Below are positions 1 to 64,000 of a DNA stretch of 64,000 bases, in pieces. The stretch is taken from assembly GCF_003330725.1 (NCBI RefSeq), contig NZ_CP030840.1, positions 5,642,001 to 5,706,000 on the forward strand, written 5' to 3'. Under the pieces are notes generated by a model, which did no database searches, was not told where the DNA came from, and saw only the letters and a list, made by a program, of their open reading frames with translations. Source of the DNA: Acidisarcina polymorpha (GTDB lineage: Bacteria; Acidobacteriota; Terriglobia; Terriglobales; Acidobacteriaceae). Within the stretch, counting starts at the first letter, position 1; the number at the start of each line of letters is the position of its first letter. The translations under genes and the position numbers were made by a program.

Positions 1-1653
1 CCGGAGTCCCTTCGAGTGAAGTTTGCGGGAATGGACATCGCCGAGATTTCCGCCCTCCCCATGAAGCGGCTGGAATCCATATTTCGCTCGTGTGCGGAAG
101 ATCGGGGCACGGGCCAAGCGAACCCAGACGGGCAGCATCCAGAGAAAGCGATCGTTGCGCAGCGAATCTCCCAGGACATTTTGGCGAGGCTTGAGGTGCT
201 GCTCGATCTTGGTCTCGGATATTTATCGCTGGAGCGAAGCACGCCAACCCTTTCGCCGGGTGAATTGCAGCGTCTGCGTTTGGCAACGCAGGTACACTCC
301 AATCTTTTCGGCGTAGTCTATGTGCTCGACGAGCCGTCAGCCGGTCTGCACCCTGCGGATACGGATGCCTTGTTGAAGGCGCTCCATCGGCTGAAGGAGT
401 CGGGCAATACGCTGTTTGTGGTTGAGCATGAACTCGAAGTGATGCGAAGCGCCGACTGGCTCGTGGACGTGGGGCCGGGAGCCGGAGAGAACGGCGGACA
501 GATTTTGTACAGTGGTCCGCCGGATGGTCTGCGCACTGTGACCGCCTCCCAGACTCGCCGGTACATCTTCGCGCAAGGGCATTCGACTGGCCGAACACCC
601 CGGGAGCCGCGCGGCTGGCTTCGCCTCCGTGGCGTCAGCCTCAATAACCTCGAACGTCTGGATGTGGCAATTCCGCTGGGTGTGTTTACTTCGGTGACCG
701 GTGTTTCGGGATCGGGGAAGTCGAGCCTGATCAGCCAGGCGCTTGTGGACCTGGTGGCTGATCGCCTGGGCCAGAGGATTGAACCTGACGGGGATATCGA
801 TAACGAGGAACTCGAACAAGCTGCGCCGATAACTGCCGCAGGTGAAATCGTGAGCGGTGTAGAGAGCCTGCGGCGCATGGTTCGCGTTGACCAGAGGCCC
901 ATTGGACGCACGCCGCGCTCGAACATGGCCACCTATACGGGGCTGTTCGATCATGTGCGGAGGCTCTTCGCGGCCACAAAGCTGGCGCGATCGAGACACT
1001 ATGATGCGGGTCAATTTTCATTCAATGTGGGGAAAGGCCGCTGCCCCACCTGCTCGGGTGAGGGATCGGTATGTGTAGAGCTTCTTTTTCTGCCCAGCGT
1101 GTATGCTCCTTGTCCCACGTGCCATGGAGCGCGTTTCAATCCCAAAACACTCGAGATCAAGTATCACGATAAGGACATCTCCCAGGTGTTGGCGCTCACG
1201 GTCGAAGCGGCTCTCGACTTTTTCTCCGGTGAGCCGACTGTTCAGCGCTCCCTGAGAGTCCTGAGCGATGTCGGGCTGGGATATCTGAAGCTGGGCCAGC
1301 CGGCCACGGAGTTATCCGGAGGCGAGGCGCAGCGCATCAAGCTGGCCACTGAGCTTCAGCGTGCTCAGCATGGAGACACCCTTTACATTCTCGATGAACC
1401 GACTACCGGCCTTCATCCGTCAGACGTGGAACGCCTGCAGGCGCAGTTGGACGGACTCGTTGAAGCGGGAAACACGGTTGTGGTGGTTGAGCACGATATG
1501 CAGATCGTTGCCGAGAGCGATTGGATGATCGACATTGGGCCGGGAGCGGGCGACGAGGGCGGCACGATCGTCGCAAGTGGGCCGCCGAGTGAAGTGATGA
1601 AGTCCGAGCGCAGTAAAACGGCGCACTACCTTAGAAAATACTTTCATCCCTAA
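1..1653 (+). CDS. uvrA: UvrA-like excinuclease ABC ATPase, 5'-truncated by the window edge
   Basis: The reading frame is open from base 1, so the N-terminal part of this gene lies outside the window and no start can be assigned; about 550 residues remain. What is visible is the end of the first ABC ATPase (signature LSPGELQRLRLATQ, Walker B VVYVLDEPSAGLHP) and a full second one: Walker A GVSGSGKSSL near base 700, a CPTC...CPTC zinc-binding pair near 1041-1125, signature ELSGGEAQRIKLATEL, and Walker B LYILDEPTTGLHP. This is the UvrA arrangement. UvrA acts in the cytoplasm as the DNA-damage sensor of nucleotide excision repair, loading UvrB. The first signature has SPGE in place of the usual SGGE. 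It could be housekeeping UvrA or the divergent UvrA2 class; the missing N-terminus, which would show whether the UvrB-binding domain is present, prevents a decision. Family assignment is secure. Confidence 0.93.
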   Translation, partial: PESLRVKFAGMDIAEISALPMKRLESIFRSCAEDRGTGQANPDGQHPEKAIVAQRISQDILARLEVLLDLGLGYLSLERSTPTLSPGELQRLRLATQVHSNLFGVVYVLDEPSAGLHPADTDALLKALHRLKESGNTLFVVEHELEVMRSADWLVDVGPGAGENGGQILYSGPPDGLRTVTASQTRRYIFAQGHSTGRTPREPRGWLRLRGVSLNNLERLDVAIPLGVFTSVTGVSGSGKSSLISQALVDLVADRLGQRIEPDGDIDNEELEQAAPITAAGEIVSGVESLRRMVRVDQRPIGRTPRSNMATYTGLFDHVRRLFAATKLARSRHYDAGQFSFNVGKGRCPTCSGEGSVCVELLFLPSVYAPCPTCHGARFNPKTLEIKYHDKDISQVLALTVEAALDFFSGEPTVQRSLRVLSDVGLGYLKLGQPATELSGGEAQRIKLATELQRAQHGDTLYILDEPTTGLHPSDVERLQAQLDGLVEAGNTVVVVEHDMQIVAESDWMIDIGPGAGDEGGTIVASGPPSEVMKSERSKTAHYLRKYFHP

Positions 1654-1658
1654 ATGCG

Positions 1659-1702
1659 AAGCGGGCAGAAGCCCGGAATGCAAAGCGGGCAGACGCCCGG
1701 AA
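1659..1702. repeat. Tandem pair of short hairpin repeats (REP-like)
   Basis: Two 20-base units, 1659-1678 and 1683-1702, are identical except for one base and lie 24 bases apart, starting just after the stop codon of the UvrA-like gene. Each can fold into a 5-bp hairpin: CGGGC, a 4-base loop (AGAA or AGAC), then GCCCG. The arrangement resembles repetitive extragenic palindromes. No other copy was noticed in the window, and no T tract follows, so it is not a standard terminator. Confidence 0.55.
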
Positions 1703-2062
1703 CGGTTGATGGGAAACCGAGCTGTTTGGCGATGAAAGCCCAACTGGCGGCCCGCCGTTGCAACGCCGGATGCAAATGCTGCAACAGTCTTTTCTGAAGC
1801 CGCTCCGCTCATGCCATGATTGCCCGATTGAGAACGAAAATCCCGTGCCACATTGATATCAGTTCTCGAAGCGCAGACAGTCAAGATGGTCATGATCTAC
1901 AGCCCCGGGGCACGGGATACAGCTTTATCGTACCGTTTTTCGGAGGCTTTCTGCGCCGGGTCATGCCGGGCGTCAAGCAGCGGCGGCTAAAACAAGGATC
2001 TATTTAGGGCCGTCGTGAATACCATTCGATAAGGGTGGCGGTCTTTTTCCATTAGCGTGATA

Positions 2063-2096
2063 TAGGACCAAGGTCATGTGATGTAGGACCAAGGTC
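2063..2096. promoter_or_regulatory. Candidate operator: direct repeat of TAGGACCAAGGTC
   Basis: The 13-mer TAGGACCAAGGTC occurs at 2063-2075 and again at 2084-2096, a 21-base period (two DNA helical turns). Each copy is itself dyad-symmetric (GGACC, AA, GGTC/GGTCC). It lies 54-87 bases before the receiver gene start at 2150. Helically phased, internally symmetric copies are typical of a dimeric regulator's binding sites. The FixJ-type regulator at 5785-6474 is a plausible but unproven ligand. Confidence 0.5.
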
Positions 2097-2149
2097 CAAT
2101 AGACACGCTCCGCTGAAGCTACGTAACCTTCCCAGTGAAAGGACACCCG

Positions 2150-2521
2150 ATGGAACACCGGATCACGATCGTCGACGATGAAGGCGAGGTCCGCAGTGCC
2201 CTTCGGCGTTTGTTGAAAGTAGCCGGTATGAAGACGCAGACTTACGCATCGGCGGAGGATTTTCTGGACGCGGCTTCCGGCCGGCATTGTGATTGTCTGA
2301 TCCTCGATCATGGGCTCCCCGGAATGAGTGGCCTGGAACTGCAGAGCCGGCTGGCCGCCAGAGGTCGAAGAGTTCCTATCATCTTTATCTCAGCTCGGGA
2401 CGATGCCTACACGCGAGCGCAGGCCATGCAGGCAGGCGCGCTCGCTTTCCTCGGGAAGCCGTTCAGCGACGAGGTTCTTCTGCAAGCTGTTCAAGCGGCT
2501 CTGCAGTTGGCCGGGTCATAA
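2150..2521 (+). CDS. Single-domain response regulator (CheY/FixJ-type receiver)
   Basis: A 123-residue protein made only of a receiver domain. Acidic pair D9-D10, phosphoacceptor D53 in CLILDHGLPGMSG, switch residue S81 in IFISAR, and conserved K103 in LGKPF are all present, so it should accept phosphate. There is no DNA-binding or other output domain, so it probably works by protein contact or as a phosphate shuttle. The ATG at 2150 is chosen over the in-frame GTG at 2135 because AAAGGA lies about 8 bases before it. It precedes a double-kinase hybrid sensor (2869) and a FixJ-type regulator (5785) on the same strand, which suggests one phosphorelay, although a 347-base gap separates it from the sensor. 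A phased direct repeat lies upstream. Confidence 0.88.
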   Translation: MEHRITIVDDEGEVRSALRRLLKVAGMKTQTYASAEDFLDAASGRHCDCLILDHGLPGMSGLELQSRLAARGRRVPIIFISARDDAYTRAQAMQAGALAFLGKPFSDEVLLQAVQAALQLAGS

Positions 2522-2868
2522 CCATAAGGCCGAGACAATGGTACGCGCGGATCGTTTGAGCAGATCAACGGGCTACGGTGCAACTACCTTTCATAAGGCG
2601 AACGAGTGCCCGCGACGCGAAACGCTTTCCCTTGGCTATCTTGTTCGCAGAGCGTACCGTCTATATGCCCGGAACGGTCTTCCGGTCCCGCCCCTGCTGC
2701 CGGCCGCCTGTTCCGCTTCGAGTATAGGTGCCGGCCGCTCCATTCCAGGGTGCCCATCACATAACGATCTTCGTCCATCGTCGCGGATTTGTTGCCGTCG
2801 ACGAAATGCAACCCCCGTTGCAGAGCAGTCTTCGCGCGATTCGATGACTTATTAGAGGGGAGGAGATC
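2522..2868. other. Intergenic region, no gene seen
   Basis: About 350 bases between the receiver gene and the hybrid kinase. Frames crossing it are out of phase with the neighbouring genes and match no family I recognise. A strong Shine-Dalgarno run (GGGGAGGAG at 2857-2865) closes the interval and belongs to the kinase gene. Confidence 0.55.
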
Positions 2869-5775
2869 GTGGCGGCGGTAGGCGCACAGCTCTTTGCAGA
2901 CAACTCGATCCTGAACCTGAGGGACGTCGTCCTTTCCCGGACCGATACGCCTCAGACACTTCGGGAGAAACTGGCAAGAGTCATCCTGGATGAGATGTAT
3001 CAGTTCGTAGGCCTGCTCGACGCCAGGGGCATGACGCTCGAGATCAACCGCGCTGCTCTGGAAGGGGCGGGAATCCAGATGAGCGACATCCAGGGCCGGC
3101 CGTTTTGGGAAACACGCTGGTGGCAGGTCTGCAGTGAAACGAAGGAAAAGCAGCGCGAGCTGTGTGGAAGAGCGGCTCGCGGCGAATTTATCCGCTGCGA
3201 CATCGAGATCTATGGACGGTCTGCCGGCGAAGAGACGATCGTGATCGACTTCTCGCTGATGCCGGTCCGCGATCAGCTGGGCAGAATTGTGTTTCTGCTG
3301 GCCGAAGGCCGCAACATTACCGAAAAAAAAGCAGCCGAAGCAGAGCTGGCGCGGAAGAACAAGGAACTCGAGCGACTTCTCGACCAGGTCCGCCAACTCG
3401 ATCAGTTGAAGAGCGACCTCTTCGCGAATGTCAGCCATGAATTACGCACTCCGCTCGCGCTCATCCTCGGCCCCGCCGAGTCAATGCTCGCTGCCGGCGC
3501 AAATCTTAGCGAAATGCAGCGGCGCAATCTGGGCGTGATCCGGCACAATGCCGCGACGCTGCTCAAACATGTCAACGACCTGCTCGATCTTTCGAAGCTC
3601 GACGCCGCCCAGATGACGATGGATTACGTCGACATCGATCTCTCGCGACTGGTGCGTACCGTGGCGGCGCACTTCGATGCTCTGGCTCCACAGCGGACGA
3701 TTTCCTATGTCATCGTCACGCCTGACGTTGTTCGTGCGGAGGTCGATGCGGAGAAGCTGGAAAGGGTGCTTCTCAATCTGCTCTCCAATGCTTTCAAGTT
3801 CACACCCAGCGGCGGACGTATCCGGTGCACGCTTGCAATCAGAAACGACGGCTTCGTCCTGGCCGTGCAGGACAGCGGACCGGGAATTCCTCACGCAATG
3901 CGCGACAAAATCTTCGAACGCTTCCGCCAGGCACAGGGTGGAACTACTCGCGAATTCAGCGGAACGGGCCTAGGGCTGTCCATCGCCAGAGACTTCGTAG
4001 AACTGCACGGCGGTACGATCGCCATCTCCGACGCGCCAGCCGGAGGAACCCTGGTGCAGGTCGAGATTCCGCTCCGTGCACCTCGTGGTTCGGTCGTCAG
4101 AATCGCAAGCGATGCCGAATCGGTGTCCGAAGTCTCGATGATCACAAGCACAACCGTGGAAGAACTACGGCGGGACCAGGTGCAGAGCCCGAGGCCTGCT
4201 CAGGCGGCAGGCAATCCGACCGTGTTGGTGGTGGAAGACCATTCGGAGATGCGCCGCTTCATTGCAGAAACACTCTCGAGCGACTATCGGGTGATCGAAG
4301 CCGCGGATGGCGTCGAGGGTCTGGCCCAGGCTATTGCTAAAACGCCCGATCTGGTGGTTACGGATCTCATGATGCCAAAGCTGGGTGGGGATGAGTTTGT
4401 GAAGCATCTGCGTGCGCATCGCAATGTGCCGCAACCGCCAGTGCTGGTGCTCTCCGCCAAGGCGGATGACATGCTGCGCCTCAGACTGCTGGCGGAGTCA
4501 GTGCAGGACTACCTCGTGAAGCCATTTTCCGCGGCCGAACTGCTGGCGAGAGTCCGGAACCTCGTCACGATCAAACGAACGAAAGATCTCCTCCAGGAAG
4601 AACTCGCCAGTCAGGGTGAGGACCTGGCTCTTCTGACGCGCGAGCTGATCGTGAGCAAGCGGCTGATTGAGGAGAACCTGGAAGCGCAGCGCCAATTCTC
4701 CGCTCTGGTGAAAAACAGCCGCGATTTCATTGGCTTCACCTCACGAGAGGGACGGACGATCTTCGTCAATCCCGCCGGCAGGGAACTGGTAGGACTGAGC
4801 GAAGAAGAGGTGCAGCAAAAATCTCCGCTGGACTACGTGATTGATGAAGACCGCGATCGCCTACTCAGAGGCATGGCGGCGGCTACTGAAAGAGGCAATT
4901 GGGAGGGCGAGATACGCTTTCGTCATTTCGGATCGGACGATGTGATCCCGATGCACCAGACCATCTTCGTCGTCGATCCTGTGGAGAGCGGCGGAAAGAT
5001 CGGTCTGGCGACCATCAGCCACGACATCCGGGAGCGCATGCGCGTTGAAGAGGGACTGCGTGAAGCCCATGCGGAGCTGGCTCGCGTCTCTCGGATTGCA
5101 TCCATGGGTGAAGTGAGCGCTTCCATCGCACACGAGGTCAATCAACCGCTGAGCGCAGTCGTTGCCAACGCGAATGCATGCGCCAGGATGCTGGATGCCC
5201 AGCCGCTCGACATGGGGGAACTTCGCCTGGCCATCGGTGATATAGCAGCCTCCGGCAAAAGAGCCTCGGAGATCATCACGCGCATCCGGAGTCAGGTGAA
5301 GAAGTCCGATTCCGGCAGGCACAAGCTCGATATCAACGAGGTCATCGTGGAGGTCATGCCGCTGATACGAGGCGAAGTCGACCGGCACCAGGCGAAGCTC
5401 GAAACACACCTCGAACGCAACTTGCCCGTGATCCTCGGCGACCGTGTGGAACTCCAGCAGGTCTTAATCAACCTCCTGATGAATGGCATAGAGGCAATGA
5501 CAACGACGATGAACGGACCACGCGCGCTGACGGTACGCTCGCAATTGGCGACGACGGGAGAAGTGGTTGTCGCTATCCGCGATTGTGGACCAGGGTTCCC
5601 GGCCGATCACATGAGCAAATTGTTCAACAGTTTTTTCACGACGAAGCCGAACGGGATGGGAATGGGCCTGCCCATCAGCCGCTCGATCATCGAAGCCCAC
5701 GGGGGAAAGTTGTGGGCCACACTGAACTCCACAGGTGGCGCGACTTTTCAATTTGCGCTGGCGTCGGCCGCATAG
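2869..5775 (+). CDS. Hybrid sensor histidine kinase with two kinase cores (PAS-HK-REC-PAS-HK)
   Basis: A 968-residue protein starting at GTG, supported by GGGGAGGAG just upstream. Order seen: PAS-like sensor (about 30-150); coiled coil; first dimerisation/phosphoacceptor helix with H190 in FANVSHELRTP; first ATPase core (N box LLNLLSNAFKFT, DSGPGI, GTGLGLSIA; to about 402); receiver (450-565) with D499 in VVTDLMMPKLGG and K551; a second PAS (about 605-720); second kinase with H755 in ASIAHEVNQPLSAV and an ATPase core ending near 968 (RDCGPGF, GMGMGLPIS). No membrane segment is visible, so it should be cytoplasmic. The first core is of the ELRTP type and the second of the EVNQPL (FixL/DctB-like) type. 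The FixJ-type regulator begins 9 bases after the stop and is the likely partner of the second core, by family precedent. Confidence 0.92.
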   Translation: MAAVGAQLFADNSILNLRDVVLSRTDTPQTLREKLARVILDEMYQFVGLLDARGMTLEINRAALEGAGIQMSDIQGRPFWETRWWQVCSETKEKQRELCGRAARGEFIRCDIEIYGRSAGEETIVIDFSLMPVRDQLGRIVFLLAEGRNITEKKAAEAELARKNKELERLLDQVRQLDQLKSDLFANVSHELRTPLALILGPAESMLAAGANLSEMQRRNLGVIRHNAATLLKHVNDLLDLSKLDAAQMTMDYVDIDLSRLVRTVAAHFDALAPQRTISYVIVTPDVVRAEVDAEKLERVLLNLLSNAFKFTPSGGRIRCTLAIRNDGFVLAVQDSGPGIPHAMRDKIFERFRQAQGGTTREFSGTGLGLSIARDFVELHGGTIAISDAPAGGTLVQVEIPLRAPRGSVVRIASDAESVSEVSMITSTTVEELRRDQVQSPRPAQAAGNPTVLVVEDHSEMRRFIAETLSSDYRVIEAADGVEGLAQAIAKTPDLVVTDLMMPKLGGDEFVKHLRAHRNVPQPPVLVLSAKADDMLRLRLLAESVQDYLVKPFSAAELLARVRNLVTIKRTKDLLQEELASQGEDLALLTRELIVSKRLIEENLEAQRQFSALVKNSRDFIGFTSREGRTIFVNPAGRELVGLSEEEVQQKSPLDYVIDEDRDRLLRGMAAATERGNWEGEIRFRHFGSDDVIPMHQTIFVVDPVESGGKIGLATISHDIRERMRVEEGLREAHAELARVSRIASMGEVSASIAHEVNQPLSAVVANANACARMLDAQPLDMGELRLAIGDIAASGKRASEIITRIRSQVKKSDSGRHKLDINEVIVEVMPLIRGEVDRHQAKLETHLERNLPVILGDRVELQQVLINLLMNGIEAMTTTMNGPRALTVRSQLATTGEVVVAIRDCGPGFPADHMSKLFNSFFTTKPNGMGMGLPISRSIIEAHGGKLWATLNSTGGATFQFALASAA

Positions 5776-5784
5776 AGGTGCGCC

Positions 5785-6474
5785 ATGGAACAGCTACAGC
5801 CAGTGGTCTATATCGTGGATGATGATCTCGCCGTCTGCTCAGCATTGCAACGGCTGATTCGTTCAGTGGGTCTGGAAGCGGAAACCTTCACATCCGCGCG
5901 CGACTTTCTCGAGGCGAAGCACATCGACCGCCCGGGCTGCATGGTGCTCGATGTACGCTTGCCGGACCTGAGTGGGCTGAATCTTCAGGAGAAACTCGCG
6001 GACGCCAACATCGATCTGCCCATCATCTTCATCACCGGCTTCGGCGACATTCCTATGACGGTGCGGGCGATGAAGGCTGGTGCGCTGGAGTTCCTGACCA
6101 AGCCCATCAACGAGCAGCAGTTGCTGGACGCGATGCAGCAGGGCATCGAGAAACATCGAAGGCAGTTGACGAGGCGCGGCCAGATGACCGACCTGCAAGC
6201 GCGCTACCGATCGCTGACGAACCGCGAACGCCAGATCTTACCTTTGGTTGCCGACGGGTACCTCAACAAGCAGATCGCCGCGGAACTCGGCACCAGCGAA
6301 AAGACAATCAAGATTCATCGCGGTCAGGTCATGGTAAAGATGAAAGCGGGTTCGGTGGCCGACCTGGTGCGCATGGCAACCATGCTCGGTCTTCCTTCCT
6401 CCCGGACCCAGCGGCTTAGCGCGTACTCTCCCGATCCCGCAAGCAAAAGAGCAGAACAGTCGCCCGACTTTTGA
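5785..6474 (+). CDS. FixJ/NarL-family response regulator with LuxR-type HTH
   Basis: 229 residues: receiver domain (about 5-120) with D56 in MVLDVRLPDLSG, switch T in FITGFGDI and K in LTKPIN, then a LuxR-type helix-turn-helix (about 145-205; LTNRERQILPLVADGY, NKQIAAELGTSEKTIKIHR). The GFGDIPMTVRAMKAGALEF stretch is characteristic of the FixJ/NodW group. GAGGTG at 5775-5780 precedes the ATG, and the gene follows the double-kinase sensor by 9 bases, so the two are almost certainly co-transcribed and cognate. It should be a phosphorylation-dependent transcription factor; targets cannot be read from sequence, although the phased direct repeat at 2063-2096 is a candidate site. The C-terminal 25 residues form a low-complexity tail. 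Confidence 0.93.
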   Translation: MEQLQPVVYIVDDDLAVCSALQRLIRSVGLEAETFTSARDFLEAKHIDRPGCMVLDVRLPDLSGLNLQEKLADANIDLPIIFITGFGDIPMTVRAMKAGALEFLTKPINEQQLLDAMQQGIEKHRRQLTRRGQMTDLQARYRSLTNRERQILPLVADGYLNKQIAAELGTSEKTIKIHRGQVMVKMKAGSVADLVRMATMLGLPSSRTQRLSAYSPDPASKRAEQSPDF

Positions 6475-6691
6475 CCCCTGTGGTCGCGAAACCGCCCACC
6501 GGCATGGAAGTCGCCGGAAGTCTACTGACGCTGTTCAGGCCATCTCTGGCGCCTGTCAGTGTAATGGGGGAAAGAACCCCGCGGCCAGGTTGAGGCCTAC
6601 TTCTCGAAAGCTGAGCTGGATCAAGCACCCTCCTTCATAGGATGTGTGGTTTCAGTGGATTTATGGGTTCAGCAGTGTTCTCAGGACTTAG

Positions 6692-7174
6692 TCAGTCACG
6701 TTCCCAGAACGGAGGCGGCTGAATGCCAAGCGCCCGGAGGTACACATATCCTTCGCCCCGGTGATGAATTTCGTTGTCGATGGCATACTGGATCATTGCC
6801 AAAGCCGGCATCTCCCACTCGCCGAACGCCTTCTCGACGACCCAGAACCGGGCCAGTGGAATCTTTGGAAACTTCTCGTCCAGCTGCGCCGTTTGCGCGT
6901 CCCATAGCAGCAGAAGCTCGTTCTTTGTGCCGGGATTCCCGGGCTCAAATGCCTTCCATTGGCCGCTAGACACTCCTTCCACCAGGGGTACTGCCATGCC
7001 GATCAATTCCAGAGCCATTTCTCCAAAGGTCCGCATGCCGCCCACAGAAAAGTGGAACAACTTGTCTTCCGGAAACGCTTCGATGGTCTTGCGGGTGAGT
7101 CGTCTGTGGCCCTGCCAATTCTGCAGCAAAGCGTCAGCCGTTATTAGATTGACCGGTATCGATTCGGTTGCCAT
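6692..7174 (-). CDS. DinB-like four-helix metalloprotein, function unknown
   Basis: 160 residues with the pattern of the DinB/YfiT superfamily: an early helix with NWQGHRRLTRKTIEAFPED, the family phrase FSVGGMRTFGEMALELI, and a late helix ending IDNEIHHRGEGYVYLRALG. The late histidines (HH in EIHHRGE) fit the usual metal site. Members are small cytoplasmic proteins; some are thiol transferases, many are uncharacterised and stress-associated. GAGGGGGA lies just upstream of the ATG. It is divergent from a WYL-domain regulator that starts 104 bases away, an arrangement in which the regulator often controls its neighbour. No substrate can be named. Confidence 0.82.
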   Translation of the reverse strand: MATESIPVNLITADALLQNWQGHRRLTRKTIEAFPEDKLFHFSVGGMRTFGEMALELIGMAVPLVEGVSSGQWKAFEPGNPGTKNELLLLWDAQTAQLDEKFPKIPLARFWVVEKAFGEWEMPALAMIQYAIDNEIHHRGEGYVYLRALGIQPPPFWERD

Positions 7175-7278
7175 TCTTCATCCCCCTCTGCCCGCTTGGG
7201 CTTAAGCTCAGAATACGGATCATCCCCGACAGCCCTTGTCGCAGATAGGGTTCGTAAATGGGACTAAAAGGAGCCTGA

Positions 7279-8238
7279 ATGTACGACCCGATCATGCGCG
7301 TCTTCACCCTCCTTGAAATCCTGCAGGGGAGAGATCGTGTAGCCGGGGCGGAGCTTGCAGAGCGCCTGGAGGTAGACCTGCGGACGGTTCAGCGCTACAT
7401 TGCGCGGATGAAGGATCTAGGCATCCCCATCGACTCATCCCCGGGCGTAGGCGGAGCCTATCGCCTACGGCCCGGCTTCCGTCTGCCGCCGCTGCTACTG
7501 ACGAACGAAGAGGCGTTCGCGCTGTCTCTGGGTTTACGGGCGCTGCGCCAGATCGGCCTCGCAGCCTTTGCGCCCGCCACAGAGGGAGCGTTGTCCAAGC
7601 TAGGGCGTGTTCTTCCCCAGGCGCTGCGCGAGAGCATCCGGACCGTGGAAGATGTGGTGGCGATTGAACCGGGCCCCTGGGTGGTTCCGACAGCGGTGGA
7701 GGGCCTGATCGCAGCCGCCTCCGGCATTCGCACAGGCCGCCGAATTTGTTTTGCGTATCGATCCCATACTGAGACCACCTCTCATCGGGAGATTGAGCCT
7801 TACGCTGTTATGCATACTGACGGGCGCTGGTACCTTATTGGGCATTGTCTGTCACGCAAGGCTCTGCGTACCTTCCGACTTGACCGAGCGACGCACCTCG
7901 AACTGTGTAGCGCAACCTTTGAGCCTCCGAAGGATTTCGATGCCCGCCGCTATTTTGCTGAGCACATGCCCTTTGTTCAATCCGCCTACCAGATCGACGT
8001 GTGGATCGACATGCCGATTGACGAGGCCGATCGCAACTTTGCGCCATGGAGGATCGCTATGGAACCCGAACAGTGCGGCACACGCCTGCGCTGCGGCCGA
8101 GACCGCCTGGAGATGTTCGCCGCGATGTTACTCAGTACGGGACGGCGAATTGTCGTGCACAGCCCCACTGAACTTCGAGAGACCTTTCGCGAGCTGGCCA
8201 GACAGGCATTGCAAGCCGCGGAAAGTCCCGATCGCTGA
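7279..8238 (+). CDS. HTH/WYL-domain transcriptional regulator (YafY-type)
   Basis: 319 residues: N-terminal winged helix (about 1-60; GAELAERLEVDLRTVQRYI), a linker typical of the family, then a WYL domain (about 140-220) containing the diagnostic DGRWYLIGHC, followed by a C-terminal extension (about 230-315). WYL proteins are ligand- or nucleic-acid-responsive transcription factors. AAGGAG lies about 5 bases before the ATG. The divergent DinB-like gene is the obvious candidate target; the 104-base interval between them contains an 8-bp palindrome GCTTAAGC at 7200-7207, which is only a weak operator candidate. Confidence 0.9.
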   Translation: MYDPIMRVFTLLEILQGRDRVAGAELAERLEVDLRTVQRYIARMKDLGIPIDSSPGVGGAYRLRPGFRLPPLLLTNEEAFALSLGLRALRQIGLAAFAPATEGALSKLGRVLPQALRESIRTVEDVVAIEPGPWVVPTAVEGLIAAASGIRTGRRICFAYRSHTETTSHREIEPYAVMHTDGRWYLIGHCLSRKALRTFRLDRATHLELCSATFEPPKDFDARRYFAEHMPFVQSAYQIDVWIDMPIDEADRNFAPWRIAMEPEQCGTRLRCGRDRLEMFAAMLLSTGRRIVVHSPTELRETFRELARQALQAAESPDR

Positions 8239-8660
8239 TCTGTTATAAGATAGGCCTCCTTGAAGCGGGCGGCACTCCTTTGCCGGATAAGTGGATACTG
8301 GTTAGCTGCTGGTTTGTTGAGGCGGGCATGGCGCGGGACGGAATGCGAGCCGTTCTGGCGCGACGGGGCACTCACCCGCTCCTCGCACCATGTGCTTTGT
8401 TGACACTGCGCTTCGCCTCACCAACGTGCCGGCGAGTGCGGACGTGAACCGGAGAATTCAAGCCTCCAACCTTGATCGAGAATTGATCGAGCTATGCGGC
8501 CAGGCTATATGTCAGCGGAGAAAGGAGAGACCTGGATCAACGGCGAGTTCTGCCTGGTTGTTTTCAGCGCGCGCCGGCACTGCCCTCCGGGGCCAGGCTG
8601 TAATTTCACGTCATGACAAAGTAGCGGTCAGATCGCTTTTGCGCTCCAGTTCCTATCAAG
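8239..8660. other. Intergenic region, no gene seen
   Basis: About 420 bases between the WYL regulator and the partner-switch/Mla block. A frame at 8390-8698 overlaps the next gene in a different phase, has no recognisable domain and is rejected. The promoter of the downstream block should lie here, but no clear -35/-10 pair was identified. Confidence 0.5.
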
Positions 8661-9206
8661 ATGCTGTTAGTCTTCCGTTGTTATCCAAACGAAGCTGAAG
8701 TCCACCTCGAGGTCCATGCGCGCTTGAACGACCGCAGCTTACTCTTGAAGTTAAAGTTGAGGAGCGATCCCAAGATGCTCTGCTCCGTACGAGGAGCTCT
8801 AGGCGCGCTTGCCGAGAACTTGGGATTATCTCCGGAGCAGGCTAGAGCGGTGGTGTTGGCAGTCGACGAAGCGCTGACCAATGTCATTCGCCACGCTTAC
8901 CTGGGACAGCTTGACCGGCCGATCTCCATCTCTTTCTGTCGTGGGCAGACGCAGCAGAACGGTTCATTTCAAGATTTGCTCGAGATTGTCGTTCTCGATC
9001 GGGGCGTTCCTTTGAATGAAGAGAAACTTCGAGGGCGCCCGTTGGACGAAGTACGGCCCGGCGGCTTAGGGCTTCATTTTATTCGAGAATGCATGGATAA
9101 GGTAGAATTCCGACACGACAAGGGAACGAACTACCTTCGCATGGTGAAGGTCCTTGCGAGAGCGCAAACTGACCAGGAAACTGGAGGAGAGATAGAGTGC
9201 AAATAG
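8661..9206 (+). CDS. RsbW/SpoIIAB-like serine kinase (GHKL ATPase)
   Basis: 181 residues as called, with a single GHKL ATP-binding domain: N box AVDEALTNVIRHAY, Mg/ATP motif VLDRGVPL, and lid/G2 motif GGLGLHFI. There is no histidine phosphoacceptor domain, which places it with the RsbW/SpoIIAB anti-sigma kinases. These bind a sigma factor and phosphorylate a STAS-domain antagonist on serine. The STAS gene overlaps its 3' end by 10 bases, the classic pairing. The start is uncertain: the ATG at 8661 has no good ribosome site, and a TTG at 8724 preceded by GAGG would give about 160 residues, nearer family length. No sigma factor gene is adjacent; the next genes encode an Mla-type lipid transporter, so its final target may not be a sigma factor. 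Confidence 0.85.
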   Translation: MLLVFRCYPNEAEVHLEVHARLNDRSLLLKLKLRSDPKMLCSVRGALGALAENLGLSPEQARAVVLAVDEALTNVIRHAYLGQLDRPISISFCRGQTQQNGSFQDLLEIVVLDRGVPLNEEKLRGRPLDEVRPGGLGLHFIRECMDKVEFRHDKGTNYLRMVKVLARAQTDQETGGEIECK

Positions 9207-9529
9207 GGACCCGCCGCTCGGATCGACTGACTATTCTTGATGTGTCCGGTGACATAGATATGGCGCATTCTCCCCAGCTCCGGAAAATAGTGCTGCAGGA
9301 GTTGAAGACGGTGCCACCTCCGCGGGTTTTGCTGAATCTAAGCGATGTAAGGTACATAGACAGTTCCGGAATCGCCTCCCTGATTGAGGGATTGAAGGCT
9401 TCTCGCGACGTGGGTGCGCGCTTCAGTCTCTGTAATCTTAATCAAACCGTGCGCGAAGTTATGCAGTTGTCGAGGCTGGTAAAGATCTTTGAAATTTACG
9501 ACACCGAAGAGCTTGCCCTCGCCGAATAA
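9197..9529 (+). CDS. STAS-domain protein (RsbV/SpoIIAA-like antagonist, possibly MlaB-like)
   Basis: 110 residues forming one STAS domain. The conserved phosphorylation-site region is intact: YIDSSGIASL, with serines at 56 and 57. The C-terminal part (NLNQTVREVMQLSRL) is typical of RsbV/SpoIIAA. The GTG start at 9197 is supported by GGAGGAGA directly upstream and overlaps the kinase gene by 10 bases, implying translational coupling. Two roles are possible: antagonist in a partner switch with the upstream RsbW-like kinase, or MlaB-like regulator of the MlaF ATPase encoded downstream; E. coli MlaB is a STAS protein that binds MlaF. The sequence looks more like RsbV than MlaB, but the position suits both. 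Confidence 0.88.
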   Translation: MQIGTRRSDRLTILDVSGDIDMAHSPQLRKIVLQELKTVPPPRVLLNLSDVRYIDSSGIASLIEGLKASRDVGARFSLCNLNQTVREVMQLSRLVKIFEIYDTEELALAE

Positions 9530-9681
9530 GAAGTCCCCCCTTTGCAGACCGTTCTCACAAGTAGTGGTACGAGCGGAACGAAGATGAAGAGCTGCTTCTC
9601 TTGATGGAAGGGCAGCGTTAAGTCTATCTCTACCGGATCATCAGTCTCGAAACGGTCTGGCCGAAGTGCGTTGAGATCATA

Positions 9682-10482
9682 GTGGAAGAATTGTTCGCTC
9701 AAATCGGTGTCACGGTGACGGGGGGCCTCTCGTATGTAGGGGAGTTGGCTTCTCTGACGACTCGTGCCGGATACTTTACCTTCGTCGCACCCTTTCAGGG
9801 GAAGCGGCTTCGCTTGCAGGCCGCCGTATCCCAAGCGATGGAAGTCGGCGTACGCGCTCTCCCGATTCTCTCCCTGATCACGTTTTTTATTGGTTTGATT
9901 CTCGCCCTGCAGGCAGCTTACGAGCTACGCACGTTTGGTGCGCTCAACATGGTCGCGACGGCGGTCGCATTGTCGATGACCCGGGAACTCGGTCCCCTCA
10001 TCACCGCAATCCTGGTGATCGGTCGTTCGGGATCTGCGTTTGCGGCCGAGATCGGCACGATGAAGGTTTCAGAGGAGATCGACGCGCTGGAGACCATGGC
10101 GATCGGCCCGATTCCTTATCTGGTGGCCCCGAAATTTTTGGCCATGATGATTATGGTGCCGTGTCTGACGATCTGGGCCAACTTCATGGGGATTCTCGGC
10201 GGGGCGCTCTTTGGCGTAGCCCAGGCGGACTTCACCTTTGTCCGCTATATACGCGCCTCGCTCGACGCTCTCTTTCTGCGTGATATCGTGACCGGGCTCA
10301 TCAAGAGCTTTATGTTCGGCATCACGATCGCTGCGGTTGGCTGTCACGAAGGCCTGAACACTGGAGGCGGAGCGGAGCAGGTTGGCCGCTCGACCACGAG
10401 AGCCGTGGTTATGTCGATTTTTCTGGTAGTTATGGTCGATGTAGTCTTTACGATGCTCTTTTTCTTTATCAGTCCACAGTAG
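9682..10482 (+). CDS. mlaE: MlaE-family ABC transporter permease
   Basis: 266 residues with the MlaE fold: an N-terminal amphipathic region, then about five hydrophobic segments (for example ALPILSLITFFIGLILAL) and the conserved core TRELGPLITAILVIGRSGSA followed by AAEIGTMKVSEEIDAL and the AIGPIPYLVAPK loop. MlaE is the inner-membrane permease of the MCE-type lipid transporter that moves phospholipids between inner and outer membranes. The GTG start has only a weak ribosome site. It is followed by the ATPase (19-base gap), the MlaD-like MCE protein and an auxiliary lipoprotein, giving a complete inner-membrane complex; no MlaC-like periplasmic carrier gene is present. The STAS gene lies 152 bases upstream. 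Confidence 0.93.
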   Translation: MEELFAQIGVTVTGGLSYVGELASLTTRAGYFTFVAPFQGKRLRLQAAVSQAMEVGVRALPILSLITFFIGLILALQAAYELRTFGALNMVATAVALSMTRELGPLITAILVIGRSGSAFAAEIGTMKVSEEIDALETMAIGPIPYLVAPKFLAMMIMVPCLTIWANFMGILGGALFGVAQADFTFVRYIRASLDALFLRDIVTGLIKSFMFGITIAAVGCHEGLNTGGGAEQVGRSTTRAVVMSIFLVVMVDVVFTMLFFFISPQ

Positions 10483-10501
10483 AACTTTCGGGAAAAGTTA
10501 T

Positions 10502-11344
10502 ATGGAGCAGAACGACAATGCCGGATCTCAGTCGGAGGTGATGATTTCTCTGCGGGATCTTCACGTCAGCTACGGCGATAGAGAGATCCTCCACGGCATC
10601 AGCTTCGATGTTGTGCGTGGCGAGACGATGGTGATCCTCGGCGGCTCCGGATCCGGGAAGAGCACGCTGCTGCGAACGCTGGTAGGCCTGCAGAAGCCCT
10701 CTTCCGGCGAGATATGGCTGCGCGGAAAAAACATCGCGGCGATCTCGCATAGCGAAATGGATGAGATTCGCAAGAAGATCGGTATGTCATTTCAAGGTTC
10801 GGCTCTGTTCGGCTCTTTGACGGTCGGCGAGAATGTGGCCCTGCCGCTACGAGAGCACACCGAGCTTGAAGACTCCACCATCGATATCATTCTTCGCCTC
10901 AAGCTGGATCAGGTAGGCCTGGCCGGCTTTGAGGACTATATGCCGGCGGAGCTTAGCGGGGGTATGAAAAAGCGGGCTGCGGTCGCCAGGGCATTGGCCA
11001 TGGATCCGGAGATATTGTTCTTCGATGAACCCTCAGCCGGTCTGGATCCTATCATTGCCGCCGGTGTCGATCAATTGATCCTCGAACTCAAGCGAGCGTT
11101 TCACATGACCATCATTGTCGTGACCCATGAATTAGCCAGCGCCTTTTTGATCGCCGACCGAATGGTCCTGGTCGACAAGGGAAGTGTAGTTGCGATTGGC
11201 AGCGCCGATGAGATGCGGGCGAGCACGCATCCGCGCGTGCGCCAGTTCCTTGATCGCGTTCCCGAGCCGGCGGTCTCAGGAGAGATGGATTATCTGCAGA
11301 TGTTGACCGCGGACCGTAAGACGGACAAGAAGAGAGGTGCGTAA
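10502..11344 (+). CDS. mlaF: MlaF-family ABC transporter ATPase
   Basis: 280 residues with all ABC ATPase motifs: Walker A GGSGSGKST (47-55), Q loop glutamine near 98 (SFQGSALFGSLTVGENVALP), signature LSGGMKKRAAVARAL (from 151), Walker B ILFFDEPSAGLDP (171-183) and switch histidine in VVTHEL. The LSGGM signature and the LFGSLTVGENV stretch are typical of MlaF rather than other importers. It powers lipid movement by the MlaE/MlaD complex. The last 30 or so residues extend beyond the core, in the place where E. coli MlaF contacts its partner and MlaB. The stop abuts the ATG of the next gene, so the two are translationally linked. Confidence 0.94.
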   Translation: MEQNDNAGSQSEVMISLRDLHVSYGDREILHGISFDVVRGETMVILGGSGSGKSTLLRTLVGLQKPSSGEIWLRGKNIAAISHSEMDEIRKKIGMSFQGSALFGSLTVGENVALPLREHTELEDSTIDIILRLKLDQVGLAGFEDYMPAELSGGMKKRAAVARALAMDPEILFFDEPSAGLDPIIAAGVDQLILELKRAFHMTIIVVTHELASAFLIADRMVLVDKGSVVAIGSADEMRASTHPRVRQFLDRVPEPAVSGEMDYLQMLTADRKTDKKRGA

Positions 11345-12313
11345 ATGGATGGAAAACGAGAGCAGGCATTTGTCGGCTTATTCGTCATTGTCGCCGTTGG
11401 ACTGCTGCTGACTTCAGTTTTCGCACTCACCGGCGCATTTAGCCGGTCCGCACCGACTTATCGAGCGAAGTTCCCCTTCGCCGGCGGCCTTGAAGAAGGA
11501 GCGCCGGTGCGTTACTCGGGCGGACCGAAAGAAGGGCGCGTGGAGCGGGTGCAGATCGATCCTCAAGATCCAACTCTCATAGATGTGAGTTTCAGCGTGA
11601 GAGCCGGAACTCCGGTAAAGACGGACAGCCGGGTCAAGATTGAGAGCTTGAGTCCACTTGGCGATAACCATCTCGAGATTGTGCCAGGCAGTCAAAGCGC
11701 CGGTCTTGCTCCTCCTGGGTCCTTGTTAATGGCCGACGATTACGTGGATTTCAATGCGCTCACCGCCAAGATCAACGCCATCGCTCCCGATGCCCAGCGA
11801 CTTTTGCAGACGCTTAACGACCGCAGTTCGGAATTAAAAGTGACTATCAGTCGAGTGAATGACCTGCTCAATGATCAGAACCGGGCTAACCTGTCGGCAA
11901 CGATCGCCGGCACGCGAAGCTTGATCGCGGAGAATCGTGAGCAGGTGAAGGCGACCATCCAGAACCTGAATGCCGCCAGCCAGAGGCTCGGACCGCTGCT
12001 GCAGAACCTGCAAAACACCTCCGATCAGGCGAACAAGACGATCGGTGACGCGGACGCTCTGATCAACCAGAATGGTCCAGAGGTGCACCAAGCCATCCTG
12101 GAGCTGCGGCAATCGTTGAACACCCTGAACGGAATAGCTCATCGGCTGGATCAAACGCTTGATGTGAACTCCGATAACATCGACGAGACGCTGGATAACA
12201 TTCGCCATCTCACGCAGAACTTGAACGACTTCACTGACACGATCAAAGATCGGCCGTCCTCGATCATCCGCTCAAGTAATCCCCACGATCACAAGCCAGG
12301 AGACCTGAAATGA
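11345..12313 (+). CDS. mlaD: MlaD-like MCE-domain protein
   Basis: 322 residues: one N-terminal membrane anchor (about 9-30, GLFVIVAVGLLLTSVFAL), an MCE domain (about 38-115, including RAKFPFAGGLEEGAPVRYSG, DSRVKIESLSPLGDNHLEI) and a long C-terminal helical region (about 135-310) rich in Asn/Gln/Leu with repeated heptad-like patterns. MCE proteins form hexameric rings on the periplasmic face of the inner membrane and pass lipids through a central pore. The C-terminal helical extension is much longer than in E. coli MlaD (total about 180 residues) and resembles the tunnel-forming helices of longer MCE proteins, which could compensate for the absent MlaC carrier; that is inference. Confidence 0.93.
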   Translation: MDGKREQAFVGLFVIVAVGLLLTSVFALTGAFSRSAPTYRAKFPFAGGLEEGAPVRYSGGPKEGRVERVQIDPQDPTLIDVSFSVRAGTPVKTDSRVKIESLSPLGDNHLEIVPGSQSAGLAPPGSLLMADDYVDFNALTAKINAIAPDAQRLLQTLNDRSSELKVTISRVNDLLNDQNRANLSATIAGTRSLIAENREQVKATIQNLNAASQRLGPLLQNLQNTSDQANKTIGDADALINQNGPEVHQAILELRQSLNTLNGIAHRLDQTLDVNSDNIDETLDNIRHLTQNLNDFTDTIKDRPSSIIRSSNPHDHKPGDLK

Positions 12314-13002
12314 TCGTCAAGAGACTAAGTAGTCAGTGGTATGCGGATCGATCCGCAACGAAGAAAAGCGGAGTGGTAAACCGTGTTGTGGGCGTCGTGC
12401 TGGTGCCTTTGCTGGTAGGGTCCGGGCTAGGACTTCTCGGGGGCTGCGGCAAAACCGAGCCGATCAAGTACTACCAGCTGACCGTGCCGGCAGGGGGCGC
12501 CCCTGAGATGACGCAGCCTGCCACACCTGTCACGATCGTGGTGGGACGCTTGCTGACTTCAGAGATCTACTTAGATGACCACGTTGTCTATGCTATTAAC
12601 GCTCAGCAGATGGGCACCTATGAATACCAGCGATGGGTCGAGGTTCCGCCGCTTATGATCCAGCAGATCTTCCTCCGGGAGTTACGTGCATCCGGTCGCT
12701 ATAAGGGCGTCTATACCCCGGAGAGCAAGGAAGTAGCCGACTATTCCTTGCGAGGCCATCTTTACGATTTCAAAGAGGTAGATTCGCCCAATGCCATCGT
12801 GGCGCGAGTGACGATGGAACTCGAAATGCGAAATATGAAGACTGGAGACGTGGTGTGGAAGCACTACTACAACCACGATGAACCGGTCGCCGCGAAGACC
12901 ATGCCTGACGTCGTCGCGGCGCTCGATAAGAATGTCCAAATGGCAGCGAGTGAGTTGGCAGCCGGCCTCGACCAGTATTTTGCTGCCCATCCCGTCAAGT
13001 GA
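12310..13002 (+). CDS. ABC-transport auxiliary lipoprotein (PqiC-like)
   Basis: 230 residues. The hydrophobic N-terminal segment ends in a lipobox LLGGC with the acylated cysteine at about residue 46, preceded by an unusually long charged N-region, so an internal start is possible. The mature part opens KYYQLTVPAGG, the typical beginning of the PqiC/YmbA auxiliary family, and contains VGRLLTSEIYLDDHVVYAIN and RYKGVYTPESKEVADYSLRG. PqiC is an outer-membrane lipoprotein that docks an MCE tunnel (PqiB) to the outer membrane; here it would do the same for the elongated MlaD-like protein. It overlaps the MCE gene by 4 bases (ATGA), showing translational coupling. Confidence 0.85.
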   Translation: MIVKRLSSQWYADRSATKKSGVVNRVVGVVLVPLLVGSGLGLLGGCGKTEPIKYYQLTVPAGGAPEMTQPATPVTIVVGRLLTSEIYLDDHVVYAINAQQMGTYEYQRWVEVPPLMIQQIFLRELRASGRYKGVYTPESKEVADYSLRGHLYDFKEVDSPNAIVARVTMELEMRNMKTGDVVWKHYYNHDEPVAAKTMPDVVAALDKNVQMAASELAAGLDQYFAAHPVK

Positions 13003-13008
13003 TCCTCC

Positions 13009-14163
13009 ATGGACGCTGAGCAGAAGAAGGTTGTCCTTGTCGTCGATGATGCACCGGCCAATATCCAGATAGTGCAATCCATTCTCAAGGATGACTATAA
13101 GCTTCGCATTGCCACTGGAGGCGTGAAGGCGCTGGATTTAATCAGGCGCGATCCAAAGCCCGACCTGGTCCTGCTGGACGTCCAGATGCCGGAGATGGAT
13201 GGTTATGAAGTATGCGCCTTTATGAAAGCCTCTCCGGAGACGCGTGATATCCCGGTAATCTTTCTCACCGGCCTTACCGACATCGAAGACGAGACCAAAG
13301 GTCTTGAGTTGGGCGCCGTCGATTATATTCGCAAGCCCTTTTCTCCTGCGATTGTGAAAGCGCGAGTGAGAACGCATCTCATGCTGCGCGACTCCCGGGA
13401 AGAGTTAGCCAGCCAGTTACATGCCATCAACGATGAAATGGAGATGGCCCGTCAGATCCAGCTCTCCATTCTTCCGCAAAGCCTCCCTGCAATCGTTGGG
13501 GTGGATTTGGCGGCCCGCTACCTGGCCATGGCATCGGTCTCCGGAGACTTCTACGACTTTATTCGGGTGAATGAGAGACAACTTGGCGTGCTGGTGGCGG
13601 ATGTTTCCGGACACGGTCCTCCGGCCGCTCTGATTGCCTCGATGCTGCGTATTGCTTTGGCCGAACAGCAGCCCCATGCTGCTGATCCAGCCAGGGTGCT
13701 GGCTGGAATCAACCAGGCGCTCTGCGGAAACTTCGACCGTCAATTTGTGACGGCGGCTTATGTTTTCCTCGACATGGAGCAGCGCCTGCTGAGGTATGCT
13801 GGCGCGGCCCACCCTCCGCTGGTGGTGAGCCGCAAGTCGGAACCGGGCGCCCGGGCGATCGAAGAGAACGGCTTGCCGCTCGGCCAATTTCCCGATCAGA
13901 CCTATACTGCCGTTGAACTGCAAATCTCGCAGGGAGACCGCTGCGTGCTTTACACGGATGGCCTTCCGGAGGCGAAGAATTCCGAGGAACAGGAATTTGG
14001 CACGGCCCGCTTTCTGCAGTTCCTGGATCGCCAGGAGGCGGCCGGAGCGGACGAATTTGCCGATTCACTAATCGACGAGGTGTTTCGATGGTCCGGGTTC
14101 CCGCGCGGAGGGGGGCAGCGGGATGATATAACATTGCTCGCGATCGCTTTTAAAGAGGACTAG
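13009..14163 (+). CDS. Response regulator with RsbU/SpoIIE-type PP2C phosphatase output (copy 1)
   Basis: 384 residues: receiver (about 6-125) with D57 in LVLLDVQMPEMDG, T87 and K109; a coiled linker ending MARQIQLSILPQSLP; then a PP2C-type serine phosphatase (about 165-382) with metal-binding motifs SGDFYDF, VADVSGHGPPAAL, YTDGLPEAKN and GQRDDITLLAIA. Such proteins dephosphorylate STAS antagonists when their receiver is phosphorylated. It starts 6 bases after the lipoprotein gene, so it is in one transcript with the Mla genes and in reach of the STAS protein at 9197-9529, its likely substrate. A close paralogue lies at 18530-19687, on the far side of a giant hybrid kinase. Confidence 0.92.
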   Translation: MDAEQKKVVLVVDDAPANIQIVQSILKDDYKLRIATGGVKALDLIRRDPKPDLVLLDVQMPEMDGYEVCAFMKASPETRDIPVIFLTGLTDIEDETKGLELGAVDYIRKPFSPAIVKARVRTHLMLRDSREELASQLHAINDEMEMARQIQLSILPQSLPAIVGVDLAARYLAMASVSGDFYDFIRVNERQLGVLVADVSGHGPPAALIASMLRIALAEQQPHAADPARVLAGINQALCGNFDRQFVTAAYVFLDMEQRLLRYAGAAHPPLVVSRKSEPGARAIEENGLPLGQFPDQTYTAVELQISQGDRCVLYTDGLPEAKNSEEQEFGTARFLQFLDRQEAAGADEFADSLIDEVFRWSGFPRGGGQRDDITLLAIAFKED

Positions 14164-14166
14164 AGT

Positions 14167-14178
14167 TTGCTATAGCAA
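14167..14178. promoter_or_regulatory. Perfect 12-bp palindrome between phosphatase and kinase genes
   Basis: TTGCTATAGCAA reads identically on both strands and sits in the 41-base gap just after the stop of the copy 1 phosphatase and 26 bases before the kinase start. The dyad extends imperfectly by two more bases each side. It could be an operator for an internal promoter or a small mRNA hairpin; no T tract follows, so termination is unlikely. Confidence 0.45.
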
Positions 14179-14204
14179 GCCAGCGTTCGGCAGTGGAGAC
14201 AGGT

Positions 14205-17200
14205 ATGTTAGCCAGGTTAAGGATTCGCGGCAGGCTGCTGATAGCATTGCTGCCGCTGGTGGCAATGGTCATCGCAGCGGTCGCTTACTCATCGACCGAG
14301 ATGCAACGGGCGGACAGCTGGTATACCTCTCTGCTTGGCAAGGACGTCAAGGCCCTGCGCAGCTTAACGGTCGCCCGGTCCCTCAACAATCGCTATGGTC
14401 AACTTCTGTATGAGGAGATAGTGACCGCCGATCTGGGGAGCGTGCGCGAGATCGACGCGAATGCGGAGACGGTTGCCGCCGATTTTCGCATCGCGATCAG
14501 TCAGGCGATGAGCAACAGCCCGGACCGCACTCCTTCGATCGATGTCATTGCATCGATTTTCAGCCAGGCACTGTCGAGCTCGCGGCAGGTACGAGCGGCG
14601 AGCTTAGCCGGCGACAAAGGACGTGCCGCGGAGCTGATGAGAGGAAGCGTCGATCCAAAGCTCGATCGCGTGCGGCAAGAGCTGGCCGGCCTTGTCGATC
14701 GCATTGACGAGTCAATCGACCAACGGTCCGATGCTCTCACTGACCGCATGCACCGCACGATCCTGATCACCTGGGTCGTGATCGGACTGGCGCTATTGGC
14801 TTCGTTCTCGTTTGCTCTGCATATTATTCAGCATGAGGTCGTCGATCTGCTGGAGTCGTTCCGGGTCCGCATCCTTGATGTTGCCGAAGAACGATGCGAC
14901 CATCTGATACCCAATCTCGATCGCCCCGATGAGATTGGCGAGATGAGCCGGGCTCTTCACACCTTGCAATCTTCAGCTCGAGAGCGCCACATCCAAGGTT
15001 GGGTCAAGGCCGAGGTCGCGGCGACGACCGGGCAATTGCAATCCTCGGAGAGCTTTGAAGCCTTTGCCGCAACGTTGTTATCGCGGATATCGAAGTCCAT
15101 CGAACTGCTCTACGGTGCTTTCTATCTCGCGGATGAGGCCCATACTCGCTTTACGCTGACTGGCGGATTCGCCATCGACGCCAAGGACTCAGCCAAGTCT
15201 TTTTCTCTCGGAGAGGGTCTGGTCGGGCAGGCCGCAGCCGAACGAAGGCCGCTCGAAATCACCGCAACCGCCGATAATCGCATCGAGATTCTAGCGGGCA
15301 CCAGCACCGTCATCCCGCAGCATCTCATCTTCGTTCCCGTCATCACGCATGGTGATGTTACGGCCGTTCTTGAACTCGCGCCGGTCAACGCGTTGTCCTC
15401 ACGGCAGAAGGCGCTGCTCGATGCATTGTTGCCGACCGTCGGTTTAAACACGGAAATTCTGATCGGCGTGATTGGGACGAGGAAATTGCTTGAACAGACT
15501 CAGATCCAGGCGGCCACGGTAGCGGCTGCCGAAGAGCGTTCCCGCTTGATCCTGGGTTCCGTCAGTGAGGGCATCTGCGGCATCAATACTCGCGGCGAGC
15601 TAACGTTCATCAACCCCGCCGGGGCCGCGATGTTGGGCTACGAGCCAGAAGAGTTAAGCGGCAAGCAAATGCACGCGCTGGTTCATTACGCCCATCCCGA
15701 CGGCTCCGCATTTCCGTTTGAAGATTGCGCGATGCACCAGACCACTATCGATGGAAAGACCCGCGTCGTCAGCGATGAGGTGCTATGGCGCAAGGATGGC
15801 AGCACTTTCCCGGTCGAGTATACGGCTACCCCCATCAGCCGTAATGGCGCCGTAGTTGGCTGCGTTGTCGCTTACCGCGACATTACTTCGCGGCGAGCGG
15901 CCGAAAAGCGGCTGGAGTTCACTCAATATGCCGTAGATAATGCGGCCGACGGCGTCTTCTGGATCAATCCCGCGGGAGGCGGTCTCGAATATGCCAACGA
16001 TGCTGCTTGTCGCACCCTGGGATTCAAACGAGAGGAGTTGCTCGGCATGACAATTCGGGACATCAATCCCGACGTCACTGACGAGAGGCTTGCTAACCTG
16101 CTAGAAAATCTGCGCCATACTCACTCCACCACCTGGGAGTCAGTCCATCACACGAAGGATGATCGAAGCTTTGATGTCGAGATCACTGTTTATCTAGCCG
16201 AATACATGGATCGCCAGATGTTGGTGACCAATGTCAAGGACATCACCGAGCGCAAGCAGGCGGAGGCGGAGATTCGCGAGGCGAAGGAAATCGCAGAGGC
16301 GGCCACAAAAACCAAGTCTGATTTTCTTGCCAATATGAGTCACGAGATCCGTACTCCGATGAACGCGATTATCGGTCTGACTTACCTCGCTCTAAAAACG
16401 GATCTAAGCAAGAAACAGGCAGACTACCTCACTAAGATCAAGTCCGCCGCCCAGGCGCTTCTCGGCATCATCAACGACATTCTCGATTTCTCGAAGATCG
16501 AAGCCGGCAAGATGGATATGGAGACGACCGACTTCAAGCTGGAAACGGTGCTGGATAACTTGTCCTCGATCGTCAGTCAGAAGGCCCAGGAAAAGAACCT
16601 GGAGTTTCTGATCTCCGCGCCGCATGACCTTCCGCCTAACCTGGTTGGCGATCCGCTTCGGCTGGGGCAGATACTGATCAACCTGGTGAACAATGCCGTG
16701 AAATTCACGGAAGCCGGAGAGGTAGTTGTCAGCGTTGGATTGGAGGAGCAGGAGGCAGAACGGGTCAAGCTGAAATTCTCTGTGCGCGACAGCGGTATCG
16801 GCATGACTCCGGAGCAGAGCTCGCGCCTGTTCCAGGCCTTCTCTCAAGCGGACACGTCGACCACCCGCAAGTATGGAGGAACCGGCCTCGGTCTCTCGAT
16901 CTCCAAGCGCCTGGTCGAGCTGATGGGCGGCAACATCTGGGCGGAAAGCGAGGCCGGGGTTGGCAGCACCTTTCATTTCACTGCGTGGTTCGGGGTCGGA
17001 CTGGCTGTTGAGCGAAAACGATTCATCCCGAGCCTTGCCGGTCTTCGCGCATTAGTCGTCGACGACAATGGGCCGGCCCGCGAGATACTCACGGAAAACC
17101 TCAAGGTGTTCGCATTGAGAGCGCAATCGGTGGGGTCAGGCGAGGAAGCGATTCGGGAGTTGGCAGACGCGGATGCAAAGGATCCCTATCAACTCGTTCT

Positions 17201-18533
17201 AATGGACTGGCACATGCCAGGAATGGATGGCGTCGAAACCAGTCGCATCATCAAGCGTGGAAACCGCCTGCAGCATATCCCGAGAATCGCCATGGTCACT
17301 GCGTTTGGGCGCGATGATATACGCGCGCAGGCAGAGGAGATCGGGGTCGACAATTACCTGCTCAAGCCGGTCAGTCCGTCGCTTCTATACGACAGTCTGA
17401 TGGACATGTTTTCGGTCGCCGTCGATGGGGAAGAGCAAGCGATCGCAGCCAAGGCCGCTCTACCCTCGGAAGACGCCAGTGGAGTCCGCATTCTGCTTGT
17501 CGAGGACAACGAGATGAACCAACAGATCGCGACCGAACTACTTGAGAGCGCGGGGGCAAAGGTGACGATTGCCAATCAGGGTGCGGAGGCCGTCAGGATC
17601 TTGACCAAGGGGGGTTCTCCTCCTCCCTTCGATGTTGTGTTCATGGACCTGCAGATGCCGGTTATGGACGGCATCACCGCGACCAAACTCATTCGGGCTG
17701 AAGCCGGACTGCAAAAGCTGCCGATCATTGCCATGACCGCGCATGCCCTGGTCGAGGAACGCCAGCGTTGTGTCGATGCGGGCATGAATGATCACGTCTC
17801 CAAACCGATCGATCCAGATGTGCTGTTTGCCACGCTGGCGCGCTGGACGAAGCCGCTTCATGGGAAATCTGCTCCAGGTGCAGAAACATCGAACGCTCCT
17901 GCGGATGGTCTGCTTGTCCCGGATATTCAAGATGTGGATGCTTCGGGGGGGCTGAAGCGAGTTGCCGGCAATAAGCGCCTTTATCGTGATCTACTCGCTC
18001 AGTTCGCGGAGAAGCAGGGAAATGCGGCCGATCAGATTATCCAGGCGCTTGAGACCGGAGACCGCCAGTCGGCTGAGCGAATCGCCCACACCGTCAAGGG
18101 AGTGGCAGGAAATCTCGGCATCCTCAAGGCGCAGGCTGCGGCGGCAGAGCTTGAAAAATCTCTCCGTGACAATCAGACTCCAACTCCAGCCAAGTTGAAG
18201 GAGTTTGCGTCACTACTGCAGTTGCAGACCGAGTCGATCAAGAAGGCCCTGGGCAGAACCGAACCCACGAAGCCGGCTGCTGCGGTGATCCAGGCCTTTG
18301 ATCCGGTAGCTGTCAACGCCGCGATCGTGCGGCTGACAGAATTGCTTGAATCGAGTGATGCTGATGCCGAAGAAGCATTTGCCGCACTACAAGGCGCGTT
18401 AGCCGGGCAGGCTGAAGAGGCTGAACTCGAGCCTATCGGGGCCGCCATTCGGGAATTTGATTTTGACGCTGCTCTTGCGCGGCTGAGCAGAATCTCCGCG
18501 AAGTATGCGTCGATTCATCAGGTGGCCCAATGA
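14205..18533 (+). CDS. Membrane hybrid histidine kinase (sensor-HAMP-GAF-PAS-PAS-HK-REC-REC-HPt)
   Basis: 1442 residues from the ATG at 14205, preferred over the in-frame GTG at 14193 because GGAGACAGG sits between them. Order seen: TM1 (about 10-28), extracytoplasmic helical sensor (about 30-182), TM2 (about 186-206), HAMP-like segment, GAF-like domain (about 270-415), two PAS domains (about 445-565 and 570-685), phosphoacceptor helix with H713 in LANMSHEIRTPMNAI, ATPase core (to about 930; DSGIGM, GGTGLGLSIS), receiver 1 with D1001 in LVLMDWHMPGMDG, receiver 2 with D1148 in VVFMDLQMPVMDG, and an HPt domain with H1295 in AERIAHTVKGVAGNLG. All residues for a His-Asp-His-Asp phosphorelay are present. 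Lying between two receiver/PP2C phosphatases and overlapping the second by 4 bases, it is the obvious source of phosphate for both. Confidence 0.93.
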   Translation: MLARLRIRGRLLIALLPLVAMVIAAVAYSSTEMQRADSWYTSLLGKDVKALRSLTVARSLNNRYGQLLYEEIVTADLGSVREIDANAETVAADFRIAISQAMSNSPDRTPSIDVIASIFSQALSSSRQVRAASLAGDKGRAAELMRGSVDPKLDRVRQELAGLVDRIDESIDQRSDALTDRMHRTILITWVVIGLALLASFSFALHIIQHEVVDLLESFRVRILDVAEERCDHLIPNLDRPDEIGEMSRALHTLQSSARERHIQGWVKAEVAATTGQLQSSESFEAFAATLLSRISKSIELLYGAFYLADEAHTRFTLTGGFAIDAKDSAKSFSLGEGLVGQAAAERRPLEITATADNRIEILAGTSTVIPQHLIFVPVITHGDVTAVLELAPVNALSSRQKALLDALLPTVGLNTEILIGVIGTRKLLEQTQIQAATVAAAEERSRLILGSVSEGICGINTRGELTFINPAGAAMLGYEPEELSGKQMHALVHYAHPDGSAFPFEDCAMHQTTIDGKTRVVSDEVLWRKDGSTFPVEYTATPISRNGAVVGCVVAYRDITSRRAAEKRLEFTQYAVDNAADGVFWINPAGGGLEYANDAACRTLGFKREELLGMTIRDINPDVTDERLANLLENLRHTHSTTWESVHHTKDDRSFDVEITVYLAEYMDRQMLVTNVKDITERKQAEAEIREAKEIAEAATKTKSDFLANMSHEIRTPMNAIIGLTYLALKTDLSKKQADYLTKIKSAAQALLGIINDILDFSKIEAGKMDMETTDFKLETVLDNLSSIVSQKAQEKNLEFLISAPHDLPPNLVGDPLRLGQILINLVNNAVKFTEAGEVVVSVGLEEQEAERVKLKFSVRDSGIGMTPEQSSRLFQAFSQADTSTTRKYGGTGLGLSISKRLVELMGGNIWAESEAGVGSTFHFTAWFGVGLAVERKRFIPSLAGLRALVVDDNGPAREILTENLKVFALRAQSVGSGEEAIRELADADAKDPYQLVLMDWHMPGMDGVETSRIIKRGNRLQHIPRIAMVTAFGRDDIRAQAEEIGVDNYLLKPVSPSLLYDSLMDMFSVAVDGEEQAIAAKAALPSEDASGVRILLVEDNEMNQQIATELLESAGAKVTIANQGAEAVRILTKGGSPPPFDVVFMDLQMPVMDGITATKLIRAEAGLQKLPIIAMTAHALVEERQRCVDAGMNDHVSKPIDPDVLFATLARWTKPLHGKSAPGAETSNAPADGLLVPDIQDVDASGGLKRVAGNKRLYRDLLAQFAEKQGNAADQIIQALETGDRQSAERIAHTVKGVAGNLGILKAQAAAAELEKSLRDNQTPTPAKLKEFASLLQLQTESIKKALGRTEPTKPAAAVIQAFDPVAVNAAIVRLTELLESSDADAEEAFAALQGALAGQAEEAELEPIGAAIREFDFDAALARLSRISAKYASIHQVAQ

Positions 18534-19687
18534 ACGCGGAATCAAGAAAAGTCATTCTGCTGGTCGATGACACACCGGCGAACATACAAATCGCGTTATC
18601 CATTCTCAAGGAGGATTACCAGGTGCGGGTCGCCACCAATGGGACTCGAGCCTTGGAATTGGCGGCGAGTGAACCGTTGCCCGATCTGGTCTTGCTCGAT
18701 GTCATCATGCCCGGACTGGACGGCTTTGAGGTCTGTACCAGGCTTAAAGCCTCACCCGTCACCAATGACATCCCGGTAATTTTCCTCACCGGCCAAACCG
18801 AAATTGAAGACGAAACCAGAGGCTTTGATGTAGGCGGAGTCGACTACATCCATAAACCTTTTTCGCCAGCGGTAGTTAAGGCCAGAGTTCAGACGCACCT
18901 TGTGCTCCGGGGTATACGCGAGCAGCTGGCCCGGCAGTTGTCGACCATCAAAGCGGAGCTTGAGACCGCTCGGCAGATTCAGCTTTCCATTCTGCCGCGA
19001 AAGATGCCTGTCATTGACGGATTGGATGTCGCCGCCCGCTATCTACCGATGACCGAGGTCGCCGGCGATTTTTATGACTTTATCGTCGTCGATGAAAAGC
19101 GTCTAGGCATTCTGGTCGCGGACGTCTCGGGCCACGGCATGCCGTCGGCGCTCATCTCTTCCATGTTGAAGATTGCGCTTGCCGCGCAAAGACCGGTCGC
19201 CGCTGATCCGGCAGCCGTCCTGTTGGGGTTGAATCAAGCTCTCTACGGGAAATTCCAAGGCCACTTCGTCACGGCGGCTTACGTCTTTATCGATACTGAG
19301 AACAAAGTTCTGCAGTACGCTGGTGCGGGCCATCCACCATTGATGGTGAGGTCGCAGGCGGCGGGATGCACCAGCGAGTTCGAAGAGAACGGATTGATCC
19401 TGGGCGCGTTCCCTGGCGCCGCCTATACTTCGATCGAAGTCCCGCTCGGCTCGGGAGATTGGGCCGTCCTCTACACTGACGGGATACTGGAAACGACCAA
19501 CGCAGCGCGCGTAGAGTTCGGTACGGGCGGTTTGAAAGTGTTTATGGAGCGGAGCAAGGACCTCGCCGCAGACGAGTTCGTGGACGGCCTGATGGCTGAA
19601 GTGGCCAACTATGGCGATCAGGCGAACGGACGCGGAAGGGAAGATGATCTCACCTTGATCGCCGTTCATTGCACCGGCAGCATATGA
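18530..19687 (+). CDS. Response regulator with RsbU/SpoIIE-type PP2C phosphatase output (copy 2)
   Basis: 385 residues, colinear throughout with the protein at 13009-14163: receiver with D57 in LVLLDVIMPGLDG and K109 in YIHKPFSPA, linker TARQIQLSILPRKMP, and PP2C motifs AGDFYDF, VADVSGHGMPSAL, YTDGILETTN and GREDDLTLIAV. The start overlaps the kinase stop (ATGA), so translation is coupled to the 1442-residue hybrid kinase. Equal length and shared phrases at both ends (PANIQ at 16-20 in both) indicate a local duplication; differences are scattered rather than clustered, suggesting both copies are under selection. Expected role is dephosphorylation of a STAS protein; whether the copies differ in substrate or input cannot be told. 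Confidence 0.92.
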   Translation: MNAESRKVILLVDDTPANIQIALSILKEDYQVRVATNGTRALELAASEPLPDLVLLDVIMPGLDGFEVCTRLKASPVTNDIPVIFLTGQTEIEDETRGFDVGGVDYIHKPFSPAVVKARVQTHLVLRGIREQLARQLSTIKAELETARQIQLSILPRKMPVIDGLDVAARYLPMTEVAGDFYDFIVVDEKRLGILVADVSGHGMPSALISSMLKIALAAQRPVAADPAAVLLGLNQALYGKFQGHFVTAAYVFIDTENKVLQYAGAGHPPLMVRSQAAGCTSEFEENGLILGAFPGAAYTSIEVPLGSGDWAVLYTDGILETTNAARVEFGTGGLKVFMERSKDLAADEFVDGLMAEVANYGDQANGRGREDDLTLIAVHCTGSI

Positions 19688-19774
19688 TCTGACCGCCGTG
19701 GTTTCAGAAAATTCAATCGATGAGACCATGAATGCCTTAGTGACAGTTATAGTCGAGAGTTCATGAGGTAGGCC

Positions 19775-20908
19775 ATGAAGCGGTTGGCGGCGTTCTTCTT
19801 ATTGGCAGTCAGTGCGAACTTAGCATTTGCTCAGGCACACAGTTGGCAGCCGGATCTGACTCGCCAGCAGACCTATACTCTCCATCGAGCGTCGAGTTCC
19901 GATCCGACCGGGGGTAACGCGGATTATCGCGTGGTCGCTCCTGGAGCAGCGGTTACTGTGCTGGAGACAGATGGCCCCGGCATCATTTCGCATATCTGGT
20001 TCACGATCTCAGACGCCGAGTCCTACCATCTCAAACGGATTGTTTTACGCGCGTATTGGGACGGAGAAGATACTCCAAGCCTGGAGACGCCCATTGGAGA
20101 CTTCTTCGGACTGGGACTTGGGATCTATAAGGATTGGGAGTCGGAGATGTTATCGGTCGGCAGTGTGAAAGCGCTGAACTGCTTCTTTCCCATGCCGTTC
20201 CGGCATCACGCCCGGATCACAGTTACGAATGAAGGCACCCGCCCCATATCGAATCTCTACTACAACATCGACTATCGAACTCAGATCGAGAAACTGCCCG
20301 CGGACACCGTGTACTTCCACGCACAATATCGACAGGCACAGCCGAACCATGGCTGGACCAGCGCCTGGAAGGAGAATGGGGAGGTACTCGTGAATAACAA
20401 ACCCAACTTAGACGGAGCGGACAACTATGTCTGGATGGAAGCCGAGGGTCACGGTCAGTTTGTGGGGGTGACAATGTCAGTGCTGCAGAACCAGGATGGC
20501 TGGTGGGGAGAAGGCGACGACATGTTTTTCATCGACGGCGCGAAAACCCCCTCGATCTCGGGCACTGGGGCCGAGGACTACTTTCTAGGTGCCTGGGGCT
20601 TCGGAGGCGAACCCTTCTCCTTCGCGCTTTATGGCGCTCCGATCCTGGAACAGGACTTGGCCGGCAGTCGTTCGAGTTTCTATCGTTTCCATCTCGATTC
20701 CCCAATTCCATTCACCAAATCTTTCAAGGCAACTATGGAGCATGGCCACGCAAATCACCGCTCCGACAACTTTTATTCTGTCGCTTACTGGTACCAGGCC
20801 GAGCCGCATGCCGCATTTCCCCCGTTGCCGCCAGTCGAGCAGCGGCTGCCCGCGCTCCAGCAGGTGGGAGGCCCGGGCCAGGCGGCGCAGGGAACAGAGA
20901 CGAAGTGA
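19775..20908 (+). CDS. Exported DUF2961 / GH172-family glycoside hydrolase
   Basis: 377 residues with a clear signal peptide (MKRLAAFFLLAVSANLAFAQ). The body is a DUF2961 domain: DGPGIISHIWFTI, the PIGDFFGLG motif, FPMPFRHHARI, and the block GWWGEGDDMFFIDG...GTGAEDYF. Founding members of this family are now GH172, acting on fructofuranose or arabinofuranose linkages. Two glutamates, E246 (GEGDD) and E267 (GAEDYF), are 21 residues apart, the spacing I recall for nucleophile and acid/base in the characterised Bifidobacterium enzyme. The mature enzyme should act in the periplasm or outside. GAGGTAGGCC precedes the ATG. Downstream genes on the strand encode a methyltransferase and a glycosyltransferase, with no transporter for the product in reach. 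Confidence 0.9.
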   Translation: MKRLAAFFLLAVSANLAFAQAHSWQPDLTRQQTYTLHRASSSDPTGGNADYRVVAPGAAVTVLETDGPGIISHIWFTISDAESYHLKRIVLRAYWDGEDTPSLETPIGDFFGLGLGIYKDWESEMLSVGSVKALNCFFPMPFRHHARITVTNEGTRPISNLYYNIDYRTQIEKLPADTVYFHAQYRQAQPNHGWTSAWKENGEVLVNNKPNLDGADNYVWMEAEGHGQFVGVTMSVLQNQDGWWGEGDDMFFIDGAKTPSISGTGAEDYFLGAWGFGGEPFSFALYGAPILEQDLAGSRSSFYRFHLDSPIPFTKSFKATMEHGHANHRSDNFYSVAYWYQAEPHAAFPPLPPVEQRLPALQQVGGPGQAAQGTETK

Positions 20909-21010
20909 ACTCGAAACAATCGAGTCGTAATCATTGGTGACCTCCTCCAGTGCGTTCATGGACTCGACCCCATCGCGCATTTAGGATAGGACGAGCCGCC
21001 GGTCCTTTCA

Positions 21011-21844
21011 ATGAGTATGAATGCTTCGCGCAGTAGCCCACCAGAAACAAAACCGCCCGCCTCGACAGCGCCTAACGATCCAAGCGCGAATTATGCCTAC
21101 GATGGGACCTTCTACCGGTATATCCAAGACGGAGCCGTGCGTTCTGCGCGGGTGATCGCGCCTTTGGTCGTTGACCGGCTGGGCACTTCAAGTCTTCTCG
21201 ATGTCGGTTGCGGGGCGGGCGCCTGGCTGAGCGAATACAGGAAGCTCGGCGTTCAACCTTGTCTTGGCGTGGACGGAGACTACGTGAAGGCAGCCGACTT
21301 GCTCGTTCCGCAGGAGACGTTTATCGCCCGCGATATAAGTCTGCCATTCGATCTTATGGAACGGTTTGCTCTGGTGCAGTGCCTCGAGGTCGGCGAGCAT
21401 ATCGAGACCGCTGCGAGCGGCACCCTGGTCGCAAATCTGGTAAGACACGGCGACTGCATCTTGTTTTCAGCGGCCATCCCTGGGCAGGGCGGCGAGAACC
21501 ATATCAATGAACGTCCCTATGAATTCTGGCGAGCTTTATTCGCTGAGCATGGCTATATGCCCTATGACTTTCTTCGTCCTTTGTTGCGTCGTGCGAAAGA
21601 GGTAGAGATTTGGTATCGCCACAACGTGATGTTGTATGTCGCTGCGAGCCGTCACGGCACTCTTCCGGTCGAAGTCTCCCAATCGCGAGTCCCAGACAAC
21701 GAACCTATCGCAAATGTTTGCAGCCCACTTTACAGAATGCGAACGGCCATACTGGCAGGGCTTCCCGTATCGTGGCTTTCGCATCTCGCGATCCTCAAGC
21801 ATCGCTCGATTCTTCTTTCCCGCATGGTGAGGGGGCAACGCTGA
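21011..21844 (+). CDS. SAM-dependent class I methyltransferase
   Basis: 277 residues. The SAM-binding motif I SLLDVGCGAGAWLSEYRKLG lies near 57-76, followed by an acidic residue ending strand 2 (CLGVDGDY) and the motif ALVQCLEVGEHIE, typical of small-molecule methyltransferases. A C-terminal part (about 195-277) outside the core is of unknown role. The substrate cannot be deduced. Twelve bases separate it from the glycosyltransferase that follows, so the two probably form an operon, which hints at modification of a sugar or lipid-linked glycan; that is inference. The ribosome site upstream of the ATG is weak, and a second in-frame ATG occurs two codons later. Confidence 0.85.
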   Translation: MSMNASRSSPPETKPPASTAPNDPSANYAYDGTFYRYIQDGAVRSARVIAPLVVDRLGTSSLLDVGCGAGAWLSEYRKLGVQPCLGVDGDYVKAADLLVPQETFIARDISLPFDLMERFALVQCLEVGEHIETAASGTLVANLVRHGDCILFSAAIPGQGGENHINERPYEFWRALFAEHGYMPYDFLRPLLRRAKEVEIWYRHNVMLYVAASRHGTLPVEVSQSRVPDNEPIANVCSPLYRMRTAILAGLPVSWLSHLAILKHRSILLSRMVRGQR

Positions 21845-21868
21845 CCTTCCTCATTTTTGGAGTGTGTT

Positions 21869-22876
21869 GTGGTTGATCGTCCCGAGACTTCTGACGAATG
21901 GCACATGCCAGCAGAGCCGATCCGTCAAGAGAGAGGCCATCCTCCGCCAAAGCTCGCGATAGTCCTCCCCTGCTATAACGAGGAGGAAGTCTTGCCGGAG
22001 ACCTCGCGCCGCCTGCTTCTTTTGCTGGATGATTTGAGTGAATCAGGGTTGATTGAGGAGGGCAGCCTCTATTTCGTCGACGATGGCTCCGAGGATGGCA
22101 CCTGGCAGTTCATTCAATCTCTAGCTGCATCGAATGAACGGGTGCACGGAATCAAGCTTTCGAGGAACTATGGCCATCAGCGAGCTCTCCTTGCTGGTTT
22201 GCTCCATGCGCCGGGAGACGTTGTCATCAGCATCGATGCTGATTTGCAGGATGATCTGACAGCCACCAAGAGCATGCTGAGCGGGTATGCAAGCGGAGCC
22301 GAGATCGTCTATGGTGTGAGGCGTCTGCGGCAGATGGACACCTCCGTCAAGCGAGTTACCGCCGAGGCCTACTATTCCATTTTGCGGGCCATTGGCGTCA
22401 ACCTCATCTTTAACCATGCCGACTATCGTTTGCTCAGTCGCCCGGTGATTGAAGCCTTGAGGGAGTACAAAGAGACAAATATTTTTCTCAGGGGATTGAT
22501 CCCCCAGCTAGGCTTCCAGTCGGCGCTCGTCTACTACGATCGCCAGGAACGCTTTGCCGGGGTATCGAAATACCCATTCTCGAAGATGCTCGCGCTGGCG
22601 ATCGAGGGCATTACCTCGTTCTCCGATGTGCCGCTCAAGATCATCACCATCCTTGGACTGGTGATCTCTCTGGTCAGCTTCGCGATGGCTACCTGGGCGC
22701 TGTGGATTCGGATCTTCAACCCATCTGCCGTTCCCGGGTGGGCGTCGACGGTGATCCCACTTTACATGCTGGGTGGTATTCAGCTGCTTTGCATGGGGGT
22801 CATCGGCCAGTATCTGGCAAAGATCTATTCGGAGACCAAGTCGCGGCCCCGATTCATCATTGAGAAGCTGATATGA
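21869..22876 (+). CDS. Family 2 glycosyltransferase, polyprenyl-phosphate sugar type (GtrB/DPM1-like)
   Basis: About 335 residues. Motifs of the GT2 dolichol/undecaprenyl-phosphate transferases are present in order: LAIVLPCYNEEEVLPET, VDDGSEDGTW, KLSRNYGHQRALLAGL, SIDADLQDD, and YYDRQERFAGVSKYPF, followed by two C-terminal membrane helices (IITILGLVISLVSFAMATWA and STVIPLYMLGGIQLLCMGVI). Such enzymes load a sugar onto undecaprenyl phosphate at the inner membrane for flipping or glycan decoration. The GTG at 21869 is chosen because GGAG lies 6 bases upstream; a TTG at 21857 is the alternative. It overlaps the 3' end of the convergent membrane protein gene by 20 bases; that protein could be the acceptor-side transferase. 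Confidence 0.9.
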   Translation: MVDRPETSDEWHMPAEPIRQERGHPPPKLAIVLPCYNEEEVLPETSRRLLLLLDDLSESGLIEEGSLYFVDDGSEDGTWQFIQSLAASNERVHGIKLSRNYGHQRALLAGLLHAPGDVVISIDADLQDDLTATKSMLSGYASGAEIVYGVRRLRQMDTSVKRVTAEAYYSILRAIGVNLIFNHADYRLLSRPVIEALREYKETNIFLRGLIPQLGFQSALVYYDRQERFAGVSKYPFSKMLALAIEGITSFSDVPLKIITILGLVISLVSFAMATWALWIRIFNPSAVPGWASTVIPLYMLGGIQLLCMGVIGQYLAKIYSETKSRPRFIIEKLI

Positions 22877-24506
22877 CCCTCTGCGTAAGGGCAACGTTAC
22901 AGTTCGAGGGACGTTCATAGAGCCACCATTCGTCCTGGTGAAAGCGAAGAGCGATCGGGCAAGGCGCCTGTGCAAACAATGCCGCACCGCGGTTGTCAGC
23001 AGACCGCACCACGAAGTAGCGGTATTGTTCCCTCGAGTACTCGTTCCAGTTGAACTCTTCCGGGTTCCATTCAAAATCCCACAGCACGGCTTTGGGAGTC
23101 TCGCCGGCGCGATAGACCACCAATTCCGGATGCATCATGGCGGCACTGGGATCGACGACGCCTCGTTTTTGCGCCGCATACCATTGGGGAAAGTGGAGAA
23201 AGACCGGGGCGATGGAAACGCCGTCGGCGTGATCGAAGGCCAGGGAAAGAACGCGTTGACCCGGCTCCATATACGTGAGGGCTTGTTGAAATCCTTGGGC
23301 CTGGCGGGAGAAGACAACGGCCCGCATTGAGGCCAGATACACGAATCCCACGACCAGCACGACGGCGACCGATCGAGCAGCCAACGCCTTCTTTCGCGAG
23401 ATGGGAGTGGGACGAAGCAGAAGAAGAAAAAAAGGGACCGCAAACATCGTGAACCGCTGATAGACAAATTCAGTTCCCACCGCGGCGTGTGGACAGGAGA
23501 GCAGGACCCCCACGCAGATGAAAAACGACATCCACGCCCCGGGCCTTTTGCCGAAGCACATTCCTCCGAAGAAAGGCAGGAGAAAGAGAAGCACGCCTGG
23601 CAGAACGTAGTGCCACGAAGGCGCCACACCAAAGAGGCGCGGGAAGAATCCATTGAGTCGTCCCCAACTTGCGCCGGCAAGATGCAGCTCTTCGCTCAGC
23701 GAGGTGTAGTAGGGTTCAACCGTATTCCACCAGTCCAGGTCCCAGATGATCGGGCGCCGGGCGGCTGGATGACCGAGCACTGTTTTCATCCAGAGAGCTG
23801 CAACCGGCAAGACCGCAGCCAGCGGCAGAGCACGCATCATTGCAGCTCGGAGAGAACGAGCCTCAACGAGCAGCCATGTTGCCGCGCACAACCCAAAAAA
23901 CGCGCATACCAGGGCATGACAAAAGAACAAGCCGACCGCCGAGGCCGCGAAGAGCGCAGCAGTGCGCCAGTTGGCCCTGGCGGGAGATCGCACGACAAGC
24001 CAAAAGAAGAGAATTCCTAACGGGGCCGCCACCAGAAAATTGAGAAAGCCCCATTGGTAGGCGAATCCATAGGTGCCGGGAATGCATAGAATCGCCCAGA
24101 AGGGATCGATCTCCAGCGCGTCGAGCAGCAGAGCCGAAGCCAGCGGAAAGCCGACGATAAAGATCGAAACCACCAGCTTGCAGGCGGCGACAGCACCCAC
24201 GACCGGAGTGACGATGTAGATAAGCAAATAACCAAGCAGGTAGGGAGTGAACCAGTTGACCGTGTAAAGTGCGCCATAGCCGAAGCGCGGGTCATGCAAG
24301 TCACCCAGCAGCGCGACCTGGGCCGCGTGCTGAGGCAGGTCTGTCATTGGCGGATAATTCGCGATCCAGATAGGCAGCGTCGCGATCAAGCTGAGAATCA
24401 GCAATATCCAGCGACTTGTGGAAGTGCCGGGTGTGAATGTTTCCGCTGTTGGCTTGTTCGTCGATTTCTCTGGAGAAGTCGGACCCGACCAGAAACTCGT
24501 AGGCAA
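22857..24506 (-). CDS. Multi-pass membrane protein, glycosyltransferase-like
   Basis: 549 residues with about ten to twelve hydrophobic segments, starting with a Thr/Ser/Pro-rich cytoplasmic N-terminus. After the first membrane segment comes PPMTDLPQHAAQVALL, an acidic loop in the position where GT-C (ArnT/PMT-like) transferases carry catalytic aspartates; a soluble C-terminal domain of about 130 residues ends in hydrophilic sequence. I do not recognise the exact family. It starts with TTG at 24506 (GGAG six bases upstream). Its gene tail overlaps the GT2 gene on the other strand by 20 bases. A chain of overlapping hairpins lies 105-145 bases upstream. A lipid-linked sugar transferase working with the neighbouring GT2 is the best guess, held loosely. 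Confidence 0.72.
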   Translation of the reverse strand: MPTSFWSGPTSPEKSTNKPTAETFTPGTSTSRWILLILSLIATLPIWIANYPPMTDLPQHAAQVALLGDLHDPRFGYGALYTVNWFTPYLLGYLLIYIVTPVVGAVAACKLVVSIFIVGFPLASALLLDALEIDPFWAILCIPGTYGFAYQWGFLNFLVAAPLGILFFWLVVRSPARANWRTAALFAASAVGLFFCHALVCAFFGLCAATWLLVEARSLRAAMMRALPLAAVLPVAALWMKTVLGHPAARRPIIWDLDWWNTVEPYYTSLSEELHLAGASWGRLNGFFPRLFGVAPSWHYVLPGVLLFLLPFFGGMCFGKRPGAWMSFFICVGVLLSCPHAAVGTEFVYQRFTMFAVPFFLLLLRPTPISRKKALAARSVAVVLVVGFVYLASMRAVVFSRQAQGFQQALTYMEPGQRVLSLAFDHADGVSIAPVFLHFPQWYAAQKRGVVDPSAAMMHPELVVYRAGETPKAVLWDFEWNPEEFNWNEYSREQYRYFVVRSADNRGAALFAQAPCPIALRFHQDEWWLYERPSNCNVALTQRVISASQ

Positions 24507-24860
24507 AAGAGACTCCGTGAAGTCAGTCTATCGGATCTTTTTTTTGCTTATCGGATTCGCCCGGATGCAGAGTCGTTCAGCGGGCTAACAAGTCAAATCG
24601 GGTCGCCTACTTGGGAGCCGTCCCAAAGAGATGGGACACCGAAGTGTCCCTATGCGGAGCGAGAGTGCCGAGACTACCCATCGGTCGCAGCACTTGTGGA
24701 TTAGTTTCCAGTATGCTCCGCGCGGCTTAAGGCTGTCTTAAGGCCATGGTAAGTGCCTGTTAGCTTGTTTGGTTCCTGAAAACGACTCCCAGTCCGCGCG
24801 AATCCAGGGAAATCGAGGTAGCCAACTTGTTCATTAAGCCGCTTCAGAGCGAGTTAAGGC
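24507..24860. other. Intergenic region with structured leader/terminator candidate, no gene
   Basis: About 350 bases between the lactate permease stop and the start of the membrane protein gene, both on the minus strand. No coding frame with family features was seen. The notable content is the hairpin chain at 24611-24650 and an A-rich tract (minus strand) near 24538-24546. Confidence 0.6.
24611..24650 (-). promoter_or_regulatory. Three overlapping hairpins with a UUCG tetraloop (attenuator-like)
   Basis: Three perfect stems overlap in 40 bases: 24633-24650 (7 bp, GGGACAC with GTGTCCC), 24620-24637 (6 bp) and 24611-24626 (6 bp). The middle stem shares bases with both others, so it is mutually exclusive with them. 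Read on the minus strand, the 7-bp stem is closed by C(UUCG)G, the exceptionally stable tetraloop, which argues that the minus-strand RNA is the functional one. It lies 211 bases after the lactate permease stop and about 105 bases before the membrane protein start, so it is either a terminator/processing element of the first gene or a leader structure of the second. No U tract directly follows the 7-bp stem. Confidence 0.55.
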
Positions 24861-26519
24861 TTAGTGGCGCGTGAACGCGTAGGCGTAGAGCAGGACTTCT
24901 AGACCCACCATTGTTGTCAACAGGATGCTGTGCCGTAAGGTAAAGCGAAACAACCTGGCCTGATCGGGAACCGACATCCCGGTTGCCGCTGCGGCAACGG
25001 CGATGGTTTGCAGGCTGATCATCTTGCCCATCACGCCGCCGGCCGAGTTCGCGGCCGCCATCAACAAGGGGTCGAATCCCAGACGACTGGCAGTCATGAC
25101 TTGCAGATTGCCGAAGAGGGCGTTCGCCGAGGTGTCGGAGCCAGTGAGGAATACGCCTAACCATCCAAGAAGCGGGCTGAAGAAGGGGAAGAGAGCGCCT
25201 GATCCGGCAAAAGCGAGCCCCAAGGTCGCCGTCGCTCCACAGTAATTCATCACGAAGGCCAGCGAGAGGACGCACGCAACCGTCACTGTCGGCAAAAACA
25301 GCTGCCTGATGACATCTCGAAGAATTCGTAGAAAGACCCGGAGCGACAATCTCACGAGCAAGACCGAGACCAGGGCCGCAAACATACAAGCCGTTCCCGC
25401 TGCCGATAGCCAGTTGACCTGATAGAGGGCGGCATAGTGGAGCGGCACGGCCACCACCGGCGGCATGCGCTGGACGACATTGTGCAGCCATGGCCACGGA
25501 AGGTTGATAGTCACCGAATTGAGCAGCCCTTGAACCGGCTTGAAACCCCATAACAGGACGAAGAGGACCAGCAGGGCATAAGGCATCCATGCGCTAAGGA
25601 CCTCGCCGGTGCGATATTTGCGCCGGTCCGCGTAGCTGGCGCTGCCCCGAAGCTCGACAAAAGCAGCAGCCGAGGGATCTCCCGCTTCCAACAGATGACG
25701 CGGCCGCCAGAACCGCAAGAGGACGAGAAGAGCCAGGATCGCGGAGAGCGAACTGACGATGTCCGTAAGCTGCGGGCTGACATAGTTCGACATCAGAAAT
25801 TGCACAACTCCGAAGACTCCGCCCGCGAGCGCCACCGCCGGCCAAACTTCCTGCATGCGCCGCCAGCCGACCATGGTCACGATCAGATATCCAGGGAGAA
25901 TCATTGACAATGGCGCACATAGTCGACCCACTGCCGCGCTCAACGGACCAAGCGGCAACCCGGTGATCCCGGCGAGGGTTACGACCGGAATGCCGATGGA
26001 ACCGAAGGCAACCGGTACGGTGTTCGCTAAAAGGCAAACCGCGGCGGCATAGAATGGGTTGAATCCAAAGCCGACCAACATCGCTGAAGCGACCGCCACT
26101 GGTGTCCCAAAACCCGTTGCGCCTTCTACGAAGGCGCCGAATGCAAAGGCGACCAGCAAAGCCTGCAAGCGTAGATCGGTAGTCAGGGAGCCTAGAGACG
26201 AATGGATGACCTCAAATCTGCCTGAAGCTACTGTGACCTGATAGAGCACGATCGCCCACAGTACGATCCACGAGATGGGGAAAAGTCCAAAGGCCGCGCC
26301 GTAGGCCGCCGCACTCAAGATCAATCGAGGTGGCATCTTGTAGCCGGCCGCCGCTAAAACGACAGTGATGCCTAACGCGCAAAGGGCCGCCAGCCAGGCA
26401 GGCTTGCGCTTCACGCCAAGCAAAAACAGCAACGTCACGATCGGCACGGAAGCGATCGCAGCAGAGAGCGGGAGCCCTTGACCGAGTAAGGTGTAGGTCT
26501 GTTGCCAGGATGAATTCAT
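24861..26519 (-). CDS. lldP: L-lactate permease family transporter
   Basis: 552 residues, hydrophobic throughout with about 13 or 14 membrane segments. Diagnostic phrases of the LctP/LldP family are present: FAFGAFVEGATGFGTPVAVA, LANTVPVAFGSIGIPVVTLA, and near the C-terminus LGWLGVFLTGSDTSANALFG and SAGGVMGKMISLQTIAVA. Members take up lactate or glycolate by proton symport across the inner membrane. Length matches E. coli LldP (about 551). No lactate dehydrogenase (lldD, lutABC) or regulator is adjacent, so the physiological substrate is not confirmed by context. The ATG is weakly supported by upstream sequence. Confidence 0.92.
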   Translation of the reverse strand: MNSSWQQTYTLLGQGLPLSAAIASVPIVTLLFLLGVKRKPAWLAALCALGITVVLAAAGYKMPPRLILSAAAYGAAFGLFPISWIVLWAIVLYQVTVASGRFEVIHSSLGSLTTDLRLQALLVAFAFGAFVEGATGFGTPVAVASAMLVGFGFNPFYAAAVCLLANTVPVAFGSIGIPVVTLAGITGLPLGPLSAAVGRLCAPLSMILPGYLIVTMVGWRRMQEVWPAVALAGGVFGVVQFLMSNYVSPQLTDIVSSLSAILALLVLLRFWRPRHLLEAGDPSAAAFVELRGSASYADRRKYRTGEVLSAWMPYALLVLFVLLWGFKPVQGLLNSVTINLPWPWLHNVVQRMPPVVAVPLHYAALYQVNWLSAAGTACMFAALVSVLLVRLSLRVFLRILRDVIRQLFLPTVTVACVLSLAFVMNYCGATATLGLAFAGSGALFPFFSPLLGWLGVFLTGSDTSANALFGNLQVMTASRLGFDPLLMAAANSAGGVMGKMISLQTIAVAAAATGMSVPDQARLFRFTLRHSILLTTMVGLEVLLYAYAFTRH

Positions 26520-26683
26520 TCGGGGACGGTGCGTATCCCTTCGTGGTGGGCATCGCGATCGAGTCGATCGTTACAAGCCAGGGTAGACCACTTCTCGTAT
26601 TGGCAGAATAGTTTGAATTTCCGAAAGAGGGTGCGTTGCGCAAACGATCGTCCGTCGTCCGTGTGAGCACGCACGGTTGAAAA

Positions 26684-27613
26684 CTATGGTGCGGCAGCGG
26701 GAAGAATGTGGATGGTGTGCAGCCAAACCTCTACGCTCTGCGGCCAGGTGGTGACCGGCAGCTCGGTCTTGCGGAGGCCGTAGCCGTGACCGCCTTGCGC
26801 GTAGATGTGGAGCTCGGCGGGAACGTTGGCCTTCTTCAGTTGAAGGAAATAAACGGTTGCATTTTCGACGTGCACGGGATCGTCTTCTGCCTGCACGATG
26901 AAGGTTGGCGGAGTCTGGCTGGTCGGATTGATCTTCGGGTTGTGCTTGAAATTCTTTTCAGACAGTGCGAGGTAGCCGGGATAAACAATGACGGCAAAGT
27001 CGGGGCGGCAGCTGAGGGCGTCGGCTGAATCGACGGACGGGTAGAGGCGCTTTTCGAAATGGGTACTGACGGCTGCGGACAAGTGCGCCCCGGCAGAGAA
27101 GCCGAGAACGCCGATCTTGTTGGGATTGATGTGCCATTCGCCGGCGTGTTCCCGAACAAGTCCGACAGCCCGCTGAGCATCTTGGAGGGCAGCGTCCGAT
27201 TTGGGGTAGGGGCCGGTGTCGGGAACGCGGTACTTGACCAGGAGGCAGGTGATTCCGGTGGCGTTCAGCCAATCGCAGACCTCGGTGCCTTCCAGATCGA
27301 TGGCGAGAATTTTATAGCCGCCGCCGGGAAAGACGACGATGCCGACCCCGGTGTTCTGACCCTTCGGGGGATAGACGGTGAGGGTGGGCACGGACACATT
27401 CCCGAGATGGATGATTGGCCTTCCGGCGATGAGCTTGTCCTTGGCGGTGGTGGTGTCGACCTCTGGCGGGGTGTTCGCGGGCGCTCCGGGTGCTCCGTGC
27501 GGCCAGAGCGGTAGCGTAGTCAATCCGGGTGGGGGTTGCCAGGCGGGTTTTTGCGCGAAGGAGAAGCAAGTACTGGCGGCCAAAGCGAGCAAGAGCAGGA
27601 GTTGCTGACGCAT
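26684..27613 (-). CDS. Exported alpha/beta hydrolase, esterase (acetyl-xylan-esterase-like)
   Basis: 309 residues with a signal peptide (MRQQLLLLLALAASTCFSFA). Alpha/beta-hydrolase features: oxyanion-hole strand VVFPGGGYKILA, LLVKYRVP, nucleophile elbow GVLGFSAGAHLSAAV with the serine near 173, an aspartate in AEDDPVHVENA, and the catalytic histidine in YAQGGHGYGL. The pattern matches the BD-FAE/polysaccharide-esterase group often found beside hemicellulases, releasing acetyl or feruloyl groups outside the cytoplasm. GGAG precedes the ATG by 9 bases. Neighbours on the strand (lactate permease downstream, KdpD-like protein upstream) do not define a substrate. Confidence 0.88.
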   Translation of the reverse strand: MRQQLLLLLALAASTCFSFAQKPAWQPPPGLTTLPLWPHGAPGAPANTPPEVDTTTAKDKLIAGRPIIHLGNVSVPTLTVYPPKGQNTGVGIVVFPGGGYKILAIDLEGTEVCDWLNATGITCLLVKYRVPDTGPYPKSDAALQDAQRAVGLVREHAGEWHINPNKIGVLGFSAGAHLSAAVSTHFEKRLYPSVDSADALSCRPDFAVIVYPGYLALSEKNFKHNPKINPTSQTPPTFIVQAEDDPVHVENATVYFLQLKKANVPAELHIYAQGGHGYGLRKTELPVTTWPQSVEVWLHTIHILPAAAP

Positions 27614-27786
27614 TCAGAGGATCTCCACGATGAAATTGCGATCATCGCAGCCGGACGCTCGCAGCGCAAGTGGCGGCGTTCCTCTTTGCGACGCAACTCA
27701 ATTTCGCACGATGAACCAGGAATGTTAAAAAGGCGATCAAAGATGCCACTCAAGAAAGCCTGCGAGAAATTGATCAAGCCGGAGCT

Positions 27787-28953
27787 CTAGCGCTTGGTCT
27801 TGCTCATGGGGACTACCTGGACAGTGACATCGCGTACTTCCGACAGAAAGCGGTTGAGCACCGAACCGCGCAGCAGGATGTCGAAACGGGAGCGGGCCGA
27901 TTGCCCGAAGACGACGTGCGAGATATTCTCTTGCTGGGCGAAGGCTATCAGAGCGTCGGCAACTCGCTTGCTCTTGAGCAGTATGGTCTTCGCGCCTAGA
28001 TCGCGGGCGAGTTTGAGATATTCCTCCATGCGCTCGAAGGCCTCTGGGTCGTTATGCTGGTTGTCCTTATTCGGAGGCTCAACGTAGACGGCATACCAGT
28101 TGGTTGCCAGGCGTCCGGCGATGCGGGCGCCCACCCTTAGCAGACGCTCGGTTCCTGCGCGTTCCGACAGGCAGACCATGACCTTCTCGGGCATGGGGGC
28201 CTGCTCGAGGCCCTGGGTTCGGCGGTATTCCGACGCTGCGGTCCCCACTTGCTCAGCGGTAGTGCGCAGGGCAAGTTCGCGGAGCATGTTGAGATTGCCC
28301 TTGCGAAAGAAGTTGGCGAGCGACTGCTCAATTTTCTCGGGCGCGTAGATCTTGCCCTGGCGCAAACGGTCGCGGAGTTCATCCACGGTGACGTCGACGT
28401 TCACGACCTCGTCAGCCCGTTTCAGCAGACTGTCGGGGACGGTTTCGCGGATGACGGTGCTGGCAGAGCGGGCGACGGCGTCGTTCAGGGTCTCGAGATG
28501 CTGAACATTGACGGCGGTCATGACGTTGATGCCCGCGTCGAGCAGTTCGAGGACGTCCTCATACCGTTTGCGATTCCGAGAGCCGGGCACGTTGGTGTGG
28601 GCCAGCTCGTCCACGATGACGGTATGCGGATGACGCTTCAGGATCGCATCGATGTCCATTTCGCGGAGCACCACCGAGCGATAAGGGATTTGTTTCTCGG
28701 GGATGATCTCCAGGTCATGGATCAATGCCGCGGTATCGGCGCGGCCATGAGTTTCAATGAGGCCGATCACAATGTCGACGCCCTGCTTGCGGAGCAGGTG
28801 CGCGGTTTCGAGCATCTGGTAGGTTTTGCCGACTCCGGGAGCGGCCCCGATATAAACACGTAGTTTAGCCCGTTCAGGCGGCGAGGTTTCGGGTGGATCG
28901 AGGATGAGCGGCTGCGGCTCTGGAGGCGACTGATCGGAACGTAGATCGGCCAT
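27787..28953 (-). CDS. KdpD N-terminal sensor plus universal-stress domain, no kinase
   Basis: 388 residues. Residues about 30-240 are the KdpD sensor domain: Walker A GAAPGVGKTYQMLETAHLL (from 36), GLIETHGRADTAAL, Walker B VIVDELAHTNVPGSRNRKRY, and AVNVQHLETLNDAV. Residues about 245-385 form a UspA-like domain (KVMVCLSERAGTERLLR, VVFGQSARSRFDILLRGSV). The four membrane helices, phosphoacceptor and ATPase domains of full KdpD (about 895 residues) are absent. In full KdpD this part senses potassium and c-di-AMP. It overlaps the end of the upstream kinase-like gene by one base (TAATG), so the two are co-translated and look like a KdpD split in two. No kdpE or kdpFABC occurs in the window, so a potassium role is not assured. 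Confidence 0.9.
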   Translation of the reverse strand: MADLRSDQSPPEPQPLILDPPETSPPERAKLRVYIGAAPGVGKTYQMLETAHLLRKQGVDIVIGLIETHGRADTAALIHDLEIIPEKQIPYRSVVLREMDIDAILKRHPHTVIVDELAHTNVPGSRNRKRYEDVLELLDAGINVMTAVNVQHLETLNDAVARSASTVIRETVPDSLLKRADEVVNVDVTVDELRDRLRQGKIYAPEKIEQSLANFFRKGNLNMLRELALRTTAEQVGTAASEYRRTQGLEQAPMPEKVMVCLSERAGTERLLRVGARIAGRLATNWYAVYVEPPNKDNQHNDPEAFERMEEYLKLARDLGAKTILLKSKRVADALIAFAQQENISHVVFGQSARSRFDILLRGSVLNRFLSEVRDVTVQVVPMSKTKR

Positions 28954-30779
28954 TAGCCCACCTCAACCGGATGACGGGACGCTTGGACGGTCGCCATGGG
29001 AACCGTAAAGCTAAAAGTCGTCCCTGACCCTAGCCGGCTCTCGACGGCGACCTGACCGCCCAGGGATTCGACAAGACGGCGAACTAATGCCAATCCGAGA
29101 CCGGTTCCTTCCCCGGTTCCGCCAGAGGTGTCGAAGCGGCCGAAGATCATAGGGAGCCTTTCAGTCTCGATGCCGCGTCCGGTGTCGCGCACAAAGAACT
29201 GGACGCGGTCCTTGATTTCCTCGGCGCGCAGCAGAATCGAACCGCCCGGGGGCGTGTAGCGAATCGCATTGCTGAGGAGATTGTCCAGAATGCTGCGCAA
29301 GGCGCGGCGGTCAGCATTCACATGAGACAGATCGGAGAAAGCCCGGATCTCGATCTCAATCTGCTTTGCCTGGGCCTCATCGATAAAGCGATCGTGAGCA
29401 TCCTGCAGGATGTCGAGAGGACGGAGGCGCTCAATCTTAAGCTCGCGGCGTCCGGTGTCGAGTTCGGCGACCTCGATCAGGTCGGCCATCAAGTCGTTGA
29501 GCGCTTCGGCTTCCTCTTCGGCGCCCTGAAGAAGGTCGGCCTGTAAGGGTTTTAATTCTCCACCGAATCCTTTGGAAAGGGTATAGAGGCTAAGACGAAT
29601 TCGCTGCAGCGGATCACGAAGTTTTTGCGAGGCGACGGAGATGAAGCGGGTCTTGAAGCGGTCGACCTCCTGCATCTGGGTTACGTCCTCGAGGACGGTG
29701 ACCGCCCCGAGCAGCTTGCCGTCCTCATCGCGCATGGGTGTGGTGCGCAGGCGATAGCTTCGCTGGGCCTCGCCGATCCGCATCGGAAGCAGCGCAGCCT
29801 CGCCTTCATTGGTTATGGCGCGCTGCATGGAGACGGCGTCGCGGACTGCTTTTAGAATCTTGTCGCCTCCGGGGGTGTTGGTGAGCGCCATGCGATCGCC
29901 GGCCACCTCGCCTAGCAGCTCGATGGCGGCCTGGTTGAGCTTGAGCAGCTGACCCTTGCCGTCGGTGACGATGATCGGTTCGAAGATGGACTGGAGCACG
30001 GCATCGCTAAGTTGATGCTCCATTTGGCGGCGTCCGCTTTCGGTTTCGCGCAGATCGCGCATGCGCACGGCCAGGCGGTTCACCTCGGTGGCGATGATGC
30101 CGAGATCGTCATGGGACCGCCATTCGATTCTTGCCTGCAGGTCCCCTTTGCCGATGAGTTGCGCGCTCTGCGCCACCTCATGCAGAGGCGCAATGACGCT
30201 ATAGACGATCAAAGGAGCGACGATCAGCGCCAGAAGCGAAGAGACTTCTACGACCGTGAGCATGTGGCGGCTGAGTAAAGTTCGTTCGCGGATGGCCGTC
30301 TGCTGCGCAGCGAGTTGCTTGGCGGATTGAGTGGCCATAAGTTGCTGCAGCCCCTGGTCGAGCGCGGCCAGACGGAGACGCAACTGGGAGGAGGCCATCG
30401 CCCGTAGCTGGTCAGGAGAGACGGCATGCCCAACCTGAGTGGACAGCCGGCTATGCTGTTGCTGAAAGGCGTTCAGCGATGGGTCAGCTACCAATAGAGC
30501 GGTCGCTTTGATCTGGCGCTCGGTCTGCTGCATTTGCGCCATGAGCGGGGCGACGGAGGTGGGGCCGGGCTCCGCTTCGAACTCGGCAGCCAACAGTTGT
30601 TCGCGGGCAAGCGCACTCTCGAGGCCAGTCAGCATCGCCGTTGCCTGATCGGCGCTCGACAGCATCACGTCCGTGGCCGCCACCCGGCGCAGGGAAGCTC
30701 GAACGAATAAAGTCATGCCGAAGACAATCACCAGCAGGACGAAGCAACCGAGGACCAGTCTTTGATAGAGGCTTAGCAT
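28953..30779 (-). CDS. HAMP/PAS sensor kinase-like protein lacking the phosphoacceptor histidine
   Basis: 608 residues: TM1 (about 7-27), periplasmic helical sensor, TM2 (about 173-195), HAMP (to about 250), PAS (about 258-365), dimerisation helix (about 375-445) and a complete ATPase core (about 480-600; NLLSNAIRYTPPGG, DTGRGI, FGRF, GTGLGLALV). The H box reads FISVASQKLRDPLQRI: the phosphorylated histidine of SHELRTPL is replaced by Q385, codon CAA at 29627-29625, and the following Glu by Lys. ATP binding looks intact, autophosphorylation at the usual site impossible. The gene is translationally fused to the KdpD-like sensor downstream. It may be a pseudokinase that scaffolds or allosterically controls another kinase, or may use another residue. 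Intact reading frame and clean domains argue against decay. Confidence 0.9.
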   Translation of the reverse strand: MLSLYQRLVLGCFVLLVIVFGMTLFVRASLRRVAATDVMLSSADQATAMLTGLESALAREQLLAAEFEAEPGPTSVAPLMAQMQQTERQIKATALLVADPSLNAFQQQHSRLSTQVGHAVSPDQLRAMASSQLRLRLAALDQGLQQLMATQSAKQLAAQQTAIRERTLLSRHMLTVVEVSSLLALIVAPLIVYSVIAPLHEVAQSAQLIGKGDLQARIEWRSHDDLGIIATEVNRLAVRMRDLRETESGRRQMEHQLSDAVLQSIFEPIIVTDGKGQLLKLNQAAIELLGEVAGDRMALTNTPGGDKILKAVRDAVSMQRAITNEGEAALLPMRIGEAQRSYRLRTTPMRDEDGKLLGAVTVLEDVTQMQEVDRFKTRFISVASQKLRDPLQRIRLSLYTLSKGFGGELKPLQADLLQGAEEEAEALNDLMADLIEVAELDTGRRELKIERLRPLDILQDAHDRFIDEAQAKQIEIEIRAFSDLSHVNADRRALRSILDNLLSNAIRYTPPGGSILLRAEEIKDRVQFFVRDTGRGIETERLPMIFGRFDTSGGTGEGTGLGLALVRRLVESLGGQVAVESRLGSGTTFSFTVPMATVQASRHPVEVG

Positions 30780-31006
30780 ATCGATCGCTTTAACTCAGAA
30801 GCAGGGCTACGATGAGGTGCGGGGAACCCGTCATGGAGATTCCTTCTAAGGGAAAAGACCTGAAGCGATTCGGTTTCCAGATCCCGCCAGTCCTTCGATG
30901 ACAGCTTCGTTGCAGTGCTGAGTTACGATACAGGTTACTTGTGCATCGTAGCCGATTTTGGAAGGGTCAGCATCAGAGATTGGTTTCCAATCATGTTCGG
31001 AGAATT

Positions 31007-31630
31007 GTGAAGACAACAGTTGATGCTTTGCTGTCGACGGTAGACTTTGCAGGCACGCTGCTGTTTGCATTGGAAGGGGCAATTGCAGCGATCCATGGAA
31101 ATCTCGATTTTCTCGGGATGGTGGTACTAGCCTTTGCCACGGCGGTGGGCGGAGGCATCCTTCGCGACTTGTTGATCGGAGCGACCCCGCCGTCGGCGAT
31201 TCGCGACTGGCGCTATGGCGCGATCGCGCTGGCAGGCGCGGCGACGGCCTTCTTCTTTCATCAACTCGTTCAGGAGATTCCGGTGATGCTCATGCTCACT
31301 CTCGACGCGGCAGGATTGGCGTTGTTCGCCATCTCGGGAGCGGGCAAGGCGCTCGAGTACGGCATCCATCCGGCCATGGCGATCGTGATGGGTGGCATTA
31401 CCGGAGTGGGTGGTGGGACGGTTCGAGATGTATTGCTGGCCCAGGTGCCGGCCGTGCTGCGAGCGGACGTCTATGCAACGGCCGCCTTGCTGGGGGCTGC
31501 CGTACTGGTGATAGGACTGAAGCTCAATTTGCCCCGGATCGCGGTAGGAGTGGCCGCGGCGTCGGCATGTTTCCTGCTGAGGATGGCGGCGATCCTGTTT
31601 CACTGGAATCTGCCGAAAGTATCCGGGTAG
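31007..31630 (+). CDS. TRIC-type cation channel / UPF0126 membrane protein
   Basis: 207 residues with seven hydrophobic segments built from two tandem UPF0126 units. Each unit carries the family's glycine-rich motif: GGGILRDLLIGATPPSAIRD in the first and GGGTVRDVLLAQVPAVLRAD in the second, preceded by LFALEGAIAA and LFAISGAGKALEYG. Bacterial members are homologues of the trimeric intracellular cation (TRIC) channels and conduct monovalent cations across the inner membrane. The GTG at 31007 with CGGAGA just upstream is preferred to a GTG at 30941, which would add 22 charged residues before the first helix. It stands alone, divergent from the KdpD-like pair; potassium flux would be a common theme, but this is inference. 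Confidence 0.88.
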   Translation: MKTTVDALLSTVDFAGTLLFALEGAIAAIHGNLDFLGMVVLAFATAVGGGILRDLLIGATPPSAIRDWRYGAIALAGAATAFFFHQLVQEIPVMLMLTLDAAGLALFAISGAGKALEYGIHPAMAIVMGGITGVGGGTVRDVLLAQVPAVLRADVYATAALLGAAVLVIGLKLNLPRIAVGVAAASACFLLRMAAILFHWNLPKVSG

Positions 31631-31704
31631 TTCGAACGGACTCTGTTCTTCTCGACTTGATTGTGTTCCGATGACGTAATTTAGGTCAGAAGGATGGTTG
31701 TTGG

Positions 31705-32901
31705 ATGATTCGCAATTTTCAGAATAGTGCTCTCAGGGGCAACCGGAACGGATTGGCTATCGGCAGACTGACTGCGGTTGTAATCGTCTTTTTGGCCTGG
31801 ATGTGCGCGTATGGAACCGCGAGCGCGCAAAGATGGTCGGAAAAAAAAGCCAATGCCTGGTATGCACGGCAACCGTGGCTGGTTGGGGCCAATTATGTTC
31901 CGTCCGATGCGATCAACCAGCTGGAAATGTTCCAGGCTGAGACCTTTAATCCTGCGCTGAACGACAAGGAGCTGGCGCTGGGCGAAAGCATCGGGATGAA
32001 TACGATGCGGGTCTTTCTCCAGGACCAGCTGTGGGCGCAGGACCCGAAGGGTTTTACTCAACGGCTCGATCAGTTTCTGGCGATCGCGGCCAGGCACCAT
32101 ATCCGGCCCTTGCTGGTGTTGTTCGACTCTTGCTGGGAGCCCGACCCGAAGCTAGGCCCGCAGCATCCGCCCATTCCCGGGGTGCACAACTCTGGTTGGG
32201 TGCAGAGTCCCGGGGCGAAGGGTATTTCGGATCCGGCCTATGAGCCAAAACTGAAGTCCTACGTGGAAGGGGTGGTGGGGGCATTTGCGAACGACGAACG
32301 AGTGCTCGGCTGGGATATTTGGAATGAACCCGATAACGGGAACGGGGCCCGGTTTGCGTCGCAGGAAGCCAAGCACAAGGCAGAGCTGGTAGCGGTTTTG
32401 CTGCCGAAGGCGTTTGCCTGGGCGCGGGAGGCTCATCCGATCCAACCGCTCACCAGTGGGGTGTGGACCGGAGACTGGGTGCATCCAGACCAGGAGAGCC
32501 CGATGACGAAGATTCAGCTGGCGGAGTCGGACATTATTACGTTTCACAACTATGAGTGGCCGGAGGGCTTCGAGGCGCGGGTGAAACAACTGCAGGCTTA
32601 TCATCGACCCATCATCTGCACGGAATACATGGCGCGCGGCGCCGGCAGCACCTTCGACAATACGCTCCCGCTGGCAAAAAAATACAACGTAGGAGCGATC
32701 AACTGGGGACTGGTCGCGGGCAAAACCCAGACCTACTATCCCTGGGATTCATGGCAACATCCGTATGTGCTGGAGCAGCCGACGGTTTGGTTCCATGAGG
32801 TCTTCCGCCAGGACTGGACGCCTTACCGGGAGCATGAAGTCGAGCTGATCCACGAACTGACCGGCAGGGGGACTTTGCAAGCTTCCTCTATTGGGCAATA
32901 G
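31705..32901 (+). CDS. Exported GH5-like (beta/alpha)8 glycoside hydrolase
   Basis: 398 residues with an N-terminal signal segment (about 20-42, ending GTASAQ). The fold is a clan GH-A barrel: GANYVPSDAINQLEMFQ, SIGMNTMRVFLQDQLW, RPLLVLFDSCW, then the acid/base glutamate E208 in GWDIWNEPDN at the end of strand 4 and the nucleophile E307 in PIICTEYMARG at the end of strand 7. Proteins of this kind are often labelled xylanase or cellulase without biochemical proof; the exact polysaccharide is unknown. It lies 58 bases before the propeller/phosphoesterase gene on the same strand, and co-transcription is possible. Confidence 0.85.
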   Translation: MIRNFQNSALRGNRNGLAIGRLTAVVIVFLAWMCAYGTASAQRWSEKKANAWYARQPWLVGANYVPSDAINQLEMFQAETFNPALNDKELALGESIGMNTMRVFLQDQLWAQDPKGFTQRLDQFLAIAARHHIRPLLVLFDSCWEPDPKLGPQHPPIPGVHNSGWVQSPGAKGISDPAYEPKLKSYVEGVVGAFANDERVLGWDIWNEPDNGNGARFASQEAKHKAELVAVLLPKAFAWAREAHPIQPLTSGVWTGDWVHPDQESPMTKIQLAESDIITFHNYEWPEGFEARVKQLQAYHRPIICTEYMARGAGSTFDNTLPLAKKYNVGAINWGLVAGKTQTYYPWDSWQHPYVLEQPTVWFHEVFRQDWTPYREHEVELIHELTGRGTLQASSIGQ

Positions 32902-32959
32902 AAGCCGATGGTGCGACACTGGAGTCGATAGTCAAGCCTGGACTCTGGAGAGTTTTTTC

Positions 32960-35881
32960 ATGCAACGAACTGGCGTGCTTGGAAGCGCCCTCACCCTGGT
33001 GTGTCTGACCATAAGCCTGTCCTTCTTCAACACGCTGGCCGCCGCTGGCCAGATGTCGGGCGGCTTCAATTCGGGACAATCGCAGATTCTGTCGACCAAC
33101 CAGACGATAACGCCGCTTGCGCCGCGAGGAGCGAGCTTTCAAGCGCTGAATCCGGGAGTTCGCGAGGTACCGCAGTACACGGCTGGCCAGGCGGTTACCA
33201 CCGTCGTCAGCCCGGATAAGAAGACGCTGCTCATCCTAACGAGTGGCTTTAATCTCTGGAGTTATACCGAGGGCGCGAACGCGGGCAAAAAGAACCCGGC
33301 AGCTTCGAGCGAGTGGGTCTTCGTCTTCGACATCAGCGGTCCCGCACCGGCACAGAAACAGGCCATCCCGGTCCCTAATACTTATAGCGGCATCGCCTTC
33401 AATCCGAATGGGGAAGAGTTCTATGTGGCGGGCGGGTGCGACGATAACGTTCATATATTTTCGACAGCGGATGGTGGATGGAGCGAGAAGCTACCCGCGG
33501 TGGCGCTTGGCCATCTGGCCAGGGCCAAGAAGGCGGAGGGGAATTTTGGCGGGATCGGCATAGAGACACAACCGGAGGCTGCCGGGTTGGCGGTATCGGC
33601 GGATGGTAAAACCATTGCCGTTGCGAATTACGAAAATGACTCGATCAGCATTCTTTCCAGGAGCGATGCGGGCTGGAGCAAGGCGAGTGAACTGGACCTG
33701 CGTCCGGGAGTGATCGATCCTCGAAAAAGCCGCGGAATCGCGGGAGGAGAATATCCCTTCTGGGTACAGATTAAGGGGAACGATACTGCCTATGTCTCGA
33801 GTATTCGCGACCGAGAAATCGATGTAGTTTCCTTGAAGGGTGCTCCGGCGTTGACGACGCGAATCAAGCTCCCCGGTCAACCGAATAAGTCCATTTTGAA
33901 CAAGGAACAGACGGAGCTCTTCGTAGCGCAGGATAACAGCGACTCCGTAGCCGTGATCGATACGGTCACGAACAAGGTGGTGGAGAACATTCGGGTTACT
34001 GCTCCGCTGGACGCCTACCCCAATGCGGAACACTATCGCGGCGCCAACCCCAACAGCGTTGCGCTCTCGCCGGATGAACGCACGCTATATGTCACCAATG
34101 GCGGAGAGAATGCCATTGCAGTTGTCAGGTTGAATCAGACAGCAGGGAAGAGTGTTGTCGGAGGGTTGATTCCGACGGGCTTCTATCCTAATTTGCTGAG
34201 CACCAGCGCCGATGGTGAGACCCTCTACATCGTCAATGGAAAAAGCGCGACTGGACCGAATCCTGCGAATTGCCATCCTATCAGCGCTCGGCAGAAGATC
34301 GACTGCCGCGCAGTTAACCAATATACGTGGCAATTAACCAAGGCGGGATTCCAGACGGTGCGAACTCCTACGGATCCGGAGTTGAGTTCTCTGACGCGGA
34401 CCGTCCTGGTGGATAACAACCATATGGTTCAACCGTCGCTTACCGATCAACAGAAAGAGACGCTGGCTGTTCTTCGGGAGAAGATACACCACGTTATTTA
34501 CATCATTAAAGAGAACCGCACGTATGACCAGGTCCTTGGCGACCTGGCGATCGGCAATGGCGATCCCAAGCTGACCCAGTTTCCACAGCAAGATAGTCCC
34601 AACTTTCATGCGTTCGCGAGTAAGTTCGTTGATTTCGATAACTTCTATGACGCCTCTGATGTTAGTGGCGATGGATGGCCGTGGTCGACGGCCGCGCGTA
34701 CCACAGACACCGTCGAGAAAGAAACGCCAGTCGGCTACGCAGGGCGGGGAGTCGATAATGATGTAGAGGGCACGAACCGCAATCTAAATATCGGGATTGG
34801 AGATATCAAAGAGCGCGCTGCAGCGAATCCACTAGGCGGCAGCGACCCAAACATTCTCCCCGGAACTCGCGATGTCGCCGCTCCGGATAGTGATGACGAT
34901 GAGGAAGGGCAGGGGTTTCTCTGGAACGGCGCTCTCAAGGCGGGGTTGAGCCTGCGCAACTATGGCTTCTTCGTGGACCTCGCCCGCTACAATCTTCCGG
35001 CAGCGCAAAAGAAGTACGAGATAGCAGAAGAGCCTGATCCATTCGGACGCAACTTACAGGTTGCCTACTCGACTAACTCTGTTTTGCAGAAGTACAGCGA
35101 TAAGTACTTTCGTGGATTCGACAACTCCTTTCCCGATTACTACCGTTTCACAGAATGGAGGCGCGAGTTCACTCAATACGAAAAAAGCGGGAAACTCCCG
35201 AACCTCTCGTTCGTGCGCCTGATGCATGACCACTTTGGCGAGTTCTCTTCGGCAATCCAGGGAGTCAACACTCCGGAGCTGCAGATGGCCGATAACGATT
35301 ATGCGGTCGGTTTACTAGTCGAGACGATCGCGCATAGCCGGTTCAAGGACGATACATTGATTTTTGTGATCGAAGATGACGCGCAGGATGGCGGGGACCA
35401 TGTCGACGCGCACCGCAGCACTGCGTTCATCGTCGGACCGTATGTTAAGCGAGGCTTTGTGGACTCGACGCGCTATAACACCGTGAGCATGCTTCGGACG
35501 ATGGAAGATATCTTGAAGATCAAGCCTTTGAATCTTAACGATGCCCATGCGATGCCGATGCTCGACGCCTTCGATCTGAACCAGAAGGAGTGGGATTACA
35601 CGGCGGAGCCATCGGCATACCTCGCCAGGACCTCGTTGCCGATCGATCACACAAGGTTTTCGAAGGCGGCGCTCCTCGATCCACCCACTTCGCTGCACGA
35701 TGCGAGCTGGTGGGCGGAGAGGACGAGAGGAATGGATTTTAGGGTCGAAGATCATCTCGATACGGCCAAGTTCAATCAGATTCTGTGGGAAGGGACGATG
35801 GGAGACAGGTCGTATCCGGCGACCCGTTCGGGCGATGACCTTCGGGCGAATCGTTTGCGGATACAGGAGGTCGCTCGTTGA
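32960..35881 (+). CDS. Exported YncE-like beta-propeller fused to a phosphoesterase
   Basis: 973 residues from the ATG at 32960, preceded by GGAGAG and followed by a signal peptide (MQRTGVLGSALTLVCL onward). An upstream in-frame TTG at 32891 would overlap the previous gene and bury the signal peptide. Residues about 60-470 form a YVTN/YncE-type propeller with repeated blades (for example SPDKKTLLILTSG, LSPDERTLYVTNGGENAIAV). Residues about 490-860 are an alkaline-phosphatase-superfamily phosphoesterase of the phospholipase C/acid phosphatase kind: IYIIKENRTYDQVLGD, DNFYDASDVSGDGWPW, FVIEDDAQDGGDHVDAHRST. It should act in the periplasm or outside on phosphate esters; the propeller may bind substrate or surface. 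Fusions of this type recur in Acidobacteriota. The exact substrate is unknown. Confidence 0.88.
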   Translation: MQRTGVLGSALTLVCLTISLSFFNTLAAAGQMSGGFNSGQSQILSTNQTITPLAPRGASFQALNPGVREVPQYTAGQAVTTVVSPDKKTLLILTSGFNLWSYTEGANAGKKNPAASSEWVFVFDISGPAPAQKQAIPVPNTYSGIAFNPNGEEFYVAGGCDDNVHIFSTADGGWSEKLPAVALGHLARAKKAEGNFGGIGIETQPEAAGLAVSADGKTIAVANYENDSISILSRSDAGWSKASELDLRPGVIDPRKSRGIAGGEYPFWVQIKGNDTAYVSSIRDREIDVVSLKGAPALTTRIKLPGQPNKSILNKEQTELFVAQDNSDSVAVIDTVTNKVVENIRVTAPLDAYPNAEHYRGANPNSVALSPDERTLYVTNGGENAIAVVRLNQTAGKSVVGGLIPTGFYPNLLSTSADGETLYIVNGKSATGPNPANCHPISARQKIDCRAVNQYTWQLTKAGFQTVRTPTDPELSSLTRTVLVDNNHMVQPSLTDQQKETLAVLREKIHHVIYIIKENRTYDQVLGDLAIGNGDPKLTQFPQQDSPNFHAFASKFVDFDNFYDASDVSGDGWPWSTAARTTDTVEKETPVGYAGRGVDNDVEGTNRNLNIGIGDIKERAAANPLGGSDPNILPGTRDVAAPDSDDDEEGQGFLWNGALKAGLSLRNYGFFVDLARYNLPAAQKKYEIAEEPDPFGRNLQVAYSTNSVLQKYSDKYFRGFDNSFPDYYRFTEWRREFTQYEKSGKLPNLSFVRLMHDHFGEFSSAIQGVNTPELQMADNDYAVGLLVETIAHSRFKDDTLIFVIEDDAQDGGDHVDAHRSTAFIVGPYVKRGFVDSTRYNTVSMLRTMEDILKIKPLNLNDAHAMPMLDAFDLNQKEWDYTAEPSAYLARTSLPIDHTRFSKAALLDPPTSLHDASWWAERTRGMDFRVEDHLDTAKFNQILWEGTMGDRSYPATRSGDDLRANRLRIQEVAR

Positions 35882-35929
35882 ACTCGTCGCGTTTTGCGCC
35901 CGAGATGCAGCAACGGGCATCCTATAGGC

Positions 35930-36598
35930 ATGGATTCCAAGGCTTTTCTCCGAATGCTGGCAGTGTTCGCCCTCCTCTTCTGTCTGGTTCCATTGCCTTG
36001 CTCATTCGGGCAAAGTCCTCAACAGCAGCGCCCCACCAGCACACCGTATAGCGGAGACCTGTCTATTTTTGAGGCACCCGGCCGCGATGAGCGGCTGCAG
36101 ATTCAGCGGGTGATGGACTTGCTTGGGATCAGACATGGATCGACAGTGGCCGACCTGGGCGCAGGTTCGGGATGGTTCACGGTGCGGGCCGCGGCGCGGG
36201 TAGGGCGCAGCGGAACGGTCTACGCTGAGGACATCAACCCGGCGGCGATCCAGTACATCGACCAGCGGCTCCAGAAAGAGAAGATCAACAACGTGCGGAC
36301 GGTTCTGGGAACTCCGGATGATCCTAAGCTGCCCACGAATTCGATCGACGCGCTGTTGATGCTGAAGGTGTATCACGAGATCGCCCATCCAGAGGTCCTG
36401 CTCGCGCGTTTGACGCCGTCGCTAAAGCCGGGCGCAAAGATCGGAATCATCGACCGGAATGGCAGTGGCACTGACCACGGGCTGAACAGCGATGTGGTCA
36501 AGCGGGAGATGGCCTCGGCCGGTTTTGAGCTGGTGGCCTCATACGATTTCACCAAGGCCGATGGACAGGACTATTTCCTGATTTTTCAACGAAGGTGA
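35930..36598 (+). CDS. Methyltransferase-fold protein with a signal peptide
   Basis: 222 residues from the ATG at 35930; an upstream in-frame start at 35894 would place 12 charged residues before the signal sequence. The N-terminus (RMLAVFALLFCLVPLPCSFG, cleavage near Q30) is a typical Sec signal peptide. The rest is a class I methyltransferase: motif I STVADLGAGSGWFTVRAAAR, acidic residue in VYAEDINPAAIQYID, and LLMLKVYHEIAHPEVLLARL. SAM is normally cytoplasmic, so an exported SAM-dependent enzyme is unexpected; it could bind another ligand, act before export, or be membrane-tethered by an uncleaved helix. Similar signal-bearing proteins occur in other Gram-negative genomes. It follows the phosphoesterase gene by 48 bases. 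Confidence 0.85.
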   Translation: MDSKAFLRMLAVFALLFCLVPLPCSFGQSPQQQRPTSTPYSGDLSIFEAPGRDERLQIQRVMDLLGIRHGSTVADLGAGSGWFTVRAAARVGRSGTVYAEDINPAAIQYIDQRLQKEKINNVRTVLGTPDDPKLPTNSIDALLMLKVYHEIAHPEVLLARLTPSLKPGAKIGIIDRNGSGTDHGLNSDVVKREMASAGFELVASYDFTKADGQDYFLIFQRR

Positions 36599-36775
36599 TT
36601 GCGGGCTGCAGGATCAAGCCGGTGCATCACGGAGGAAGAACAACTCCGAAAGTCGCTCGACGAGGCGAATTGCTTTGAGGAAGGAGAACGATTCATTCCC
36701 CTGCAAAATCTGCCGATGTGGATTATGAGGAATTTCTAAGCTCCTGGTCGCCGAAGGTGACCGAGCGGAGGCCAC

Positions 36776-37224
36776 ATGAGCGGGGCAAGCATACTTCTGG
36801 TTGAAGACGACTTAAATGTTTTCCATAGCATTCAGCGCAAGTTGAAGGCCCACCACTATGAAACGTTCTATGCGCCGGACGCGGTAGCCAGTATTGCGCA
36901 AGCGCGGCTGCATCGACCGAGCATCATCCTGCTGGATCTGGGATTGCCAGCTGGAGACGGTTTTGTGGTGATGGAGCGTTTGAAGCAGATTCCGATCTAT
37001 CGGATATTCCGGTGATTGTCCTGTCCGGGCGGGATCGGGGCGCCAACGAGTTGAGAGCTATGCGCGCTGGAGCCGCGGCCTTTCTGCAGAAGCCGGTCAA
37101 TGGCGACGTGCTGCTCCAGACCATCGGCAGTTGTCTTGCCAGGCCAGAGGCCCGAGTCGTTCAGAACACTTACAGCGTAAGCGCTCAACCCAGCAAGGCG
37201 GAGACTTTCGCCTTCGGCAAGTAG
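36776..37224 (+). pseudogene. Response regulator receiver, frameshifted
   Basis: The first 79 codons encode the front half of a receiver: ILLVEDDLNVFHSIQRKL with the acidic pair, and the phosphoacceptor aspartate in IILLDLGLPAGDG. The frame then stops at 37015. The missing back half continues one base earlier in phase: DIPVIVLSGRD from 37003, then MRAGAAAFLQKPVNGDVLL with the conserved lysine, to a stop at 37224. Restoring one base near 36994 gives a continuous product of about 149 residues. GGAGG precedes the ATG. The stop is 5 bases before the kinase at 37230, so the intact gene would be the receiver partner in a three-gene operon. Either a real inactivating deletion or a sequence error. 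Confidence 0.85.
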
Positions 37225-37229
37225 GCGCG

Positions 37230-38093
37230 ATGGCAAACAGCGGGCTAGCGGAAGAGCAGTTGCGGCAGAGCCACAAGATGGAGGCCATTGGGCAACTGGC
37301 AGCCGGAATTGCGCACGAGATCAACACGCCGATTCAATACGTCAGCGACAATAGCGTTTTTTTGCGCGAGTCCTGGACGGTGATCAACCGGATTGTTTCG
37401 GTTGCTGCGAAGGTGCAGGATGAGTGGCGGCGAGGTGCTCTCTCGACAAGCACGAGAGACGAATTGGACAGCTGTTTTCGGGCGGCGGATATTGACTATC
37501 TCGCCAACGAAATTCCGCGGGCGATCGATGAAACCTTTGAAGGGGCGCGGCAGGTAGCGAAGATCGTCCGCGCGATGAATGAATTTGCCCATCCTGCGAG
37601 CGAGAACAAATGTGCTTGCGATCTCAACCAGGCGATCGAGAATACGATCGCATTTTCGCGCAATGTCTGGAAATATGTGGCCCGGGTAGAGACCTCGTTG
37701 GACCGGGAAGCGCCTCTGGTCCTGTGCCGCCTGGATGAGATCAACCAGGTGCTGTTGAACCTCATCGTCAATGCCGCGCATGCAGTCGGCTCGTCGAATG
37801 AAAACGGTCTGCAGGGACTAGGTACGATCCGCGTTAGAACGACCTTCGCCGATGGGTGGATCACGATCAGCGTAAGCGATGACGGAGGCGGTGTTCCCGA
37901 AGACGTGCGATCGAGGATATTCGAGCCCTTCTTCACCACCAAACCGCTCGGGTCGGGGACGGGCCAGGGATTAGCGATGGCCCGGGTCATCGTCGAGGAG
38001 CAGCATGGCGGGCGGATCTGGCTCGAGAGCACGGCGGGTACAGGCACGACCTTCTATGTCAGCTTGCCGGTGGATCCGGAGATTCCGGCCTGA
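37230..38093 (+). CDS. Cytoplasmic sensor histidine kinase
   Basis: 287 residues without membrane segments or a recognisable sensor domain. A phosphoacceptor helix begins near the N-terminus (LRQSHKMEAIGQLAAGIAHE) with H29 followed by INTPIQYVSDN, and an ATPase core follows (N box LLNLIVNAAHAV, SDDGGGVP, FEPFFTTK, GTGQGLAMA). This compact NtrB/ZraS-like form usually takes its signal from an attached or partner receiver. Upstream is a frameshifted receiver (5 bases away) and downstream a receiver-HDOD gene (1 base away), so the three form a tight operon. The ATG at 37230 has only a weak ribosome site; longer frames starting at 37131 overlap the receiver and are less likely. Confidence 0.9.
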   Translation: MANSGLAEEQLRQSHKMEAIGQLAAGIAHEINTPIQYVSDNSVFLRESWTVINRIVSVAAKVQDEWRRGALSTSTRDELDSCFRAADIDYLANEIPRAIDETFEGARQVAKIVRAMNEFAHPASENKCACDLNQAIENTIAFSRNVWKYVARVETSLDREAPLVLCRLDEINQVLLNLIVNAAHAVGSSNENGLQGLGTIRVRTTFADGWITISVSDDGGGVPEDVRSRIFEPFFTTKPLGSGTGQGLAMARVIVEEQHGGRIWLESTAGTGTTFYVSLPVDPEIPA

Positions 38094-38094
38094 C

Positions 38095-39304
38095 ATGATG
38101 AAGAAACTGCTGCTGGTCGATGATGAGCCTCTGGTGCTGACCGGACTGCAGCGCAGCTTGCATTCCATGCTCAACGAATGGACGATGGTGTTAGCCGGAA
38201 GCGGGGATGAAGCTTTGGCTGCCATGGAAAAGGGGTCCTTCGATGTCATTGTGACCGACATGCGCATGCCACGTATGGACGGCGCAGTGCTGCTCAAAGA
38301 GGTGCGCCGGCGTTCGCCGCAGACGGTACGGATTGCGCTGTCTGGGCAATGCGACCGCGGCACAATCATGAGCGCGATCGATTCGACCCATCAGTACCTC
38401 TCGAAGCCATGCGACGTCCGGCAGTTGAAAGATACCATTCAACATGCACTTGAGCTGAGGAGGCAACTGGAGAGCTCAAGCCTTACGAAAGTAGTCAGTC
38501 AGTTGAAGAATATCCCCAGTCTTCCGTCTTCCTACCAGGCCATGCTTGAGGAAGTGGCGCGAAACGAACCAAGGCTTGGCAGACTGGCAGCGCTCGTTTC
38601 GGCCGACATGGGCATGACAGCCAAGTGCCTGCAACTCGTCAACTCGGCGTTTTTCGGGCTACGCTCCCAGGTATCGAACCCCTTGCAGGCATTAAGTTTA
38701 TTGGGGCTGGATCGGCTAAAATCCCTGATCTTTTCAAGTCACATCTTTTCCGAGTTCAAGACGGACCTCTTCGACAAACAAGAGATGGCATGGCTGTGGG
38801 AGCACAGTTTCGCGGTGAGTGTAGGGGCGCATAACATCGCAGAGATGCTGCATCAGCCTCCGACCGGGATCGACAATGCGGGAACGGCCGGCCTGCTGCA
38901 CGCAACCGGAAAACTGGTGCTGGCCTCGTGCATGGGCAAGGAATACAAGATGGCGCTCGAGATGGCGGCCGGAACCGGGATCAGCCTGGCGGAGGCGGAA
39001 CGCGAGGTGATCGGCTGCGGCCATGCCCAGGTGGGAGCCTCGCTGCTGGGCATCTGGGGGCTAGGACGCCATCGTCGAAGCGGTCGCGTGGCATGAGATT
39101 CCGAGCACGGCGTCCAGCGGCGCCACACCATCGCTCACCGCCGTCCATGTGGCGTGCGCTCAGCATGGAAGGCTCTGTCCGTCGAGGCTCTCCGGAGGGC
39201 ATTCGATCGACCACGAATATTTGCAAGCTGCGGGTTTAGCGGGTCAGGAACAGCGTCTGCTCGAGGCGTGCGGCTCTTCGTTGCGGTCCTCGCTCAGCAA
39301 TTGA
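38095..39304 (+). pseudogene. Response regulator with HDOD output domain, frameshifted near the 3' end
   Basis: Receiver domain first (about 1-120): LLLVDDEPLVLTGLQ, phosphoacceptor in VIVTDMRMPRMDGA, lysine in YLSKPCDVRQLK. An HDOD domain follows (from about 140): IPSLPSSYQAMLEEV, MTAKCLQLVNSAFFGLRSQV, GLLHATGKLVLAS. HDOD proteins are HD-fold signalling proteins, mostly without the catalytic HD pair. The frame as sequenced runs off into GRHRRSGRVA and stops at 39096, but the expected HDOD continuation DAIVEAVAWHEIP resumes in the next phase at 39065 and stays open to a stop at 39304. One extra base, or loss of two, near 39063-39066 explains this; the two-base version restores the common motif WGLPDAIVEAV. 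Corrected length is about 402 residues. Confidence 0.87.
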
Positions 39305-39389
39305 GGACGCTTTTTCCTCAACTTCCTCCGACGTGTGAGGCGAAGCGAAGAAGGCCAGGTCGTCCGCGCTCTAAAATTGAAGTAGAGCT

Positions 39390-42300
39390 ATGGCTGAATT
39401 TACCCACCTTCATCTTCATACGGACTATTCACTCCTGGATGGCGCCTGCGACGTCGAGAAACTGGTCAACCATGTCGCCGATATCGGGCAGCAGGCGGTT
39501 GCCATCACCGACCACGGCAACATCTACGGAGCGGTGCATTTCTTTGAGGCGGCGAAGAAGCGCGGCGTTAAGCCGATTCTTGGCTGCGAGCTCTACATCT
39601 GCCAGAAGGAAGACCATCGCGCCGACCCTCAAGGCGATGATTACAACCACCTCCTAGTGCTGGCCGAGAATGAGGAGGGCTATCGCAACCTGGTTCGAAT
39701 CACCTCGGAGGCGTCGCTGCATGGTTTCTACCGGAAGCCGCGCATTAGCAAGAAGTACCTTGCGGAACATGCGAGCGGTCTGGTGGGCTTTTCGGGCTGC
39801 CTGGCGGGTGAGCTCTGCCAGGAATTGATCGCCGGCAAATACGAAGAAGCGCGGCATACGGCGAGTGAATACCAGGACATCTTCGGCAAAGGGAACTTTT
39901 TTCTAGAGATCCAGGACCAGGGTCTGGAACTCGAAAAGAAAATACACGCCGATCTTTTCAAGCTGGAGAGCGAACTCAATATTCCGCTAGTCGCGACCAA
40001 TGACAGCCATTATCTCTGTGAAGACGATCATCACGCCCATGAAGTGCTGCTGTGCGTACAAACCGCGGGCTCGATCCATGACCCCAAGCGGTTCAAGTTC
40101 GACTCCGACCAGTTCTTTGTGAAGTCGGCGGCGCAGATGGAGAAGCTCTTCTCCCATGCGCCGCAGGTGGTCAATCGGACGATGCAATTCGCTGAGCGGT
40201 GTTCGCTCAAGATCAATAAGGTGGATAATCCATTTCCAGAGTTTGCGGTTCCCGCCGGACATACGATCGACAGCTATTTTGAGGAGGTGTGCCGGCAGGG
40301 TTTCCGCAAGCGGCTGGATACGGCGGTTCGCCATCTGCAGGACCGCGGATTGTTGCGCTTTCCGATCTCCGATTACGAGGCGCGTTTAGAGCGGGAGATC
40401 GATTGCATTAAGGCGATGAAGTTCGCCGGATATTTCCTGATTGTCTGGGACTTCATCAAGTACGCGCGCGACCACGATATTCCGGTGGGTCCGGGGCGTG
40501 GTTCGGCGGCAGGTTCGCTGGTCTCGTATGTGATGGAAATCACGAATATCGATCCACTGCAGAACATTCTGCTCTTCGAGCGGTTTCTGAATCCGGAGCG
40601 GGTATCGATGCCGGATATCGATATCGATTTCGACATGAACCGGCGCGGCGAAGTGATCGAATATGTGACCCGCAAATACGGCCGCGAGCAGGTAGCGCAG
40701 ATCATCACCTTCAACACCATGGCGGCGAAGGCGGCGATCAAGGACGTCGGACGAGCGCTCGACCTTCCTTATGGGGATGTCGACCGGATCGCGAAGATGG
40801 TTCCGGCGACCATCGGGGTGACGATCGAGCAGGCGTTGAAGGATTCTCCCTCTCTGCAGGAGGCCTATGACAAGGACCCACAGACCCGCGAGCTGATCGA
40901 CACGGCGAGGAAGCTCGAGGGGCTGGTGCGCGGAGCAGGCGTGCATGCGGCAGGAGTGGTCATCGCGCCGCGGCCGCTCACCGATCTCGTCCCGGTGACC
41001 CGGAGCAAGAACGACGAAATCGTGACTTCCTACGATATGAAGGCCATCGAGAAGCTGGGCCTTCTCAAGATGGACTTCCTCGGACTGACGACCCTGACCG
41101 TCATCGACGACTGCCTCAAGCTGATCAAGAGTAATCAGGAAGTGGAGCTGGATCTGGAGACGATCCCGCTCGATGACCAGCATACGTATGAGCAGGTCTT
41201 TCACCGGGCGTTGACTTCGGGGATCTTTCAGTTTGAGTCCGGCGGCATGCGCGACGTTCTGCGGCGGTACAAACCGACTTCGGTCGAAGACCTGACCGCC
41301 TTGAATGCGCTCTATCGTCCGGGTCCGATCCAGGGCGGCATGATCGATGACTTTATCGAGCGCAAGTGGGGGCGGCGGAAGGTGGAATATCTGCTGCCCG
41401 ACCTGGAAGTGCTGTTGAAGGAGACGCTGGGCGTCATCGTCTACCAGGAACAGGTGATGCAGATCGCCAATGTGCTTGCCGGTTATTCGTTAGGAGACGC
41501 CGATCTTCTCCGCCGGGCGATGGGCAAAAAGAACGCCGAGGAGATGGCGAAGCAGCGCGAACGGTTTGTCTCGGGCGCGGCGGCCAAGAAATATCCGAAG
41601 GACACGATCACCCGCATCTTCGACTTGATGGAGCAGTTTGCCGGATACGGCTTCAACAAGTCGCACTCTGCCGCGTATGCGCTGCTGGCCTACCAGACTG
41701 CCTACTTGAAGACCTACTATCCGATTGAGTTCATGTCGGCGTTGCTGACGTCGGAAATTTCGAAGCCGGAAAACGTCGTCAAGTACATCAAGGAATGCCG
41801 CGAGATGGGGATTTCGGTCGAGCCTCCGGATGTGCTGTTTAGCGGCGCGAATTTTACCCCTCATGGCAAGGCAATTCGTTTTGGATTGACGGCGATCAAA
41901 AATGTCGGCCGAAATGCGATCGACTCGATCCTTGCTGCGCGTGCGGCCTTGGAGGCGGAAGAGAAGAGCTTTGCTTCGTACTGGGAGTTTTGCGAGAAGG
42001 TTGATCTGCGGCTCATGAACAAGCGTGTTCTGGAGTCGTTGATCAAGGCCGGGGCGCTCGATTCGTTTGGGAGGCGTTCGCAGTTGATCGCCGCGGCCGA
42101 TAAGGCAATGGAACAAGCGCAGAAGGCGCAGCGGGATTCGGCTGCTGGACAGCATGGACTGTTTGGACTGTTTGACGATGGGCCGGTGACTTCCCGGGCG
42201 GCGAACGATCTGCCCAAGGTTCCGGACTGGGACGAAAACCAGCGGTTGCAGAGCGAAAAGGAAGTGTTGGGGTTCTTTGTTTCGGGGCACCCGCTGGACA

Positions 42301-42914
42301 AGTACGCGGAAAAGCTGCGCAACCTGCCTGGGGTGGTCGATACGGCGACGGCGCTTGAGATGAAGCCGGCTCCGGTGACCTTTCGGCGCGGTCAGCCGGC
42401 CTCGACAGAGAATGACATCGCTATCGCCGGAGTGATCGTCGGCTTGAAGGTAGCCAAGTCGAAGCGGTCTGGCGAACTCTACGCGCAGGCATCTTTAGAG
42501 GACACGGTAGGCAAGATCGATCTGATCTGCTTCCCCAAGGACTATGAGAGGCTGGCGGCAAATCTCAAGATCGAGGTGCCGGTGCTGGTGCGGGGTCAAA
42601 TACGCGCCGAAGAGGAAGCTGCGCCGAAGCTCTGCGTCTCTTCGATTCAGGCGCTCGAAGATGTGAAGCTGCGCCTACCGCAGAATGTGAAGATTCGGGT
42701 CGCGCTGGATCGGGCGAGTGCTGCGACCCTTGCCGAACTGAAGGCAATGATCGGCGAGTCGCCAGGGCCCGGACGGGTGATGTTCAGCATGGAACAGGCA
42801 GGCGAATACGTCGTCGTCATGGAGCCGTCCGGAGTGACCGTAGGAGCGGACCGCGCTTTCTTTGATCGTGCCGAGATCCTGTTGGGGCGAGGGATGGTGG
42901 TTGCGGTCGATTGA
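39390..42914 (+). CDS. dnaE: DNA polymerase III alpha subunit
   Basis: 1174 residues, the usual DnaE length. N-terminal PHP domain (FTHLHLHTDYSLLDGAC, AITDHGNIYGAVHF), polymerase palm with the catalytic pair D409 and D411 in MPDIDIDFD, fingers region (VGPGRGSAAGSLVSY, YGREQVAQIITFNTMAAKAA), helix-hairpin-helix and OB-fold segments toward the C-terminus (AIAGVIVGLKVAKSKRSGEL). It is the replicative polymerase catalytic subunit, acting with the beta clamp and clamp loader. The ATG at 39390 begins the canonical PHP sequence directly. It is transcribed after the two-component genes but separated by about 85 bases, and ends 12 bases before a convergent gene. Reading frame is fully intact. Confidence 0.97.
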   Translation: MAEFTHLHLHTDYSLLDGACDVEKLVNHVADIGQQAVAITDHGNIYGAVHFFEAAKKRGVKPILGCELYICQKEDHRADPQGDDYNHLLVLAENEEGYRNLVRITSEASLHGFYRKPRISKKYLAEHASGLVGFSGCLAGELCQELIAGKYEEARHTASEYQDIFGKGNFFLEIQDQGLELEKKIHADLFKLESELNIPLVATNDSHYLCEDDHHAHEVLLCVQTAGSIHDPKRFKFDSDQFFVKSAAQMEKLFSHAPQVVNRTMQFAERCSLKINKVDNPFPEFAVPAGHTIDSYFEEVCRQGFRKRLDTAVRHLQDRGLLRFPISDYEARLEREIDCIKAMKFAGYFLIVWDFIKYARDHDIPVGPGRGSAAGSLVSYVMEITNIDPLQNILLFERFLNPERVSMPDIDIDFDMNRRGEVIEYVTRKYGREQVAQIITFNTMAAKAAIKDVGRALDLPYGDVDRIAKMVPATIGVTIEQALKDSPSLQEAYDKDPQTRELIDTARKLEGLVRGAGVHAAGVVIAPRPLTDLVPVTRSKNDEIVTSYDMKAIEKLGLLKMDFLGLTTLTVIDDCLKLIKSNQEVELDLETIPLDDQHTYEQVFHRALTSGIFQFESGGMRDVLRRYKPTSVEDLTALNALYRPGPIQGGMIDDFIERKWGRRKVEYLLPDLEVLLKETLGVIVYQEQVMQIANVLAGYSLGDADLLRRAMGKKNAEEMAKQRERFVSGAAAKKYPKDTITRIFDLMEQFAGYGFNKSHSAAYALLAYQTAYLKTYYPIEFMSALLTSEISKPENVVKYIKECREMGISVEPPDVLFSGANFTPHGKAIRFGLTAIKNVGRNAIDSILAARAALEAEEKSFASYWEFCEKVDLRLMNKRVLESLIKAGALDSFGRRSQLIAAADKAMEQAQKAQRDSAAGQHGLFGLFDDGPVTSRAANDLPKVPDWDENQRLQSEKEVLGFFVSGHPLDKYAEKLRNLPGVVDTATALEMKPAPVTFRRGQPASTENDIAIAGVIVGLKVAKSKRSGELYAQASLEDTVGKIDLICFPKDYERLAANLKIEVPVLVRGQIRAEEEAAPKLCVSSIQALEDVKLRLPQNVKIRVALDRASAATLAELKAMIGESPGPGRVMFSMEQAGEYVVVMEPSGVTVGADRAFFDRAEILLGRGMVVAVD

Positions 42915-42926
42915 GCTAAATCGAGA

Positions 42927-43688
42927 TCACTGCTGTTGGGTGGCAGGGGCCTGATTTGGAGGCGGAGGCGGCGGCTGCTGCAGCTGGAAGTTCTCGCGAA
43001 CGATGGCGAACGTCTGGCTGGGAACATCGACTTCGAGGATGAGGTTCCGCGGTGAAAAATAGAGTTCGCTGACGACCGATCCGATGGTCAAAGACGTGTG
43101 ATGGACGGAGATCGCCTTGCCCGCAAGCGTACCTTGAACATCGGCCTGGGGTGAGAGAGTGGCAGTGCTTAGAATGCCAGTTTGCTTAGGGATCAGCGCT
43201 GAGACTGGAGTGTCGGGATACATAGCGACCAGGCGCAAAAGGATGTCATAGCTCGACATATCGAAGTCCGGAAAAAAGACAGTCTGGGCCGGGCTGCTGA
43301 TGGAGTTTCGGTAGCTTCGACCGTCGGCGGAAATGTCGATCGCAAAGTTCGAGCCCGCGGGACGGACGGCGAAGGTCACTGCCGATCCATTCACAATGCC
43401 ATTGAGGTTTTCCTGCAAGATCGCCAGGTTGCTGTTGAGGCTGCCGCTGTTCGAAAAACTAAACTTGGTATTTTGCAGAGTAACGCTTCCGTGGCTGACG
43501 ATGGTGTAAGCGGAAGGGGTTGCAATCTGACCTTGTTTCACTGGCTCAATGGCGAAGTCGCTGCGGCCGACAGGATGATTTCCCTGGTTAATCGAAAAGT
43601 GTGCGGAATCCCTGAAGGTGCTCGTCTGAGCTTGCAGCAGTGGGGCGAAAAAGCTAAGCAGGAGGGCCAGAATAAGATGTCGCTTCAT
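42927..43688 (-). CDS. Secreted protein of unknown function, Acidobacteria-type
   Basis: 253 residues from the ATG at 43688 (AGGAAC upstream), beginning with a signal peptide (MKRHLILALLLSFFAPLLQA). A longer start at 43754 would put 22 charged residues before it. The mature protein is rich in Ser, Asn, Gln and beta-prone stretches, with no cysteines and no catalytic motif I recognise, and ends in a proline/glutamine tail (QLQQPPPPPPNQAPATQQQ). It probably resides in the periplasm or outer membrane region. The gene is convergent with dnaE, 12 bases apart, and shares strand with the superoxide dismutase upstream, from which a strong terminator separates it. No function is proposed. Confidence 0.75.
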   Translation of the reverse strand: MKRHLILALLLSFFAPLLQAQTSTFRDSAHFSINQGNHPVGRSDFAIEPVKQGQIATPSAYTIVSHGSVTLQNTKFSFSNSGSLNSNLAILQENLNGIVNGSAVTFAVRPAGSNFAIDISADGRSYRNSISSPAQTVFFPDFDMSSYDILLRLVAMYPDTPVSALIPKQTGILSTATLSPQADVQGTLAGKAISVHHTSLTIGSVVSELYFSPRNLILEVDVPSQTFAIVRENFQLQQPPPPPPNQAPATQQQ

Positions 43689-43807
43689 GAATCGTTCCTG
43701 CTCAATTAGACGCGAATCGCCGGTAAAAGGCTTGGTGGCCGTTTTTCGAACCATTGACGGCGAACGAAGGGGAAGGCAAACGAAGGGAAGTCCGCCAGGA
43801 CAATAAG

Positions 43808-43840
43808 AAAGCCTAGGCCTGAAACTCAGGCCTGGGCTTT
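43808..43840 (-). terminator. Strong intrinsic terminator after the superoxide dismutase gene
   Basis: A 15-bp stem (43808-43822 with 43826-43840, one G-T wobble) and a 3-base loop lie 23 bases past the sod stop codon. On the minus strand the stem is followed by TTTCTTATTG, a T-rich tail. It therefore ends the sod transcript and isolates the secreted-protein gene beyond it. Confidence 0.85.
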
Positions 43841-43863
43841 GCGGTTGCGATTCGTGCGGGGCA

Positions 43864-44475
43864 CTACTTGGTTGTGGCCTGTTCGAAGCGCTTGTTGATT
43901 TCGTCCCAGTTCACGGTGTTCCACCAGGCGGCAAGATATTCGGGGCGACGATTGTTGTATTTCAGATAATAAGCATGCTCCCAGACATCGTTGCCCAGGA
44001 TGGGATAGAGGCCTTGGGAGAGCGGATTGTCCTGATTGGGGGTGGTGACGATTTTCAGCTTGCCGTCGTAAACCAGCCAGCCCCAGCCGGAGCCGAACTG
44101 TTTTGCGGTGGTTTCGTTGAACTGCTTCTTGAAGTCTTCAAACGAACCAAAGTCCTTCTTGATCTGGTCGGCAATCTTGCCGGTAGGCTCTCCGCCCCCG
44201 CCTGGCTTCATGATCGTCCAGAACATGGTGTGATTGACATGGCCGCCGCCGTTGTTGCGAACGACGGTGCGTACATCTTCGGGAACGCTGTTGAGGTTTT
44301 TGAGCAGATCTTCGGGCGTGTGCTTGGCGAGGTCGGGATGCTTTTCTATGGCCCCGTTCAGGTTGGTGACGTAAGTGGCGTGATGCTTGTCGTGGTGAAG
44401 CTTCATCGTGGCTTCGTCAATATGCGGTTCGAGGGCGGCGTAGTCGTAGGGCAGGGGTGCAAGTTCGTAAGCCAA
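43864..44475 (-). CDS. sodA: Superoxide dismutase, Mn/Fe family (Mn-type residues)
   Basis: 203 residues from a TTG at 44475, chosen because AAGGAGGA lies 6-7 bases upstream and the protein then starts [20 protein letters not shown] as family members do; a longer frame from 44559 adds 28 unrelated residues. Metal ligands are in place: H27 (KLHHDKHH), H82 ([11 protein letters not shown]), and Asp and His in [12 protein letters not shown]. The glutamine in TTPNQDNPL is typical of Mn enzymes. It converts superoxide to peroxide and oxygen in the cytoplasm (no signal peptide). A hairpin lies just upstream of the ribosome site and a strong terminator follows the gene, so it is a single-gene transcript. 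Confidence 0.95.
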
Positions 44476-44494
44476 AATGTTCCTCCTTGGGTGA

Positions 44495-44512
44495 GCTGCC
44501 GGTAAGGGCAGC
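44495..44512 (-). promoter_or_regulatory. Hairpin in the sodA leader next to the ribosome site
   Basis: A perfect 6-bp stem (GCTGCC with GGCAGC, 6-base loop) occupies the sodA 5' leader a few bases before the AAGGAGGA ribosome site. It could affect mRNA stability or ribosome access. A 10-bp perfect palindrome CTATCGATAG lies further upstream at 44566-44575 and is a possible operator in the region shared with the divergent GH144 gene. Confidence 0.35.
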
Positions 44513-44768
44513 GTTAAGAACGTGAGTGTGTCCCGGCGGTTCGCGGGATCTTCTCGCACTACTCGCTATCGATAGTAATGGATGCGCGAGAGGGTTGTTG
44601 AGTTCCGTTCCGTTTTGGAGCTTGGAGAGGGTGGAAAGGAATCCTTTCGGGCGGCGGGAGCGTCTTTCACGAGTAGTCTCATTCATTCAGAGGGCAACCA
44701 ACCAGGCCGGCAAGGACGGGCCAGAGGTATCGCATTTTGACAAACCAGGTTCTTGGAGTTTTCTGCTT

Positions 44769-46196
44769 TTGGCGCGTTCGCGAATAACCCGAAGAGAATT
44801 GTTGCGGTCAGCGGGCGCTTCCGGCGTAGCCATGGGTTCTTCCGCGTTGCTGGCTTCCGGCTTGCTTGCTCAGAATCAATCCCAGGCGCCCCCGGTCAAG
44901 CCTGGTCAGGAGCCGAGGACGGAAAGCCAGGCTGCGGCCAATTATCCTCATCCGCCGGGCGTGTTCATCAACCGGCCGCTCACCCAGATTTCGAAGGACG
45001 CGGATGCGTTGCTGGATGACATGGAGGGCCGGGGCTGCGATTTCTTCTATGAACAGGCGAGTCCAAAGACCGGCCTGGTCCGCGACCGCGCCCCGGCGGT
45101 CGGGAGGTCGCTGAGCCGGGTAGCCAGTATTGCGGCGACCGGCTTTGGACTCAGCGCGCTATGTATTGCGGCGAAGCGAAATTACCTTCGTCCGATGGAT
45201 TGTGAGCAGCGGGTCGAGAGGACCTTGGCCTTCCTGCTGGAAGACTGTCCCCACGAGCATGGCTTTCTTTATCACTTCATCGACATCGAGAGCGGGCAAC
45301 GGATGTTCAATAGCGAGTTGTCCTCAATCGATACGGCGCTGCTGCTCTGTGGCGTACTGTTGTGCCGGCAGTACTTCTCGGGAAACTCGAGGATCCAGGC
45401 TCTGGCGACGACTTTTTACCGGCGGATCGACTGGGAGTGGATGTTGAATGGCGGCGGCACGCTTTCGATGGGCTGGCTCCCGGAGCAAGGGTTCCTGCAA
45501 CACCGGTGGGACATCTATGCCGAGCTGATGACGATGTACCTGATGGCAATCGGCTCGCCCACCCACCCGATCGATCCGAAGACCTGGGATGCCCTGCAGC
45601 GGCCTTTGGTCGACTTCGGAGGCATTGAATACATCAGCGGCGTGGCGCCACTGTTTATTCATCAGTACGCCCATGCATGGTGCGATTATCGCGACCAGCG
45701 GGACCGGCATACCAACTACTTTTCGAACTCGATCGCCGCTACCCGGGCGCACCAGTTGTTCTGCATCGCGTTGAAGAGCTATCCGTGGATGGATCAGGAC
45801 ATGTGGGGCATCACGGCGTCGGATTCCCGGGAAGGCTACCGGGTCTGGGGCGGGCCGCCAGCGATGGGACCGATTGACGGAACGATCGTGCCCAGCGCCG
45901 CTGCCGGTTCGCTGCCGTTCCTGCCGGCGGAATGTTCGCATGTGCTGCTGAGTATCCGGCGCAAGATGGGAAATCGGGTATGGACCAGGTACGGATTTGT
46001 CGACGCCTTCCTGCCCAAGTCCAACTGGTTCGCCCAGGATATTTTAGGCATCGATCAGGGAATCAGCGTCCTGATGGCGGAGAATGTTAGAACCGGATTT
46101 GTTTGGGAACATTTCATGAAGAATCGCGAAATTCAGCATGCGATGCGGCAGGTCGCCTTTCACCCGGATCCAGATGCGAATTCGCAGGTGTTATAG
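44769..46196 (+). CDS. Glucoamylase-like protein of the PF10091/GH144 type, Tat-exported
   Basis: About 475 residues if started at the TTG at 44769 (GGAG ten bases upstream). This puts a twin-arginine signal at the very N-terminus: ITRRELLRSAGASGVAMGSS. Other in-frame starts reach back to 44526 but add unrelated sequence. The body matches the Glycoamylase family closely: GLVRDRAPAVGRSLS, GFLYHFIDIESGQRMFNSEL then SSIDTALLLCGVL, IDWEWMLNGGGTLSMGW, VAPLFIHQYAHAWCDYR, DMWGITASDSREGYRVWG and GIDQGISVLMAENVRTGFVW. The characterised enzymes of this family are endo-beta-1,2-glucanases, so action on beta-1,2-glucan is more likely than the starch activity the old name implies. It is divergent from sodA. 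Confidence 0.88.
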   Translation: MARSRITRRELLRSAGASGVAMGSSALLASGLLAQNQSQAPPVKPGQEPRTESQAAANYPHPPGVFINRPLTQISKDADALLDDMEGRGCDFFYEQASPKTGLVRDRAPAVGRSLSRVASIAATGFGLSALCIAAKRNYLRPMDCEQRVERTLAFLLEDCPHEHGFLYHFIDIESGQRMFNSELSSIDTALLLCGVLLCRQYFSGNSRIQALATTFYRRIDWEWMLNGGGTLSMGWLPEQGFLQHRWDIYAELMTMYLMAIGSPTHPIDPKTWDALQRPLVDFGGIEYISGVAPLFIHQYAHAWCDYRDQRDRHTNYFSNSIAATRAHQLFCIALKSYPWMDQDMWGITASDSREGYRVWGGPPAMGPIDGTIVPSAAAGSLPFLPAECSHVLLSIRRKMGNRVWTRYGFVDAFLPKSNWFAQDILGIDQGISVLMAENVRTGFVWEHFMKNREIQHAMRQVAFHPDPDANSQVL

Positions 46197-46330
46197 TTCC
46201 TCGCTTGCCCAAAACAGGGAATTGACGGAACTTTAATCCTTGAAGGTTCTATGGCATCTGTAGGCGGGAAGGTTTAGGCAGGTAAGCTGGAAAGGCAGAA
46301 GCCATGCGCTTCTGATCGGAAGAAGAACTT

Positions 46331-48757
46331 ATGACGTTGCTAGAAGCGGAATATAAGTGGGTTGAAGGATCCGGGGCGGCGTTCGGCGCACCGGGATTGC
46401 CGCCGCGGTGGACATCGGCGGCAAAGGACACAGTAGCAACCGCCTATTCGGCGTCGAGCCGGGTCTGGTACACAATCTCCCACGGCATTCTGAACGAAGT
46501 GTATTTCCCCACCATCGACCGGCCGCAAATCCGCGATATGGAATTGTTGATTTCCGATGGAGAGACCTACTTCCAGGAAGAAAAACGGACCCTCAAGACG
46601 AAGTTCGAGTACATCGACTCCGATTCCCCGGCGGTGCGAACCGTCGGCCGCGACCCTGAGGGTCGATACACGCTGACGAAGGAGATCATCTCAAATCCTC
46701 ACCATCCAGTCATCATTGTTCATGCGGTGCTTGAGGGCGATGAGAAGGTGCTGTGCCGTTTAAAGGTCTACTCGCTGCTCGCACCCCACTTGAACGGCGG
46801 CGGCGCGGGAAACTCTGCGCGCACCTTGGAAGTAGCGGGCAAGCGCTCGTTTATTGCCTGGAAAGATGGGATCTCGCTAGCCATGATCTGCGACCCGGGC
46901 TTCCGGAGGACGAGTTGCGGCTATGTGGGGACGAGCGACGGCTGGCAGGATATGCAGAATTTCAAGATGGACTGGGAATTCGGGAGCGCCCTGGATGGCA
47001 ATATCGCGTTGCTCGGCGAGGTGGATCTGACCCATCAAGCCGGGGGGCGGCGCGAGTTCACGATTGCGCTGGGCTTCGGGTATGGCCATCATGCGGCCCT
47101 CTCCGGAGCGATGGCCTCACTGGCAACGCCGTTTGACTCCCACCTGAAGCGATACATTCTGCAATGGCATCGCGCCGCCAGTCCGCTGGAACTCGCAGTG
47201 AAGTCGCATGACAAAGGAACGCTGTTACAGATCAGCCATAATATTCTGCTGACCCACGAGGACAAGACGTATTCCGGGGCATTTATCGCCTCGGCGTCCA
47301 TACCTTGGGGAAACCACAAGAGCGATGAGGACCTGGGCGGGTACCATCTGGTTTGGACGCGGGACATGGTGCAGACGGCGTCTGCCTTGCTCGCCTGCGG
47401 GCGCACCGACACTGCGCTTCGAGCGCTGGTTTACCTGGCCTGTACGCAGAAGCCGGACGGGAGCTTCGCGCAGAACTTCTGGGTGGATGGCACGCCCTAC
47501 TGGACGGGAATTCAACTTGATGAGGTCGCCTTCCCGATCATGCTGGCGTGGCGTCTTTGGAAGGTCGATGGCTTAGGCGAATTCGATGTTTTTCCTTTTG
47601 TCGAGCGGGCGGCGGCGTTCCTGGTTCGATATTCTCCCATCACTCAGCAGGAACGATGGGAGGAAAACGCTGGATATTCTCCCTCAACTTTGGCGGCGGT
47701 CATCGCCGGCTTGATTTGCGCGGCCGACATCGCCAAGTCCCGCCATGCCTTCGAAATGGCCCACTTTCTCGAACATTATGCTGACTGGATCGAAGCCCAT
47801 CTAGACGAATGGACGGTCACGGATGAGGGGGTCCTGGTTCCGGAGATTCGACGGCACTACATGAGGATCCGGCCACCGAGCCGGGGAGAGATGTACTACC
47901 GGGAGGAGGTCGGCGAAGGGATGCTGCGGCTCTCCAACCGGGCGCCTAACGAGCGCTACGACTTCGAGGCGCGCGAAGTCGTGGACGCCGGATTCCTGGA
48001 ACTGGTCCGCTACGGCATTCGAAGTGCGCACGATCCGTTGATCGTCGATTCGCTTAAAGTCATCGACAAAGTTCTCAAGGTAGAGACGCCTGCCGGTCCG
48101 TGCTGGCGGCGGTATAACCACGATGGTTATGGACAGCGGCATGATGGAGGTCCATACCTGGGCTGGGGGCAAGGACGTGCGTGGCCGATCTTGACCGGGG
48201 AGCGCGGCCACTATGAGTTGGCCGCCGGACATGATCCGGCACCCTTCATCCAGGCGCTGGAACGGTTCGCCTCGGAGGGGGGGATGATTCCCGAGCAGAT
48301 CTGGGATGAGCCCTCAATCGATGGCATGGAGATCGGGCGTCCGACCGGGGCTGCGATGCCGTTGGTCTGGGCCCACGCGGAGTACCTGAAGCTGCTTCGT
48401 TCGGCATTGGATGGGCGGGTCTTTGAACGAATTTCGGTCGTGGAAGATCGCTATATCGGGGAAAACCGGCACCATGGGCATCCGGAGATATTCAAACTGC
48501 GGCGCCCGCTCAAGACGGTTCGTGCCGGATCCACGCTCCGGGTGGTCGCTGAAAACCGCTTCCGCTTACTATGGAGTGTGGATGGTTGGGCGACGGTGAA
48601 TACGCTGGAATCCTGCCACGTAGGATTTCCGGGGTCCTTTGCCGATGTCAGCGTTCCGGAGGCGCAAAGTGGCACCATATCGTTTACCCTGTTCTGGCCG
48701 GGAGAGAACCGCTGGGAGGGTCGCAACTTCGATGTCGAGATTGTGTCTGCGGGCTGA
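46331..48757 (+). CDS. GH15 glucoamylase / glucodextranase-like protein
   Basis: 808 residues with no signal peptide, so apparently cytoplasmic. Residues about 20-270 form the N-terminal beta-sandwich of bacterial glucoamylases (ASSRVWYTISHGILNEVYFP, DSDSPAVRTVGRDPEGRYTL). The (alpha/alpha)6 catalytic barrel follows (about 285-690): GGYHLVWTRDMVQTASALLA, PDGSFAQNFWVDGTPYWTGI, GGPYLGWGQGRAWPILTGER and, near the C-terminus, MIPEQIWDEPSIDG, which holds a conserved acidic cluster. A C-terminal beta domain completes it. GH15 enzymes release beta-glucose from alpha-glucan ends. The gene precedes tkt by 134 bases on the same strand, and a glucokinase lies 6 kb on, so glucose made here could feed the pentose phosphate genes. 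Confidence 0.92.
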   Translation: MTLLEAEYKWVEGSGAAFGAPGLPPRWTSAAKDTVATAYSASSRVWYTISHGILNEVYFPTIDRPQIRDMELLISDGETYFQEEKRTLKTKFEYIDSDSPAVRTVGRDPEGRYTLTKEIISNPHHPVIIVHAVLEGDEKVLCRLKVYSLLAPHLNGGGAGNSARTLEVAGKRSFIAWKDGISLAMICDPGFRRTSCGYVGTSDGWQDMQNFKMDWEFGSALDGNIALLGEVDLTHQAGGRREFTIALGFGYGHHAALSGAMASLATPFDSHLKRYILQWHRAASPLELAVKSHDKGTLLQISHNILLTHEDKTYSGAFIASASIPWGNHKSDEDLGGYHLVWTRDMVQTASALLACGRTDTALRALVYLACTQKPDGSFAQNFWVDGTPYWTGIQLDEVAFPIMLAWRLWKVDGLGEFDVFPFVERAAAFLVRYSPITQQERWEENAGYSPSTLAAVIAGLICAADIAKSRHAFEMAHFLEHYADWIEAHLDEWTVTDEGVLVPEIRRHYMRIRPPSRGEMYYREEVGEGMLRLSNRAPNERYDFEAREVVDAGFLELVRYGIRSAHDPLIVDSLKVIDKVLKVETPAGPCWRRYNHDGYGQRHDGGPYLGWGQGRAWPILTGERGHYELAAGHDPAPFIQALERFASEGGMIPEQIWDEPSIDGMEIGRPTGAAMPLVWAHAEYLKLLRSALDGRVFERISVVEDRYIGENRHHGHPEIFKLRRPLKTVRAGSTLRVVAENRFRLLWSVDGWATVNTLESCHVGFPGSFADVSVPEAQSGTISFTLFWPGENRWEGRNFDVEIVSAG

Positions 48758-48891
48758 CACCTTAAGCGATTAACAAACATCCAAGTGGAGACAAGCTCGA
48801 CAAGTACGTTCTTCTCGATTGGTCCATTCCCGATGTTGAAGTTTCGGTTTCGTCTATCACGCATTTTTTTACTAAGAACGAAGAGGGTTTT

Positions 48892-50913
48892 ATGAGCGAA
48901 ATTGACCAGTTGTCGATCAACGCGCTGCGGTTTCTCGCAGTGGACGCGGTACAAAAGGCGAACAGCGGACACCCGGGCGCGCCGTTAGGAGATGCGCCGA
49001 TCACCTATTTGCTGTTTCACAAGTACATGCGTCACAACCCCAAGCATTCCAAGTGGACCAACCGGGACCGCTTCGTTCTGTCGAACGGGCATGCATCGGC
49101 GATGCTCTATAGCGTCCTGCACCTGAGTGGCTACGATGTCACGATCGAGGATCTCGAGCAGTTCCGGCAATATGGCTCGAGGACTCCAGGTCACCCAGAG
49201 CTTGGCGACACCGATGGCGTCGAGGTCACTACCGGACCCCTCGGTCAGGGCTTTGCGATGGCAGTCGGGATGGCGATCGCCGAGAAGCATCTGGCGGCCA
49301 TCTATAACAAACCCGGTTACGACCTGGTCGACCACTACACCTACGGCATCTGCGGCGACGGCGACATGATGGAAGGGGTCTCGCATGAAGCGGCCTCGCT
49401 GGCTGGCACGCTTGGCCTGGGCAAGCTGATCTTCCTCTACGACGACAACTTGATTTCGCTCGACGGTCCTACCGACCTCTCCTTTACTGAGGATGTGGAG
49501 AAGCGTTTCGAGGCATATCACTGGCACGTCCAGAAGGTGGCTGACGGCAACGATCTGGATGCGATCTCGAAGGCAATCGATAATGCGAAGGCGGTAAAAG
49601 ACAAGCCCTCGATCATCGCTGTGCGCACGATCATCGGCTATGGCAGCCCGAAGGCGGGAACCAACAAGGCGCATGGGGAGCCGCTGGGCGCCGAAGCGGT
49701 AAAAGAGACCAAGAAGAATCTGGGTTGGCCCGAAGACAAGATTTTCTATGTGCCGGAGGAGGCTTACAAGAACTGGCACACCATTCTTGATCGCGGAGCG
49801 AAGGATGAAGCTGCATGGAACGATCTTTTCGCCGCCTATAAGAAGGAACATCCAGAGCTAGCGGCGGAGTTCGAGCGGGTGCAAGCCGGGAAGCTGAAGG
49901 AAGGCTGGGAGAAGAGCCTGCCGAGTTTTCCTGCTGACAGCAAGCCGGTCGCGACCCGCACCGCGGGTAATCTGGTGATGAACGGCTTTGCCAAAGAGGT
50001 GCCGGAGCTGATTGGCGGCGCCGCCGATCTGACTGCCTCCACCAAAACCATTCTCAAGGACACGACCAATTTCCATATCGATCCGGCTGGCCGGAACATC
50101 TGGTTTGGGGTGCGCGAGTTCGCCATGTGCGCTGCCGTGAACGGAATGGCCGCCCACGGCGGAGTTATCCCGTATGGGTCCACCTTCTTTACCTTCAGCG
50201 ACTACTGCAAGCCAGCATTGCGGCTAGCGGCAATCATGAAATCGCACTCCATTTTCGTCTATACCCACGATTCGATCGGGCTAGGCGAGGATGGTCCAAC
50301 CCACCAGCCAATTGAGCACCTGATGGCGTTGCGCGCTGTTCCCCACCTGACCGATTTGCGCCCTGCGGACGCCAATGAGACGTCGGCCGCCTGGCGACTC
50401 GCGTTAGAACGGAAAAGCCCATCTTTCTTCGCACTCTCGCGGCAGGATCTTCCGATTCTTGATCCGGCCAAACATGACATCTATGACGGCGTGAGCCATG
50501 GCGCCTACATCATTGAGCCTGGTGGCGACTCTCCCGACCTCTTGATCGTGAGCACTGGCGCAGAGGTCTGGCAGGTGCTGAAAGCGGTCGACGTGCTCAA
50601 GAAGGATGGACTCCAGATCCGGGTGGTTTCGATGCCCAGCTGGAAGATCTTCGAGGAGCAGTCGGAAGACTATAAGGCGTCGATCTTCCCCGATCATCTG
50701 CCCAAGCTTGCAGTCGAGGCAGGAAGTACGCTCGGCTGGTGGAAGTATGTAGGCCGGCACGGGGATGTGATCGGGCTCGATCGCTTCGGCGCCTCGGCCC
50801 CGGGAACGCTTGCGCTCGAGAAGCTCGGCTTTGGGGTCGATAATATCGTCGCCCGGGCCAAGAAGCTGATCGAAGTGGCCCAGAAGAGCGAAGTAACCGT
50901 GGCGGGGAAATAG
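48892..50913 (+). CDS. tkt: Transketolase
   Basis: 673 residues, typical length. N-terminal thiamine-diphosphate domain (SINALRFLAVDAVQKANSGH, PGAPLGDAPITYLL, GPLGQGFAMAVGMAIAEKHL, and the metal/TPP motif GDGDMMEGVSHEAASLAG), pyrimidine-binding domain (FGVREFAMCAAVNGMAAHGG, FFTFSDYCKPALRLAA, THDSIGLGEDGPTHQPIEHL) and C-terminal domain. It transfers two-carbon ketol units between sugar phosphates in the non-oxidative pentose phosphate pathway. AGAGGG precedes the ATG. rpiB begins 5 bases after the stop, and zwf, pgl and glk follow, so this is the first gene of a pentose-phosphate operon. Confidence 0.97.
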   Translation: MSEIDQLSINALRFLAVDAVQKANSGHPGAPLGDAPITYLLFHKYMRHNPKHSKWTNRDRFVLSNGHASAMLYSVLHLSGYDVTIEDLEQFRQYGSRTPGHPELGDTDGVEVTTGPLGQGFAMAVGMAIAEKHLAAIYNKPGYDLVDHYTYGICGDGDMMEGVSHEAASLAGTLGLGKLIFLYDDNLISLDGPTDLSFTEDVEKRFEAYHWHVQKVADGNDLDAISKAIDNAKAVKDKPSIIAVRTIIGYGSPKAGTNKAHGEPLGAEAVKETKKNLGWPEDKIFYVPEEAYKNWHTILDRGAKDEAAWNDLFAAYKKEHPELAAEFERVQAGKLKEGWEKSLPSFPADSKPVATRTAGNLVMNGFAKEVPELIGGAADLTASTKTILKDTTNFHIDPAGRNIWFGVREFAMCAAVNGMAAHGGVIPYGSTFFTFSDYCKPALRLAAIMKSHSIFVYTHDSIGLGEDGPTHQPIEHLMALRAVPHLTDLRPADANETSAAWRLALERKSPSFFALSRQDLPILDPAKHDIYDGVSHGAYIIEPGGDSPDLLIVSTGAEVWQVLKAVDVLKKDGLQIRVVSMPSWKIFEEQSEDYKASIFPDHLPKLAVEAGSTLGWWKYVGRHGDVIGLDRFGASAPGTLALEKLGFGVDNIVARAKKLIEVAQKSEVTVAGK

Positions 50914-50918
50914 CCGCC

Positions 50919-51389
50919 ATGAGACTGGTTGTTGCATCTGATCACGCGGGCTTCCTCCTGAAGGAGGAAGTCCGTGCTTATGTGGAGCGTCTGGGTCACG
51001 ACGTGATCGACCTGGGCGCTTACAACACTGAGCCATCCGACTATCCGGACTTTGCCGAAGCAGTCGGCAAGGCATTGCATGCTGGCCGCGCAGAGCGGGC
51101 GATCTTGATCTGCGGAAGCGGCGTGGGAGTTTGTGTCGCGGCCAACAAGATGCCGGGAATTCGCGCGGGCATGTGCCATGACACCTACTCGGCCCATCAG
51201 GGAGTGGAGCACGACGATATGAACGTCCTGGTGCTTGGGGCAAGGATCGTCGGTTCCGCATTGGCATTCGATATCGTTTCTATTTACCTTCAGGCAAAGT
51301 TTCAATCGCAGGAGGAGCGGTTCGTTCGGCGACTCAACAAGGTGAAGGCGATCGAGGCGCGCAACATGCCTGAGGCGGTCCAGCCGTAA
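50919..51389 (+). CDS. rpiB: Ribose-5-phosphate isomerase B
   Basis: 156 residues of the RpiB/LacAB family: LVVASDHAGFLLKEEV with the substrate-binding Asp-His (D8, H9), DLGAYNTEPSDYPDFA, the catalytic cysteine in LICGSGVGVCVAANK, and GMCHDTYSAHQGVEHDDMNV with conserved His and Asn. It interconverts ribulose-5-phosphate and ribose-5-phosphate in the cytoplasm, supplying a transketolase substrate. It starts 5 bases after tkt, implying coupled expression. The C-terminal helix is slightly longer than the E. coli enzyme (149 residues). Confidence 0.95.
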   Translation: MRLVVASDHAGFLLKEEVRAYVERLGHDVIDLGAYNTEPSDYPDFAEAVGKALHAGRAERAILICGSGVGVCVAANKMPGIRAGMCHDTYSAHQGVEHDDMNVLVLGARIVGSALAFDIVSIYLQAKFQSQEERFVRRLNKVKAIEARNMPEAVQP

Positions 51390-51463
51390 AGACGGGGTTG
51401 AAATCGCACCGCTGTGATCTTCACAGTTTGGATTTTTCAACATACGGTCAGCGGAGATTAAGT

Positions 51464-52084
51464 ATGAGCCAGGTGAGCACGATATTGTGGGACGTCGGCG
51501 GCGTGCTACTGACTAATGGGTGGGACCATGTGCAGCGTTACGCGGTGCTGGAACATTTCGGGTTGCCGCGTGAACCTTTCGAGCGTATTCACGCCGAGGT
51601 GAATGATGCCTGGGAGAGGGACCAGATCACCGTCGAGGAATATCTGCAGAAGACCGTATTTTGCGAACCGCGACAGTTTACGCCTCAGGATTTCCTGGCG
51701 GAGATGAAGAAGCAGTCGGAGTTGCATCCAAATACGGCCATTGGACTTCTGCGGCAAGTCGCGGCTTCGGATGACCTGGCTGTGGGCATCATGAATAACG
51801 AATCTCGAGAGCTCAATGACTTTCGCATCGAGAAGTTTGGATTCTACGAGTATTTCGATTGCTTCGTGAGCTCCTGCTATGTCGGTTTGCGGAAGCCTCA
51901 CCCCGAGATCTACAAGCTGGCGCTCGACCTATTGCAACGCGATCCCGATGAGGTCCTTTTTATCGACGACCGCGAGGGCAATATTGCTACCGCGACGGAC
52001 TTGGGGATGCACGGAATCGTCCATAAAACGGCCAAACAAACCGCGATGGAGATGGACCGGTTAGGGATTCATGTGGATGCTTAG
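51464..52084 (+). CDS. HAD-superfamily sugar-phosphate phosphatase (YihX-like)
   Basis: 206 residues from the ATG at 51464, with GGAG eight bases upstream; an in-frame start at 51398 lacks support. HAD motif I is ILWDVGGVLLTNGW, with nucleophile D10 and glycine at +2, as in YihX (DxGxV) rather than the common DxD. A small helical cap (about 15-90) places it in subclass I. Motif II/III regions are GIMNNESRELNDF and KPHPEIYKLAL, and motif IV is FIDDREGNIATATDLGM. E. coli YihX hydrolyses alpha-glucose-1-phosphate; that activity would fit here, between rpiB and zwf and near glk and a glucoamylase, but the substrate is inferred. It lies 74 bases after rpiB. Confidence 0.85.
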   Translation: MSQVSTILWDVGGVLLTNGWDHVQRYAVLEHFGLPREPFERIHAEVNDAWERDQITVEEYLQKTVFCEPRQFTPQDFLAEMKKQSELHPNTAIGLLRQVAASDDLAVGIMNNESRELNDFRIEKFGFYEYFDCFVSSCYVGLRKPHPEIYKLALDLLQRDPDEVLFIDDREGNIATATDLGMHGIVHKTAKQTAMEMDRLGIHVDA

Positions 52085-52204
52085 GGATTAGCCGAGAGCA
52101 GGATTTCCTGGCCGTGACGCGCCGGGTTGCACCCAAGTGGTGGTCACCGACATCAGAGACGAAGACAACAGCCGCGGGAAAAACAAAGAGGGAGAGTCAC
52201 ACCT

Positions 52205-53747
52205 ATGGCAACGACAGAAATCAAGATCGCCCCTGAGCATGTTCACAAGGACACTCACTCTGACGTGCGTGTTCCCGATCCAAGTATCGTCATTATCTTT
52301 GGCGCTTCTGGGGACTTGACGAAGCGGAAGCTGCTACCGGCGCTTTTTTCACCTGGAACAAGCCGGACTGCTGCCGGATAATTTTGCCATCGTCGGAGTG
52401 GCGCGGCGTCCCCTTGAGGACTCATTCGCGGCCGATATGAAGGACGGGATCCTCAAATACGGCGGAGTTCAGGAAGGCGAGGAGCATCTCGATGAATTCA
52501 TTGCGAAGGTGAAATACCATGCGATGAACTTCGATGATGCGGTCGGGTACGACCAGTTGAACGAGTTGCTGCACAAGATCGATGAGGAGCACGGAACCAA
52601 GGGAAACCGGCTTTTTTATCTCGCGACTGCTCCGGAGTATTTCGCCGACATCATTGACCATCTGGGCGAGAAAGGTATGGCCAAGCCGAAGGAGGGGAAG
52701 GTCCGGGCGATCATCGAAAAACCGTTCGGTCACGACCTCGCGTCGGCTCGGGCGTTGAACGACAACATCAACACCGTCTTCGATGAACAGCAGATCTTCC
52801 GTATCGACCATTATCTGGGAAAGGAGACGGTGCAGAACGTCTTAGTCTTCCGCTTTGCGAATGGCATCTTCGAGCCCATATGGAACCGGAATTACATCGA
52901 CCACGTTGAGATTACGGCAGCTGAGAGTATCGGTATCGAGGGCCGCGGTCCCTTCTATGAGAAGGCGGGCGCATTGCGCGACGTCGTTCAGAATCACGTC
53001 ATGGAGCTGCTGTCTTTCGTCGCGATGGAACCGCCAGTGTCGTTCGAGGCCGATGCGGTCCGTGGAGAAAAGGTCAAAGTATGGCGGGCGATCAAGCCGA
53101 TCCCGGTGGAAGATACAGTACGCGGGCAATATGGGCCGGGAATGATCGGCCGGGAATCCGTGAAAGGGTACCGGGAGGAAGAAAGGGTCGATCCGAATTC
53201 GGTCACCGAGACCTTCGCCGCCGTGAAACTTGAGATCGAGAACTGGCGCTGGGCGGGTGTGCCTTTTTATATCCGCGCCGGGAAGCGGCTGGCAAAACGG
53301 ACGACCGAGGTAACGGTGGTCTTCAAGCAGCCCCCAATGCGGCTCTTCAACCAGACAGAAGGCGCGCCGTGCGATGAAATTCAGCCGAATCTGATTACCA
53401 TGCGCATTCAACCGGATGAGGGCATCTCTCTGCGCTTTGGCGCCAAGGTGCCGAGCACCGGTATGTCGGTCTGTCCGGTAGTGATGGACTTCAACTACGC
53501 CGCGGCTTTTGGGACATCGTCGGCGAACGGGTATGAGCGTTTGCTGCTCGATGCGATGCTGGGCGATGCAACCCTGTTTGCACATCGTGACGGGGTCGAG
53601 GCGACCTGGGCGCTCTACACGCCAGTGCTCGAGGCTTGGGCCAAGTCGCCGGCCAAGGATTTCCCCAACTATGCCAGCGGAACCTGGGGTCCAGCCGCGT
53701 CCGACGAGCTGATGCGGCGCGACGGACGTGAGTGGCAGCGGCTGTAG
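52205..53747 (+). pseudogene. zwf: Glucose-6-phosphate dehydrogenase, frameshifted in a T6 run
   Basis: Starting at the ATG at 52205, the first part reads SIVIIFGASGDLTKRKLLPA then LF, the Rossmann NADP site, and fails after a run of six T (52344-52349). The continuation HLEQAGLLPDNFAIVGVARR is in the next phase, so one T too many explains the break. The rest is a normal Zwf: RAIIEKPFGHDLASARALN, the active-site block FRIDHYLGKETVQN, ENWRWAGVPFYIRAGKRLAK, to a stop at 53747. Corrected length is about 513 residues, normal for the family. The enzyme oxidises glucose-6-phosphate to 6-phosphogluconolactone. A single homopolymer error in otherwise perfect sequence, in a housekeeping gene with intact pgl next to it, suggests a sequence artefact rather than loss. 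Confidence 0.92.
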
Positions 53748-53837
53748 CGGTTGAAATGCGCCTTTGCATCGGTAGGCGAGGGCGCACCAGCTGGGCTTTT
53801 CATTTCAATTCATCCTCACGGCCGGAGATTTGATCGA

Positions 53838-54635
53838 ATGTCTGTAACTATAGCGGTTACATACCGTGTTTTACCTACACCCGACGAGCTCGCTCGTGCG
53901 ATGGCCGAGAAAGTGCTCGAAGTTGCGCAGGCCGCAGTGTCGGCGCGAGGGGTCGCCCGCCTGGCAATCTCGGGTGGCAGTACGCCGAAGAGGTCGTTCG
54001 AGTTGCTGGCCGATCCCGAGCAGGGCTTTGTCAAGCAAATGCCCTGGGACAAGATCGATCTATTTTGGGTCGACGAGCGCTGTGTTCCTCCGGATGACAA
54101 GGACAGCAACTATCGAATGACCCGCGAGGCATTACTCAGCAAGGTGCCTTTGCCGCAGGAGCGAGTGTTCCGGATTGAAGGGGAGCTGGATCCGGAAGAC
54201 GCGGCGGCCCGGTATGAGTCGGCGATACGGAACCGCTTTCGGCTGGAAGGCGCCGAGCTGCCGACGTTTGACCTGGTAGCTCTTGGGATGGGCCCCGATG
54301 GGCACACTGCTTCGCTCTTCCCTCACACTGAGGGTCTGCACGAGCTTGGGCGAGTCGCCATCGCCAACCATGTTCCCCAAAAAGAAACTTGGCGGGTCAC
54401 GCTCACAGCACCGGTGATCAACCAAGGGCGCCAGGTCGTTTTTCTGATTGGGGGAGAGGATAAGGCAGAGGTATTGAGTCAAGTACTGTCGTCCAAGTAT
54501 GATCCCGAGACGTGGCCATCGCAATTGGTGCAGCCGAAGAACGGCTCGTTGCTGCTGCTGCTGGACCGTGCTGCGGCGGCGCTATTGCCGAAGACGGACG
54601 AGAGCGGTGAGGGACACCTGGAGATCCAAAGATGA
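53838..54635 (+). CDS. pgl: 6-Phosphogluconolactonase
   Basis: 265 residues from the ATG at 53838 (GGAG about 12 bases upstream); an earlier in-frame start at 53751 adds nothing family-like. SugarP-isomerase fold with the lactonase motifs ARLAISGGSTPKRSFELLA, IDLFWVDERCVPPDDKDSNY, FDLVALGMGPDGHTASLFPH and WRVTLTAPVINQGRQVVFLI. It hydrolyses 6-phosphogluconolactone, the Zwf product, to 6-phosphogluconate. It is 90 bases after zwf and overlaps glk by 4 bases (ATGA). The next enzyme of the pathway, 6-phosphogluconate dehydrogenase (gnd), is not in the window. Confidence 0.95.
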   Translation: MSVTIAVTYRVLPTPDELARAMAEKVLEVAQAAVSARGVARLAISGGSTPKRSFELLADPEQGFVKQMPWDKIDLFWVDERCVPPDDKDSNYRMTREALLSKVPLPQERVFRIEGELDPEDAAARYESAIRNRFRLEGAELPTFDLVALGMGPDGHTASLFPHTEGLHELGRVAIANHVPQKETWRVTLTAPVINQGRQVVFLIGGEDKAEVLSQVLSSKYDPETWPSQLVQPKNGSLLLLLDRAAAALLPKTDESGEGHLEIQR

Positions 54636-55669
54636 TTCTCGCCGGTGATGTGGGCGGTACGAAGGTCCACCTGGCTCTTTATGGTTTCGCGCAAGGCAGT
54701 CTTTCGCATATTCGCGATGAGAAGTATCCCGCGCATGAATATTCAGGACTGGCGGACATCGTTTCGAAGTTTCTTGCCGAGGGAAAAGATTCCGGCGATG
54801 AGGTGACCGCTGCTTGTTTCGGCGTGCCTGGTCCGGTGCAGGATGGGCGCCTGCGGCTCACCAACCTTCCCTGGGATCTCGATAGCAGGGAACTCGCACG
54901 ATCGCTGAAGATCGAGCATATCTTTCTGATCAACGACCTTGAAGCGAACGGCTATGGAATCCCGGAGCTGAGTTCCGAGCAGATTTCCGTGTTGAGCGGA
55001 GGCGATCCCACGGCTAGGGGCCATCGCGGTCTGGTTTCTGCAGGAACCGGATTAGGCGAGGCTGTCCTGGTCTGGACTGGCGGCCACCACTTGCCACTGG
55101 CTTCAGAAGGCGGCCACACGGATTTCGCCCCGCGCAACGAGGTCGAGATTGAATTGCTCCGCTATCTCTGGAAGCGTCTCGGCGGCAGAGTGAGCTACGA
55201 ACGCGTGGTCTCCGGCATCGGGTTGAAAAATGTCTACGCCTTCCTGCGCGACGAACGAGGTTTGGAAGAGCCGGCATGGTTGAAGGAGCGGATGGCGACT
55301 GAGGATCCGAATGCAGTAATCGGGGAGGTCGGAGAACAGGGCGGAAACGAATTGTGTACGCAGACCCTCGAGATCTTTACTTCAGCATACGGAGCAGAGG
55401 CCGGCAATCTCGCCCTGAAGATCCTTGCCAACGGAGGCATCTATCTGGGCGGCGGGATCGCGCCGAAGATCCTCAAGACTATGCAGAGCGGGGTCTTCAT
55501 GAAGGCTTTTACCGATAAGGGACGCATGCGGCATCTGCTCGAGAAGATGCCGGTGCGGATCATTCTGGAGAGCCGGGCTGCGTTGATGGGAGCGGCTGCC
55601 TATGCCGAAGAGCGTGCCGCGGAGATCAGCGGTCGATCGGTACGGGCGGCGTCGGTGCAGTTTTCTTAA
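54632..55669 (+). CDS. glk: Glucokinase (Glk family)
   Basis: 345 residues of the bacterial Glk family (not ROK). ATP-binding phosphate loop LAGDVGGTKVHLALYG at the N-terminus, CFGVPGPVQDGRLRLTNLPW, catalytic aspartate in FLINDLEANGYGI, GLVSAGTGLGEAVLVW, SEGGHTDFAPRNEVEIELLR, and the glycine-rich GGIYLGGGIAPKI near the C-terminus. It phosphorylates glucose with ATP in the cytoplasm, giving the substrate of Zwf. The start overlaps pgl by 4 bases, so expression is coupled. With the GH15 protein upstream, the cluster forms a glucose-to-pentose-phosphate module. Confidence 0.95.
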   Translation: MILAGDVGGTKVHLALYGFAQGSLSHIRDEKYPAHEYSGLADIVSKFLAEGKDSGDEVTAACFGVPGPVQDGRLRLTNLPWDLDSRELARSLKIEHIFLINDLEANGYGIPELSSEQISVLSGGDPTARGHRGLVSAGTGLGEAVLVWTGGHHLPLASEGGHTDFAPRNEVEIELLRYLWKRLGGRVSYERVVSGIGLKNVYAFLRDERGLEEPAWLKERMATEDPNAVIGEVGEQGGNELCTQTLEIFTSAYGAEAGNLALKILANGGIYLGGGIAPKILKTMQSGVFMKAFTDKGRMRHLLEKMPVRIILESRAALMGAAAYAEERAAEISGRSVRAASVQFS

Positions 55670-55702
55670 GTCCTTTATGCTTCGAGCACTGTCTAATTCT
55701 CT

Positions 55703-56095
55703 ATGAAGCTACCGCATAGAAGTTCCTTGTTTCAGGATGTGCTCCGGGCCTGCGTTATGACTGCGATAGCGGTCACCCTCATCACCATCCCTCGTGTCGC
55801 TTCAGCACATGCGGTGTTGATGCGCTCTTTGCCGGCAGCAAATTCAACTGTCCATGGCCCCGATGTGCCGGTGACGATCCAATTTAATTCCCGGGTCGAT
55901 AGCGCGAGGTCGACGCTGCTTTTGAGTATGCCCGGTGGCGAAGCGAAGCCGCTTGTTCTGGAGAAGCAGACTGCGCCGGACACTTTGACAACGCATGCTA
56001 CGCAGCTGACCCCGGGCAAGTATGCGATTCGCTGGCAGGTACTGGCCACGGATGGCCACATTACACGCGGGCAAATTTCTTTTGCTGTGCAATAG
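55703..56095 (+). CDS. CopC-domain copper-binding periplasmic protein
   Basis: 130 residues with a signal peptide ending near ASA. The mature protein begins HAVLMRSLPAANSTV, placing a histidine at the N-terminus as in CopC Cu(II) sites. A second conserved histidine lies in TDGHITRGQISFAV at the C-terminus, and VTIQFNSRVD matches the family beta-sandwich. CopC binds copper in the periplasm and hands it to the membrane protein CopD, which is encoded next. It is 33 bases downstream of glk but functionally unrelated to it. Confidence 0.9.
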   Translation: MKLPHRSSLFQDVLRACVMTAIAVTLITIPRVASAHAVLMRSLPAANSTVHGPDVPVTIQFNSRVDSARSTLLLSMPGGEAKPLVLEKQTAPDTLTTHATQLTPGKYAIRWQVLATDGHITRGQISFAVQ

Positions 56096-56251
56096 CATCT
56101 GTTTTCCTATCGCTCACTACTCTCCAAAACAGCTTCAGCGTCGTCTTCGGACCGAAGAAAAACCGCGCCGCAGGGAGTCGCCGGGCAAGGCCCCCATTGC
56201 GAATGACCTTTCGTTCATTTGTCCAGTATGCTTCCAGACTGAGGGACCTCA

Positions 56252-57871
56252 TTGATTTGGCTTTTGCGCGACTTTGATCTGCTGTCAGTGCTGATCCGGG
56301 GTGTGGCGCTTTCTTTCGAAGTGCTGACGTTGGGCGGGATCGCTTTTCTGTTGATCGCGGGTTTGCGCGCAAATGCGAGCGAGCCGGTGCGACGGGGCTG
56401 CTGGCGCGGAATCCGCTGGGCTGCAACTGGGCTATTCCTGGCAGAAATTGCCTCGGTTGGAATTGACACTGCCATCCTGATGGGCGGTTCTGCGCTCCAC
56501 TTTGCTGACGTTGTGGCGGCACCGTACTTCATCGCTGGCACAATTGCGGCCTTGGCCACTCTCGCTGTTGTAACCTGTGCGGCATTTAGAGGCCGTATCG
56601 CCACTTTGCTATTAGGGCCCTTGGCGATTCTGATTTTGCTGGCCGCGGTTGCGGGCAGTCACGCGGTTTCGCGCATGGATCATCGAGTCGCCTTAGTAGC
56701 ATTGACTGCTGCTCATCACGTGGGCGCTGCCATATGGATTGGGGCGATTCCGTTTCTGTTGATTGGCATGCGACGGTCTGAAGACGTGGGCGAAGCCAAG
56801 CGTCTGCTGGTGAAGTTCTCTCCGATGGCGATTGCGGGAGCGGGGATGCTGCTGCTGGGCGGTATCGGTATGGGCTGGGTCTATTTGGGTGTTTCGGCCG
56901 ACAAGTCGCTGAGTGGCCTGTATGGAACGGCCTACGGCGTGATGCTGCTGGCCAAGATCTACTTGTTGGTGCTGATTGTGACGCTGGGCGCGGGGAACTT
57001 CTTCCTTGTCCGAAGGATTGAAACTGCGCCGGAGAGTCTCCTGCGGCGGCTTCGGCGTTTCGGTGAAGCAGAGATCGGGTTGGCGTTCACCGCCATCCTG
57101 GCAGCGGCTTCGATGACTTCACAGCCGCCGGCCGTCGACTTACCCGCCGACCGGGCGACGCTTGCAGAGATTGGAGCGAGGTTTCGGCCGGAATGGCCGC
57201 GATTGACCAGCCCCTCATTCGCCGAACTGGCGCCATCGACGCCAATCCAAATTGCGGTGAAGGAGATGCAATTCAATGGAGCTTCAGCTCCGAGCGATAG
57301 CAACGACGAGGCGTGGTCGGAGTACAACCATCACTGGGCTGGCTTGATCGTCCTGGCGGCAGGAATCTTCGCGTTGCTAAGCCGGCTTCCCAGGACAAGA
57401 TGGGCGCGAAACTGGCCGCTGGTGTTTGCCGGGTTGGCGGTATTTATCGTGCTCCGCGCCGATCCTGACTGCTGGCCTCTGGGTCCACGCTCATTCTGGG
57501 CGAGCTTTTACGCGCCAGACGTATTGCAACACCGCTTGTACGCATTGTTGATCTTGGCGTTCGCCGCATTTGAGTGGGGAGTACAGACGGAAAGGCTCCA
57601 TTCCAAAAGTGCCACCATGGTGTTTCCGGTGCTTTGTGCGGTTGCTGGCGCGTTGCTGCTTACCCATAACCACTCGATCGGCAACGTGAAAGAGGAGTTG
57701 CTCGCCGAGATGAGCCACACGCCGATTGCCTTGCTGGGAGCCACGGCGGGCTGGAGTCGCTGGCTGGAGCTGCGATTGCCGGGTCAGAAGGAGTCGAGGC
57801 TCGCGTCCTTTGTTTGGCCGGCATCCCTAATATTGGTGGGCCTGGTGCTGCTGAATTACCGCGAGTCTTGA
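56252..57871 (+). CDS. CopD-like copper transport membrane protein
   Basis: 539 residues with about 12 hydrophobic segments. The CopD core includes ALTAAHHVGAAIWIGAIPFL and LLVKFSPMAIAGAGMLLLGG, with the paired histidines and the WIGAIPFLL loop that characterise the family; a second half (about 355-535) contains a further set of membrane helices and conserved histidines (THNHSIGNVKEELLAEMSH). It would import or handle copper with the CopC-like protein encoded 156 bases upstream. TTG at 56252 is the start, backed by GAGGG seven bases upstream. Length exceeds Pseudomonas CopD (about 310), because of the extra C-terminal membrane half, so it is a two-part variant. Confidence 0.85.
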   Translation: MIWLLRDFDLLSVLIRGVALSFEVLTLGGIAFLLIAGLRANASEPVRRGCWRGIRWAATGLFLAEIASVGIDTAILMGGSALHFADVVAAPYFIAGTIAALATLAVVTCAAFRGRIATLLLGPLAILILLAAVAGSHAVSRMDHRVALVALTAAHHVGAAIWIGAIPFLLIGMRRSEDVGEAKRLLVKFSPMAIAGAGMLLLGGIGMGWVYLGVSADKSLSGLYGTAYGVMLLAKIYLLVLIVTLGAGNFFLVRRIETAPESLLRRLRRFGEAEIGLAFTAILAAASMTSQPPAVDLPADRATLAEIGARFRPEWPRLTSPSFAELAPSTPIQIAVKEMQFNGASAPSDSNDEAWSEYNHHWAGLIVLAAGIFALLSRLPRTRWARNWPLVFAGLAVFIVLRADPDCWPLGPRSFWASFYAPDVLQHRLYALLILAFAAFEWGVQTERLHSKSATMVFPVLCAVAGALLLTHNHSIGNVKEELLAEMSHTPIALLGATAGWSRWLELRLPGQKESRLASFVWPASLILVGLVLLNYRES

Positions 57872-58361
57872 GCGCAAAACTGTCTCGAAGCGAAGACCGC
57901 TGACTGAGCGAGCAGGTGTCCAGTTTACTCCAGTCCTTTGACGTATTTCTGAAGAGAATTAGCCTGGCCCAAAGCATTGCGGAGCCTGCCTCCGTCGTGA
58001 GTTCAAGGAAGGGCACTGACGGCACCCGCAGGGTGCGCGATTCTATGTTTCCGGCTCCGGAAAAGAATGGACATGTGGCTCCACTTCGTCCCGCATTCTT
58101 GTTATATTTAGAGACTCACCAAGTTTTCATATTCAACACCCAACTGGGGCCCTGGTTTAGTCGATTTCGGCTTCTTCGAGAGCGCGGCAGCAGCCTCAGG
58201 GGAGTAGATCAGTCTCTCCAGCAATTCGCTACCGGTGTAGACCACAGGCGACGGTCGCCTGGCCATTTCCCTGAAGAAAGGCCAGCAAGGTCTTTTCCGG
58301 GAGTCACAGGTATTGCGAAGATGCTCAGCTGCACTCTCGCAAAGCACGGCAGAAGGACACG
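57872..58361. other. Long gltB leader region, no confident gene
   Basis: About 490 bases separate copD-like and gltB. No RNA fold was recognised. A minus-strand frame (58108-58374) includes a plausible-looking stretch GSELLERLIYSPEAAAALSK, but it overlaps the gltB start and lacks a good ribosome site, so it is not called. A TATATT at about 58103 could be part of a promoter, but no matching -35 was found. Confidence 0.5.
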
Positions 58362-61300
58362 ATGCAGAATTCATCTCAATCTCCAGGTCTCCCTCCGGCG
58401 CAGGGATTGTACGATCCGCGCAATGAGCACGACAACTGTGGCATGGGCTTTGTCGCGAACATGCGCGGCGAGAAGAGCCACCAGATGATCGAGATGGGTA
58501 TTGAGGTGCTCATTCGCCTGACCCACCGCGGCGCATCGGGATGCGATCCGGAGACCGGAGATGGCGCCGGGATCCTGATTCAGATCCCGCATGAATTCTT
58601 TGCCGCCGAATGTCAAAGCTGCGGGTTTACGCTGCCCGAACCCGGAGCCTACGCGGTCGGCATGGTTTTCTTGCCGGTCGGCAAGCACCAGCGGTTGCAG
58701 TGTGAGGGGATTGTTGAGCGGATTATCCGCGAAGAGGGGCTGACCGTGCTGGGTTGGCGTGATATTCCGTGTGATGGCGATGCCATTGGACGTGAGGCGA
58801 GGTCGACGCAGCCGTATATTCAACAGGTTTTTCTAGGGCGTCCGGAAGATTGGGATGAGGGTCATTTCGAGCGCAAGTTGTATGTCACTCGCAAGCGTAT
58901 CGAGCACGAGATCGCCAGCTCTGAAATAGAAGATCGGCACTTCTTTTACATTCCTTCGTTTTCTTCGCGAACCATCGTCTACAAGGGATTGTTGCTGGCG
59001 CCGCAGATTGCGAATTTCTACGGCGAACTAGCGGATCCGCGGGTAAAGAGCGCGTTGTGCGTGGTCCACCAGCGATTCTCCACCAACACCTTTCCAAGTT
59101 GGCCTTTGGCACACCCGTATCGCTACATAGCGCACAACGGGGAGATCAACACGCTGCGCGGCAACGTGAACTGGATGAAGGCGCGCGAGTCCCTGCTGGC
59201 GTCGCCGCTCTTCGGCGAGGATATGCAGAAGCTCTTCCCGATTGTCACGGAAGGGGGGAGCGATTCGGCCGCCTTTGATAGCGCGGTTGAACTGCTTTTT
59301 CAATCCGGGCGTTCCTTGCCCCATGTGATGGCCATGTTGATTCCTGAGGCGTGGTCGGGCAATCCGCATATGGACGCCGACCGGCAGGCGTTCTATGAAT
59401 ACCACGCCTCACTGATGGAGCCGTGGGATGGCCCGGCGGCGATGGCCTTTACTGATGGCCGGCTGGTCGGCGCCATGCTCGATCGGAATGGCCTGAGGCC
59501 CGGCCGCTATGTAGTGACGAACGACGATATCGTAGTGCTGGCTTCGGAAGCGGGGGTGGTCGATATTCCTGCAGAGAAGGTTCGCCAGAAGGGAAGATTG
59601 CAACCGGGCAAGATGTTCCTGGTTGACACTGTGGCCGGCCGGATCATTCCGGACGAGGAGCTCAAGGAAAAGCTGACCTCGCGTCAGCCCTACGCAGAGT
59701 GGATCAGGGAAAATCAGATTACGCTCGAGCAGATGGCCGAGCCGGGCCGCGTCCATGCGCTCGAACCGGGGACCCTGCAATCGCGGCAGCGCGCCTTTGG
59801 CTATACCGAAGAAGACCTGAAGATGATCCTGGCGCCGATGGCGGCGAAGGGCGAAGAGCCGGTCGGCTCCATGGGGACGGATACTCCGCTTGCCTGCCTT
59901 TCCGACCGGCCGCAGCTGCTCTTCAACTACTTCAAGCAATTGTTTGCGCAAGTAACGAATCCGCCCATCGACCCGATCCGCGAAGAGATGGTGATGTCGC
60001 TGATCAGCTATATCGGCACCGAACGGAACATTCTCGAAGAGACCCCGCGGAACTGCCATACGCTCAAAATGCCGCAGCCGGTACTGACGAACCGTGAGCT
60101 GGAACAACTGCGCCGGGTCTCGACTGGCGATCTGCTGGCGACAACGCTGGTCGGCTTGTTCCGTTCCCAGGATGGGGAAGCGGGGCTTAAGCGGGGTCTC
60201 GAAGAGCTCTGCCAGCGCGCCTCCCTGATGGTCCGCAACGGCTATACGCTTTTGATCATCAGCGATCGCGGCGTCGATAAGCAGTCCGCGCCCATCCCGA
60301 GCTTGTTGGCTTTGGCAGCGGTCCACAACCTGCTGGTTCGTGAAGGTACCCGGACTCAAGTGGCACTGATTATCGAGTCGGGAGAGCCTCGCGAGGTCAT
60401 GCATTTTGCTCTGCTGATCGGGTACGGCGCGAGTGCAGTGAATCCTTATCTGGCCATTGAATCGATCGAGAGCCTGGCGAACCAGGGACGCCTTCCAGGG
60501 ACCACTCCGGCTAAGGCGGTCGCCAACTTTATTAAGGGCATTAATAAAGGGCTGCTGAAGACTTTTTCAAAGATGGGCGTGTCGACGCTTCAGAGTTATC
60601 GCGGCGCTCAGATCTTCGAAGCGATCGGCTTGAGCCGGGAGTTGATCGATAGCTATTTCGCCGGGACGGTGTCGCGGATAGAAGGCGTGGGACTGGGTGT
60701 GCTGGCGCAGGAAGCGCGGATGCGCCACGAGTACGCGTTTCAACCGGTTTCGAAATCGGAGACCGAGCTTTCCGTTGGCGGGGCGTATCAATTCCGCGTC
60801 GATGGCGAATATCACTCGTTAAATCCGCTGACTATCAGCAAGCTGCAGCATGCCGTCCGGGCCTCCAATCCTCAGACCTTTAAGGAGTACACCGACCTCA
60901 TCGACGAGCAGAACAAGACGCTCTGCACGCTGCGCGGACTGATGAAGATCAAGCTGGCGAAGACGCCGCTTCCACTGGAGGAGATCGAGCCGGCTACGGA
61001 GATCGTCAAGCGCTTCATGACCGGCGCGATGTCGTTTGGCTCGATCAGCAAGGAAGCGCATGAGACGCTGGCCATTGCCATGAACCGCATCGGCGGAAAA
61101 TCGAACACTGGCGAGGGCGGAGAAGACGAAGAGCGCTTCACTCCGGACGCCAACGGCGATTTGCGGCGCAGCGCGGTCAAACAGATCGCCTCCGGACGGT
61201 TTGGTGTCACCACGAACTATCTGGTGCATGCCGATGAGTTGCAGATCAAGATGGCGCAGGGTGCAAAGCCGGGAGAGGGTGGTCAGCTGCCCGGGCACAA

Positions 61301-62963
61301 GGTCGATGAGGTGATCGCCCGGCTGCGGCATTCGACGCCGGGAGTGACGTTGATCTCGCCTCCGCCGCATCACGATATTTATTCGATCGAAGATCTCTCG
61401 CAGTTGATCTTCGACTTGAAAAACGTGAACCCGTCTGCACGCATCGCGGTCAAGCTGGTTGCCGAGGTGGGTGTGGGGACCGTAGCCGCGGGCGTTTCGA
61501 AGGCCCATGCTGACGTCGTGCTGGTCAGCGGCGATACCGGCGGGACGGGCGCGGCGCCGCTCAGCTCGCTCAAGCATGCCGGTATTCCGTGGGAGCTAGG
61601 GCTGGCTGAGACGCAGCAGGTGCTGCTGTTGAATGACCTTCGCAGCCGGATTCGGGTCCAGACCGACGGCAAGCTTCAGACCGGCCGGGACGTGGTGATC
61701 GCGACGTTGCTCGGGGCCGAGGAATTCGGCTTCGCAACAGCTCCGCTGATCGCGATGGGTTGCATCATGATGCGCAAATGCCACTTGAACACCTGTCCTG
61801 TCGGCATTGCGACTCAGGACCCGGTGCTGCGGCAACACTTCGCGGGGCAGCCGGAACATGTCATTAATTTCTTCTTCTATATCGCCGAGCAGGTCAGGGA
61901 ACTGATGGCGCAGATCGGCTTTCGCACTATGGACGAGATGGTTGGCCGTGTGGACCGGTTAGAGACCCGGCCCGCGATTGCCCACTGGAAGGCCAGCGGT
62001 CTCGATCTCTCGCAAATCCTGTACAACCCACCTCTACCCGAGCGGGTGAAGCGCCACTGCGTACACAAGCAAGACCATGGTCTCGATTCGGTACTCGATC
62101 TGCAGCTGATTGAGATGGCCAAGGACGCGCTTGAGAACGGAGCGCCGGTTGAGGCCAAGCTGACAATTCGGAATGTTCATCGTTCAGTAGGGGCAATGTT
62201 AGGCGGCGAGATCGCGCGCAGGTATGGGTCAGAGGGTCTGCCAGACGAGACGGTTCGCTTCTGGTTCCGTGGCTCGGCGGGACAGAGTTTCGCAGCCTTC
62301 CTGCCACGGGGTGTCACGCTGACGCTCGAAGGCGAGGCCAACGATTATGTTGGCAAGGGGCTGTCCGGCGGCCGGGTGGTCATCTATCCGCCAAAGAATT
62401 CGGGCTTCCTGCCGGAAGAGAGCATTCTGGCCGGGAACGTGGTGCTCTACGGGGCTACCAGCGGCGAAGTCTTCTTGAACGGGGTTGCTGGCGAGCGTTT
62501 TGCAGTCCGTAACTCCGGGGCATCGGCGGTGGTGGAGGGTGTTGGCGATCACGGCTGTGAGTACATGACCAACGGGCTGGTGGTGGTGCTCGGCGCCTGC
62601 GGACGAAACTTTGCCGCTGGGATGAGCGGCGGGGTGGCCTATGTGCTGGATGAGTCGGGCGAGTTCGCCCGTACGCAGTGCAATCAGGCCTCAGTCGATT
62701 TGGAAGCAATCACCGAAGCGGATGATATCGGGACGCTCAGAAATTGGATCGAGCGGCACCTGGGACTCACCGGGAGCCCGCGAGCTGCGTGGATTCTGGA
62801 TAATTGGAGTTCCACCCTGCCTAAGTTTGTCAAGGTCTTCCCTCATGAACTAAGGCGGGTGTTGAGCGCTGCCCGCGAAAAACAGTCCTCAACCCTCGAG
62901 CCGCAACATGCCGGAGTGCTGGTCGCATCCGCAGCCGGAACAGAGCAGGTGCAGCATGGCTAA
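58362..62963 (+). CDS. gltB: Glutamate synthase (NADPH) large subunit
   Basis: 1533 residues, full family length. A short propeptide precedes the nucleophile C26 in [13 protein letters not shown], which must be freed to become N-terminal for the glutamine amidotransferase domain (about 26-430). A central domain follows, then the FMN-binding synthase barrel (about 810-1190: [53 protein letters not shown]) with the 3Fe-4S cysteines in [19 protein letters not shown], and a C-terminal beta-helix domain (about 1230-1480, [12 protein letters not shown]). It makes two glutamates from glutamine and 2-oxoglutarate. AAGGA precedes the ATG. It overlaps gltD by 8 bases. Confidence 0.97.
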
Positions 62964-64000
62964 TCCCACTGGATTCATGGAATTTCCGCGCGAGTTGCCA
63001 GAGCGCCGTCCCATCGCCGAGCGGATCAATGACTGGTTCGAGATCTACCGCGACCTGCCAGATGAGAAGTTGCAGCAGCAGGGTGAGCGTTGTATGGATT
63101 GCGGCGTGCCCTTCTGTCACACCGGTTGTCCACTCAACAACCTGATTCCAGACTGGAATGAGCTCGTCTCCGAGGACCGTTGGGAGGAGGCGATTCGCCA
63201 ACTTCACGCGACCAATAACTTCCCCGAGGTTACGGGGCGTGTCTGCCCGGCGCCGTGTGAATCGGCCTGTGTGCTGGGAATTAACCAGCCTCCGGTGACC
63301 ATCAAGCAGATAGAGAAGGCCATCAGCGATCGCGCCTTTGACGAAGGTTGGATCACCCCGGAGCCTCCCGCATTTGAGACGGGCAAGCGAGTCGCCATTG
63401 TCGGTTCTGGTCCGGCGGGCCTTGCGGCGGCCCAGCAGCTGCGCCGCGCCGGTCATTCGGTAACGGTTTACGAGAAGGCTGATCGTATAGGAGGTTTGCT
63501 CATCTATGGCATTCCCCATTTCAAGATGGAGAAGGACCTCTTCGAGCGCCGTTTGGATCAGTTGCGCACGGAAGGAGTGCTATTCGTGACCGGAGTTCAC
63601 GTCGGCGGAGAGGGCGTGGACGCCATTTCGGTTGAAGAGCTGCGAAGGAATGCGGATGCCGTGCTGCTGGCATGTGGGGCGGAACAGCCCAGAGCCTTGC
63701 GACTGCCGGGCAGCGATCTTCGCGGGATCCATTTTGCAATGGACTACCTTATTCAGGCAAACCGCCGCCGTCTGGGCGATCAACTGGATCCGGACCTCGA
63801 TATTCTTGCCAATGGTAAGCACGTCATCATTATCGGAGGCGGAGATACGGGCGCTGATTGTCTGGGTACCAGCCACCGTCAGGGTGCGAAGAGCGTCCGC
63901 CAGTTTCAGATTCATGCGATGCCACCGGAGACCCGTGCGGAGAGCACTCCATGGCCGTTGTGGCCGTTGCAGCTGCGCATTGAAGGCGCGCATGAGGAAG
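62956..64000 (+). CDS. gltD: Glutamate synthase small subunit, 3'-truncated by the window edge
   Basis: The frame starts at the ATG at 62956, overlapping the gltB stop by 8 bases, and is open to the last base: 348 codons of a protein usually about 480-500 residues. Iron-sulphur cysteines are in [15 protein letters not shown] and [15 protein letters not shown]; the FAD site is [20 protein letters not shown] and the NADPH site [15 protein letters not shown]. The subunit takes electrons from NADPH and passes them through 4Fe-4S clusters to the FMN of GltB. Translational coupling with gltB is expected from the overlap. No abnormality is seen in the visible part. Confidence 0.96.

Follow-up and report, generated by a model that had tools for sequence, protein, structure and literature searches.

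Organization of the locus

On the minus strand of the window (the whole 64,000-nucleotide stretch of Acidisarcina polymorpha DNA that was analyzed), a gene for a sensor kinase runs into a gene for a stand-alone KdpD N-domain with a Usp domain, called KdpN below. The stop codon of the first and the start codon of the second share one base (TAATG). The features are collected in Table 1; the pair is flanked by a divergent gene of the glycine transporter family and an esterase-like gene.

Table 1. Features of the kinase–KdpN pair, in window positions
Feature	Position	Strand	Basis or remark
Pseudo-histidine kinase, 608 aa	28953..30779	-	ORF, Pfam domains
Degenerate H box ASQKLRDPL, residues 383-391	29607..29633	-	Q385, K386, D389
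Conserved C-terminal tail HPVEVG, residues 603-608	28956..28973	-	89 family sequences
KdpN (stand-alone KdpD N-domain + Usp protein), 388 aa	27787..28953	-	ORF, Pfam
KdpN Walker A-like GAAPGVGKT	28822..28848	-	

The kinase consists of two hydrophobic transmembrane (TM) stretches followed by HAMP (residues 191-241), PAS (265-368), HisKA (376-443), and HATPase_c (490-596) domains. It thus has the HisKA and HATPase_c domains of a sensor histidine kinase, the former scoring 31.8 bits and hence still above the Pfam cut-off of 26.9, and lacks the phosphoacceptor His. The initial annotation had read the H box as ASQKLRDPL, with a CAA codon placing Gln at residue 385 and Lys in the place of the next Glu. 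Both the ORF and the DNA bear this out: the box reads VASQKLRDPL in context, and the codon for Q385, read directly from the DNA, is CAA at 29627-29625 (minus strand). The N, G1, F, and G2 boxes are all complete, as had also been claimed. Nor is this a full-length KdpD in one chain, as the KdpD/Usp part occupies a chain of its own and Pfam detects no DUF4118 in the kinase at E <= 0.001. An AlphaFold model built from seven sequences has low confidence (pLDDT 62.5, pTM 0.33) and predicts a helical stretch between the two TMs.

Loss of the phosphoacceptor histidine

A sample of 398 genomes of the family gave a match to the kinase at E <= 1e-60 in 95, which cover 16 of the 79 genera. For the residue counts we used 91 sequences, namely 89 family carriers (including that of the window) and two sequences from another family of the same class (G434 and G427); the carriers G218, G220, G264, G272, G288, and G406 were left out, five of them being partial matches. 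Position 385 can be read in 90 of the 91, since the sequence of G021 ends at a contig end before the H box. It is never His: we counted R45, Q28, E5, K3, G2, D2, S2, A2, and L1. Arg rather than Gln is thus the commonest residue, and the idea raised at first that Gln might be fixed in homologs does not hold (28/90), whereas the absence of His does (90/90). With no His in 90 readable sequences, a private mutation or sequence error is ruled out; one of the Gln-bearing sequences is a complete chromosome.

The remainder of the H box has changed as well. The Glu at position 386 is replaced by Lys (86/90) or Arg (4/90). At position 389 Thr is usual in H boxes, and here the counts are D66, G7, E7, T4, Q2, N2, and two others. 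A383 and P390 are invariant over the 90 rows. So are the key residues of the ATP site, N500, N504, D532, G534, G536, F546, and G562 (frequency 1.00), across family members sharing roughly 50-70% identity with the window protein. Among the individual deviations, G370 and G376 read AGRKL instead of ASRKL, D499 is replaced by E or Y in G124 and G233 and by G in the truncated G021, G560 is A in G304 and G336, and G185 has a TAG upstream of the HAMP region.

Of the four domains compared, PAS shows the highest conservation (mean frequency of the commonest residue 0.825). Median pairwise dN/dS, taken from pairs with moderate synonymous change that share ancestry, is 0.21 for PAS, 0.30 for the DHp domain, and 0.24 for the CA domain, so that DHp lies somewhat above the ATP domain. 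The His has been lost, the ATP boxes have been kept, and the protein is under purifying selection: it is a real, lineage-wide pseudo-histidine kinase. A scan of genome contigs with the window protein, including contigs from outside Acidobacteriota, gave seven loci, six in genomes already counted (G164, G238, G250, G140, G064, and G122) and the seventh a distant His kinase with 24% identity.

Relatives that retain the histidine

The initial annotation had taken His-bearing homologs as a possible sign of a private change. None occurs in the family and class set; they do occur outside it. With the G434 protein as query, 35 of 396 genomes of the phylum gave matches, five of which were weak, came without a locus, and were left out (G759, G836, G850, G825, and G914). 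Of the 26 rows outside the family (G434 and G427 included), 20 have the His, five do not, and one is cut; a second copy from G1034, read afterward, has it too. The five His-less rows carry S (G926), N (G703), Q (G954), and G (G434 and G427).

Closest in the tree is a His-bearing group from G764, G1034 (two copies), G928, and G900, in which a receiver gene lies immediately 3' of the kinase. Where the stretch is long enough (four loci), kdpABC and KdpN are found in it as well. Identity to the window protein is 34-37% for these kinases and 41-43% for the His-less ones of G926 and G703. The His-less kinases of G434, G427, G703, and G926 are encoded between kdpC and KdpN, and in the first three of these genomes a DUF4118-type kinase and then KdpE lie downstream (the G434 kinase reads SHDLRTPL). 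G954 has the order KdpN, then His-less kinase, with no response regulator after the kinase.

In a 69-row tree calculated with the H-box columns removed, 47 His-less rows fall into one clade (SH-aLRT 100), and G954 stands apart from it in the free tree. A single origin of the loss is not rejected (p-AU 0.662), the tree constrained to it being 8.19 log units better. The His was thus lost once or twice.

The initial annotation had left the choice between a pseudokinase and the use of another phosphoacceptor. The first is well supported by the His-less clade, the ATP site, and dN/dS values of 0.2-0.3. A new acceptor at the same place is disfavored, since position 385 drifts among nine residues.

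KdpN, the constant partner

The pseudokinase gene is followed by that of KdpN in all 91 loci, 89 of them by the strict rule; G172 and G403 were counted as paired, their ORF starts having been called too far upstream. Its closest NCBIfam model is KdpD_non_kinase, with 420 bits and thus below the cut-off of 550.

The KdpD N-domain is described as an atypical serine kinase that phosphorylates S162 of KdpB, and the residues involved have been named (PMC11018627). In Escherichia coli KdpD, this phosphorylation is unimpaired by H673A or by deletion of DHp-CA (PMC11018627), so the serine-kinase arm needs no His. As it also works without DHp-CA, the pseudokinase may be a modulator or scaffold only. 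The arm is stimulated by K+ in SMALPs, and in a classification of KdpD chains across 5495 species, separate serine- and His-kinase chains were commonest in Acidobacteriota and Chloroflexota (PMC11018627).

To judge from sequence, KdpN has the residue set of such a kinase (G-X5-GKT, D109/E110, R190, and an aromatic residue at 39). G36, K37, T38, D109, E110, and R190 are invariant in 91/91 family and class KdpN and in 3/3 other partners, and position 39 is aromatic in 94/94 (Y79, F14, W1), the W39 of E. coli being Tyr in the window. The loss of the His in the neighboring kinase has thus left the site untouched. The same six residues are kept by 27 comparison KdpN without a pseudokinase, so the serine-kinase site is a general KdpN trait and not specific to the pair.

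In a 62-row KdpN tree, 34 pseudokinase-linked and three of four His-kinase-linked sequences form one group (support 100), outside which the DUF4118-linked KdpN fall. KdpN type and kinase type thus seem to be inherited together. The pair's KdpN in G021 groups as sister (99) with the KdpN of G379. This points to transfer of the gene pair, although the G021 contig is short and may represent contamination.

A new feature is the C-terminal tail of the pseudokinase, which follows a variable linker and has the consensus HPVE[V/A/I]G in 89 family sequences (H 88, P 78, E 89, last G 89). Synonymous codons for its H, P, V, and G vary among these rows, which places at least part of the constraint on the protein; the GAG codon (85/89) may also serve as the KdpN ribosome site. 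The tail was not found in the 12 outer relatives read, five pseudokinases and seven His kinases of the same type. Six KdpN positions are constant (at least 97%) in the 89 tail-bearing genomes and different in eight tail-less relatives, which may reflect mere descent because the tail group is one clade. R245 and R308 of KdpN, which mark the tail-bearing genomes, are candidates for contacts within the pair.

Kdp genes and other neighbors

The window genome has its kdp genes about 0.65 Mb from the pair. A KdpD-C kinase reading THELRTPL lies at C1:6323940-6325406, and KdpE, kdpA, kdpB, and kdpC lie within 6332875-6338383, KdpE and kdpA being 7-9 kb beyond the kinase. The KdpB encoded there carries VDESAITGESAPVIRE, the same as E. 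coli K-12 at that site, and the only KdpN of the genome is the one adjoining the pseudokinase. Among 37 family members compared, kdpA is present in seven of the eight pseudokinase genomes, G019 being the exception. Another 17 have KdpN and kdpA without a pseudokinase, and in 15 of them the two lie less than about 8 kb apart on one contig (the exceptions are G027 and G029). With its distant kdpABC, the window genome thus has serine kinase and pump unlinked, unlike most relatives. In the 89 family loci, neither kdpA nor kdpB was encountered in the flanking sequence retrieved, which extends to about 10 kb at most and is short in some cases. Together with G019, which has the pair and no kdpA, this indicates that KdpB is not the only substrate in every carrier.

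Sensor kinases usually, if not universally, have a response-regulator gene nearby. None of the 91 loci, 73 of which have full flanks, has a receiver-domain gene at a distance of up to 1.5 kb from the pair, and the same search does detect receivers farther off in six of the 91 stretches. The nearest in the window is an HDOD regulator (38005-39096) beside its own HATPase gene. The 91 fetched stretches also contain genes for a DUF6798-like protein (58), a CLC chloride channel (30), and a TPR protein (24), which with few exceptions precede the pair and share its orientation; none of the three occurs in the window over the 20 kb that were compared. We regard them as leads for further substrates, not as evidence.

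Is cyclic di-AMP the input?

Short KdpD proteins controlled by c-di-AMP have a Usp motif, (A/G/C)XSXSX2N(Y/F), that was set for Firmicutes (PMC8214093). By this Firmicutes-based pattern the window KdpN, which reads CLSERAGT, does not qualify, and no diadenylate cyclase (PF02457) was found in the window genome, so that both marks of such control are missing. At the second Ser of the motif, the 91 KdpN have Arg (87), His (2), or Ser (2). Those with Ser are G434, which has a cyclase, and G427, and in both the rest of the motif deviates. As a means of sorting KdpN proteins the motif was rejected, its second Ser being present in only 2/91, 0/3, and 2/27 sequences.

Within the family, a cyclase is found in one of 95 carriers and in 142 of 303 other genomes (one of the 142 being a weak match); the outer pseudokinase genomes G434, G926, and G954 have it. 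Its absence from 94 of 95 carriers makes c-di-AMP an unlikely input of KdpN, barring an unrecognized synthase. We considered the pseudokinase as a replacement for c-di-AMP and dropped the idea, because an RpoB tree shows that shared ancestry can explain the loss of the cyclase. In this tree of 31 family genomes, six cyclase-less carriers share a clade with four cyclase-less non-carriers, and neither of the two independent pairs differs in cyclase status. The row meant as its outgroup, G055, has a branch length of 10 and is clearly something other than RpoB, and the carrier G002 as well as G007, G009, G020, G024, and G036 are missing from the tree, having given no RpoB match.

A proposed sensor subunit that signals through serine

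The interpretation we favor is that the pseudokinase serves as sensor subunit in a split KdpD, with serine as its route of signaling. We give a probability of roughly 0.5 to the reading that the pair is a split, re-purposed KdpD in which the pseudokinase controls the KdpN serine kinase and, through it, a transporter. This reading starts from what can be read directly: His and Glu are absent from the H box, the ATP-site sequence is intact, and the pairing is constant; the serine-kinase site is intact, the KdpB motif is conserved, and the KdpD-C kinase of the window genome has its His. From these sequences we infer ATP binding, physical interaction, direction of control, substrate, and signal. 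The pseudokinase would no longer perform phosphotransfer and would act as an ATP-binding, membrane-anchored HAMP-PAS sensor, the conformation of which, perhaps with its ATP occupancy, would switch the co-encoded KdpN on or off. KdpN, as an atypical serine kinase, would phosphorylate a transporter. Homology points to the serine of the TGES motif in KdpB as its target, modification of which would shut the K+ pump, and further transporters may be targets too. The separate His-bearing KdpD-C kinase, together with KdpE, would remain in charge of kdp transcription. More tentatively, and with slightly worse than even chances, the pseudokinase would dock onto the serine kinase via HPVEVG, giving a phosphotransfer-free chain from sensor to transporter in genomes without a recognizable c-di-AMP synthase. 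We counted against the proposal that KdpN might need only its own Usp domain for control, that the serine-kinase site is not pair-specific, that dN/dS is somewhat higher in DHp, and that the structure model is weak.

The pseudokinase could instead work in the manner of DivL, binding KdpE or another regulator or pairing with a live His kinase that it tunes in trans, and KdpN would then be a separate or additional partner. DivL has Tyr for the His but retains the remaining boxes, and it recognizes DivK~P (PMC4211667); its chain 4q20 is the second-best match of the pseudokinase in a PDB search. Possible live kinases are at hand, with KdpD-C-like kinases in 20 of 26 chosen genomes (E <= 1e-60; His read in the window genome) and, by context, in G434 (His read), G427, and G703. 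However, no receiver gene was seen up to 1.5 kb from the pair in 91 loci, the constant partner is KdpN, and the H box has also changed at its Glu and Thr, all of which leaves this explanation at perhaps a minor share of the odds.

A little less probable is that the pseudokinase merely anchors KdpN at the membrane, its ATP binding being a fold-stabilizing leftover that switches nothing. Four of the ten N-termini viewed (G008, G240, G064, and G206) would suit such a scaffold, as the short loop between their TM stretches is hardly a periplasmic sensor. Against it stands that HAMP and PAS are kept, the latter as the best conserved of the domains compared.

It is improbable that the ATP domain, with its motifs intact, phosphorylates His603 of the tail in place of a DHp His. 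H603 is the sole His among the positions conserved to at least 97% from residue 185 to the end, yet the tail, which terminates in an invariant Gly, resembles a docking peptide more closely; the pseudokinases of G926, G703, G434, G427, and G954 lack it; and its codons are perhaps partly a ribosome site. A decaying gene heading for loss, which the degenerate H box alone might suggest, is very hard to reconcile with its spread over 95 genomes and 16 genera, with 90 of 91 sequences reading through the H box (the other stops at a contig end), and with the dN/dS and the invariant ATP site at such low identity.

Comparison with known systems

To our knowledge, few pseudokinases are known in two-component systems. 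Caulobacter DivL resembles the window protein in its replaced His (Tyr there), its N, G1, F, and G2 boxes, and its PAS sensor. DivL acts by interaction with its partners DivK and CckA, whereas the constant neighbor here is a KdpD-type serine kinase (PMC4211667); we claim no direct kinship. The ChrS variant (ChrSA/HrrSA) and RocA (CovRS) are also sensor kinases called pseudokinases and belong to two-component systems, the text available for them mentioning no link to KdpD (PMC9491836, PMC7028121).

Split KdpD, made of a KdpD/Usp chain and a TM/GAF/DHpCA chain (PMC11018627), shares with the window pair the stand-alone KdpD/Usp protein with intact serine-kinase residues. It differs in that the adjoining kinase here is of the HAMP-PAS kind and lacks both DUF4118 and the phosphoacceptor His, a KdpD-C-type kinase being encoded at another place or farther along. 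Nearest are the KdpN-HK-RR operons of G764, G1034, and G928 (L253-L256), the HAMP-PAS-type kinases of which can be aligned over most of their length (with 34-37% identity over 416-475 residues to the window protein and about 40% to the pseudokinase of G434). They adjoin kdpABC and have KdpN in the same stretch (that of G928 further down and of another type), but keep SHELRTPL and have the receiver gene immediately after the kinase.

No description of a His-less kinase paired with KdpD was found in the literature searched (titles and abstract openings, mostly open access). The widespread loss of phosphotransfer can be followed here with both ends extant, a His kinase with its regulator on one side and a His-less kinase with a serine-kinase partner on the other, and the control of a stand-alone KdpD serine kinase becomes testable where a c-di-AMP synthase is absent. 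If the proposal is true, a pseudokinase-steered serine kinase would control transporters post-translationally.

Genes around the pair

The pseudokinase-KdpN pair lies close to a lactate permease gene in the window (table), and lar genes, named by similarity to a nickel-insertion, an NAD-synthase-like and an AIR-carboxylase-like protein, occur at some of the 91 orthologous loci (e.g., L081, L084, L141, and L145): larE at 23, larC at 22 and larB at 16. They are located upstream of the pair and divergent from it, and we take them to serve lactate racemase maturation. Another neighbor is a gene of about 500 amino acids, which occurs near the pseudokinase in 58 of the 91 loci, is upstream in L083, L086, L088, L142, L146, and others, and is present twice in some genomes. 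All four copies checked gave a weak DUF6798 match.

At a distance of 6-8 kb from the pseudokinase-KdpN genes, the window has a HATPase_c gene and a receiver-HDOD gene that make up a two-component-like pair of their own. The row of forward-strand genes starting at 31705 belongs, as far as seen, to ordinary metabolism.

Other genes of the window
Feature	Position (nt)	Strand
LctP lactate permease gene	24861-26519	-
Consecutive genes: cellulase-like, lactonase/phosphoesterase, methyltransferase	31705-36598	+
HATPase_c gene, then receiver-HDOD gene	37131-39096	+

Variation within the pair

The sensor part between the two membrane stretches of the pseudokinase is dispensable, while HAMP-PAS-DHp-CA stays: loci L086, L192, L193, and L217 (genomes G008, G064, G240, and G206) have only a short loop there and keep all of these parts.

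Ten genomes (G039-G042, G045-G048, G053, and G030) carry two KdpD N-domain genes near each other on the same contig, the first of which gives a weaker, mostly partial match and is possibly a degenerate second KdpN. G051 also has a second, weaker KdpD N-domain gene, located on a separate contig. Genome G021 holds the pair (locus L090) alongside a kdp-linked KdpN. Since the pair's KdpN is closest to a KdpN from genus g9, the pair in G021 would reflect transfer or contamination.
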